DNA of 38,121 nt from a virus, in IMG/VR virus record IMGVR_UViG_3300025645_000182, positions 1 through 38,121 of that record; one strand, given 5' to 3'. Position numbers and translations under genes: made by a program. The notes beneath the pieces were generated by a model. That model made no database searches, was not told where the DNA came from, and saw only the letters and a list, made by a program, of their open reading frames with translations. Of the stretch, positions 1-38,121 are shown one piece after another. Every line of letters starts with the position of its first letter. The first letter of the stretch is position 1.

Positions 1-54
1 GCAGTGCTGGCGAACATCGACATCATATTTCCTCAAGTTCTTCTCAAGGTATAG
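1..54 (+). CDS. possible 3' end of an upstream gene
   Basis: Frame 1 is open from the window edge to a TAG at 52-54, giving a 17-residue C-terminal tail (AVLANIDIIFPQVLLKV), three bases before the dUTPase start. Frame 2 is also open and would end in a TGA at 59-61 that overlaps the dUTPase ATG. Overlaps of that kind are common in this block, so the correct frame cannot be decided from 57 bases. No function can be assigned. Confidence 0.25.
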   Translation, partial: AVLANIDIIFPQVLLKV

Positions 55-57
55 ACC

Positions 58-486
58 ATGATAAAATTCAAACGCTTGACAACGACGTGTACAACACCAA
101 AACGGGCCACAGCAGGGGCAGCTGGGTTCGACATCTACTCAGACCAAGACGTCGCCCGCGTTCACTTCGGGCAAGTAGTGACTATTAGTACGGGGATTGC
201 CGTTGCCATACCAGATGGGTTTGTCGGCCTGATCAAACCACGTAGTGGGCTGGCCGTTAGCCGAGGCGTGGACACTATGGCAGGTGTAATTGATTCCGAT
301 TACCGTGGCGAGATCCGCGTTGTGATGACGGTTCACAGTACAGACATCATGCCATTTAGAGTTGAGCGCGGTGAGCGTATTGCACAGTTAATTGTAGTGC
401 CGGCAATGTTGGTCTCGACTGAGGTGGATGAGCTGGACGACACCACACGGGGTAAGAAAGGTTTTGGCTCGACGGGGATCAACTAA
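58..486 (+). CDS. dut: dUTPase (deoxyuridine 5'-triphosphate nucleotidohydrolase)
   Basis: This 142-residue protein hydrolyses dUTP to dUMP and pyrophosphate. It keeps uracil out of phage DNA and supplies dUMP for dTMP synthesis. All five motifs of the trimeric dUTPase family are visible in order: AGFDIYS (about 22-28), PRSGLAV (61-67), GVIDSDYRGEI (76-86, with catalytic-region Asp79 and Tyr82), RGERIAQL (104-111) and the C-terminal GFGSTG lid (135-140). The length is normal for the family. The start is supported by AAGG at 46-49, eight bases upstream. The TAA overlaps the ATG of the next gene by one base, so it is probably translationally coupled at the head of the visible replication operon. 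No thymidylate synthase is visible in the window. Confidence 0.97.
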   Translation: MIKFKRLTTTCTTPKRATAGAAGFDIYSDQDVARVHFGQVVTISTGIAVAIPDGFVGLIKPRSGLAVSRGVDTMAGVIDSDYRGEIRVVMTVHSTDIMPFRVERGERIAQLIVVPAMLVSTEVDELDDTTRGKKGFGSTGIN

Positions 487-656
487 TGACACTGGAACAA
501 CTACAGCACAGGCTGAAACCTCTTAACCTGAAGTACGTTGCGCGGGAGACAGGCGTCAGTTACTCGACTATATACAACTTAGCGAACGGGGGTAAGCGGG
601 TCTCATTCCCCATCGTTACAACATTAATGGAATGGTTGGAGGCACAATCACAATGA
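486..656 (+). CDS. small HTH DNA-binding protein (Cro/repressor-like)
   Basis: This 56-residue protein begins MTLEQLQHRLKPLNL. Residues about 16-37 (YVARETGVSYSTIYNLANGG) have the pattern of a helix-turn-helix of the Cro/XRE type, with the recognition helix around SYSTIYNLANG. The ATG overlaps the dUTPase stop (TAATG) and the TGA overlaps the next start (ATGA), so it is embedded in the operon. It could be a small transcriptional regulator, but nothing shows which operator it binds. The coding call rests on the overlaps and the HTH pattern. Confidence 0.75.
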   Translation: MTLEQLQHRLKPLNLKYVARETGVSYSTIYNLANGGKRVSFPIVTTLMEWLEAQSQ

Positions 657-817
657 ACATTTATATGCTTAGCTGGTTAGATGACCGTATGGAAAAGCAA
701 ACAATGCCTGTCGCAGCGGATACCGAAGCAACCGCCTACGACATTTGGGAAGATGAGGTAGCCGACGATCTTTGCTCTGAGTTGACAGAGATTGTTTTGT
801 GGGAGAAGCCGCAATGA
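653..817 (+). CDS. small acidic hypothetical protein
   Basis: This 54-residue acidic protein begins MNIYMLSWLDDRMEKQ and ends VLWEKPQ. The ATG at 653 is chosen over the in-frame ATG at 632 because it forms an ATGA overlap with the preceding stop and avoids a longer overlap. The TGA forms another ATGA overlap with the next gene. There is no membrane segment and no recognisable motif. I do not recognise the family. The coding call rests on the unbroken chain of start/stop overlaps. Confidence 0.6.
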   Translation: MNIYMLSWLDDRMEKQTMPVAADTEATAYDIWEDEVADDLCSELTEIVLWEKPQ

Positions 818-1017
818 GCCGATACACACCCCAGAAAGCGCCGTGTTATTCGTGCGGGCGGATTGTTGCCGCACCCCTGTACCTCAACCACAAAAGCGGC
901 AAGCGCCACAGCAGCTGCATACTGTGCGAAGAAAAATACAGGCAGGTTACTGCGCGTAGCGAACTGGATCGCATAGACTACACTAAACTAAACTCATTAT
1001 GGAGAGTAACAACATGA
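814..1017 (+). CDS. small zinc-ribbon-like protein
   Basis: This 67-residue basic protein begins MSRYTPQKAP. It has two CxxC knuckles, CYSC and CILC, about 25 residues apart, which would bind one zinc ion. The Lys/Arg/His-rich spacing suggests nucleic-acid contact. The ATG at 814 overlaps the previous TGA (ATGA) and is preferred to the in-frame ATG at 799. Its own TGA overlaps the next start. The function is unknown. Such small zinc proteins in early phage operons are often host-takeover factors, but that is only an analogy. Confidence 0.65.
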   Translation: MSRYTPQKAPCYSCGRIVAAPLYLNHKSGKRHSSCILCEEKYRQVTARSELDRIDYTKLNSLWRVTT

Positions 1018-1259
1018 ACTACGCAAAAGTAACACCTGAAAGTTTACGGTCCGACGCCGAGAAAATGTACGCTCGTGCAGATGCGTTAGAGCAGAAGCTA
1101 AAGTTCTTCGATGGTAAAATCTGCGAACTGTGCGGTGGAACAAAGCGCCACACAAGAAGCGCACGTTGTGTGAATACCCGAGATCACATCGACAATTCTT
1201 TGCTTGTAGAGAATCTCAGGGAACCCAGAACAACACAATTAAGTACGAGGAAATGGTAA
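1014..1259 (+). CDS. small Cys/His protein, function unknown
   Basis: This 81-residue protein begins MNYAKVTPES. A short helical, charged N-terminal half (SLRSDAEKMYARADALEQKL) is followed by CELCGGTKRHTRSARC, a possible C-x2-C...H...C zinc site. The ATG at 1014 makes an ATGA overlap and has GGAG about ten bases upstream (around 1000-1003). An in-frame ATG at 999 overlaps that ribosome-binding site and is less likely. The helix-plus-zinc-knuckle layout is all that can be said. I do not recognise the family. Confidence 0.6.
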   Translation: MNYAKVTPESLRSDAEKMYARADALEQKLKFFDGKICELCGGTKRHTRSARCVNTRDHIDNSLLVENLREPRTTQLSTRKW

Positions 1260-1260
1260 T

Positions 1261-1605
1261 ATGGCGATGACTCCAGAAGCGAAAGTTAAGAAGAAAGTAG
1301 TAGCACACCTGAAGACGTTAGGGGCTTACTACTTCTACCCAGTCACTGGCGGGTTTGGTAATAGCGGTGTCCCAGACATCATTGGTTGTTACGGAGGTAC
1401 ATTCTTTGGTATAGAATGTAAGGCGGGTAAGAACAAACCAACACCCCTACAAGAAAAGAACTTATCAGCTATAAAAGCCAACGATGGTATAGCCATCGTT
1501 ATTAATGAAGACAACATAGACGACGTGCTGATCTATGTTGGTGGTATGCACAAGAACCCACAACAGCTCGAACTTGATCTTACGTTTGCGTTTACGGGTA
1601 CGTGA
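1261..1605 (+). CDS. VRR-NUC family nuclease
   Basis: This 114-residue protein fits the stand-alone VRR-NUC branch of the PD-(D/E)XK nucleases, which phages often carry for resolving or trimming DNA intermediates. The signature is clear: a basic helix at the N-terminus (KVKKKVVAHLKTLG), NSGVPDIIG with Asp39, then FFGIECKAG with Glu52 and Lys54, and a Gln at position 64 (PTPLQEKNL). The domain fills the protein. GAGG precedes the ATG by about ten bases, and the gene starts two bases after the previous stop. It sits just upstream of the polymerase, which fits replication or recombination. The C-terminal ~20 residues are not part of the core fold. Confidence 0.88.
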   Translation: MAMTPEAKVKKKVVAHLKTLGAYYFYPVTGGFGNSGVPDIIGCYGGTFFGIECKAGKNKPTPLQEKNLSAIKANDGIAIVINEDNIDDVLIYVGGMHKNPQQLELDLTFAFTGT

Positions 1606-1630
1606 TCTCAGCACTGCAATGGAGAAATGT

Positions 1631-1819
1631 ATGTTAGCAAAGACTAAAGAATACTGGGAAGACCTCGCGTGTATATGTGAGACAGCCGAGGTCATCGCCC
1701 CGAAGTGGTCACCCCTGAAGTACGTGTTCAAGTGGTATGCCAGCGTCGCTCGCAAGAATGCTCTAAGCGCGCCTACCGATGCAGAGATCTGTGTGAAGGA
1801 GCATGGTGATGAACGATAA
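1631..1819 (+). CDS. small hypothetical protein
   Basis: This 62-residue protein begins MLAKTKEYWEDLACICETAEV. The ATG at 1631 is chosen because GGAG at 1621-1624 lies six bases upstream. A longer in-frame form starting at 1535 would overlap the VRR-NUC gene by 70 bases and is rejected. The sequence is mixed charged and aromatic (WSPLKYVFKWYASVARK), with no signal peptide or known motif. The end overlaps the next gene by 11 bases. I do not recognise the family. Confidence 0.6.
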   Translation: MLAKTKEYWEDLACICETAEVIAPKWSPLKYVFKWYASVARKNALSAPTDAEICVKEHGDER

Positions 1820-2060
1820 CCCACGTAGGGAGATGCCCTACACAGAGGATATGGTGAACCACCCAGCGCATTACAGCTTCGGCAGTGTCGAGTGCATTGA
1901 TGGTATAGAAGCCTCGATGACAGCTGAGGCGTTTAAGGGATACTGCAAAGGCGCAGCACTGAAATACCTCTGGCGTTATGAGAGCAAGGCCAAGCCGAAA
2001 GAAGATTTGCTGAAAGCGCAGTGGTACCTGAATAAATTAATAGAAAAGGTGGGTATGTGA
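1809..2060 (+). CDS. DUF3310 protein (T7 gp1.7-related)
   Basis: This 83-residue protein carries the DUF3310 signature: VNHPAHYSFGSVECIDGIEA, then FKGYCKGAALKYLWRYESK and DLLKAQWYLNKLI. The family includes the C-terminal part of T7 gp1.7, a phage nucleotide kinase, so a role in nucleotide metabolism is plausible. This short form has no visible P-loop and its activity is not shown. AAGGAG at 1796-1801 lies seven bases before the ATG at 1809. The in-frame ATG at 1803 would leave only one base of spacing, so 1809 is preferred. The TGA overlaps the polymerase start. Confidence 0.85.
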   Translation: MNDNPRREMPYTEDMVNHPAHYSFGSVECIDGIEASMTAEAFKGYCKGAALKYLWRYESKAKPKEDLLKAQWYLNKLIEKVGM

Positions 2061-3892
2061 TGGACCTTATAACCGTAGATTTCGAGACGTTTTACAGTAA
2101 GGAATTTTCACTATCTAAGATGACAACAGAATCATACATCCGTGACCCACAGTTCGAGGTGGTCGGTGTAGGGATAAAGGTTAACAATGAACAAACTGAA
2201 TGGGCAAGTGGAACGCATGAACAGATCAGAGAATACCTACACACCTTCAATTGGTCGGAGTCTATGGTCCTCTGTCACAATACTCTTTTTGATGGTGCCA
2301 TTCTTAGCTGGCGTTTTGGTGTGCATCCTCGCGTTTATACCGATACTCTTTGCATGTCCCGTGCTCTTCATGGGGTGGAAGTTGGTGGAAGTCTCAAAGC
2401 GCTTACTGAAAGGTATAATATCGGAGTCAAGGGCACGGAGGTACTCAACGCCCTCGGAAAACGACGAGGTGATTTTTCACCAGAAGAACTAGACCGGTAC
2501 GGTGACTACTGTATCAACGATGTAGACCTGACGTACAAGTTGTTCGGTATCCTGATGCAGAAAGGTTTCCCTAAGCAGGAGCTTAGGTTGATCGACTTAA
2601 CACTGCGTATGTTTATCGATCCGATACTTGAACTCGATACTGGCCTACTGGAGTCACACCTCGAAGACGTTAAAGACCGTAAGGATAAGCTGTTAACAGA
2701 TGCCGGTGTTACTGATAAGAAAGAGCTGATGAGTAACCCGAAGTTTGCTGAGGTGCTTAAAGCACTCGACGTAATTCCGCCGACTAAGATAAGCCTGACA
2801 ACAGGTAAGGAGACGTGGGCGTTTGCTAAGTCCGACGAAGCCTTCAAGGCACTGTTAGACCATGAGAACGACCAAGTACAGGCGCTGGTTGCTGCAAGGC
2901 TGGGCACGAAAAGCACCCTAGAAGAAACGCGTACTCAGAGGTTTATAGATATATCCAAACGTGGTCTGATGCCGGTACCGATTCGTTACTACGCCGCGCA
3001 TACCGGACGCTGGGGAGGTGATGATAAGATCAACATGCAGAACCTACCTAGCCGGGGAGTCAACGGTAAGAAGTTAAAGAGTAGTATCATGGCCCCTGAA
3101 GGGTACACCATTATTGACGCTGACTCCGCACAGATCGAAGCACGTGTCTTGGCATGGTTTGCTGGGCAGGATGACTTGGTAGCTGCGTTTGCTAACAAGG
3201 AAGATGTGTACAAGTACATGGCGTCGAGCATATACGGTGTGCCTGTAGATGAGGTAACCAAAGACCAGCGGTTCGTTGGGAAGGTTACCATTCTCGGTGC
3301 AGGTTACGGTATGGGTGCAGTACGGTTCAAAGAACAGTTGAAGACGTTTGGTTTCGATATGGAGCTGGCAGAGGCACGACGTGTTATTAGTATATACCGT
3401 ACTGCTAATGGTAAAATTAACCAAGTCTGGCGTGATGCCCAGAGCATGGTCAAGCAGCTTGCCGATGGGTATACGTTACAGATCGGGTTAGAAGGTATCC
3501 TCGAAGTGATTGGGGCAGAGAAGGCCATACGTATACCATCTGGTTTGTTGTTACGGTATGAGGATCTGAAGGCTGAGTACACTGAGGATGGTCTGGAATA
3601 CACGTACAAAACTAGACGAGGCCGAACGCGTATCTATGGTGGTAAGGTAGTTGAGAACGTCTGCCAAGCGATAGCACGTTGTATTATTGGTGAACAAATG
3701 TTACAAATAGCCAAGAGATACCGCGTTGTGCTAACCGTGCACGACTCAGTTGTATGCTGTGTACCCGATGCAGAGGTGGCAGAAGCACAGACGTATATCG
3801 ATATGTGTATGCGAAAGACACCTTCATGGGCAGCCGGATTACCCCTAGACTGTGAGAGTTTAACCGGTCAATCCTATGGAGATTGTGAATGA
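2060..3892 (+). CDS. family A DNA polymerase with 3'-5' exonuclease
   Basis: This 610-residue PolA-type replicative polymerase has an N-terminal proofreading exonuclease and no 5'-3' nuclease domain. Exo I is VDFET (Asp7, Glu9), Exo II is HNTLFD (Asp78) and Exo III is YCIND (Tyr150, Asp154). Polymerase motif A is DSAQIEARVLA (Asp355, Glu360). Motif B is GKVTILGAGYGMG (Lys408, Leu412, Tyr416). Motif C is VHDSVV (His561, Asp562). The residue equivalent to E. coli Pol I Phe762 is Leu412. Motif C reads HDS instead of the usual HDE. The ATG at 2060 overlaps the previous TGA (TGATG), and AAGG lies ten bases upstream. It should copy the phage genome together with the primase-helicase and the candidate ssDNA-binding protein downstream. 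Confidence 0.97.
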   Translation: MDLITVDFETFYSKEFSLSKMTTESYIRDPQFEVVGVGIKVNNEQTEWASGTHEQIREYLHTFNWSESMVLCHNTLFDGAILSWRFGVHPRVYTDTLCMSRALHGVEVGGSLKALTERYNIGVKGTEVLNALGKRRGDFSPEELDRYGDYCINDVDLTYKLFGILMQKGFPKQELRLIDLTLRMFIDPILELDTGLLESHLEDVKDRKDKLLTDAGVTDKKELMSNPKFAEVLKALDVIPPTKISLTTGKETWAFAKSDEAFKALLDHENDQVQALVAARLGTKSTLEETRTQRFIDISKRGLMPVPIRYYAAHTGRWGGDDKINMQNLPSRGVNGKKLKSSIMAPEGYTIIDADSAQIEARVLAWFAGQDDLVAAFANKEDVYKYMASSIYGVPVDEVTKDQRFVGKVTILGAGYGMGAVRFKEQLKTFGFDMELAEARRVISIYRTANGKINQVWRDAQSMVKQLADGYTLQIGLEGILEVIGAEKAIRIPSGLLLRYEDLKAEYTEDGLEYTYKTRRGRTRIYGGKVVENVCQAIARCIIGEQMLQIAKRYRVVLTVHDSVVCCVPDAEVAEAQTYIDMCMRKTPSWAAGLPLDCESLTGQSYGDCE

Positions 3893-4557
3893 TAAATGTA
3901 GCCCCGTGGTCGTTCAGTAAGATCAAATCTTTTGAACAATGTCCTAAGCAGTTTTACCATGAGAAGATACTGAAAGAGTATCCATTCACGGAGACTGACG
4001 CTACCCGATACGGTACGGAGTTTCATACCTCTGCCGAAGACTACATCGGTAAGGGTACTCCACTACCTATTAGGTTTTCTTTTGCACAGGACATGTTGGA
4101 CGCGTTGAACGCTAAACAAGGTGATAAGCTGTGCGAACTGAAGATGGGGATGACGGAAAACTTGGAGCCATGCGGGTTCTTTGACAAGGATGTATGGTTT
4201 CGGGGGATCGCCGACCTGATCATATTGGATGGTGACCTCGCGTGGGTGATCGACTATAAGACAGGTAAGAACTCGAAGTATGCGGATAAGGGCCAGCTAG
4301 AACTGATGGCGCTTACAGTGTTCGCCCACTATCCACAGGTTAAGAAGATACGGGCAGGCTTACTGTTCGTTGTTAGTAACGATCTAATCAAAGACAGCTA
4401 TGCCGATTTCGACAAGACGAAACTCTGGGAGAAATGGCTAGGCAAATATGCACGCATGCACGCTGCGGCGAAGGCAGATACTTGGAACCCTAACCCTAGT
4501 GGGTTGTGTAAGAGGTATTGCCCGGTCACAGTGTGCGTACATAACGGGAGAAACTAA
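3889..4557 (+). CDS. PD-(D/E)XK exonuclease, Cas4/RecB-like
   Basis: This 222-residue nuclease is of the PDDEXK_1/Cas4 type. The motifs are SFSKIKSFEQCPKQF (Cys18), RYGTEFH (His46), GIADLI (Asp109), VIDYKTG (Asp122, Lys124) and GQLELMA (Gln136). The C-terminus has Cys207, Cys211 and Cys216 (C-x3-C-x4-C). With Cys18, these match the one-plus-three cysteine layout that holds a 4Fe-4S cluster in Cas4 and AddB. The cluster is an inference. The ATG overlaps the polymerase TGA (ATGA), so it is coupled to the replication genes. No cas1/cas2 or array is present, so a role in phage recombination or end processing is more likely than CRISPR adaptation. Confidence 0.9.
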   Translation: MINVAPWSFSKIKSFEQCPKQFYHEKILKEYPFTETDATRYGTEFHTSAEDYIGKGTPLPIRFSFAQDMLDALNAKQGDKLCELKMGMTENLEPCGFFDKDVWFRGIADLIILDGDLAWVIDYKTGKNSKYADKGQLELMALTVFAHYPQVKKIRAGLLFVVSNDLIKDSYADFDKTKLWEKWLGKYARMHAAAKADTWNPNPSGLCKRYCPVTVCVHNGRN

Positions 4558-4826
4558 TGCCATACAAAGATCCGAAAGACCGAAAGAAGCAGACGAACAA
4601 TCCAGTAGACAGTAAGGAGTTTAAGGCGCGTATGGAACGGCAGCGTGCCCGTAGAGCAGTAGACAAGGAAGGTGTGGATAAAGATAAGAATGGCAAAGCG
4701 GACAAGCGTGAGGGCAAAGACGTCAGCCATAAGAAGGCATTGTCGAAAGGCGGCTCGAACAAAGACGGGTATATCATAGAAAGCGCAAGCAAGAACCGTG
4801 CACGGAACTATAAGAAAAAGAGTTAG
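4557..4826 (+). CDS. small basic protein with HNH-like C-terminus
   Basis: This 89-residue, strongly basic and Lys/Asp-rich protein begins MPYKDPKDRKKQ. Residues 55-82 (DVSHKKALSKGGSNKDGY, then IIESASKNRA) resemble the core of phage HNH endonucleases: Asp-x-x-His58, then a Gly-Gly-x-Asn turn, then the terminal Asn80. The usual zinc-knuckle cysteines are absent, so it is a minimal or degenerate HNH unit at best. It might instead be a basic DNA-binding protein. The start overlaps the nuclease stop (TAATG). The TAG lies inside the inverted repeat at 4822-4838. Confidence 0.65.
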   Translation: MPYKDPKDRKKQTNNPVDSKEFKARMERQRARRAVDKEGVDKDKNGKADKREGKDVSHKKALSKGGSNKDGYIIESASKNRARNYKKKS

Positions 4827-4838
4827 TGTCACACTAAC
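4822..4838 (+). promoter_or_regulatory. perfect inverted repeat over a stop codon
   Basis: GTTAGTGT (4822-4829) and ACACTAAC (4831-4838) are perfect 8-bp arms around a single central C. It includes the TAG of the preceding gene. With a one-base centre it is more like a protein-binding dyad than an RNA hairpin. It lies directly before a second inverted repeat in the 40-base gap ahead of the SNF2 helicase gene. Confidence 0.5.
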
Positions 4839-4844
4839 AAACTC

Positions 4845-4862
4845 GCGCCCTACCTAGGGCGC
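4845..4862 (+). promoter_or_regulatory. hairpin overlapping the helicase ribosome-binding site
   Basis: GCGCCCT (4845-4851), loop ACCT, and AGGGCGC (4856-4862) form a perfect 7-bp GC-rich stem. There is no U-run after it, so it is not a good intrinsic terminator. The only Shine-Dalgarno-like sequence for the downstream ATG at 4867 is AGGG at 4856-4859, seven bases upstream. It lies in the 3' arm, so folding would hide it. Translational control of the helicase is inferred. Confidence 0.5.
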
Positions 4863-4866
4863 TGCG

Positions 4867-6414
4867 ATGGAGAACACTGTGGAAATTCTTAACAACAAGG
4901 CACTCTTGTTGCGGCTTCGTAACCCCCAAAAGGTTACCACCGTAATACCAAAGAGCAAAGAACTGCAAAATAACGAAGTCCTCGTCAACTGGGGATTAGA
5001 AGAAGCACACGTCTTAAAGAATCTTGGTATGCGCGTGCCGTCACCTATCGAAGGGCGATACGATTGGCCCGGCCAGTACAAACCTTTCGACCATCAACGT
5101 GTTACTGCGTCTTTCCTTACGATGAATCGGCGGTCCTTCTGCTTTAATGAGCAGGGCACTGGCAAGACAGCCTCCGCTATATGGGCTGCTGATTTCCTGA
5201 TGACTCAGCGCAAGATCCGTCGCGTCCTAGTAATCTGCCCCCTATCCATTATGGATTCGGCATGGCGTGCGGACCTGTTTAGCTTTGCTATGCACCGCAC
5301 GGTTGATGTGGCCTATGGAGCAAAAGAGAAACGCCGGAAGATAATCAATGGTGGGGCTGAGTTCGTCGTAATAAACTATGACGGAGTAGAGATTGTTGCA
5401 GAAGACATCGCCAATGGCGGTTTCGACCTGATCATTGTGGATGAAGCAACACACTACAAGAACCCCCAGACAAAGCGTTGGAAGTCCCTGAACAAGTTGA
5501 TAGGGCCGACTACATGGTTGTGGATGATGACGGGTACTCCGGCGGCACAGTCCCCCCTAGACGCCTACGGCATTGCCAAGCTAGTTAACCCCCAAGCAGT
5601 GCCTCGGTTCTTCGGGTCGTTCCGTGACCAAGTAATGGATAAGCTCACACAGTTTAAGTGGGTACCGAAAGCCAATGCCACCGATACGGTATACAAAGCC
5701 TTGCAGCCTGCCATACGTTTCACTAAGGAAGAGTGCTTAGACTTACCACCACTGGTGTACGTCACACGGGAAGTGGAGCTTACGCGCCAGCAGCTTAAAT
5801 ACTACAAGATGTTGAAAGAACGCATGGTGATACAGGCAGCGGGGGAAGATATTACGGCAGCTAATGCCGCTGTGAACATGAACAAGCTCCTGCAAATATC
5901 TTCTGGTGCAGTGTACACCGACGATGGAGACACCATAGCGTTTGATATTAGTCATCGGTATAAAGTCTTACGGGAAGTGATCGACGAGAGCAGTAAGAAG
6001 ATCTTGATATTCGTCCCGTTCAAACACACGATCGACATCCTTACAGATAAGCTACGGAGTGAGGGGATAACCACTGAGGTTATCCGGGGCGATGTGCCTG
6101 TGGCGAAACGTACTGAGATATTTAGGACGTTCCAGACCACCGACAATCCTCGGGTGCTAGTCATCCAGCCACAATCAGCAGCGCACGGCGTTACCTTAAC
6201 CGCTGCGAGTACTGTGGTTTGGTGGGGACCGACAAGCTCACTAGAGACTTATGCTCAGGCTAATGCTCGGGTACACAGAGCAGGACAAGATACCAAGTGT
6301 ACTATCATACAGCTCCAAGGTTCCCCCGTAGAGAAACGCGTTTACGCAATGTTAGATAACAGACTAGACGTTCACACAAAAATGATCGATCTTTACAAAG
6401 AAATACTTGACTAG
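4867..6414 (+). CDS. SNF2-family (superfamily 2) DNA helicase/translocase
   Basis: This 515-residue protein has the two RecA-like lobes of SNF2 enzymes and little else. Visible motifs are the Q-like FDHQ (74-77), Walker A GTGKT (97-101), the Walker B box DEAT (192-195), TGTPA (222-226) and motif VI ARVHRAGQ (467-474), with GVTLTAASTVV before it. Short SNF2 proteins are common in phage replication modules. They may remodel forks or strip proteins, as T4 UvsW does, but no partner is shown here. The first ~65 residues are a short N-terminal extension. The only ribosome-binding site is the AGGG inside the hairpin at 4845-4862. Confidence 0.95.
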   Translation: MENTVEILNNKALLLRLRNPQKVTTVIPKSKELQNNEVLVNWGLEEAHVLKNLGMRVPSPIEGRYDWPGQYKPFDHQRVTASFLTMNRRSFCFNEQGTGKTASAIWAADFLMTQRKIRRVLVICPLSIMDSAWRADLFSFAMHRTVDVAYGAKEKRRKIINGGAEFVVINYDGVEIVAEDIANGGFDLIIVDEATHYKNPQTKRWKSLNKLIGPTTWLWMMTGTPAAQSPLDAYGIAKLVNPQAVPRFFGSFRDQVMDKLTQFKWVPKANATDTVYKALQPAIRFTKEECLDLPPLVYVTREVELTRQQLKYYKMLKERMVIQAAGEDITAANAAVNMNKLLQISSGAVYTDDGDTIAFDISHRYKVLREVIDESSKKILIFVPFKHTIDILTDKLRSEGITTEVIRGDVPVAKRTEIFRTFQTTDNPRVLVIQPQSAAHGVTLTAASTVVWWGPTSSLETYAQANARVHRAGQDTKCTIIQLQGSPVEKRVYAMLDNRLDVHTKMIDLYKEILD

Positions 6415-6475
6415 GGTACTAAACAGCATTAAAGTGGATCTCCCAACACGAACTGGGGTACCTAGGAGAGCAGAT

Positions 6476-6874
6476 ATGGATGAGGATAAAGGGTTAGCTG
6501 AGAAGTTAACCAAGGTGTACCTGAAGATACGGAACAAGAAGGCTGAGTTATCAGCCGAGTTTAAAAAGCAAGACGACGCCCTTGGCACACAGTTAGATAA
6601 GGTCAAGGCAGCACTACTCGACTACTGCAAAGAGCAAGGTCTTGAAAGTGTGAAGACTTCAGAGGGTTTGTTTTACCGGTCTGTTAGGACACGCTACTGG
6701 ACAAGCGATTGGGAATCCATGCACAAGTTTATCCTTGAACATGAACTACCCGAGTTTTTTGAGAAGCGCCTAAACCAGACCCACGTAAAGCAGTTTCTCG
6801 AAGATAACCCAGAGTTAGTACCGAAAGGTCTTAATACTGACTCCGAATACATAATCTCAGTGAGGAAAAAATAA
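6476..6874 (+). CDS. coiled-coil phage protein of unknown function
   Basis: This 132-residue charged protein begins MDEDKGLAEK. Residues about 8-50 (LTKVYLKIRNKKAELSAEF onward) look like a continuous coiled coil. A compact domain follows (GLFYRSVRTRYWTSDWESM, then HVKQFLEDNPELVPKGLN). The layout resembles phage proteins placed beside recombination and ssDNA-binding genes, such as Gp157/Gam-like families, but I cannot assign it. The ATG at 6476 has GGAG about eight bases upstream. An upstream alternative at 6407 would overlap the helicase. The end overlaps the next ATG (TAATG). Confidence 0.75.
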   Translation: MDEDKGLAEKLTKVYLKIRNKKAELSAEFKKQDDALGTQLDKVKAALLDYCKEQGLESVKTSEGLFYRSVRTRYWTSDWESMHKFILEHELPEFFEKRLNQTHVKQFLEDNPELVPKGLNTDSEYIISVRKK

Positions 6875-7143
6875 TGACCGGACCATTTGTACCAATCGAA
6901 GAGTTAGCGAACCACTTTTCAGTATCTATATCCACGATCCGTGCGTGGGTTCGTCAGGGTAGCATCCCGAAAGATACTTATATCAAAGTAGGCAACACAT
7001 ACCGATTCTGTATTGGCGACGTGTCGCAAGCATTGACAGCTCAGGCCGAGGCCACGAAAGCTACTGTGACGCCTATCGGGGTTGAGATTGTCAGTGCTAC
7101 GCAAGCTGAGCCTATTAACGTAAACCTAGATGATGATTATTAA
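6874..7143 (+). CDS. MerR/excisionase-type HTH protein
   Basis: This 89-residue protein has a winged helix at residues about 6-45: PIEELANHFSVSISTIRAWV, a short turn at GSIPKD, then a wing ending NTYRF. This is the HTH_17/Xis-MerR pattern. The C-terminal half is Thr/Ala/Val-rich and ends in an acidic NLDDDY tail. No integrase is in the window, so an excisionase role is not supported. A regulator or replication accessory protein is as likely. The gene is coupled to its upstream neighbour by a TAATG overlap. Confidence 0.75.
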   Translation: MTGPFVPIEELANHFSVSISTIRAWVRQGSIPKDTYIKVGNTYRFCIGDVSQALTAQAEATKATVTPIGVEIVSATQAEPINVNLDDDY

Positions 7144-7154
7144 GGGGAAATACT

Positions 7155-8057
7155 ATGTCTGAAGTTACCTTGTTTGGAGACAACGCGCTTGTGACTGGCG
7201 ACCTGTTTAAGTCGCTGCAAGATGTAAACGATAACCTGTTAAGCGGGTCAGGCGGTGGGGAGAAGCGGCACCGAATCAGCCTTAACGGTGGTAAGTTCCG
7301 TGAGTTTTCTGGTGGTGAGCAAGTATCCGTGAGCAAAGAAGACAACATGAATATCGTGGTTGTCAATGCAGCACCAATCTCACGTACTTACTATGAAGGG
7401 AATTATGACCCCCAGAATCCAACACCCCCGAAGTGCTGGTCAGCAGATACCCAGACCCCTGCACCTGAAGTAGCACCAGAGAATCGCCAGTCCAAACGGT
7501 GTATGGATTGCCCACAGAACATCAAGGGTTCTGGCCAAGGTGAAAGCCGCGCTTGTCGGTTTGCGCAGCGATTAGCAGTAGCATTGGAAGGTGACCTTAA
7601 CAAGGTATATCAACTACAGTTACCAGCTACCTCTATCTTTGGGGAGACAAAAGAGGGTAAGATGCCGATGCAGGGATACGCACGGTTCCTACAGGCACAC
7701 AATACGCCTGCGGTGGCCATCGTTACCAACATGCGGTTTGATGAAAATAGTAGCACGCCAAAGTTGTTCTTCAAGGCAGTACGTCCGCTTAATGAAGACG
7801 AACTAAATACCGTAGTCGCTCTGAAAGATGCCCCAGAAACTCTGAAGGCTATCACCATGACGGTTTCACAAACGGATGGCGTTGTTAGTAAGGCCGCTCC
7901 TGTAGTACCTGCACCGAAGAAAGCGCAACCCCTGTTCGCCGAGGAGAGCACCACCGTTGACGAGGAGCCTAAGAAGGTTGTGACTAAGAAGGCCGCCACT
8001 GTGCCTGACGAGGCTAACGACCTAGGTTCGATCATCGACGATTGGGACGACGAGTAA
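7155..8057 (+). CDS. candidate ssDNA-binding protein with zinc site and acidic tail
   Basis: This is a 300-residue protein. Cys94, Cys116, Cys119 and Cys134 (PKCW, RCMDCP, ACRF) could form a zinc site. Residues about 135-240 form a beta-rich region (VYQLQLPATSIFG, AVAIVTNMRF, PKLFFKAVRP). The C-terminal ~55 residues are Pro/Ala/Lys-rich and disordered, ending in acidic IIDDWDDE. An acidic aromatic tail is typical of phage and bacterial ssDNA-binding proteins (T7 gp2.5, SSB), and T4 gp32 also has a zinc site. The genome position between the helicase and primase fits this role. The identification is inference from architecture. AAGGGGA lies about six bases before the ATG. Confidence 0.7.
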   Translation: MSEVTLFGDNALVTGDLFKSLQDVNDNLLSGSGGGEKRHRISLNGGKFREFSGGEQVSVSKEDNMNIVVVNAAPISRTYYEGNYDPQNPTPPKCWSADTQTPAPEVAPENRQSKRCMDCPQNIKGSGQGESRACRFAQRLAVALEGDLNKVYQLQLPATSIFGETKEGKMPMQGYARFLQAHNTPAVAIVTNMRFDENSSTPKLFFKAVRPLNEDELNTVVALKDAPETLKAITMTVSQTDGVVSKAAPVVPAPKKAQPLFAEESTTVDEEPKKVVTKKAATVPDEANDLGSIIDDWDDE

Positions 8058-8077
8058 CTCCCCCCGCGATAACATCT

Positions 8078-8140
8078 CACCGCAGCTAGGATAAACTGAA
8101 AAGGGTGTACCGACACCCCTGCTGCGGTGTCTTTCGGTTT
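8078..8140 (+). ncRNA. candidate pseudoknotted RNA element in a 5' leader
   Basis: This lies in the 94-base gap before the primase-helicase gene. The outer stem P1 pairs CACCGCAGC (8078-8086) with GCTGCGGTG (8121-8129), nine perfect base pairs. An inner hairpin pairs GGGTGT (8103-8108) with ACACCC (8113-8118) over loop ACCG. A third helix could join AAACTGAAA (8093-8101) inside P1 to TTTCGGTTT (8132-8140) after it, nine pairs including one G-U, making a pseudoknot. The element ends 11 bases before the ATG at 8152, where the ribosome-binding site is weak (GGTGGT). It could regulate translation. P1 followed by a T-rich tract could also be a weak attenuator. Confidence 0.5.
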
Positions 8141-8151
8141 CTGGTGGTAGT

Positions 8152-11007
8152 ATGGAAACGACAACTTTTTTAAAGAAGACGTTGGGGAGTGAGGGTTCCT
8201 TCTGTGTCTTTGCGATTCGTCAGACCGACGAACGTAGGGTGCAGAAATTCTACGACTCCATCGACGCAGTGGTTGATGCGGCCCGCAATCTTGATGATGA
8301 AGGGTACGATGTTTATTTTGCATTAGCGACGTTAGAAGCAGCGGGCAACCGCCGAGTAGATAACGTAAAACAACTTAGGGCGTTCTTCCTCGATTTAGAT
8401 TGTGGTGCGAGTAAAGACTTCGTATCTCAGTACCAAGCAATACAGGCGTTGCGTACTTTTTGCAAAAAGCTAAAGTTACCTAAACCTACCATGCTTAATT
8501 CTGGGCGTGGTGTACATGTCTATTGGCCCTTAACTGAACCCGTATGCGCGGACGACTGGGTACCGGTAGCAACCAGATTAAAAAACTTGTGTAAGCAGCA
8601 CGGCTTTGGGGCAGACCCTGCCGTGACTTCTGACGCTGCACGAGTACTACGTGTGCCACACACGCATAACTACAAGGTTGACCCTCCTGCGGAAGTTTCG
8701 TTGTTTGGGGATATGCAGCCTTCGGTAGACTTTGATAAGTTCTCAGAGCTACTCGGGGTAGATGCGATACCAGTTCCCACTAAGTATACACCCCACGGTA
8801 CGAACGCCGTTATGGATGCACTAGCAGGTAACCGAGAGAACTACTTTCGAGATATACTTGTTAAGACTAGTAACGGTACTGGGTGCGCACAGCTTGGGCA
8901 GATTATACAGAACCAAGCGGCTGTCAGTGAGCCTATGTGGCGAGCGGCCCTATCCATCGCGAAGTTTTGTGTAGATGGGGATAAAGCGGCACACCGTATA
9001 TCCAAGCACCACCCTGAATACAGTGCCGACGATACAGTAAGGAAGCTTGAAGCAATTAAAGGCCCGTATACATGTACGCGTTTTGACGAGTTTAACCCCG
9101 ATGTGTGCGCAGGTTGCCCCAACTGGGGATCCGTAAAATCCCCGATCGTGCTTGGCAAGCGCGTAGTAGAGGCTCCGGTAAACACCGCAGGGCTGTATGA
9201 AGTACCTGTAGAAGCCGTAGAAGATATAGAAGGCATAGAGGTAGAGGTAGAGGTAGAAGCTCCGGCGCTGACTTTACCCGCTGCCCCGTTAAGCAAGTAT
9301 GCCATACCCAAGTACCCACACCCATACTTCCGGGGCGCTAATGGGGGAGTATACGTAAGAACCACAGACGACGCGGGAGACCCTGACGAGAGATGTCTCT
9401 ACCATAACGACTTATATGTTGTTAAACGGATCAACGACCCTGAAGTGGGTGAAGCTGTGGTTATGCGGCTACACTTACCGAAAGATGGGGTGCGAGAGTT
9501 TACGTTGCCCCTTAGCGCAGTTACATCCCGAGACGAGTTTCGCAAAGCGATGTCTATGCAGGGGGTAGCTCTAATGAAGATGGATGAACTTATGACATAT
9601 ACAACTACGTGGATAAACGAGCTACAGGCGAATAGTGTGGCAGAAGAAGCTCATCGACAGTTCGGCTGGACGAGCGACAAGTGCGAAGCCTTTGTTCTGG
9701 GTAACCAAAAGATCACGGCTACCGGTATCGATTTTAACCCGCCGTCGAACCAGACTGTGGGGTTGTTCTCTGCATTTGAACCGAAGGGTACCTTGCAGGC
9801 ATGGCGAGACAACATACATTTTTGGGACCGTGCGGGCTTTGAACTCCAGCAGTATGTCGTCGGAGTCGGCTTCGGTACGGCGTTGATGCAGTTTGCGAAT
9901 GTGCACTGCGCGGCACTACACCTGTTTAGTAAGGAGTCAGGGGTTGGTAAGACTACTGCCTTGTCGGCGGCTATCGGTATATGGGGCCAGCCCGAATCGC
10001 TCATTATGAAAGAGCGAGATACCCTGAACACGAAGATGAACCGAGGTGAGGTATATCACAACATCGTTTGGCCCATCGATGAGATAACAAACATGCCTCC
10101 TAAGCAAGCGTCGGACATGCTATACCAATTTACTGGTGGTCAACAGCGTGCACGTATGTCGGCAAGTAGTAACGTCGAGCGTCACCGTGGCAAGCCTTGG
10201 CGGTTGATGGCACTGACTACAGGGAACACGAGCATCATCGAGCGTATCAGTACCGCGAAAGCTATGCCGAAAGCAGAGGCCCAGCGGATACTAGAGTGCC
10301 GTGTACCACGTATAGCGTTTTCTTCTAAGTCTGAGACCGATGCGTTTGATAAGGCTCTGCACGAGAATTATGGCCATGCGGGTATAGTGTTCGTACAGTA
10401 CATCATGAATAACCTAGATATGGTTAAGCAGGTCTGCACCGACTTGCAGAAGCGCGTTGATAAAGCAGCAGACCTCAGTGCAGAAAACCGGTTCTGGTCT
10501 GAGCAGGTCTCTAAGACTATCGCAGGGCTTACAATAGCGCAGGCAGCAGGGCTGATAGATTTCGATATTAAGAATGTGTATCAGTGGGCTACCAAAGTGC
10601 TACTCCCACAGAATAAGATTAGTTCTTTAGAGATGAACGCTACGGTTGACGATATATTAAACGATTTCTTTTCCGAGCATATAAGCCACATCCTACAGAT
10701 TAAGAGTACCGACGATAGCCGTAAGACGCAGGGTAACGGGTTAGACACGCTAATCATCCCTGAAGCAGTTGCACGGGGTAAGTTAATAGCTCGGTACGAG
10801 ACGGATACCAAGTTGTTTTTTGTCAAGGTTAAGCCACTTAAAGATTGGTGTGCAGAGCTACAGATAAACTACTCCCACCTGATCGCCGAAGTTATAGAGC
10901 ATTGCAATGGGCGTAAGACTAAGACTCGCTTAACTAAGGGTACACACCTGAACCTACCACCAGCAGATTGTATCATGATGAAGTTTGACTCCGGCGATGA
11001 TGAGTAA
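8152..11007 (+). CDS. AEP-type primase fused to a P-loop helicase (DUF927-like)
   Basis: This is a 951-residue primase-helicase. The N-terminal ~200 residues carry archaeo-eukaryotic primase motifs: FFLDLDCG (Asp81, Asp83), SGRGVHVYW (His122), and DPAVTSDAARVLRVP (residues 155-169). A small cysteine cluster follows (Cys308, Cys319, Cys322), then an acidic Glu/Val linker. The C-terminal half holds Walker A ESGVGKTT (595-602) and Walker B WPIDE (Asp643, Glu644), typical of DUF927-type ring helicases. It should unwind DNA and make primers for the family A polymerase. The start follows a weak GGTGGT site and the structured leader at 8078-8140. The next gene overlaps its end. Confidence 0.92.
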   Translation: METTTFLKKTLGSEGSFCVFAIRQTDERRVQKFYDSIDAVVDAARNLDDEGYDVYFALATLEAAGNRRVDNVKQLRAFFLDLDCGASKDFVSQYQAIQALRTFCKKLKLPKPTMLNSGRGVHVYWPLTEPVCADDWVPVATRLKNLCKQHGFGADPAVTSDAARVLRVPHTHNYKVDPPAEVSLFGDMQPSVDFDKFSELLGVDAIPVPTKYTPHGTNAVMDALAGNRENYFRDILVKTSNGTGCAQLGQIIQNQAAVSEPMWRAALSIAKFCVDGDKAAHRISKHHPEYSADDTVRKLEAIKGPYTCTRFDEFNPDVCAGCPNWGSVKSPIVLGKRVVEAPVNTAGLYEVPVEAVEDIEGIEVEVEVEAPALTLPAAPLSKYAIPKYPHPYFRGANGGVYVRTTDDAGDPDERCLYHNDLYVVKRINDPEVGEAVVMRLHLPKDGVREFTLPLSAVTSRDEFRKAMSMQGVALMKMDELMTYTTTWINELQANSVAEEAHRQFGWTSDKCEAFVLGNQKITATGIDFNPPSNQTVGLFSAFEPKGTLQAWRDNIHFWDRAGFELQQYVVGVGFGTALMQFANVHCAALHLFSKESGVGKTTALSAAIGIWGQPESLIMKERDTLNTKMNRGEVYHNIVWPIDEITNMPPKQASDMLYQFTGGQQRARMSASSNVERHRGKPWRLMALTTGNTSIIERISTAKAMPKAEAQRILECRVPRIAFSSKSETDAFDKALHENYGHAGIVFVQYIMNNLDMVKQVCTDLQKRVDKAADLSAENRFWSEQVSKTIAGLTIAQAAGLIDFDIKNVYQWATKVLLPQNKISSLEMNATVDDILNDFFSEHISHILQIKSTDDSRKTQGNGLDTLIIPEAVARGKLIARYETDTKLFFVKVKPLKDWCAELQINYSHLIAEVIEHCNGRKTKTRLTKGTHLNLPPADCIMMKFDSGDDE

Positions 11008-11248
11008 GCAGGGGGTAATACGAACCTATGACCTACATCCTGATGGGGTGCGGCTCATAGTAGATTGGGAATCCATGAGTATTGGAGCCTCTGTATTTGT
11101 GCCATGTGTCAATACCGAGGCAGCTTCGGCACAAGCTAAGAAGATTTTTGATGCTAAAGGTTGGCAGTTACATACTGAAATGCGTATAGAAGGTGGTACC
11201 CATCTTAACGTAATGCGTCTAGGGTTACGTATTTGGAGAATCCTATGA
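11000..11248 (+). CDS. small conserved-looking hypothetical protein
   Basis: This 82-residue protein begins MSKQGVIRTYDLHPDGVRLI. The ATG at 11000 (an adjacent ATG lies at 10997) overlaps the primase-helicase stop by eight bases, suggesting re-initiation. No good ribosome-binding site is visible. The sequence alternates beta-strand-like segments (GASVFVPCV, THLNVMRLGLRIWRIL) with one helix (EAASAQAKKIFDAKG). There is no known motif or membrane segment. It is the last gene before the plus-strand terminator at 11306-11332. Confidence 0.65.
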   Translation: MSKQGVIRTYDLHPDGVRLIVDWESMSIGASVFVPCVNTEAASAQAKKIFDAKGWQLHTEMRIEGGTHLNVMRLGLRIWRIL

Positions 11249-11260
11249 TACACTTAGCTA

Positions 11261-11292
11261 GATAGTTTATACCACCCTCATGGTCCACTATC
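11261..11292 (+). other. bulged hairpin before the terminator
   Basis: GATAGT (11261-11266) pairs with ACTATC (11287-11292), and inside it ACCA (11271-11274) pairs with TGGT (11281-11284). This gives a two-part stem around a CCCTCA loop in the 3' untranslated stretch. It could protect the 3' end of the replication mRNA or be a processing site. The role is not shown. Confidence 0.4.
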
Positions 11293-11305
11293 GTTCTCCT
11301 TGGTT

Positions 11306-11332
11306 AGGCCCTCCGCGTGAGGGCTTTTTTTT
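11306..11332 (+). terminator. rho-independent terminator of the replication operon
   Basis: GCCCTC (11308-11313), loop CGCGT, and GAGGGC (11319-11324) form a 6-bp GC-rich stem extended by A-T and G-T pairs. Eight T residues follow (11325-11332). It ends the transcript of the replication genes. The HTH-phosphoesterase gene downstream therefore probably has its own promoter or depends on read-through. Confidence 0.9.
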
Positions 11333-11351
11333 GCCTGTAGATCGTGTAGTA

Positions 11352-11383
11352 TCAGGGTACGACGTAAATTCATACTCAGGGTA
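11352..11383 (+). promoter_or_regulatory. direct repeats upstream of the HTH-phosphoesterase gene
   Basis: TCAGGGTA occurs at 11352-11359 and again at 11376-11383, 24 bases apart. Each copy is flanked by short dyads (GTA...TAC and ATAC...GTAT). They sit in the 56 bases between the terminator and the ATG at 11389. They could be operators, possibly for the HTH protein they precede. The second copy's AGGG also serves as a plausible ribosome-binding site. No convincing sigma-70 promoter was found here. Confidence 0.3.
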
Positions 11384-11388
11384 TTAAA

Positions 11389-12618
11389 ATGTGGGACTGG
11401 AGCAACGAGATATTCGACGACATGGAGCTGACTAGCAGGCAGGGTGAAGTTCTGCGATTGAAGCGCAAGCATCTATCTGAACGGGCCATAGCGACAGAGC
11501 TGGGTCTCGGCAAAACAACAGTTAACGAACACCTCAATAACTTAAAAAAGAAAGCCCACGCTAGGTTCTACCACCCAGACATTGGGCTGAACGTACCCAT
11601 GCCAAAAGGTATGACCGCAACGAAAGCAACGATACAGGTCAAGGACGGGCAGGTCTTCCAGTACTGGGCCAAGACCGAATTGGACCGCGACATAGATGTT
11701 GTCAAAGCTGCTATAACGGCCTTTCTCGAACCCCTTCCCGAGCTAGCGCAACAAGAATATGTCGAAAACGGTTTAGACACGGACATAATTCCGTGGTTCC
11801 AGATCGGCGACGCACACATTGGCATGATCGCTTACGCCGCCGAAGTAGGCCAAGACTTCAATCTGGAGATAGCCGAAAAGGAACTGTGCCTAGCGATAGA
11901 CCGCTTGGTAACACGTACTCCCGCTTGCGAACGATGTGTTATTAATGACCTCGGGGATTTTGCACACTACGACAACATGAGCGGTACGACGGCACACAGT
12001 GGCCACGCTCTCGACACAGATGGTCGAATACACCGGATGGCGCATGTTTACGGGAGAATATACCGGTACATCATTGAGCGGTGTGCACAGAAATTTAAAT
12101 ACGTCGACGTCATCATTAACCAAGGCAACCACAGTCGCGTGCTAGATCACATGAGCCAGATGTGGCTGTCTATGCTGTACGAGAACAACCCGCGCATCAC
12201 GATACTTGAGAACAGTAACGTGTTCATACCTTACCGTATGGGTAACACATTCGTCATGGTGCACCACAGCGACAAGTGCAAACCCACTAAATTAGCCGAC
12301 GTTATGGCAACGGACTACGCGCAAGACCACGGCGAGACTATCTATCACTACATCGACATTGGTCACATCCACCACAAAAGTATCGCTAAAGAACTGGGCA
12401 ACTGCGTTGTTGAATCGTGGAACCAGATGGCCGGTGCTGACGCGTATGCTCACGAGCATGGTTGGAGGAGTCGGTCGTTTCTAACTGTCGTGGATAGATC
12501 TAAAACTTATGGTGAGGTAGGACGGCGTACAGTAACGCGTGAGGAGATACAAGATTGTCTAGGCGGGCACGAGCCGGGGACTACTGCACAAACAAGGCGT
12601 ACAGTGTATACCGTGTAG
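11389..12618 (+). CDS. HTH domain fused to a calcineurin-like metallophosphoesterase
   Basis: This is a 409-residue two-part protein. Residues about 14-56 (LTSRQGEVLRLKRKHLSERA, then IATELGLGKTTVNEHLNNLK) are a LuxR/sigma-4-type helix-turn-helix. From about 134 on it has the metallophosphoesterase motif set: IGDAHIG (Asp141, His143), LGDFAHYDN (Asp190), NQGNHSR (Asn247, His248), VHHSD (292-295) and GHIHH (326-329). The two-metal site looks intact. Substrates may be DNA ends, as for Mre11/SbcD-type nucleases, or nucleotides. The HTH suggests it is brought to DNA. It is transcribed alone, between the terminators at 11306-11332 and 12630-12651. Confidence 0.9.
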   Translation: MWDWSNEIFDDMELTSRQGEVLRLKRKHLSERAIATELGLGKTTVNEHLNNLKKKAHARFYHPDIGLNVPMPKGMTATKATIQVKDGQVFQYWAKTELDRDIDVVKAAITAFLEPLPELAQQEYVENGLDTDIIPWFQIGDAHIGMIAYAAEVGQDFNLEIAEKELCLAIDRLVTRTPACERCVINDLGDFAHYDNMSGTTAHSGHALDTDGRIHRMAHVYGRIYRYIIERCAQKFKYVDVIINQGNHSRVLDHMSQMWLSMLYENNPRITILENSNVFIPYRMGNTFVMVHHSDKCKPTKLADVMATDYAQDHGETIYHYIDIGHIHHKSIAKELGNCVVESWNQMAGADAYAHEHGWRSRSFLTVVDRSKTYGEVGRRTVTREEIQDCLGGHEPGTTAQTRRTVYTV

Positions 12619-12629
12619 CTACACAGACT

Positions 12630-12651
12630 AAAAAGCCCTCTGCACGAGGGC
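12630..12651 (-). terminator. terminator between convergent operons
   Basis: GCCCTC (12635-12640), loop TGCAC, and GAGGGC (12646-12651) form a 6-bp stem. On the minus strand it is followed by five U residues (A-run 12630-12634), so it ends the virion operon. On the plus strand the following bases are CTTGTT, which would terminate the phosphoesterase transcript only weakly. The stem arms are identical to those of the terminator at 11306-11332. Confidence 0.85.
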
Positions 12652-12663
12652 CTTGTTGGCCTA

Positions 12664-15600
12664 CTAGTTAAATAAGTTGAACCCCTCGTCGTATTCTAAG
12701 CGGCTCTGCTCTATAGCGTACTTCATTAGTGGGCTGATAGTTACACCGTTGTACATCTTCGCAGACGTATTTTTGTGTGACTTGAGCGACTTCTTAACAG
12801 TCTCCCTATCTATACGCGCAGATGGGTGGTCCCTGTTAAAATCATCCATCTCCTCCCGAACTTCGTTCACACCCGCCAAATCACCTGCACGCATAGCGAC
12901 GTAGTACTTTCTTAGTATCCCACTACGGCGTTTCAGCACTGCGCCTTCTACACGCTTGTCACGCTGGTTAATCTCTTGGTTGCGCGAGTACTCTGTAGGA
13001 GCGAATCCGAGGAACTGTGTGAACAATTCGCCCCCGGTTATATCGTCATATATAGGGTCACCGCGCCGAGTGTATATACCACCATCTTGCTGGTAACGCC
13101 CCATTACTGGTGACGCCTTATACATATTCGAGATACCCGCAGGGAGCATACTCTCTATACCGCGCTGAATCTCCCCATCAAGTACGTCTTTCACGCCACG
13201 ACCGAACCGCTTGCCGACACTGAGTGCAGGGCCACCAAGGTAGTACCCGATAGACTCTTCAGCGGACGGGTCGTTGTTGTACCGATTTTGTTGGATAAGT
13301 AGTCCAGTTAGACGTACTCGATCGGCGATGTTTATACCCGTTAGCTCCGTGAACGCGCCTTTGTACCAACCCTGCCCGACAGATTTACGCACTATCTCGT
13401 CGAACTTATCGTCTTCATCATCGAACAAGAGTAGATCCGCGAGTAGCTGCACTGCACCATATAAGGGGATACCGTGTATACCTGAGAAGAATAGTGCGGT
13501 TCCGTGTAATCCGGCGAGCTGCCGAAGTGCTATAGAACGTTCTTCAGGAGTAAACTTTTTCTCTTTGGCAACAGTATCTAGCGCTACCCGAGCGGTTTTC
13601 AGCATGGTGTAGTACATCTGCATACCGTACGTTTTGTACATCGAAGCAACACGTAAGACGTTTTCTTGTGCAACTCGTGGGGCTGTTTCGAGTACAGAAC
13701 CACCGTTTGTTTCTTGGGTCTCGATCATGGCTTGTTGCGCTGCCAAGTCCTTTTGTTTGTTACGGGGCATGTTAGGGTTGTCTTTGGCTATCTTACCCAG
13801 CGCTAAGTTATAGGTTGTGATCAAGGTAACCTGACGGTTAAAACGCTCCGCTTGGTTAAACATCATTGCGGAGATACCAGTTCCCGTGTCTAACGCTCGT
13901 TGCAGCTTATTACCCCGCGCTTCTCGGCCACCTTCTTCAAGGCCGAGGGCGTCCAGTATGTATGAACGGGACAGTTGCCCTCGTTCAGAAGCTACTTTGA
14001 CCAGCGGCGCGATGGTTTCTAGGCGTTTGACTAGCCCGGCATCGAGTCCCAAGTCCGTACGTACTGAGTAGTCACCGTCTTTAGTGTCGTAGTATGCGTC
14101 GATACCAAAAGCTAAGGTCACCTTGTCAAGTGCTTTACCTACGCGAGACTCTGCATCAGTGCCGATCTTAGATCCCGTAACGATAGCGGTGGCTTCTTTA
14201 ATTGCAACAGCAGTCGCCTTGTAACCGTACTTAGCACCCAAGTAAGGATATACAAACAGGGGGATCTGCGATAAGTTCACTGCCGCAGAAGCAGCGTTGG
14301 CCCCGATAGTGGCTACGAACGCTAACTGGTTAACGGTACGGACGTATTTTTCTATGCCTTTAGACGCGGCCCCTTGGCGTGCAAACTTACCCCGTATCAA
14401 GAGTTCGCTGCGTACGGTGTCGAATGCGGGTTTAATCCCCTTACCCTGACCGCCGCCAGCCGGTGGCAACGCTTCTTTAATCTCGTCTTCGATACCACCG
14501 ATTATTGCGCCATATCGCATACGCTCAATCTGACGGCCTAGGTCGTACCCCTTGGTTCTCATGGCGTATATAGCATCGGTCATATACCCCGGAGTTCCTT
14601 TACGCTTTTGCAGTGACTTAGCGAAGGACGATTCAGGCAGTGCTTCGATGAACAAGCGCATGATTTCTGCTTGTACCGTAGGATCTACTTTGTTAGCTTT
14701 AAGCGTCTTCAGTGTCTCCCCAACAAACGATGTAGCCGGTACATTGGCGTAGTCTTGTATCTCTAGTGCACCGTCTTTGGTAGTGATAGTGCTCTGATCT
14801 ACATCTGCGTCTTCTTGAAGCATCTCGGCTGCACGGTCACGTTCGCGGTAGTTATCGAACATCTGCAAGACAAATTGGTCTTTCTCGCTTTTAGCGCGGT
14901 CGGCTTTATAGCTAAACGATAAGGAGTATTTACCCTCACGCATTAACGGGAAGTAGACATCTAGGGAGCCAGACTCAAACAACTTAGCGTACACTTCTTT
15001 CTTCAGTGTAGCTGCCGCTTCAGGGCTTTCCTTCATAGCGGCGTCAATACGTCCGTAGATAACATCTCGCAACTCGTTGTACTGTGATCGGTACATGTCG
15101 CGCATGGTTGTGTAGGCGTTCTGACCTTCCGAACCTAAGGCATTCCAGTCTTTCCGCTGCGCTTTCCATATCGTGAGGAGGTTCTCACCGCTCTCAGAGG
15201 TCTCACCTTCGTATTTCTTACGGGCCTGTGCGGTAGTCAGCGTAGGATCTACTTGGTAAATCGTCGCGCCGTACTCTTCACTATATATTAAGTCGTTCAG
15301 GGTTTTCTGCCCTTCCACACCAGCCTTGCTAGCCCACTTATCGACTATCTTAACTTTCTGGTGTACTCGATCGTCAGACTGGCTCATAGCGCCGCGCTGG
15401 TTTTCGAACGATACATGCAGGCGGAGACCAAGATCTTTAAGGCCCACAGCTTTTGCAATATCCGCAAGGGCTAGGGAACCTGTAAGTTTTGGTAGTAACG
15501 AACGAACACCGTCAGCTGCATTACGCAACCACTGTGCAGAACCGTCGGCCCACTCACCCCTAAACTTATCAGTTAGTGGTAGAGCTAGGTCTTTCTGTAT

Positions 15601-18600
15601 GGCTCCAATAGCCTCCATCTTCTGCTTAACACCGGAACGTGTGGAGTTCATGAGTAGTTCCCCCGCGTTACGCGAGTCCGGTGCCGGTGCAAGGATAGCT
15701 TCTATAAACCGATCTGCTTCGGTCAAAGCGGAATCAACCTCTTTAGGTGGGATACCGACTATCTTACGTAGGAAGTTACCGACAGAGTTAAAGAACCGTT
15801 GCAGCGCGGAGATCTCTTCGCCATTCGGGTTCATCGTAGCTAACTTCTTTTGGAACTCCGGGTTACTGAACGCTTCAGATACAAACTCATCTACGTCTTG
15901 CGCACCATACGCACTGTCAAGCATATCTTTCACGTCGTTAAACAGCTTAGTTAGCTGTTTAGTCACCGGGTGGCTTGGGTTAGCTAGTGTGGCCGATACC
16001 GCAGCGTGCGTTACTTCATGAAGCACTACGTGAGTATTTGTTCCTGTAACACTATCTAGCTTGACAGTGTTAGTCTCGGGATCAAATAAGCCTGCGACAG
16101 GGTTACCCTGCGCATCCTGCAAGTCTTCGACGACCTCTACCTTCGTATCACCAGCAACACCAGCCAATTTACTAGCTGCTGTAGACAGTTTAGTGTTCGG
16201 TGTAGTTCCCGCGATAGCCTCTAAGGCACCTTTAAGATTGCCAGTACCTATCATAACCCGAGCACGGGGGTGCATTGGAGCATCCATAGCTACTACGGCA
16301 TTACGAGTTATCTTCTTCTCAAAGATCCTAGTTAGCTCGTCAAGGGCGAGTTCGTCGAGGTTGGCACGTAGGTCTTCCTGATCTTCAAGATCGATCTGTG
16401 CCTGTTCAGCGGCCTCTCGTGCAGCTATCTTGGCCTCTCGTGCACGGAACAATTCTATATAGTCGGTGTTCTCGATCCTTTGCACATTGCGAAGTTCTTT
16501 TTCAAGTGTCGTATCGATCCACGCATTAGTTTCTTTGGACAAGTTTTTCTTAGCCCAAGCTAGCGTCAACTGTGCAGGTTTATTACCCATACCGTTGTAG
16601 AACTCTATCTCACCCTGCGGCATATCAGGAGTCTGTCGGAACTGTTTTGTCTGGTTAGCTACGTCGAATATGGCTAGGTACAGGCCATCGATCGTGCGCT
16701 CTACCTTACTCAGATACGTTACCGCTGCATTGCCTTCCTTATCGCGTGCTGCTACACCGTCATCAAGGAGCTTGAATACCTTGGTACCATCATTGGGGGT
16801 CGTAATATCCTCCCCGATGATATTGGAATACTCTTTACTAACTTCGGTAGCGGTGCGTCTAACTTCAGCAGGTTGGGCTGCGAAACGTTCATCGCGTTGC
16901 TTAGACACCGTACGTGGTGCAGCGGGTTCTTTCTTAGCGACCGGCTCTTTCTTAGCAACTACTGGTTCAGCAACTGGCGCTTTCTCAGGTTCTTTCTTAG
17001 CGACTACTGGTTCTTTCTTAGCGACCGGCTCTTTCTTAGCAACTACTGGTTCAGCAACTGGCGCTTTCTCAGGTTCTTTCTTAGCGACTACTGGTTCTTT
17101 CTTAGCGACCGGCTCTTTCTTAGCAACTACTGGTTCAGCAACTGGCGCTTTCTCAGGTTCTTTCTTAGCGACTACTGGTTCTTTCTTAGCGACCGGCTCT
17201 TTCTTAGCAACTACTGGTTCTACAGCAGGTGTTGGCGAGGCTAGTGTAGGCTGTGTTTCGACCGCTCCACTAACAGCTTTTGCAGGGCGCTGCCGAGCCG
17301 TAGCCAATCCCTTTTGCGTAGGGGCGCTAATTCGTCCGGTATCGTCGCGTGTAAGAGGCTCCAATCGCTCGAATTCCATAGCTGGTACAATAGGCGAAAG
17401 GCCGCTTCTACTTGGCTGCGACTCAGGCTGTTCGGGTTGCTTTTTCCCACGTGGGGTAGGTTGAAATAGTTCAAGCTGAGCCTCCGGCGTACCCTCTAGC
17501 TCCCGTGCAATATTAAGTCGGGTCTGCTCAGGTACTTTCTGGTTATTAGCGAACGCGACAAACTGGTCACGAACCCCGACATCATTAAGATCTTTACCCT
17601 CGACACGTTGCCGGATCGGCGCTCTCGGGGCAATACCTAGCGTGTCCATGAACTCTTTAGTAACTGCTTTAGGCGCGACTTGTTCCTGAGTAGCTTGCTC
17701 CGGTGCTCCCTTCTTTACAGGTGAGGTCTTACGCTTACCCATACCGGGGAACGATAACTGTGACGGTACTTGTTCTTTCTTAACCGCTTCGGGTATCTGT
17801 GACTCCAGCTCGCCTAGTTGCGTATCTTCTGGGGCAGCTTGTATTGTCTGTTGCGGCGCTTTAGGGGCTTTTTCTTTAGGGCGCGTACCAGCAAACGCAT
17901 CTGCGGCTCTACGGATACGGTCAGACTCTGCCTTTGTAGGTTTAGCACGCTCGCCACTGGCGATGTTACGGCTATCTAGTTCTTTAGCGAACTTACGTTC
18001 GAGGTTGACATAGCTACCGGTAGTCGGTTCAGCAATAACGGCTTCTAGTGCAGCTGCACGAGGAGCCGCACGTTCGGCAAGTTCTACACGTTTCGCATCA
18101 GCGGCTTTGGTTTCTTCTACAGACTCCCCGCGCATCGCGGCAAGGTCGGCTACCGCAGCTTCGTCTGCTCTCAGAGACTCTGCAACTGCGGCAATCTCCG
18201 CGTCGGTTAACTCTTGCTGCTCCATTTTTTGCAGCTGCTCTGTCGCCTCCATACCCCCAATACCAAACATGTCTGGAGTACGATCATCCCGTACGGTTGG
18301 GCTTCTTAATTCTGGGGTTTCTACGATGGTGTCAAACACCATGTCTTCGGTAATAGCCTTGGGATCTAAACCTTCCGCCTCTAATTGCGCTACCGCTACG
18401 TTTACCTGCTCTTCTGAGAAGTCAGTCAGTGAGCGGCCATCTTGTGCGGCCAAACTTCTTAATTCTGGGGTTTCCACAATGGTGTCAAACACCATGTCTT
18501 CGGTAATAGTCGTAGGATCTACACCATCACTTTCGAGCTTCGTTACAGCCGCTGATATTTGCTCTTCCGCGAAGTCCGTCAGCGAGCTACCAGAAGCAGT

Positions 18601-19620
18601 TCCTTGTTCGGCAGTGATAGGTTCTGCGCGGTTGGCGAACAATTCTCCCTGTACCTGACCTTCTTCTAGGGTAGGCTGATCGTAGTCTGGAGCGTCTTTC
18701 AGAGCGGGTCCGAGCAAGGGGGGTTCACCAGCCGTGGGATCAACCGCTTTTGCGCTCTTACCTTTTACAAACAGGTCAACAAGACCCTGCATTAGTGCAC
18801 CAGACCCCGCGCCAATTGCGCCTTCTTCGACTACACCGGCGTTAACAAGTTCTGCTTCGGCGTTGTACCCGCGCTCGTTAAGGTTCTGCAATATAGCTGT
18901 TGAGGCTTCCTGCACACCTTCGGCAGTACCTGTTATAGCCATCTTACGGAAATAGTTTATTAGGCCAACAGCGTCACCACCAAGTTTCTCCATGAGGTCA
19001 GTGACCCCCGGAATTTTGATGACTCGGCCTATTGGAAGTACGTCAAGGGAACCAATGGCGGCACCGCGAAGGGTAGCAGAGCCACGTTCTTCTTCAGTAG
19101 CTCCAGCTGCACGGGCACGTTCACTCGCTTCACCAGCTCCAGCACCAACACCCAGCGCACCGGCAACACCAAGACCGGCAGCTGTAACAGCGCTAGCGGG
19201 AGCAGCGAACGCGGCGGCGGCGGCAGGCGCAGCAATACCGGCTATAGAGCCAATACCAGACGCTAGCTTGTAGGCAATAGAATCGGGATCACCACCTTCA
19301 GGACGTAGGTAGTCCGCAGTGGCTTTGATTTTTTCACGCACTGCAAGTTCGCTTTCTTCTTCTAGTAAGGCGGCTGCACCGAGTGAGGCTGCCTCACCCA
19401 TACCTACAGCACCCGCACCAAAACCAGTGGCTATGTTTTCAAAGAACCCAGACTCCGAGGGGTCTCGCTCTCTCACTGACGCCATAGGGGGCATCTCCAC
19501 GTCCCGCGCAGTGCCCCCTTGCATCGCTCGTATTGCATCGGCTATCTCACGAGCCGCGACTACGTCACCTGCTGCATCAGCGTTATTAAGTGCGGTAAAT
19601 AGTTGCTCGATACTAGCCAT
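12664..19620 (-). CDS. giant polyvalent internal-virion protein with metallopeptidase motif
   Basis: This 2318-residue protein has the architecture of phage large polyvalent proteins, which are carried in the virion and ejected with DNA. Residues about 110-160 are Ala/Gly-rich and hydrophobic. There is a two-copy ~51-residue repeat near residues 350-450. Residues about 801-899 are a perfect 28-residue Lys/Pro/Val repeat. A gluzincin-like site follows: HEVTH at 1201-1205, with Glu1249 in EFVSEAF as likely third zinc ligand. The long C-terminal part (about 1750-2300) resembles LPD38-type regions (VLRVASMYKTYGMQMYY, then LHGTALFFSGIHGIPLYG). GAAGG lies about nine bases before the ATG. It is the last gene of the virion operon. 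Roles in ejection and cleavage of host or virion proteins are inferred. Confidence 0.85.
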   Translation of the reverse strand: MASIEQLFTALNNADAAGDVVAAREIADAIRAMQGGTARDVEMPPMASVRERDPSESGFFENIATGFGAGAVGMGEAASLGAAALLEEESELAVREKIKATADYLRPEGGDPDSIAYKLASGIGSIAGIAAPAAAAAFAAPASAVTAAGLGVAGALGVGAGAGEASERARAAGATEEERGSATLRGAAIGSLDVLPIGRVIKIPGVTDLMEKLGGDAVGLINYFRKMAITGTAEGVQEASTAILQNLNERGYNAEAELVNAGVVEEGAIGAGSGALMQGLVDLFVKGKSAKAVDPTAGEPPLLGPALKDAPDYDQPTLEEGQVQGELFANRAEPITAEQGTASGSSLTDFAEEQISAAVTKLESDGVDPTTITEDMVFDTIVETPELRSLAAQDGRSLTDFSEEQVNVAVAQLEAEGLDPKAITEDMVFDTIVETPELRSPTVRDDRTPDMFGIGGMEATEQLQKMEQQELTDAEIAAVAESLRADEAAVADLAAMRGESVEETKAADAKRVELAERAAPRAAALEAVIAEPTTGSYVNLERKFAKELDSRNIASGERAKPTKAESDRIRRAADAFAGTRPKEKAPKAPQQTIQAAPEDTQLGELESQIPEAVKKEQVPSQLSFPGMGKRKTSPVKKGAPEQATQEQVAPKAVTKEFMDTLGIAPRAPIRQRVEGKDLNDVGVRDQFVAFANNQKVPEQTRLNIARELEGTPEAQLELFQPTPRGKKQPEQPESQPSRSGLSPIVPAMEFERLEPLTRDDTGRISAPTQKGLATARQRPAKAVSGAVETQPTLASPTPAVEPVVAKKEPVAKKEPVVAKKEPEKAPVAEPVVAKKEPVAKKEPVVAKKEPEKAPVAEPVVAKKEPVAKKEPVVAKKEPEKAPVAEPVVAKKEPVAKKEPAAPRTVSKQRDERFAAQPAEVRRTATEVSKEYSNIIGEDITTPNDGTKVFKLLDDGVAARDKEGNAAVTYLSKVERTIDGLYLAIFDVANQTKQFRQTPDMPQGEIEFYNGMGNKPAQLTLAWAKKNLSKETNAWIDTTLEKELRNVQRIENTDYIELFRAREAKIAAREAAEQAQIDLEDQEDLRANLDELALDELTRIFEKKITRNAVVAMDAPMHPRARVMIGTGNLKGALEAIAGTTPNTKLSTAASKLAGVAGDTKVEVVEDLQDAQGNPVAGLFDPETNTVKLDSVTGTNTHVVLHEVTHAAVSATLANPSHPVTKQLTKLFNDVKDMLDSAYGAQDVDEFVSEAFSNPEFQKKLATMNPNGEEISALQRFFNSVGNFLRKIVGIPPKEVDSALTEADRFIEAILAPAPDSRNAGELLMNSTRSGVKQKMEAIGAIQKDLALPLTDKFRGEWADGSAQWLRNAADGVRSLLPKLTGSLALADIAKAVGLKDLGLRLHVSFENQRGAMSQSDDRVHQKVKIVDKWASKAGVEGQKTLNDLIYSEEYGATIYQVDPTLTTAQARKKYEGETSESGENLLTIWKAQRKDWNALGSEGQNAYTTMRDMYRSQYNELRDVIYGRIDAAMKESPEAAATLKKEVYAKLFESGSLDVYFPLMREGKYSLSFSYKADRAKSEKDQFVLQMFDNYRERDRAAEMLQEDADVDQSTITTKDGALEIQDYANVPATSFVGETLKTLKANKVDPTVQAEIMRLFIEALPESSFAKSLQKRKGTPGYMTDAIYAMRTKGYDLGRQIERMRYGAIIGGIEDEIKEALPPAGGGQGKGIKPAFDTVRSELLIRGKFARQGAASKGIEKYVRTVNQLAFVATIGANAASAAVNLSQIPLFVYPYLGAKYGYKATAVAIKEATAIVTGSKIGTDAESRVGKALDKVTLAFGIDAYYDTKDGDYSVRTDLGLDAGLVKRLETIAPLVKVASERGQLSRSYILDALGLEEGGREARGNKLQRALDTGTGISAMMFNQAERFNRQVTLITTYNLALGKIAKDNPNMPRNKQKDLAAQQAMIETQETNGGSVLETAPRVAQENVLRVASMYKTYGMQMYYTMLKTARVALDTVAKEKKFTPEERSIALRQLAGLHGTALFFSGIHGIPLYGAVQLLADLLLFDDEDDKFDEIVRKSVGQGWYKGAFTELTGINIADRVRLTGLLIQQNRYNNDPSAEESIGYYLGGPALSVGKRFGRGVKDVLDGEIQRGIESMLPAGISNMYKASPVMGRYQQDGGIYTRRGDPIYDDITGGELFTQFLGFAPTEYSRNQEINQRDKRVEGAVLKRRSGILRKYYVAMRAGDLAGVNEVREEMDDFNRDHPSARIDRETVKKSLKSHKNTSAKMYNGVTISPLMKYAIEQSRLEYDEGFNLFN
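16925..17221 (-). repeat. 84-bp tandem repeat, 3 perfect copies plus a partial
   Basis: Copies begin at 16937, 17021, 17105 and 17189 and are identical as far as they extend. Each encodes 28 residues built from AKKEP, EKAPVAEP and VVAKKEP blocks. The reading frame is kept. The region encodes a stiff, basic, Pro-rich spacer like those of TonB. Exact identity points to recent expansion or ongoing copy-number change. Confidence 0.95.
18302..18500 (-). repeat. two-copy 153-bp direct repeat with internal palindrome
   Basis: The segments starting at 18302 and 18455 are near-identical for about 55 bases and encode two copies of ITEDMVFDTIVETPELRS within a ~51-residue unit. Each copy contains the perfect inverted repeat ATGGTGT-CAA-ACACCAT (18326-18342 and 18479-18495). 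The repeat is part of the 2318-residue coding sequence. Confidence 0.8.
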
Positions 19621-19635
19621 TAAAGGTACCTTCTA

Positions 19636-21414
19636 TTATTGTGAATATTTATCTAGGGCCGCTTGTTGCGCGGCTGTCAGTGTAACACCACCCACACTGT
19701 CGCCACCAGCACTAGTCGGGGCACCGAGTTTAGCGAGCTGCGCGTCTATCTGGCCCGTATGCGCTATTAGATCCCTCAGCTGGTAATTAGTCATTAACAT
19801 AACTTCTTTCTGGCGAGCATTAGCGGCGGCTATATCCTTCGGGTCTTTAGAATTCGCAGCTTTTTGCAACAACATACTTAGTTGTTCGTCCTCTGCAAAT
19901 GCAGCTTGTGAAAACTCCATCATTTGGGTCGCTACCTTAGCTTTTAACTGCTCATACGCTTGTATACTTGATTGAGCTTGTATAGCGTTCTGCAAGTCCT
20001 TATTAGCTTGCGCTGCCATACTATCCACGGCGGCTCTTAGATTACCTTGCTCCGCGTCCAAACGGCGATTTGCGTTACCCTCAATCCGTTCCTTATCCTG
20101 CCGAGACAGCTCAGTCATAGCCTGTAAAACTTGTCGTTTGTTCGCTTCGATTTGCTGTACGGCAACCTGACCTAGCTCTGCCCCAGTCTTCCCTATACCA
20201 ACATCAGAGGCTATTGCCGCTTCTTCGAGACCAATAGCCTCTATTAGACGCGATCTCTTTGCGGTTTCCTGCGCTACGCGCTCGTCCGACATACCTTGCG
20301 AACCCCTAGCCATCATAGCCCCGAACCCACCAGTTCCGGCGGTACTACGTAGGAACGCAGACGTCCGCTCTCTTCGTGCTTTTTCGGGGTCGTTCGCCGC
20401 AGCATCGTACTCGGCTAGGCGGCCTGAAAGCTCACCATACTTATCGGCTTTCTCTTTACGTCCTAAGTATTCGTCAGAGCTTGCACGGGCAGCTGTTTCT
20501 GCATCGCCCGAAGTTCCTAGGCTACCAAGCCCAGCAGACGCGATCATTTCATCAGCGCCCACAGCTGGCGCGGGTACTTCCGTTGCGCTAAGCGTAGGTA
20601 GGCCGGCTCCAAGAGCAGGGGTTGGATCTTCTTTTGGAGCTTGTGGAGTCTCCACTACAGCGCTAGGATCTTCCGCTACAACTTCTTCCACTACAGCGCT
20701 AGGATCTTCTACTACAACTTCTTCCACTACAGCGCTAGGATCTTCCGCTACAGCGCTAGGATCTTCCGCTACAGCGCTAGGGTCGCCCATAAACATAGTT
20801 TTATAGTCTGTCGGTGCTGTTTTTGGCTGCATTTCTTGTGCGTCAAGAAGCTCAAGAATCTCTATATTGGTCAGACCTGCCTCTTTGTCTGGGTCTGTCG
20901 CTCTCAGCGTTTCACGGTACTTCCTAACACGAGCCAAATCAGCGAACTTCTTCGCACGGCCCGTACGGCCCTCGACGCCTTCACCCGCTGCATACCCAAC
21001 GATACCACCGGCAGCCATCTTCGCAATCTGTGGTTTAACTTGGCTGGCCAAAGAACCTAGACCCTGTTGAACACCCTGCATAGCTTGTGGCGTCGCGGCT
21101 CCTTGTTGAGCAACCTTCTGCACGTTCTTTTGCTGCTGTGCCTGACGCTGCTGCATGATGCCTGCGGTTTGCTCAGTCATCTGCTGCTTAGTACGGTCTA
21201 CAAGCTCACGCTCACGCTGCTGTTTGATAGTCTGTGGGGACTGTGCCATCTGCATCTGTATATCGCGAGCGGCAGCGTCTTTCTCAGACTTCAGTTTCTG
21301 TAAGGCAAGCAGGTCTAACAGTTCTTGATTCTGCTGGTACCGTTGCTGTAAAGCTTGCGGATTACTCCGGTAGGCGTCTACCTTTGTTTGAATTTGTTGA
21401 TCAATGCCAGCCAT
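19636..21414 (-). CDS. coiled-coil structural protein, Gln/Ala-rich
   Basis: This 592-residue protein begins MAGIDQQIQTKVDAYRSNPQ. The N-terminal ~130 residues are a Gln-rich coiled coil. A short Gly-rich motif follows (MAAGGIVGYAAGEG, near 135). Residues about 210-255 are Asp/Pro/Ser/Ala/Val repeats (DPSAVAE, DPSAVVEEVV). The C-terminal half is again long Ala/Gln/Glu helices (residues about 390-560). There is no membrane segment and no catalytic motif. Its place between other virion genes suggests an internal or ejection protein. The ATG overlaps the previous stop (TAATG). It is separated from the next gene's ATG by 15 bases. Confidence 0.8.
   Translation of the reverse strand: MAGIDQQIQTKVDAYRSNPQALQQRYQQNQELLDLLALQKLKSEKDAAARDIQMQMAQSPQTIKQQRERELVDRTKQQMTEQTAGIMQQRQAQQQKNVQKVAQQGAATPQAMQGVQQGLGSLASQVKPQIAKMAAGGIVGYAAGEGVEGRTGRAKKFADLARVRKYRETLRATDPDKEAGLTNIEILELLDAQEMQPKTAPTDYKTMFMGDPSAVAEDPSAVAEDPSAVVEEVVVEDPSAVVEEVVAEDPSAVVETPQAPKEDPTPALGAGLPTLSATEVPAPAVGADEMIASAGLGSLGTSGDAETAARASSDEYLGRKEKADKYGELSGRLAEYDAAANDPEKARRERTSAFLRSTAGTGGFGAMMARGSQGMSDERVAQETAKRSRLIEAIGLEEAAIASDVGIGKTGAELGQVAVQQIEANKRQVLQAMTELSRQDKERIEGNANRRLDAEQGNLRAAVDSMAAQANKDLQNAIQAQSSIQAYEQLKAKVATQMMEFSQAAFAEDEQLSMLLQKAANSKDPKDIAAANARQKEVMLMTNYQLRDLIAHTGQIDAQLAKLGAPTSAGGDSVGGVTLTAAQQAALDKYSQ
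20651..20785 (-). repeat. 36-bp and 21-bp tandem repeats
   Basis: A 36-bp unit starts at 20651, 20687 and 20723, with two base changes in the second copy. It then gives way to a 21-bp unit sharing the core ACAGCGCTAGGATCTTCC. They encode the DPSAV(V/A)E repeats of the 592-residue protein, an acidic flexible linker. Confidence 0.85.
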
Positions 21415-22244
21415 TAGGCGTCTCCTGCATCGGTACCCGAGTCGTTACCGGTAAAAAGGTTGCCGAGGAAGTCAGTGATACCTCCGGCCCCACTCAAAAA
21501 GTTTGACAATTCACTAGGTTTGGAGTAGTTATACGACTGCGCCGCGATAGGTAGACCTTGTAATAGCGACTGCATGTACTGCACCTGCTTATACGGGAAG
21601 TCTCGCTCTTCTTCGAACTGCGCACGATCTGCTGACATACCCTCTTGCGCGATACCTCGCTGTACCCCACCAAGTTCGGCTTGTCGAGCTAGAGCTTGCA
21701 ACCCGTACTGATTTGTTAGGTTCTGCGCTTGCTGTTGAGCACCTTGCTCGACGTTAAACTGCTGTTGGGCTTGGTTGTACGCCTCGTTGTATCCTTGACC
21801 TGTAATACCCGCCATGTTCTGCAACATGTTACGTACGTTCTCAGACTCCATAATACCTTGGCGTGACCCACCATACGCTCCAGCTTGGGTAAGACGACCA
21901 GCGTCCCCTAAACGAGCAATCTGTGCTTGGCGTTGCTGTTCCGCAAGTTGTGGTTCGAGAGCATTTTGTACATAGGGGTTCATGTACTGCTGTGCCGTAC
22001 CCTGACTTGTAAACGATTGTGGGGTAACTGCACCCATCTGCTGTGTGGGTACCGTTAAATTAGCGAGACCTTGGAACGCCGACTGCTGTCCCGCAGAGGC
22101 ACCGGCTGTTAACGGCCCTTGATATGCTTGATATGGCGCGTTACCTAGCGCGGCACCTTGCCCAAGCATGTTCGTTACGTATGGACCTGCCCAATTGGAT
22201 AGGGAGGACTCAGTACCTGTTTGACCTGTAGATTGCGTCGTCAT
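21414..22244 (-). CDS. Gln-rich internal virion/structural protein
   Basis: This 276-residue protein begins MTTQSTGQTGTESSLSNWAG. It has the motif set YMNPYVQNALEPQLAEQQRQ and GAYGGSRQGIMESENVR, which I recognise as recurrent in podovirus-like virion operons. Most of the protein is Gln/Ala-rich helix. The C-terminal ~40 residues are Gly/Phe-rich (LSNFLSGAGGITDFLGNLF) and could touch membrane. A strong GAGGTGA lies upstream. The gene starts eight bases after the previous stop. A DNA-ejection role is inferred only from its neighbours. Confidence 0.8.
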   Translation of the reverse strand: MTTQSTGQTGTESSLSNWAGPYVTNMLGQGAALGNAPYQAYQGPLTAGASAGQQSAFQGLANLTVPTQQMGAVTPQSFTSQGTAQQYMNPYVQNALEPQLAEQQRQAQIARLGDAGRLTQAGAYGGSRQGIMESENVRNMLQNMAGITGQGYNEAYNQAQQQFNVEQGAQQQAQNLTNQYGLQALARQAELGGVQRGIAQEGMSADRAQFEEERDFPYKQVQYMQSLLQGLPIAAQSYNYSKPSELSNFLSGAGGITDFLGNLFTGNDSGTDAGDA

Positions 22245-22252
22245 AAATCACC

Positions 22253-22987
22253 TCACGCCGGTATAATTTTACGGGGATCGATCTCTTTCCCCTGTTTATC
22301 GTTACCCGTGCGCTGTTTGCGTATACGGGACATCATTTCAGATAATACTTTCGCGCCGGCATCGGAGTTACCGTTACCTAGGTGGCTAACTACATCTGCG
22401 GGGATAACAAACTCTCCATCGCTCAGTGCAGCGGGCTGCGTACCGTCTATGTTCGCGGGCACTTCGTCGGCCATGCCATCACTGCTGCCGTTTAAATACT
22501 TACCTTCCTTCATAGCGATACCCGCTAAACCACCTTGGGCCATACGGACAACCCCGCCGCTAGCTCGTTGCTGCACGCCTTCTGGCTCTGGTTCACCAGC
22601 GTTTTTACGTGCTAGAACCTCTGCCTGTGCGGCGGCTTGTGCCTGTGCAGCGGCTTGAGTTGGACGGTTTTGCGCTGTTGGGGTAGCATACTGCGTATCT
22701 GTAAAGTAACGACGTCCACCACTTCCGGGTCGGCGCTCTTCTCCAGCGACGCTATCTTGCTGAGGCACTCGTTGACGCACAGCGGTAAGGTCGGGGATAC
22801 CACCTTGATACCCTGTCGGCGGTACCACATCATCCCCTATGCCGGACTTATTACCTAGGTAGCTAAGCCCCATTATACCGAGGGCCTTTACCCCCTCAGG
22901 ACTAGTTGCCCAATCCATTCCGCCACTACCTAACTCTTTTATACTGCCCCATGCGTCCCCGAACCAGTCATTACTTTCGTCAGCCAT
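22253..22987 (-). CDS. phage structural protein with conserved SDGEFVIPADVVSHLG domain
   Basis: This is a 244-residue protein. The N-terminal half is low-complexity and Ala/Gln/Pro-rich. The C-terminal ~90 residues form a domain seen repeatedly in phage internal or tail proteins: SDGMADEVPANIDGTQPAAL, then SDGEFVIPADVVSHLGNGNS and KVLSEMMSRIRKQRTG. A short GGVVRMAQGGL motif precedes it, like the GGIV motif of the 592-residue neighbour and the EGGK tail of the 2128-residue protein. These three proteins may therefore interact. The ATG overlaps the stop of the 2128-residue gene (TAATG). The exact function is unknown. Confidence 0.8.
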   Translation of the reverse strand: MADESNDWFGDAWGSIKELGSGGMDWATSPEGVKALGIMGLSYLGNKSGIGDDVVPPTGYQGGIPDLTAVRQRVPQQDSVAGEERRPGSGGRRYFTDTQYATPTAQNRPTQAAAQAQAAAQAEVLARKNAGEPEPEGVQQRASGGVVRMAQGGLAGIAMKEGKYLNGSSDGMADEVPANIDGTQPAALSDGEFVIPADVVSHLGNGNSDAGAKVLSEMMSRIRKQRTGNDKQGKEIDPRKIIPA

Positions 22988-25900
22988 TAGCGACCTCCAA
23001 TCAATTTTAATAATTTGTCAGTAGTACTCTCTACTTTTCCGCCCTCAGCGTAGGGGCTAAGAAACATGTTTTCCTGATTAGGGGTAGCGAATATACTGTT
23101 AAAGTCATATAAGTACCCTAATTGTAACGGATCAGCGCCCTTTACGGAAACTTGTTGTCCTCCGGCATCTTCTGCATCTAATAGCAACTGTAAAAACTTG
23201 TTTTTATCAGCCTCGTTCTCGATGTTAGTCCGAATGTTTTGTTCAGATTCGATTACCTGCTCTTGTGTCTGGTCTATCTGCTCTTGTAACGCGGTCTCTG
23301 TATCTGAAATAGTCTCATATATACCAGTAGGATCGGTGTTCGCGAATGGGCTTGTGTCCGCAATCGTAACATCTTCACCTATTAAAAGAGCCTCTAGCAT
23401 GGTTTGATCTAAGGCGTCAACAAGACCGTCGTTATTTACGTCGTACTTAACCCGCGTAGCTTCGTCCAGCTCATTTACAACTTCCGTCTGTGCAATAAGG
23501 TCGGCAACAAAGTCAATGTCTACCTGCGTCACTTCGGTAGCGGCTTTACCAATTATATCGGATACCGCGTCGATCTCATCAGATATGGTCGCTTCGCTTT
23601 CTGCTAGTGCAGCTAGTAAGTCTTGTTCTGTGGAACCTATCTGATCTAGTAACGCTTGTTCAGTAAGCCCAAGATCTGTCGATACATCTGCTATCGCCTT
23701 GGCAAGCGCCTCATCCCTACTAAGTCCCGCTGTCTCGTTCGCGTCTATCGCATCACGGAGGTTTGTCTCCACATCTGCAACGTCCGAGGAAAGCTTATCA
23801 ATACGTTCGTTGAACAGGGTCTCGGCGTTTCCGATAGATTGCTCTAGTTGGGTTTGCGTCAGCCCAAGCTGGTCGAGTATGTTTTGTTCTGTGTCTCCAA
23901 GGTCAGTAGCAACCTCTGCAATTGCATTTCGAATAGCCTCGTCGCGTTCTTGCCCCGCAGTCTCATTTCGAGCAATAGCCCCATAGAGGCCAGTCGCGTC
24001 GCGGGACTCATCTACGTCGGGAGTTGACGGATCATCGGCTACAGCCGGATTCCCTAGGAGAGCATTATCAAAAGTAGGATCCCCAGTAGGATCACCAGTA
24101 GGATCACCAGTAGGATCGGCATCAGGATCGGCATCAGGATCGGCATCAGGAGCTTCGTTTGGATCTTTAGCGATAGTATCGTCGAGGAAGTTATACAGCC
24201 CCGTAGACGCGGTTTCACCATCTGCCGGGTCACCATAAATGTCCGCTAAGCCAGATACATCGTTACCAGAGTCCCTAAAGTCTGTAAAGGTCTCACTGAT
24301 AGTTTCTGCAACCTGTGCGTCAGTAAGACCAGCGTCACGCAAAGCCTGAACTGCACTATCGATAGACTCGTACAGAGCATCCGTATCAGTACCCCCAGTA
24401 GCCGCCGCACCAATAGCGGTATTGAGCCTTCCAACAGACTGGTCAATCGCAGCAACCGCAAGCCCAGAATCACCGAGAGAATCGATCATGGTCTGTTTGA
24501 TAATATTTAGCGATTCTTGCATTTCTGGAGAAAGACCGCCTTCCCCTGCCATGCTCACACCCATCTCGTCAATAATGGCAATGATAGAGTTATATCGTGC
24601 AGTGGGTAGGTTACCTTCAGCCCGTCCCGCCAGATCGGTCTCCATATACTGCCCGATAAGCGCTTCTATATCTTCAGCTGCGGGTCGAGGTAGGCCAAGC
24701 GCAGCATATGCCGCCGTAACTTCTTCGTCAGTGACCATGCGGGGATCGACGTACGTATCTACGGCTTCTTGTTGCTGTGTCTCCTTAACCTGTCCTACAA
24801 AACGAGCAACCTCAGCATCAGTCGGATCGTATCCCAGAGCTTCTAGGAACTCTCTCGCCTCACCTGCATCGGTGTAGAGTGGGTCAGCGAAGGCTGCAAT
24901 TGCTTTTTGCTGCTCAGCTTCTGAGGTAGCCCCGACGAACTGGTCAATCTGCGCCTTGGTAGGTGTAAAGCCTAGGTCGTTGAAGTATTTTTTCGCTTCA
25001 TCGTAGTCAGTGACCAGCGGATCAGCGAACGTGATCATGTCAGCTCGTTGGGAGGCTTCAAAGTCTGCCTCTCCTTGCCCTATGAATTCCGCAATTTGTT
25101 CGGCTGTTGGGTCGGTTAGACCCTGATCCTTCAGAGCCTGCGTAGCTTCCGCTTCTGTTATCTGGCGAGGGTCAACGTACTCAGCGATCGCCGCTTCCTG
25201 ATCCTTTTCGTCTTTCTGACCTACAAAATTAGCAATCTCAGTCTCTGTTGCTTCGTACCCCAAGGCATCGTAGAACGCTTGTGCTTCTTCAGTAGTCGTC
25301 TGGCGAGGGTCAACGTACGCGTCCACATTGGTTTCGGTAGTAGTTTGAAAGTCTGCATCGCCCTGACCTACAAACTTAGCAAGTTCGTCAGCCGCAGGAT
25401 CATACCCTAGGGCGTCAAAGTGCGCTTGTGCTTCAGCTTCAGTCGTCTGGCGAGGGTCAACAAAGGCACCGATAGCAGCCTCCGACTCGGCTTCGCTGTT
25501 CTGCCCTACAAACTTAGCGACATCAGCGTCGGTAGGCTCGAATCCTAGCGCAGCAAAGAACGCACGAGCTTCTGCTTCAGTCGTCTGTATTGGGTCAACA
25601 TAGGCTTCTATAGCCGTTTCAACCTCGGTCTCAGGGGTCTGACCTACGAACTGTTCGATTTCGGCTTCTGTTGCACTATACCCGAAGGTATCCATGAACA
25701 AACTAGCTGCTTCTGCCGAATCGGTATACAGCGGGTCAATATAAGTCTCTACACTAGTTGCACGCTCACTATCACTAGTGAACCCTACAAGGGCATCAAT
25801 GTCTGTTTGTGAGGGGGAAAAGTCTGGATTTGCGGTTGTGAACGCGTCGTACGACTCAGCAGTGCTTGTGTACTGGCTGTTGTCAACGATGTTCATTATG

Positions 25901-28900
25901 TTATTGAATACGTAGTCACTAACACCAAGCGCAGCCAGTTTTGTTTTAGCTGCTGCTTTAGAGGCCGCTGTCGAACCAGCGTCTAAGGTAGCTTTTACAA
26001 GCGCATTTACTTTTGGGTTGAGAGTTACGATAGCGTTAGATAGCATGTCGCCTGTCGAAGCTACGATTTCCCCCGCTGAGTTCTTTATATATCCCGCAGC
26101 CTCTACGATTTGCTTAGTTACTACCTCGCCTGTATTCGATACGTACTCCCCAGCCGCATTCTTTGTAACAGATACAAACTCTCCGGCCTTACTTACTCCA
26201 TAGGCACCCCCTGATACGGGACTGGCAATAAGTAGGCCCATAAGCGACGCAGCGGCTATGTTTCCGGGTACATCACGTTCTGGGTCAAGATGTAATAACT
26301 TCCCCTCAACATATGTGCTGGCAAGACCCTCTTCAAAACCTTCTGAAATACCCTCTTTGTAAAAGACTTCAAAGGGGTCAGCAATTGCATCTACAAACTT
26401 AACTAGGGGGCTAGTACCTGCCTCCTTAGGCGCACGTTTGCCAAGGACGGCTTTCTCAAGTGCCTGACCACCAACACCGGCCAGTCCCAGCGTTACGACT
26501 GACTGTACTATCCCCGCCTCAAACGCTATATCTAGTGCATACGCTTTGGCTTCTAAGTCAGACATGCCTGATTTCTGGGCAACTTCTAAAGCGGAATCGT
26601 AAGCACCACTGGCAGCACCACCAAAACTCTCAGTTATGTCTGTAACAAGTGATGCATTCAGACCAGCTTTACTACCCATTGACTTGGCCATCGCAGCACT
26701 AGCACCTGCGAAACGTGCCGCGCCCTTAGCCGCGAGGGAAAAGCCCCCACCTATTACTAGTGGTAAGATTTCTTCCGCCGACTCTATCAGAATGTATTCC
26801 GCGAAGAACAACCCCGGTTGTTCCGCGATCGCCCCGCCAATAGCCTTCATTTTCGCTATTGCACGGTCTTGCCAAGGGGCGTCAGGATCTGTCTCTACCG
26901 CCATCATCTTATCCATGTCGGCTATACCTGCTTTGTATGCCGGGGTATTGGCGTCCTCTCCAAGAGCAGTCAACGTCTCTGCAAATTTAGCGAGTGCAGT
27001 GTCTGGCGGCGCGATACCGATGAGCGCTACGACGCCGTTAAATGTATTAAGCGTTGAACCTGCCGCTTTAACTATGTTAGCCGCAGTGTTGGTCCAGTTT
27101 TCGTCACCTGTCTCTTTATAGGAGTTCAGCGCCTTAGTTACAAAGTCGATTATAAAACCAGTTTTGCCCATGTCGGCACCATGGTCTTTAACAATCTCTA
27201 ACGTCTCTACGGCGTTTAACTGGTTTATCCCTGTGTAGTTATACTCGCTAAACTCACCGGCAAAACTACCGTCGGGGCCACTAAGAATTGTTTTCCCCGT
27301 TGCGGCATCGTATTTACCTGTTATACCTGACGGGAGACCTGTCGCGAGGTTCTCTAATGTGAAGTCTGCGGAACTACTAACAAACTCTTTGTATGTGTTA
27401 GATTCATCATCGTAATACCGCGTAGTTGTAAGCTTTCCTTTCTTGGGATCCCAGCTTTCGGTAGTTGCAGAAAGATCTTTCCACACGCGGTTACCGTCTT
27501 CATCAACCACGACGGCAGCCTTACCATCGGATACGTCTTTCCAAGTCGTGCCTTCTGAAAGTGTAGCTTCGTTAACAACAGCATTTGCCGATGGTGTTGG
27601 CACTGCCACCGGGGATGGGTTAGCTATAAAGGCATCAAGCTTTTCTGGGGTGTCATAAGTACTAGCGAGATTGTCTGAAACAGCTTTTAGCTGCGCCTTA
27701 GTTAGAAGGCTAGGATCCACCCCTGCGGCTGCAAAAACGTTTGTTAGCGCTACCTGACGTTTTTCCGCCATCGCCTGATCGTACTGCGCGTCGTTAACAT
27801 ACACGGATTCGTGCTGCCCGGTCGTTAAGTAGTGCGCAGTGGCGCTCTGGTCCGTAGGAATGTTATTGATTTTGCGATATTCGGCTTCGTTGAAATCGGG
27901 AGCCATTACTTCTACAACTGCACGGTCTGCCTCAGCGTACGCAGACGATAGATCTTCGTTAAGCCGCTCAGAACTAACTGACAAGTTTGCCACTGCGTCG
28001 GCGTAGTCTTTCTCATAACCTACAAAGTCATCTTGCGCAGTAGTTATTTTTTTCTTATAGCTTTCGAGCTGTGGCGCGTAATCGGTATGCTTCTTCTCAA
28101 CCGCTGCTTCCGCTTTTAAGTACTCTTTCTCCGCAGCTTCAAACTCTGCCGTAGTGTTCCCGCCGCCCTCTGCCGCTTGATACGCAGCGAAAGCAGTTTC
28201 ATATTCTGCACGCTTAATTTTCAGGTCGTCCATATCCCCATTAAGGTCATCAACTAACCATTCGTATGATTTAACGGCGTTATCACGGGCTAAAACTGCA
28301 TCGTCGAGGTTGTCAGCGGCTTTTTCTACCTTCTCATAGTCGCCCGTCAGCTTGTCCATCGAGGTGTTGACTGCATCACCGAAGCTAGAGTTGTCAATAG
28401 CCTCGTGCATAGCCTCGGTACCATACGCGCTCATCATACCGTTAAACGCTGCAAGCCCTTCCTCACCGCTGGTGCCATCGAAGGCCATCGTTACAGTGCG
28501 CTGAAGTGCAGTGGTGATGTATCCAATATCCCGGTCAGTAAGCGTACTATCTTCAGCCATCAGGCCGGTCACTAGATTAGTAGTGACGAGACCTTTCGCC
28601 GCCGCATTCGCTAGCATCTCACCAGTTATTTCTTGCCCCGTAAGCTCGGCTACTATACCAGCATGCACAATTTTACTGGTAATGTTCGGAACCGCTTTTA
28701 GTCCCGGATTAGCCTCAAAAAATTCACTAGACCCGTTCTTCTCCCCGATGTAACCCATAGTTGCGGACACTGCCACATCTAGGCCGCCCTTTACGAAGGC
28801 TTCCATCGGATCTTCACCGTAGAGAACCGCCACTGCGGCGTTACTGGTGCCCTTTGAAACGATACTAGTAACTAGTTCTTTACCAACATAGTCACCGCCA

Positions 28901-29373
28901 ACCGCACCCGCAACGTTACTGCCAACTTTAGCCGCAGTCGCGCCAACCTTACCGACTGCGTATGATATAGCTACAGTCTTCAGTACTTCACTAAACTCTT
29001 CCCCGTCAGCAGCAGCTTTTGCACCGTCGATTAGGGGTATTGCCCAAGCGTTGCCCGTAGTCATAGCTGCTATTTTGGCAATCGTAACTAGTGGATCGTC
29101 TAGGGCTGCTTGGATTGTTGCTGACGTAAAATCCGCGACCGGTGCGATGATCTCGTCAACTACCCACTCTACCGGTTTGCCGATAAGCGTGTCGCCTACC
29201 CACGCAACGGCCTCTACAACAGGCTTCACAACGTTACCTATCGTCTCGACAATGGGAACAGCGACTTCTTCAGCTACGAATCGTACTGCGTCAGCAGCAA
29301 TTTCTACTACGTCGACTACTACATCAACAGCAACTTCTGCTACGTCGACTACGGCGTCTACTACGGCGGCCAT
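22987..29373 (-). CDS. giant repeat-rich internal-virion protein
   Basis: This 2128-residue protein has a Val/Ala/Asp-rich N-terminus with short VVD repeats, then Gly/Ala-rich hydrophobic helices (about 130-300). A coiled-coil region (about 345-480) follows, then a further hydrophobic stretch (about 900-1060). Eight tandem ~47-residue repeats span residues 1211-1586. After them come an Asp/Pro-rich linker near 1742-1768 (DPDADP, TGDPTGDP), a second coiled coil with two internal repeats (NETAG...RDEA), a canonical EF-hand loop (DVNNDGLVDALD, 1978-1989), and an EGGK C-terminus. No enzyme motif was found. Its size and place suggest a DNA-ejection or conduit protein. The ATG directly follows the previous TAA. 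Confidence 0.85.
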   Translation of the reverse strand: MAAVVDAVVDVAEVAVDVVVDVVEIAADAVRFVAEEVAVPIVETIGNVVKPVVEAVAWVGDTLIGKPVEWVVDEIIAPVADFTSATIQAALDDPLVTIAKIAAMTTGNAWAIPLIDGAKAAADGEEFSEVLKTVAISYAVGKVGATAAKVGSNVAGAVGGDYVGKELVTSIVSKGTSNAAVAVLYGEDPMEAFVKGGLDVAVSATMGYIGEKNGSSEFFEANPGLKAVPNITSKIVHAGIVAELTGQEITGEMLANAAAKGLVTTNLVTGLMAEDSTLTDRDIGYITTALQRTVTMAFDGTSGEEGLAAFNGMMSAYGTEAMHEAIDNSSFGDAVNTSMDKLTGDYEKVEKAADNLDDAVLARDNAVKSYEWLVDDLNGDMDDLKIKRAEYETAFAAYQAAEGGGNTTAEFEAAEKEYLKAEAAVEKKHTDYAPQLESYKKKITTAQDDFVGYEKDYADAVANLSVSSERLNEDLSSAYAEADRAVVEVMAPDFNEAEYRKINNIPTDQSATAHYLTTGQHESVYVNDAQYDQAMAEKRQVALTNVFAAAGVDPSLLTKAQLKAVSDNLASTYDTPEKLDAFIANPSPVAVPTPSANAVVNEATLSEGTTWKDVSDGKAAVVVDEDGNRVWKDLSATTESWDPKKGKLTTTRYYDDESNTYKEFVSSSADFTLENLATGLPSGITGKYDAATGKTILSGPDGSFAGEFSEYNYTGINQLNAVETLEIVKDHGADMGKTGFIIDFVTKALNSYKETGDENWTNTAANIVKAAGSTLNTFNGVVALIGIAPPDTALAKFAETLTALGEDANTPAYKAGIADMDKMMAVETDPDAPWQDRAIAKMKAIGGAIAEQPGLFFAEYILIESAEEILPLVIGGGFSLAAKGAARFAGASAAMAKSMGSKAGLNASLVTDITESFGGAASGAYDSALEVAQKSGMSDLEAKAYALDIAFEAGIVQSVVTLGLAGVGGQALEKAVLGKRAPKEAGTSPLVKFVDAIADPFEVFYKEGISEGFEEGLASTYVEGKLLHLDPERDVPGNIAAASLMGLLIASPVSGGAYGVSKAGEFVSVTKNAAGEYVSNTGEVVTKQIVEAAGYIKNSAGEIVASTGDMLSNAIVTLNPKVNALVKATLDAGSTAASKAAAKTKLAALGVSDYVFNNIMNIVDNSQYTSTAESYDAFTTANPDFSPSQTDIDALVGFTSDSERATSVETYIDPLYTDSAEAASLFMDTFGYSATEAEIEQFVGQTPETEVETAIEAYVDPIQTTEAEARAFFAALGFEPTDADVAKFVGQNSEAESEAAIGAFVDPRQTTEAEAQAHFDALGYDPAADELAKFVGQGDADFQTTTETNVDAYVDPRQTTTEEAQAFYDALGYEATETEIANFVGQKDEKDQEAAIAEYVDPRQITEAEATQALKDQGLTDPTAEQIAEFIGQGEADFEASQRADMITFADPLVTDYDEAKKYFNDLGFTPTKAQIDQFVGATSEAEQQKAIAAFADPLYTDAGEAREFLEALGYDPTDAEVARFVGQVKETQQQEAVDTYVDPRMVTDEEVTAAYAALGLPRPAAEDIEALIGQYMETDLAGRAEGNLPTARYNSIIAIIDEMGVSMAGEGGLSPEMQESLNIIKQTMIDSLGDSGLAVAAIDQSVGRLNTAIGAAATGGTDTDALYESIDSAVQALRDAGLTDAQVAETISETFTDFRDSGNDVSGLADIYGDPADGETASTGLYNFLDDTIAKDPNEAPDADPDADPDADPTGDPTGDPTGDPTFDNALLGNPAVADDPSTPDVDESRDATGLYGAIARNETAGQERDEAIRNAIAEVATDLGDTEQNILDQLGLTQTQLEQSIGNAETLFNERIDKLSSDVADVETNLRDAIDANETAGLSRDEALAKAIADVSTDLGLTEQALLDQIGSTEQDLLAALAESEATISDEIDAVSDIIGKAATEVTQVDIDFVADLIAQTEVVNELDEATRVKYDVNNDGLVDALDQTMLEALLIGEDVTIADTSPFANTDPTGIYETISDTETALQEQIDQTQEQVIESEQNIRTNIENEADKNKFLQLLLDAEDAGGQQVSVKGADPLQLGYLYDFNSIFATPNQENMFLSPYAEGGKVESTTDKLLKLIGGR
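24616..25743 (-). repeat. eight tandem ~47-residue protein repeats
   Basis: Each unit starts with (Y/F)(V/I/A)DP(R/L), then a helix (EAxxFxxALG), a (Y/F)xPT(D)AE(I/V) turn and a (K/Q/A)FVGQ end. Eight copies run without gaps from residue 1211 to about 1586. A degenerate ninth copy lies just before (from about 1172). DNA identity between copies is partial, unlike the 84-bp repeats, so these are older. The units probably build a helical solenoid. The alternating TTEAEA and FVGQ cores should help structural modelling. Confidence 0.9.
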
Positions 29374-29850
29374 TTATAATCCTCGGGTTAACGGTTCTTT
29401 GCCTAAGCGCATGTAGACCACGTGTTTGTCCATCGTAGTGCCTTTAGCGACTACGCCTATATAAATCTCAGTGTCCTGTTGTTTTGCACGGCGCTGGAAA
29501 ATCTTAAACGCGTTTAAAAACACAGGGCTATTAAAGGTAGTCGAATAGTGCGTATACCCTTTTTGCTGTAGGTAGTTAAAGTACTTGAACCCGTTCTTGA
29601 CAAAGTTTCGTCCAGTGTCCATATTGAACGCTCTACCTACTACTTTGTGTTGGTTCTCCCCCTTACCCACTTGCGCTAAGAATACTGTATTCCCTACCTG
29701 AACTATGTCTGTATTTGGGAGCGTTGTTTCCCCCGCTATAACTGCTAATACACTTTGCAAGGGTACCCCCATATCGGGCATATTGTGTACAGCACCGGTA
29801 ATAATTTCAGGGCCTTTTAGTAGCTTTTCATCACTATCTATGAGGTTCAT
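29374..29850 (-). CDS. 158-residue protein coupled to the ketoacyl synthase
   Basis: This protein begins MNLIDSDEKLLKGPEIITGA. The centre and end alternate strands and helices: VQVGNTVFLAQVG, then KVVGRAFNMDTGRNFVKNGF and KYFNYLQQKGYTHYSTTF, and EIYIGVVAKGTTMDKHVVYM. This order is loosely like a small GNAT-type acyltransferase, and T7 gp13 (a virion protein near the ejection genes) is also GNAT-like. The usual acetyl-CoA (Q/R)xxGxG/A motif is not evident, so it is not called as one. The start overlaps the ketoacyl-synthase stop (ATGA), and the end abuts the 2128-residue gene (TAA then ATG). It may use the ACP-KAS product or be an internal virion protein. Confidence 0.8.
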   Translation of the reverse strand: MNLIDSDEKLLKGPEIITGAVHNMPDMGVPLQSVLAVIAGETTLPNTDIVQVGNTVFLAQVGKGENQHKVVGRAFNMDTGRNFVKNGFKYFNYLQQKGYTHYSTTFNSPVFLNAFKIFQRRAKQQDTEIYIGVVAKGTTMDKHVVYMRLGKEPLTRGL

Positions 29851-30965
29851 GCGCTTACCTCCGGCGAAAACACGGCAGCGGAGTAGATGTTGCCCATACC
29901 GGCGGCGAGACTGAGCATTAGCCCTCCGGGAGCGGGGGCATCAGCAGACAGGAACACAGGGTCATCCTGCGTTCTGTTAAGGATTTTAGGCACATAGCCT
30001 TTTTTCAGGTCTTTTAATAACAATCCAGTCTCCAATAAGCCGCTCGCACCCATAGTATGCCCAATACGAGGTTTATACGATGTTGCAATAAACTCGTCTA
30101 AGCTATTCAATAGTGCCGATTTTTCCGCAGCATTGTTGACTGGAGTACCAGTTCCATGCGTCTTCACCAATCTTACTTCATTTTGGTGTGCTTTGGCTAC
30201 AAATAATGCACCTTCGATAGCTTTACTAAAACCCGATCCATCCGCTCTTTGTCCTAACGGGTTTGTGTTGTCCTCTGCGGAGGTGTAGGCCCCTAGAAAT
30301 TTAGCCATCGGCGTAGTCATTCCGGGGTGTTCCTTCTCAAATATAGCTAACGCCGCACCCTGCCCCAGAAAGAACCCTTGGTTTGTAGTGTCAAAAGCCG
30401 ACGGCTGTCGTTCGGTCTCGTCTTTATACTGTAGACTCGCTCCAGCTTCGCCAAAGAACCCTAGCGTCAGGTTGTTAACGGCATCTTCCCCAGTAAGCAC
30501 GATAACGCGGTCAAACCCGAAATTGTTCATCAGGTTCTGTACATCCATGAGGACTTTTAAGCTGGAAGCGCAGGCGCTAGCGTCTGTTGACACATGGTCA
30601 TGTACCCCGAACATACTGGCGATACGGCCAGCATATATGTTGGTTAGGACTATAAAGGGTACTTTTACTTTGTAATGCAGTTCAGCTTCAGGATTCTTGT
30701 CATACCGTCCGTTGTTACCCATCCAGCCTTGGTTACCCGCAGCGAATATAAACCCAGTCTTACCTTGCACGGGGTTGTCTCGTACGTAGCTAATGGTGTC
30801 TTCATCGACCAGACTTTCAAGAAGCGTATGGGGTGGGTACTTCATCCCGCTTTTAGCGCGTCTAAATGTCTCAGGGATTATATGCGCATGCTGAGGGTGT
30901 GGAATGTCCGCGATAAGCTTCGTTTCTGTAGTGCATACGGTATTGCATTTCGTGAGGTATATCAT
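29847..30965 (-). CDS. beta-ketoacyl-ACP synthase-like enzyme (thiolase fold)
   Basis: This is a 372-residue ketoacyl-synthase. Such enzymes condense an acyl group with a malonyl-ACP to extend fatty acid or polyketide chains. The full triad is present: Cys132 in STDASACASSLK, His270 in KTHGTGTP and His303 in KPRIGHTMGASG. FDTTNQGFFLGQGAALAIFE (191-210) matches the (P)FDxxRxGFxxGEGA motif with changes. The C-terminal GMGNIYSAAVF replaces the usual GFGGxN. It is shorter than FabF/FabB (about 410), and the N-terminal ~50 residues differ from the normal VVITG start. It is coupled to an ACP (ATGA) and to the next gene (ATGA). FabF-like, FabH-like and polyketide-type alternatives are open. Confidence 0.93.
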   Translation of the reverse strand: MIYLTKCNTVCTTETKLIADIPHPQHAHIIPETFRRAKSGMKYPPHTLLESLVDEDTISYVRDNPVQGKTGFIFAAGNQGWMGNNGRYDKNPEAELHYKVKVPFIVLTNIYAGRIASMFGVHDHVSTDASACASSLKVLMDVQNLMNNFGFDRVIVLTGEDAVNNLTLGFFGEAGASLQYKDETERQPSAFDTTNQGFFLGQGAALAIFEKEHPGMTTPMAKFLGAYTSAEDNTNPLGQRADGSGFSKAIEGALFVAKAHQNEVRLVKTHGTGTPVNNAAEKSALLNSLDEFIATSYKPRIGHTMGASGLLETGLLLKDLKKGYVPKILNRTQDDPVFLSADAPAPGGLMLSLAAGMGNIYSAAVFSPEVSA

Positions 30966-31279
30966 GATAAGTCCTTAACTAAGGCTTTAACATTGTCGTA
31001 TTCGCTCTCGGGGTCTTTAGTTTTGTACTCTTGCAAGAAGGTATTCAGCGCACCAATTGAGCTAATCGGCCAAAGCGCATCCATCTCCTCGCCTCCGGGA
31101 ATACCATAGGCTTCGCCTAGTACGAAGAAGATCAATGTGACATCTAGGCTGTCGAGGTTTGTCGCGTCTTCAGTTATAGGTACATCAAGGGATTCGGCCA
31201 CAATATAATCTGCCGTGACTGCTTTCTGCGCCGCTGATACGGCGTTGAATACTTCAAGGAAATCAAACGATTTAGTCAT
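30962..31279 (-). CDS. acyl carrier protein
   Basis: This 105-residue protein has the ACP core. An N-terminal helix (FNAVSAAQKAVTADYIVAES) precedes the phosphopantetheine site LDSLDVTLIFFVLGEAYGIP, with Ser44 in DSL. Helices III and IV follow around SSIGALNTFLQEY. The 105 residues compare with about 78 for bacterial AcpP. The extra ~20 residues (KDPESEYDNVKALVKDLS) lie at the C-terminus. It needs a host phosphopantetheinyl transferase, since none is in the window. It directly precedes the KAS gene and overlaps it by four bases (ATGA), so the two are made together. The SD AGGTG, seven bases before the ATG, lies within the hairpin at 31283-31337. It is not the host acpP locus, as phage structural genes lie on both sides. 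Confidence 0.9.
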   Translation of the reverse strand: MTKSFDFLEVFNAVSAAQKAVTADYIVAESLDVPITEDATNLDSLDVTLIFFVLGEAYGIPGGEEMDALWPISSIGALNTFLQEYKTKDPESEYDNVKALVKDLS

Positions 31280-31282
31280 GTT

Positions 31283-31337
31283 GTCGCACCTGCTAATAGG
31301 GGCTTTCTAGTATAAACAAAACATTAGCAGGTGCAAC
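31283..31337 (-). promoter_or_regulatory. long hairpin hiding the ACP ribosome-binding site
   Basis: On the minus strand GTTGCACCTGCTAAT (31337-31323) pairs with ATTAGCAGGTGCGAC (31297-31283): 14 Watson-Crick pairs and one U-G wobble, with a 25-base loop. Twelve consecutive pairs are perfect. The 3' arm contains AGGTG (31291-31287), seven bases before the ACP ATG, and ends three bases from it. Folding would block translation of ACP and, through coupling, of the KAS. There is no U-run, so a terminator is unlikely. Confidence 0.8.
31309..31336 (-). promoter_or_regulatory. candidate promoter inside the hairpin loop
   Basis: On the minus strand TATACT (31314-31309) matches TATAAT at five of six positions. 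A weak TTGCAC (31336-31331, three of six matches to TTGACA) lies 16 bases upstream, in the 5' arm. Transcription would start near 31300-31303, inside the loop, so this RNA would lack the 5' arm and its ribosome-binding site would be open. This is a prediction from sequence alone. Confidence 0.35.
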
Positions 31338-31349
31338 TTTGCGCCATAC

Positions 31350-32231
31350 CTAGTTAGCGATTAAAATACCTTGAAAGGACGCACTTACTTCGACGTTGCT
31401 AGTATCCGAAAATGCCCGGCACTCTACATCTGTTTTTTCTGGTATAGCGAGGGGGTACGGAAACGACGTTACTAGTTCGTTACTCTGCAATGTTCTGATT
31501 TCCCCCGTAGTAAACGTGTTGGAACCAAATTTTCGAAGTACGAACTTGGCGGTCACGTTTTTAGACTGTATACCCAATGCAGCGGTAAAACTAATGTCGT
31601 CTAAGTACAACGTGTACCCAGCGGGGACAGTGTATGCCGCCATCTGAGTCTGGTTGCCCACCGCTAGATCTGCATAGGTCACAGTTGCTGCTTGGTTTTG
31701 GATACTCACAGTGCCTGCGGCAGTGCCACCGGTACCTGATAGCGTGACGTACGCCCGGTTAATACGTATCCACGTACCTGATATAGCTACAGCGGACGTA
31801 CCGTTAAGCGTTACAGAGACAGACTTAATATTGTAATCAGCATCAAGCCCTTCGACCTGTACGGTCTGTGCACCTGTATTAGTAACACCGTTATCTGCGG
31901 TGTTACTACTAACTATATAGGCAGTAAACGCCGCTGTAGGCCATGGTACATTGCCCCCAGAGGACCAGATAGTTTCTTCAACCCCGTTAATATCAGAGTT
32001 AAATCCAAATTTATACAGTGTGGAGGCCCCGGCGACTTGCCCTTGGGATACTCGGAGGCTGTAGGGTACTTGACATGCCATGGCGTTTCTCAATGCGTTG
32101 TCGAGCTGGTTAAAGTATATACGCAGCACTTTGTTAAACTCTTCGAACGACCTCGCGTCGTACGCTTGTGGTGGGTATGGTAGCGCCGGGGCACGAAACG
32201 GGACATCGTACTGCGTGTTATCTATCGCCAT
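31350..32231 (-). CDS. phage structural protein, tail/neck-associated
   Basis: This 293-residue protein begins MAIDNTQYDVPFRAPALPYP. The ATG at 32231 is preferred because it overlaps the stop of the upstream gene (TAATG). A longer form from 32282 would run 17 codons into that gene. The N-terminal ~60 residues (FEEFNKVLRIYFNQLDNALR) are a helical hook. The rest is a Thr/Ser/Gly/Ala-rich beta domain (VQVEGLDADYNIKSVSVTLN, then VPAGYTLYLDDISF), typical of virion surface or neck proteins. I do not recognise the family. It follows the gp10-like protein, so tail or neck attachment is the natural guess. Coupling to the ACP gene is broken by the 70-base gap carrying the hairpin. Confidence 0.75.
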   Translation of the reverse strand: MAIDNTQYDVPFRAPALPYPPQAYDARSFEEFNKVLRIYFNQLDNALRNAMACQVPYSLRVSQGQVAGASTLYKFGFNSDINGVEETIWSSGGNVPWPTAAFTAYIVSSNTADNGVTNTGAQTVQVEGLDADYNIKSVSVTLNGTSAVAISGTWIRINRAYVTLSGTGGTAAGTVSIQNQAATVTYADLAVGNQTQMAAYTVPAGYTLYLDDISFTAALGIQSKNVTAKFVLRKFGSNTFTTGEIRTLQSNELVTSFPYPLAIPEKTDVECRAFSDTSNVEVSASFQGILIAN

Positions 32232-34087
32232 TACCGTCTCCCATCCGGTCGCATATCTATGCGAGGTGTGCCGAACTGCCATGTAACGCCCAGCCCAGTA
32301 GACTCGATCTTGACTGCAAGCTGCCTACCACGTACACGCGTGTTCAACTGCCCTGTGTACTGTTCTATCGGTAACACAGTACTACGTGTTACGGTGCCAG
32401 AACTACTACCCCCCTGCGATAGCGGGTCGTTATACCCTGATCCTGAGTTCGCTAACGGGAGCAAAGTCATGGTAGCTGCGGGAGCCGCCGCCGTAGAACC
32501 TACGAACGTAACGTCGGGCAGTATACGCCATACAAAGGAAAACTGGTGCCCATCACCCAAGTCAAACTGCGATGAGGATATTGACGCTGCAATTGGTAGC
32601 GTAGTAGCCGTTTCGTTATCGTCGGTTCCTGACTCGTGGTTAACCAGATTACTACTATAGGTAGCAGCAAGCGGGAAGGACCGCAATCCAGAATCTAGCC
32701 ACGCTGTACGAGACATAGTGCCATAATACCATGTATTTTCCATGTAGTTGTATACTACATACTTACCAATATCGGTCTGGTTTGTGGCACAGTAGAACCA
32801 CCAAACCTCGTGGAAAGACTCGTTAGTACCGGCAAATACTTGGTCGTACTGCTGAATGTTAAAGTCAGAGAATATATGTCTACGCAAGTCACAAGGTAGT
32901 GGTTGGGTACGCCCATCGTACTTGTAGAACTTATCTTTACCCATCCAATAAGCAACACCGTTGGCATAGGCTACAGCGTTCTGGCTCGCTATGGATATGT
33001 TCTCTCCTACTAATTGTGCGCCCCAAACAACAGGTGCTCCTACGTACTGTAAGGAGTATACGGCAGAATCAGTCCAAACAAGGATCTCTTGGCGCGACTG
33101 TTTGGCGGCCACGATCATCGTGCCCCGCGATAAAACTATACTACCTGCTTGGTTTGTCGCTGCGGGGGTCCAGTTTGTAGGATCTTCTTGGTCCGACCAG
33201 CGCACAAGCATTGGGTTTATGGTAGCAGAAGAAATCTCATTCGCCCCAAAAGCGAACACAAACCGACTAATGTCAGAAATCTCAATCATGTTCTGGGCTA
33301 CCGGAACATCAGAACCTGTTAGAAGCGTCGCGCGAGATCCTGTACCTGCCGTCGCGTCCCAATAATACATGGCACCACCACGAGGGCCAAAGATTAGATC
33401 CTCACCAAAGTTAGCTTGGCTCCACAGGCGGATACTCTCTGTTGATACCAGTCCCGTACCCCAAACGCCGCCGCCCCAAGTACCCGCGCCCCAACCAGAA
33501 AGTGGGATTGCGTATGCAGCACCGACATGGATTTGGTACGCGCCTACTGTTGAACTCCCACCGTTGCCTACGTCAGACCCGTTCGCAGTAGCTACCGCTA
33601 CTATTGTGTAGCTGCTGGAGTCGATTAGCGCATCAACTTGATATTCTTGGTTGAGCACATCTGCGGTAATGTTACCCCCGAGAGACACTGCGCCACTGAA
33701 AGTAACAAAATCTCCTGCGGTAGCTCCATGTCCAACATCGGATATAGTCAGTACCGCGCTACCATTTGTAGCCGCAAAGGTTACATCCCCCGCAGCGGTA
33801 GTGGCGCGTAGCGGTGTAATGTCGTTGTAGCCGCCGCCCTCTTCTAAGTAAAACTTTAGGTTGGTACCCACACCGAGTAAGTTAATGCTACCTAACGTAA
33901 CCCAATTCCACAAAGACCGACATACGCCTAGGTAGGTAGTGCTCGATATACGCTCCCAACCACCAATTTTCTCTGGTAAGCCTTGACGAAACCGAACTTT
34001 GTCACATTCATACCAACCACCTTCGTTGGAGTAGCTGGTACGTTCCCGGTTTACACCGGGTTTAAATAGTATCTTTTGAAGAGGCAT
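32231..34087 (-). CDS. P22 gp10-like packaged-DNA stabilisation protein
   Basis: This 618-residue protein begins MPLQKILFKPGVNRERTSYS, then NEGGWYECDKVRFRQGLPEKIGGWER. This N-terminus is shared by podovirus stabilisation proteins of the P22 gp10 type, which plug the portal-tail channel after packaging. The body is beta-rich, with a Gly/Trp stretch (WGAGTWGGGVWGTG) and a propeller-like WSDQEDPTNWTP...VLSRG region. There is no signal peptide or coiled coil. AGGTG lies upstream of the ATG. It marks the virus as podovirus-like, although the tail family cannot be proven without portal and terminase genes. Confidence 0.75.
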   Translation of the reverse strand: MPLQKILFKPGVNRERTSYSNEGGWYECDKVRFRQGLPEKIGGWERISSTTYLGVCRSLWNWVTLGSINLLGVGTNLKFYLEEGGGYNDITPLRATTAAGDVTFAATNGSAVLTISDVGHGATAGDFVTFSGAVSLGGNITADVLNQEYQVDALIDSSSYTIVAVATANGSDVGNGGSSTVGAYQIHVGAAYAIPLSGWGAGTWGGGVWGTGLVSTESIRLWSQANFGEDLIFGPRGGAMYYWDATAGTGSRATLLTGSDVPVAQNMIEISDISRFVFAFGANEISSATINPMLVRWSDQEDPTNWTPAATNQAGSIVLSRGTMIVAAKQSRQEILVWTDSAVYSLQYVGAPVVWGAQLVGENISIASQNAVAYANGVAYWMGKDKFYKYDGRTQPLPCDLRRHIFSDFNIQQYDQVFAGTNESFHEVWWFYCATNQTDIGKYVVYNYMENTWYYGTMSRTAWLDSGLRSFPLAATYSSNLVNHESGTDDNETATTLPIAASISSSQFDLGDGHQFSFVWRILPDVTFVGSTAAAPAATMTLLPLANSGSGYNDPLSQGGSSSGTVTRSTVLPIEQYTGQLNTRVRGRQLAVKIESTGLGVTWQFGTPRIDMRPDGRR

Positions 34088-34095
34088 GGGGGCAC

Positions 34096-34305
34096 CTACG
34101 TAGCGTCGCCAAATATTGGCGGGAGAGAGGTAATCGCGAGGGTCACACTCTGCTTTAAATTAAGCGGTTGCCCGCAATCAGCACAAGTATCGGCTGATAT
34201 CTCAGATTCATCTAGGTCGTATTCGCAGTTCGCACAGATAACTTCTATCGTGTGGGTCGGTTCGACACCGGAGTCAACGTCTCGTGCAGTTACTAAGGTT
34301 TTCAT
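34096..34305 (-). CDS. small zinc-ribbon protein
   Basis: This 69-residue protein begins MKTLVTARDVDSGVEPTHTI. CANC and CADC pairs (VICANCEYDLDES, then DTCADCGQPL) form a rubredoxin/zinc-ribbon site. The ATG at 34305 has GAGG six bases upstream. The in-frame ATG at 34311 would overlap that site. It is the first gene after the lysis-like cluster. The function is unknown, but such ribbons occur in minor virion and regulatory proteins. Confidence 0.65.
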   Translation of the reverse strand: MKTLVTARDVDSGVEPTHTIEVICANCEYDLDESEISADTCADCGQPLNLKQSVTLAITSLPPIFGDAT

Positions 34306-34363
34306 CAGCATCCTCGCAATTCAAAGTGGGGGCCGTCGACAAACGCCTCAAGGCCGGTCAGTA

Positions 34364-34819
34364 TCATAGCTTGGCCAGCTCTTTAGATAACAGATTCAGG
34401 AAATAAACTGGGTTGTTATTGTAATAAACGTATCTGCGCTTAGGCTCATCTGGGCACAGCCACAGTAACCGTTCGGTACGAGTATCAACGTGGATTAGCA
34501 CCTGTTTCTCGCCACCAAGATGCGTGTCAAAATACATACCAAAGCCACCAACACCTGCGACAGATTGAACTGCTGCCCAGACCCTTGCGGATGCTGAATT
34601 GTCGAGCAGGAACAGATCTGTGGCCTGCGATTTGAGTCCGCCGTCAGCGCCGACACAATGGAGACTAGATCCACCGGTGAAACGCACATGGGCTTCCGGG
34701 TCAGGGCTTGGCACCATCGCGGTATTGCAGATCTTACGGATCTCTTGAGCCATCTCGATAACTTCATCAGCCATAAATCCAATCGCTTTAGCTGGCCATT
34801 CGTCGCGCTTTAAACTCAT
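34364..34819 (-). CDS. M15-like peptidase, candidate endolysin
   Basis: This is a 151-residue protein. The C-terminal half has the fold marks of M15 D-Ala-D-Ala-type peptidases: SQATDLF with Asp68, GVGGFGMYFDTH, then LIHVDTRTERLLW with His110 and Asp112. In M15 enzymes the first zinc ligand is a His seven residues before the Asp. Here that position is Gly61. His54 is the nearest His, so the metal site is altered or shifted. It lies beside three small membrane proteins, which supports a lysis role. GGAG sits seven bases before the ATG. A catalytically inactive or cell-wall-binding form cannot be excluded. Confidence 0.6.
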   Translation of the reverse strand: MSLKRDEWPAKAIGFMADEVIEMAQEIRKICNTAMVPSPDPEAHVRFTGGSSLHCVGADGGLKSQATDLFLLDNSASARVWAAVQSVAGVGGFGMYFDTHLGGEKQVLIHVDTRTERLLWLCPDEPKRRYVYYNNNPVYFLNLLSKELAKL

Positions 34820-34835
34820 ATCAACTCCAGATTGC

Positions 34836-34997
34836 TTACTTCTTGTCTTTATTGTACAGGTCGTAGAGGACTTTTACTTTCTCTTTAAGAGTCTCGATGT
34901 CCGCGTAGCTCTTCGCCAGCCAGAAAATCAAACCAACAAAGCCCACTGCGATGGGCCAAATTGCTGGAATTATTTCAAGTATGCTAACGTCCCCCAT
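34836..34997 (-). CDS. small membrane protein (holin/spanin-like)
   Basis: This 53-residue protein begins MGDVSILEIIPAIWPIAVGF. It has one hydrophobic segment (about residues 8-28) and a charged, helical C-terminal part (KSYADIETLKEKVKVLYD) ending NKDKK. The stop lies 17 bases before the M15-like peptidase start. The ATG overlaps the previous stop (TAATG). It is probably part of the lysis cassette, but type and topology cannot be set from sequence. Confidence 0.7.
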   Translation of the reverse strand: MGDVSILEIIPAIWPIAVGFVGLIFWLAKSYADIETLKEKVKVLYDLYNKDKK

Positions 34998-35230
34998 TAT
35001 CGGGCCATGAGGCGATCTAGCTTCTCGTCTAATCGATCCAGACGATCCAGCACCCTATCTATGTCGGTGTTAACCTCAGCTTTAGTGACATACTCGCGCG
35101 CCATCTCTTCTCGGGTTCTGTTGAGTAGGATCTGGATTCGCTGCATCTCGGCTAGGAAACTGCGCAGTGCCCAGCTTATCACTCCTAGAATGACGGTAAG
35201 CACTCCACTCCACAATAAGCCCATGTCCAT
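34997..35230 (-). CDS. membrane-anchored coiled-coil protein (holin/spanin-like)
   Basis: This 77-residue protein begins MDMGLLWSGVLTVILGVISW. One N-terminal membrane segment (about 4-22) is followed by a charged coiled coil (RIQILLNRTREEMAREYVTK, then DRVLDRLDRLDEKLDRLMAR). The layout fits an inner-membrane spanin or a small holin-associated protein. AGGAG lies five bases before the ATG. Its stop overlaps the start of the 53-residue gene at 34836-34997 (TAATG). Confidence 0.75.
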   Translation of the reverse strand: MDMGLLWSGVLTVILGVISWALRSFLAEMQRIQILLNRTREEMAREYVTKAEVNTDIDRVLDRLDRLDEKLDRLMAR

Positions 35231-35245
35231 CGTATCTCCTACATT

Positions 35246-35407
35246 TTAGTCTTTTGCTTTATTTCGCAAGAATGCGAATGTTTCCATTACCTTATAGGCT
35301 TTGGCTACGATGGCGTCATCTTTGGGTGTGTCAGTGTAGTTGGCGACGATCGAACAGATCGTCACTACAGATGTAGCCAAGATGTAAATTGTTGAAAAAG
35401 GTTCCAT
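35246..35407 (-). CDS. small membrane protein, holin-like
   Basis: This 53-residue protein begins MEPFSTIYILATSVVTICSI. It has one hydrophobic N-terminal segment (about 5-22), then a short loop (NYTDTPKDDA) and an amphipathic C-terminal helix ending LRNKAKD. The shape and the ANYTDTPKDDAIVAK part recall small proteins found next to holin genes in marine phages. A strong AGGAG lies about seven bases upstream. It forms a lysis-like cluster with its two downstream neighbours. Whether it makes pores is not shown. Confidence 0.7.
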   Translation of the reverse strand: MEPFSTIYILATSVVTICSIVANYTDTPKDDAIVAKAYKVMETFAFLRNKAKD

Positions 35408-35419
35408 GGTGTTCTCCTA

Positions 35420-35453
35420 GTTGCGGTATAAGTCGCGCCGCAACTCGTGCGGC
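35420..35453 (-). promoter_or_regulatory. two mutually exclusive hairpins upstream of a small membrane gene
   Basis: GTTGCGG (35420-35426) can pair with CCGCAAC (35438-35444). GCCGCA (35437-35442) can instead pair with TGCGGC (35448-35453). Both use 35438-35442, so only one can form at a time. They lie in the 56-base gap between the 72-residue gene and the holin-like gene. The first hairpin sits just before the AGGAG site. A switch is possible but unproven. Confidence 0.35.
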
Positions 35454-35463
35454 AAGAACTTTA

Positions 35464-35682
35464 TCACTCGTTATCGTCGATTGGCTCTTCTAAAGACTTG
35501 GTAAGCATATCGACAAACGCCTGCTTGCCTACCATCAACTGGTCCAGATTGAACTGGGTAGAATTGATCTTTCGATCAAGATCGCCAACATGGTTAATGA
35601 TAACCTTTTGCTGATCGGTCAGTTGGTCTTCGGTGTACTCAGTGCCGTTGATCGCAATAGTCTTTGTTTTTTTCTCGGACAT
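35464..35682 (-). CDS. small conserved phage protein (DUF6447-like)
   Basis: This 72-residue protein begins MSEKKTKTIAINGTEYTEDQ. A short beta hairpin (TIAINGTEYT) is followed by a single long helix (DQQKVIINHVGDLDRKINST, then DQLMVGKQAFVDMLTKSLEE). I recall this pattern from marine phage genomes as a small domain of unknown function, probably DUF6447. GGAG lies about seven bases upstream. There is no membrane segment. It lies between the small proteins after the tail fibre and the lysis cluster. Confidence 0.7.
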   Translation of the reverse strand: MSEKKTKTIAINGTEYTEDQLTDQQKVIINHVGDLDRKINSTQFNLDQLMVGKQAFVDMLTKSLEEPIDDNE

Positions 35683-35710
35683 GTTGATCTCCTCTCATTT
35701 TAGGGGTTAG

Positions 35711-36046
35711 TTAAGCGGTAGCCCACGGTGTGCCACTGGCCGTTACGGGGCTGATTTGTAGGTCGATATTAGCTTGCAACGAGGCTTCCGTAGCGTCTTT
35801 GTCGATGCCGTCTTCCCAGCACCAGCTCAAAACATCTGCTTCCGTCAGGTCCGCGTAGGCGATATAGCCCGGGGCCGACGGGTCAGATGAGAAACCGCAG
35901 GTGCCGTAGCTACTCGCATTATAGGCCACTTCGGCCACTGTGTCTGTTGCACTACACCGCCAATGGGCTGTTACAACGCAGCCTTCCATAGCGGCGGGCT
36001 GCACGTCGTATTCTAGTGTGGAGATTGTCCAGTTAAATGTGGTCAT
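35711..36046 (-). CDS. phage protein of unknown function (DUF7936-like)
   Basis: This 111-residue protein begins MTTFNWTISTLEYDVQPAAM. The beta-rich N-terminal half (GCVVTAHWRCSATDT, SYGTCGFSSDPSAPGYIAYA) is followed by DVLSWCWEDGIDKDA and a terminal helix (EASLQANIDLQISP). It recalls a domain family often found next to phage tail fibre genes, possibly DUF7936. A role in fibre assembly or attachment is only inferred from position. The start overlaps the preceding TGA (ATGA). Confidence 0.7.
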   Translation of the reverse strand: MTTFNWTISTLEYDVQPAAMEGCVVTAHWRCSATDTVAEVAYNASSYGTCGFSSDPSAPGYIAYADLTEADVLSWCWEDGIDKDATEASLQANIDLQISPVTASGTPWATA

Positions 36047-36300
36047 ATTGCGTTGTCCTCGTTAGATGTTTGTTGATTTTCGTCTACGGTTACACATTCA
36101 GAGACGTCTATTTCAACATCAGCTTCAACATATGGGTATTTGTTTTTAATTTTTTGTATTTCATCGAGCCATTGCTGGTTAGTTATTTCACCGCGCTGCA
36201 CTTGCATAAACATTGGGTCAGTGAATTTAACATAATCCGATTCTCTAATCTTTCGTAAATTCTCATTTACATTTTCTTTCGTGAATATTTCAGTAGCCAT
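36043..36300 (-). CDS. small hypothetical protein after the tail fibre
   Basis: This 85-residue protein begins MATEIFTKENVNENLRKIRE. The N-terminal part is helical and charged (QVQRGEITNQQWLDEIQKIK). The C-terminal ~30 residues are acidic (EADVEIDVSECVTVDENQQT). AGGGGA lies about five bases before the ATG. It directly follows the tail fibre gene and overlaps the next gene (ATGA). It could be a fibre chaperone or accessory factor, but no motif confirms this. Confidence 0.65.
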   Translation of the reverse strand: MATEIFTKENVNENLRKIRESDYVKFTDPMFMQVQRGEITNQQWLDEIQKIKNKYPYVEADVEIDVSECVTVDENQQTSNEDNAI

Positions 36301-36311
36301 TTTTGTCCCCT

Positions 36312-38121
36312 TTATGCAATTGTATTTGTAGTAGTAAACATTCTTACGCTACCAGCTACGGAATACCCTAAGAGTGCAATAGTTCCTCCAGCATTAGTAG
36401 CGTTAACGTAAAGGCCATCATTTGCTATTAAGTAGGTACTAACTGCTGAGGTTAAGTTTTGCTTAGTAATTGCGTACACACAGAACTTGTTAGTTCCATG
36501 CTCATTAGCATACAAGATTCCCGTTTGTGCATCGTTAGTAGATATAGTGCTAAAAATACCGCCGCCGCTTGCTCCGATTACAGCTTGCATTCGTGTAGTT
36601 GCGCCGCCGAGGTACTGAACGCCATTTAGGTAGAGGTCTTTGAATGCATTGCCGTTTTGGCCTAAGTCAACGGTATTGTCATTTATAACCCCTTGAGTTG
36701 TAGGCAATACAGACTGAGTTGCGAAAGTAAGACCTGCGTGATCATCCGCTGTACCCGAGATGTAAAGATTATTGCCCCCGGAAACACCAATACCGCCAAC
36801 GGTTGTGCCGTCTTTTCGTATTTCGATTACGGTGCCATCAGAACCTTGTCTATTCAAATATAAAGGAGTACCAGTACCTGCAATCTGTATTTGACCTGCG
36901 TTAAGTGCAATGCCCGTACCTGATACATCGTTATACACAGAGTTGCTAGTGGTACCCACGAGTAAGTTGCCCGAGCTGTCGATTCGCATGGCTTCTGACC
37001 AACTAATTGCTGTGTCTGCTGTGCCGCTTGCGGCTACCTGAAATAAATGTTGACCAGAAACTTGATAGTAATTGGTAGCTGCTTTAGTTGCTATGTACTG
37101 CCAACGATCATTATCATTATCATAGTAAGCATTGGAAGCTAGGCCACTTTTATCTTCATCACCAGAACCTCTGCCATAAACTGCTGCTCCAGTGCCCACT
37201 TGTAAACCTATAAAGTCATTAGCTCGCCAAGCCTCTGGAACCACGCCAATCCCGACATTGCCCGAGCTGTCGATTCTTACCCTCTCGGTGTTGTTTGTGC
37301 CAAGAAGTAAGTGGCTGTTAGACCTATTGAACATCCCAACGCCATTGCCTGAGTAAAGCTCCATCGTGTCTGCTGAGGTTGCATCTAGCCAGATACGAGC
37401 ATCTGAGGTATCAGCAACGTGCAAATCAGCAAGAGCATTTGGTGAGCTCGTACCAATCCCGACATTGCCCGAGCTGTCGATTCGCATCTTCTCGGTAGCG
37501 CCAATATTAAATCGATGCATTGCCGCTACATTTACCACGTCAACGTAAACTGCACCAGAGCGGCTGTAATGCTGTATCAAGTTAGATGTTCCAGAGTATG
37601 CAGGGCCAAATTCAATACCGCTTGCTCCGCCGTCTGATATGACGGTTTTATAAGAAGGAGAACTCGTTCCGATACCTAAATTTCCACTGCTGCTGATTTG
37701 CATACGCTGAGTATTAGCACCGCCAGCGGGTTGTGTGTAAAAAAGCATGTCAGCAGCGTCATCTGCACCTGCCCTGCTTGAACGAATCAGACCAACACTG
37801 TCTCCGCCGTTTGCAAAAAATATGCTGCCAATAGCGCCGTCAGTTGACCTATTGCCCTCTAAACTTAAGATAACACCAGAATCAATTGCGTCGGTATTAA
37901 TTACGGTACTACCGTTAACAGTAGCGCCACCATCAACAGTCAACCCATCAGCCGTCACCGTACCCGTTACATCAATGCCAGTGGCTGTGGTGGCTAGTTT
38001 AAGGGCGTTGTCATAGTAAGCCTCAACAGCTCCATCGCTTAATACACGCAAACCGTTCTCGTTGCCTGCACTTTGGATATAAGTGTTTGATGCGCGGATA
38101 AACAAATCACCTGTGCCAGTA
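36312..38121 (-). CDS. tail fibre/spike protein, 5' end outside the window
   Basis: At least 603 residues are present. The frame is open to the window edge (TGTGDLFIRASNTYIQSAGN), so the gene starts beyond 38121. The TTG at 38105 is not a real start. The body holds four or five copies of an (R)IDSSGN(V/L)GIG(T)SSP motif, common in phage fibres with beta-solenoid units, between Ser/Thr/Gly/Asn-rich spacers. No S74-type chaperone or other enzymatic end domain was seen. The C-terminus ends GYSVAGSVRMFTTTNTIA. It is the first visible gene of the minus-strand block and should bind the host receptor. Confidence 0.9.
   Translation of the reverse strand, partial: TGTGDLFIRASNTYIQSAGNENGLRVLSDGAVEAYYDNALKLATTATGIDVTGTVTADGLTVDGGATVNGSTVINTDAIDSGVILSLEGNRSTDGAIGSIFFANGGDSVGLIRSSRAGADDAADMLFYTQPAGGANTQRMQISSSGNLGIGTSSPSYKTVISDGGASGIEFGPAYSGTSNLIQHYSRSGAVYVDVVNVAAMHRFNIGATEKMRIDSSGNVGIGTSSPNALADLHVADTSDARIWLDATSADTMELYSGNGVGMFNRSNSHLLLGTNNTERVRIDSSGNVGIGVVPEAWRANDFIGLQVGTGAAVYGRGSGDEDKSGLASNAYYDNDNDRWQYIATKAATNYYQVSGQHLFQVAASGTADTAISWSEAMRIDSSGNLLVGTTSNSVYNDVSGTGIALNAGQIQIAGTGTPLYLNRQGSDGTVIEIRKDGTTVGGIGVSGGNNLYISGTADDHAGLTFATQSVLPTTQGVINDNTVDLGQNGNAFKDLYLNGVQYLGGATTRMQAVIGASGGGIFSTISTNDAQTGILYANEHGTNKFCVYAITKQNLTSAVSTYLIANDGLYVNATNAGGTIALLGYSVAGSVRMFTTTNTIA
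37246..37483 (-). repeat. 31-bp direct repeats in the tail fibre gene
   Basis: The same 31 bases occur at 37246-37276 and 37453-37483 (start-to-start 207 bases). A third copy of the core GCCCGAGCTGTCGATTC lies near 36969-36985. They encode the RIDSSGNVGIG motif. Such repeats let fibre modules be exchanged or changed in number by recombination. Confidence 0.85.

Follow-up and report, generated by a model that had tools for sequence, protein, structure and literature searches.

A hairpin over the Shine–Dalgarno sequence of a phage acyl carrier protein gene and a promoter-like motif in its loop

In the long upstream transcripts of the phage T4 genes e (lysozyme) and soc, a helix hides the Shine–Dalgarno sequence (SD), and in the case of gene e short transcripts that lack the 5' part of this helix arise from late promoters a short distance upstream (PMC3014915). 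A hairpin also hides the ribosome-binding site (RBS) of T4 I-TevI, I-TevII, I-TevIII and segB and of Aeh1 mobE in RNA made from upstream promoters, and a promoter immediately upstream of I-TevI produces RNA without the 5' part of the hairpin (PMC2988022).

A comparable arrangement was found at the start of an acyl carrier protein (ACP) gene in the window, i.e., the whole 38,121-nt stretch of viral DNA analyzed here. The ACP element resembles T4 e, soc and I-TevI in that the SD would be hidden in long upstream RNA, and T4 e and I-TevI in that a nearby promoter would give RNA without the 5' part. The initial annotation had ascribed the gene e design to this locus; a promoter with its start in the loop was supported and the hiding of the SD in long RNA moderately so, whereas the promoter itself appeared to be sigma-70-like and not of the T4 late type. 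The T4 late promoter motif (TATAAATA, with no -35 box) was rejected, as the element reads TTGCAC-16-TATACT. In T4 gene e a late promoter is combined with the block of early RNA, whereas the ACP element has a sigma-70-like promoter with its -35 box in the 5' arm, and the read-through RNA is early RNA in T4 but virion-operon RNA here. The T4 lock was shown by experiment, whereas the ACP lock is supported by comparison only. The I-Tev, segB and mobE genes encode homing endonucleases of T4-like phages, in contrast to the fatty-acid carrier gene of an unrelated phage group described here. No published account of the ACP hairpin element or of phage ACP together with beta-ketoacyl-ACP synthase (KAS) was found in the open literature.

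Single-sequence scans of the 105-aa ACP product gave no match in Pfam, PHROGs or NCBIfam. The profile of the ACP family, in contrast, matched solved (PDB) acyl carrier proteins with E-values down to 6e-6, and D43, S44 and L45 were invariant in the alignment of 30 relatives. The AlphaFold model of the product had a pLDDT of 93, and ACPs were among its best Foldseek matches, with probabilities up to 0.99 yet E-values of 0.07 or worse. Judging by the family profile and the modeled helical fold, and with the DSL serine present, the product is an ACP, and it is recognizable as such solely through family profile or fold and not through single-sequence family scans. The next gene encodes KAS. Both genes belong to the virion operon, where a stabilization-protein homologue and a swapped gene precede them (Table 1).

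On the minus strand the element consists of GTTGCACCTGCTAAT, a 25-nt loop gttttgttTATACTagaaagcccct (31322 to 31298), ATTAGCAGGTGCGAC, AAC and the ATG of the ACP gene. The inverted-repeat search returned two arms of 15 nt, 93% complementary and separated by 25 nt. The single DNA mismatch corresponds to a U–G wobble in the minus-strand RNA, so all 15 stem positions pair. The predicted fold of the 89-nt hairpin region had an energy of -29.3 kcal/mol (z = -4.0), which none of 200 shuffles equaled. Only one perfect 12-nt inverted repeat with a loop of 3–60 nt was present in the window, namely the ACP hairpin, against 0.15 per window expected by chance in a dinucleotide-matched simulation. The SD (AGGTG) sits within the 3' arm, 7 nt 5' of the ATG at 31279, and TATACT (31314-31309) falls within the loop. 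The hairpin over the SD of the ACP gene was thus confirmed, and with it the 15-bp stem (31283-31297/31323-31337) and the TATACT in its loop that had been proposed initially. In Rfam the element gave only chance matches, far below the gathering score. The exact repeat was found in viral contigs only in two records of near-identical phages, so the exact stem is not a family trait.

Table 1. Features of the ACP locus in the window.
Feature	Coordinates	Strand	Basis or remark
Acyl carrier protein gene, 105 aa, invariant DSL motif	30962..31279	(-)	alignment, profile, fold
Beta-ketoacyl-ACP synthase (KAS) gene, 372 aa	29847..30965	(-)	ATGA overlap with the ACP stop
Upstream virion-operon gene, swapped cassette	31350..32282	(-)	ends 12 nt before the 5' arm
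5' arm of hairpin, GTTGCACCTGCTAAT	31323..31337	(-)	inverted-repeat search, sequence, fold
3' arm of hairpin, ATTAGCAGGTGCGAC	31283..31297	(-)	inverted-repeat search, sequence, fold
Shine–Dalgarno AGGTG	31287..31291	(-)	predicted to be fully paired in upstream-made RNA
-35-like TTGCAC in the 5' arm	31331..31336	(-)	16 nt before the -10; sequence and alignment
-10-like TATACT in the hairpin loop	31309..31314	(-)	sequence and relatives
Predicted transcription start, 31302 +/- 2	31300..31304	(-)	inferred from spacing; 7 nt after the -10
Conserved CCCT at the predicted RNA 5' end	31298..31301	(-)	can pair with SD AGG, 3 bp

Searches with KAS and ACP yielded about 190 related phage loci, which were divided into a near clade (KAS identity of about 62% or more) and a far clade (50–57%). 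The near-clade promoter regions were aligned on a conserved CCC, and 126 of 131 loci fitted the search pattern; since CCC belonged to that pattern, its conservation is not evidence in itself. In 66 distinct near-clade sequences the hexamer at -12 to -7 read T59 A57 T49 A52 N T60 (counts out of 66); 51 of them had G at -2, and CCC was followed by T in all 66. An A occupied the predicted start in 56 of the 66 relatives, and this phage has C at that place. The TATAnT-like hexamer kept a fixed spacing to the conserved ACCCT in these 66 upstream sequences. Its positions 1, 2 and 6 were conserved, as in a sigma-70 -10 element, and the C/A/G variation at the fifth position fits what a -10 element would show. 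When upstream regions were delimited by sequence difference into 15 groups, nine of them had at least 5/6 matches to TATAAT at the -10 place; the shuffles gave a mean of 0.6 groups and a maximum of 5 in 2000. TTG was invariant in 21 of 21 aligned nearer relatives, 16 nt before the -10 (the spacer being counted from the hexamer TTGNNN), and TTGCAC forms bases 2–7 of the hairpin 5' arm in this phage. The -35 box is weak, with 3/6 matches, the generic promoter scan did not list the promoter, and some distant near-clade members have no good -10. Of 12 relatives' records, 10 carried the motif TATANT-N5-7-ACCCT at the ACP site, and in other places it turned up only twice; being nearly confined to this site, it was ruled out as a general phage promoter motif. 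The window itself has only loose further copies of the TATA-CCCT motif, and these fall within coding sequence. Altogether, the alignments strongly support the conserved motif as a dedicated promoter of ACP. RNA from this predicted promoter would lack the 5' arm of the hairpin, and the start in the loop proposed at 31300-31303 agrees with the position predicted here, with the -10-like hexamer conserved at fixed spacing. The CCCT was invariant in the 66 relatives and can pair with the SD AGG (31289-31291).

Masking of the SD was expressed as the predicted energy needed to free it in the long RNA and in the RNA from the predicted start. In this phage the SD is predicted to be paired in upstream-made RNA and open in the short RNA, the cost being 16.0 and 2.7 kcal/mol, respectively. 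The 66 relatives had means of 6.3 in the long and 3.0 in the own-start RNA, and the long RNA was higher in 62 of them. A longer RNA always pairs more; therefore, such differences needed controls. By opening cost the ACP SD of this phage ranked first of 96 SD starts, a set that contains a few ACP starts, which makes the test harder to pass. ACP groups had a mean cost of 6.3 compared to 3.9 for other genes of the same phages (P = 2e-4). The ACP SD also cost more to open than the KAS SD of the same loci (P = 0.018), and near-clade ACP more than ACP of the far relatives (P = 5e-4). Each of the 15 groups was compared with 30 shuffles and with 30 upstream arms swapped in from other groups; its own arms masked better than the shuffled (P = 0.003) and the swapped ones (P = 0.006), by approximately 1 standard deviation. 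The energies are predictions, the groups share ancestry, and related sequences inflate the shuffle tests.

The signs of covariation in the stem were mixed. When 21 relatives were aligned, 7 of the 15 stem pairs showed two-sided changes, among them U–A to A–U in the middle of the stem, in comparison to 3.5 in shuffles (none of 500 as high), and the count fell when the stem was slid along the alignment. RNAalifold, however, gave no consensus stem for these 21 relatives beyond 3 bp of CCU/AGG, and masking was not above chance in at least eight relatives (L102, L103, L101, L013, L025, L026, L045 and L076). Outside this phage, the 15-bp stem is found in its exact form only in near-identical records, and L003 has two mismatched pairs. 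L057 and L060 appear to mask the SD via the same arm position, L011 via a shifted register, and L052 and L056 via TACGTACC/GGTGCGTA, whereas many other groups appear to use GCACC/GGTGC with the 5' side straddling the predicted start. The use of differing arms suggests that masking, and not one stem, is kept, and the family seems to keep it loosely. Selection for SD masking in upstream-made RNA is moderately supported by these comparisons as a significant but weaker and non-universal family tendency, and the initial claim that the stem masks the RBS of ACP is supported to the same moderate extent.

The two clades differ in the arrangement of the locus. In the near clade ACP and the upstream gene are 28–122 nt apart, save for one case in the ORF count, whereas in the far clade most ACP starts fall within -4 to +2 of the preceding stop (overlap or abutment). 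The far clade (L086, L089, L107-L177) had neither the promoter-like motif nor the SD lock. The near-clade phages thus appear, from this distribution, to have gained separate control of ACP. Identity between L003 and the window was 98.3% above 32227 and 92.4% below 31363, and the gene in between differed. The upstream neighbor of the hairpin (31363-32227) is therefore a swapped cassette, replaced relative to L003, and in many relatives only the first ~70 residues of the upstream gene are recognizably shared. The swap junction lies 26 nt before the 5' arm, which implies that promoter and lock travel with ACP. A second inverted repeat, of 14 nt with a 7-nt loop, lies inside the upstream gene at 31877-31911.

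We lean towards the reading in which the 55 bp form a promoter folded into a translational lock on ACP. The 5' arm and loop DNA would act as a sigma-70-like promoter (TTGCAC, 16 nt, TATACT), bases of the -35 box being part of the arm that faces the SD region in the stem. RNA would start near 31302, just before the 3' arm, and its leader of about 23 nt would leave the SD free for ACP translation. Read-through RNA from the upstream virion genes would carry the 5' arm, which would pair with the SD and block initiation. In effect ACP, together with KAS to the extent of its coupling, would have a promoter of its own and be shielded from virion-operon transcription. The hairpin, the conserved motif and the predicted loss of SD access are shown, whereas we infer the RNA start in the loop, the block in vivo and the timing of each RNA during infection. 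The initial annotation proposed that the element would give the ACP–KAS set its own timing, with T4 gene e as the model, but the direction may be the opposite. Since the promoter appears to be of host type and virion genes are the source of the read-through, the block seems at least as likely to fall on late read-through, the reverse of T4, as on early read-through. It is possible, albeit doubtful, that the T4 lock is inverted, with early or steady ACP expression from the host-type promoter and a hairpin that silences ACP on abundant late virion transcripts and holds it at a low and separate level.

Rather unlikely, in our view, is the alternative that only the promoter matters, with promoter and short leader conserved and the stem a by-product. 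In that case the match between TTGC of the -35 and GCGA beside the SD would be fortuitous, and the long stem of this phage would represent drift. Such a view would account for promoter columns far more conserved than the stem, for the lack of a family stem in RNAalifold and for the relatives without masking. It fits poorly with a perfect 12-nt repeat so rare by chance, with the better masking by matched than by swapped arms, with the excess of two-sided changes and with the different arms by which different groups achieve masking.

The hairpin could instead be a coupling gate, melted by ribosomes finishing the upstream gene and so enabling ACP translation. In many relatives 29–31 nt lie between the upstream stop and the ACP start, a distance at which a ribosome ending translation would sit over the 5' side of the local hairpin, and the far relatives have coupled ACP starts. 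Here, however, the stop precedes the 5' arm by 12 nt, and in L003 it lies 93 nt before the ACP start, so a ribosome of the usual footprint should not reach the stem; as the conserved promoter is also left unexplained, we consider coupling improbable. A DNA operator, at which a repressor dimer or looped tetramer would bind the repeat over the promoter, is very improbable: the repeat does extend over the -35 and the start region and its half sites are 40 bp apart (center to center), but the sequence of the half sites is kept only among near-identical relatives, no repressor gene was seen nearby, and the U–G pair is no match in DNA. A stable stem directly after a stop codon might also be an RNase III site, an mRNA stabilizer or a terminator. 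A T run follows neither arm and the scan listed no terminator there, and a terminator was rejected on this ground; the position of the -10 and the start and the SD pairing in relatives would also go unexplained, and processing or 3'-end roles in general are extremely improbable.

If the promoter–lock reading is true, an unrelated phage group that has been widely sampled conceals a gene start in read-through RNA as T4 does, and does so for a fatty-acid gene rather than lysis or homing. The element would then be a compact natural part, in which one stretch is the -35 box, the spacer and the anti-SD. It would also suggest that phage ACP–KAS has to be made at another time or level than the surrounding virion genes, a clue to the function of these genes.

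The KAS gene carries an SD of its own that is about as accessible as usual (4.0 kcal/mol), and its translation may or may not be coupled to that of ACP; control by the hairpin and promoter may extend to it. The genes beyond KAS likewise start at overlaps or abutments with good SDs and may escape the lock. The 158-aa gene that follows KAS (29374-29850) has an ATGA overlap with it and no family match, and may be a third member of the ACP–KAS set.
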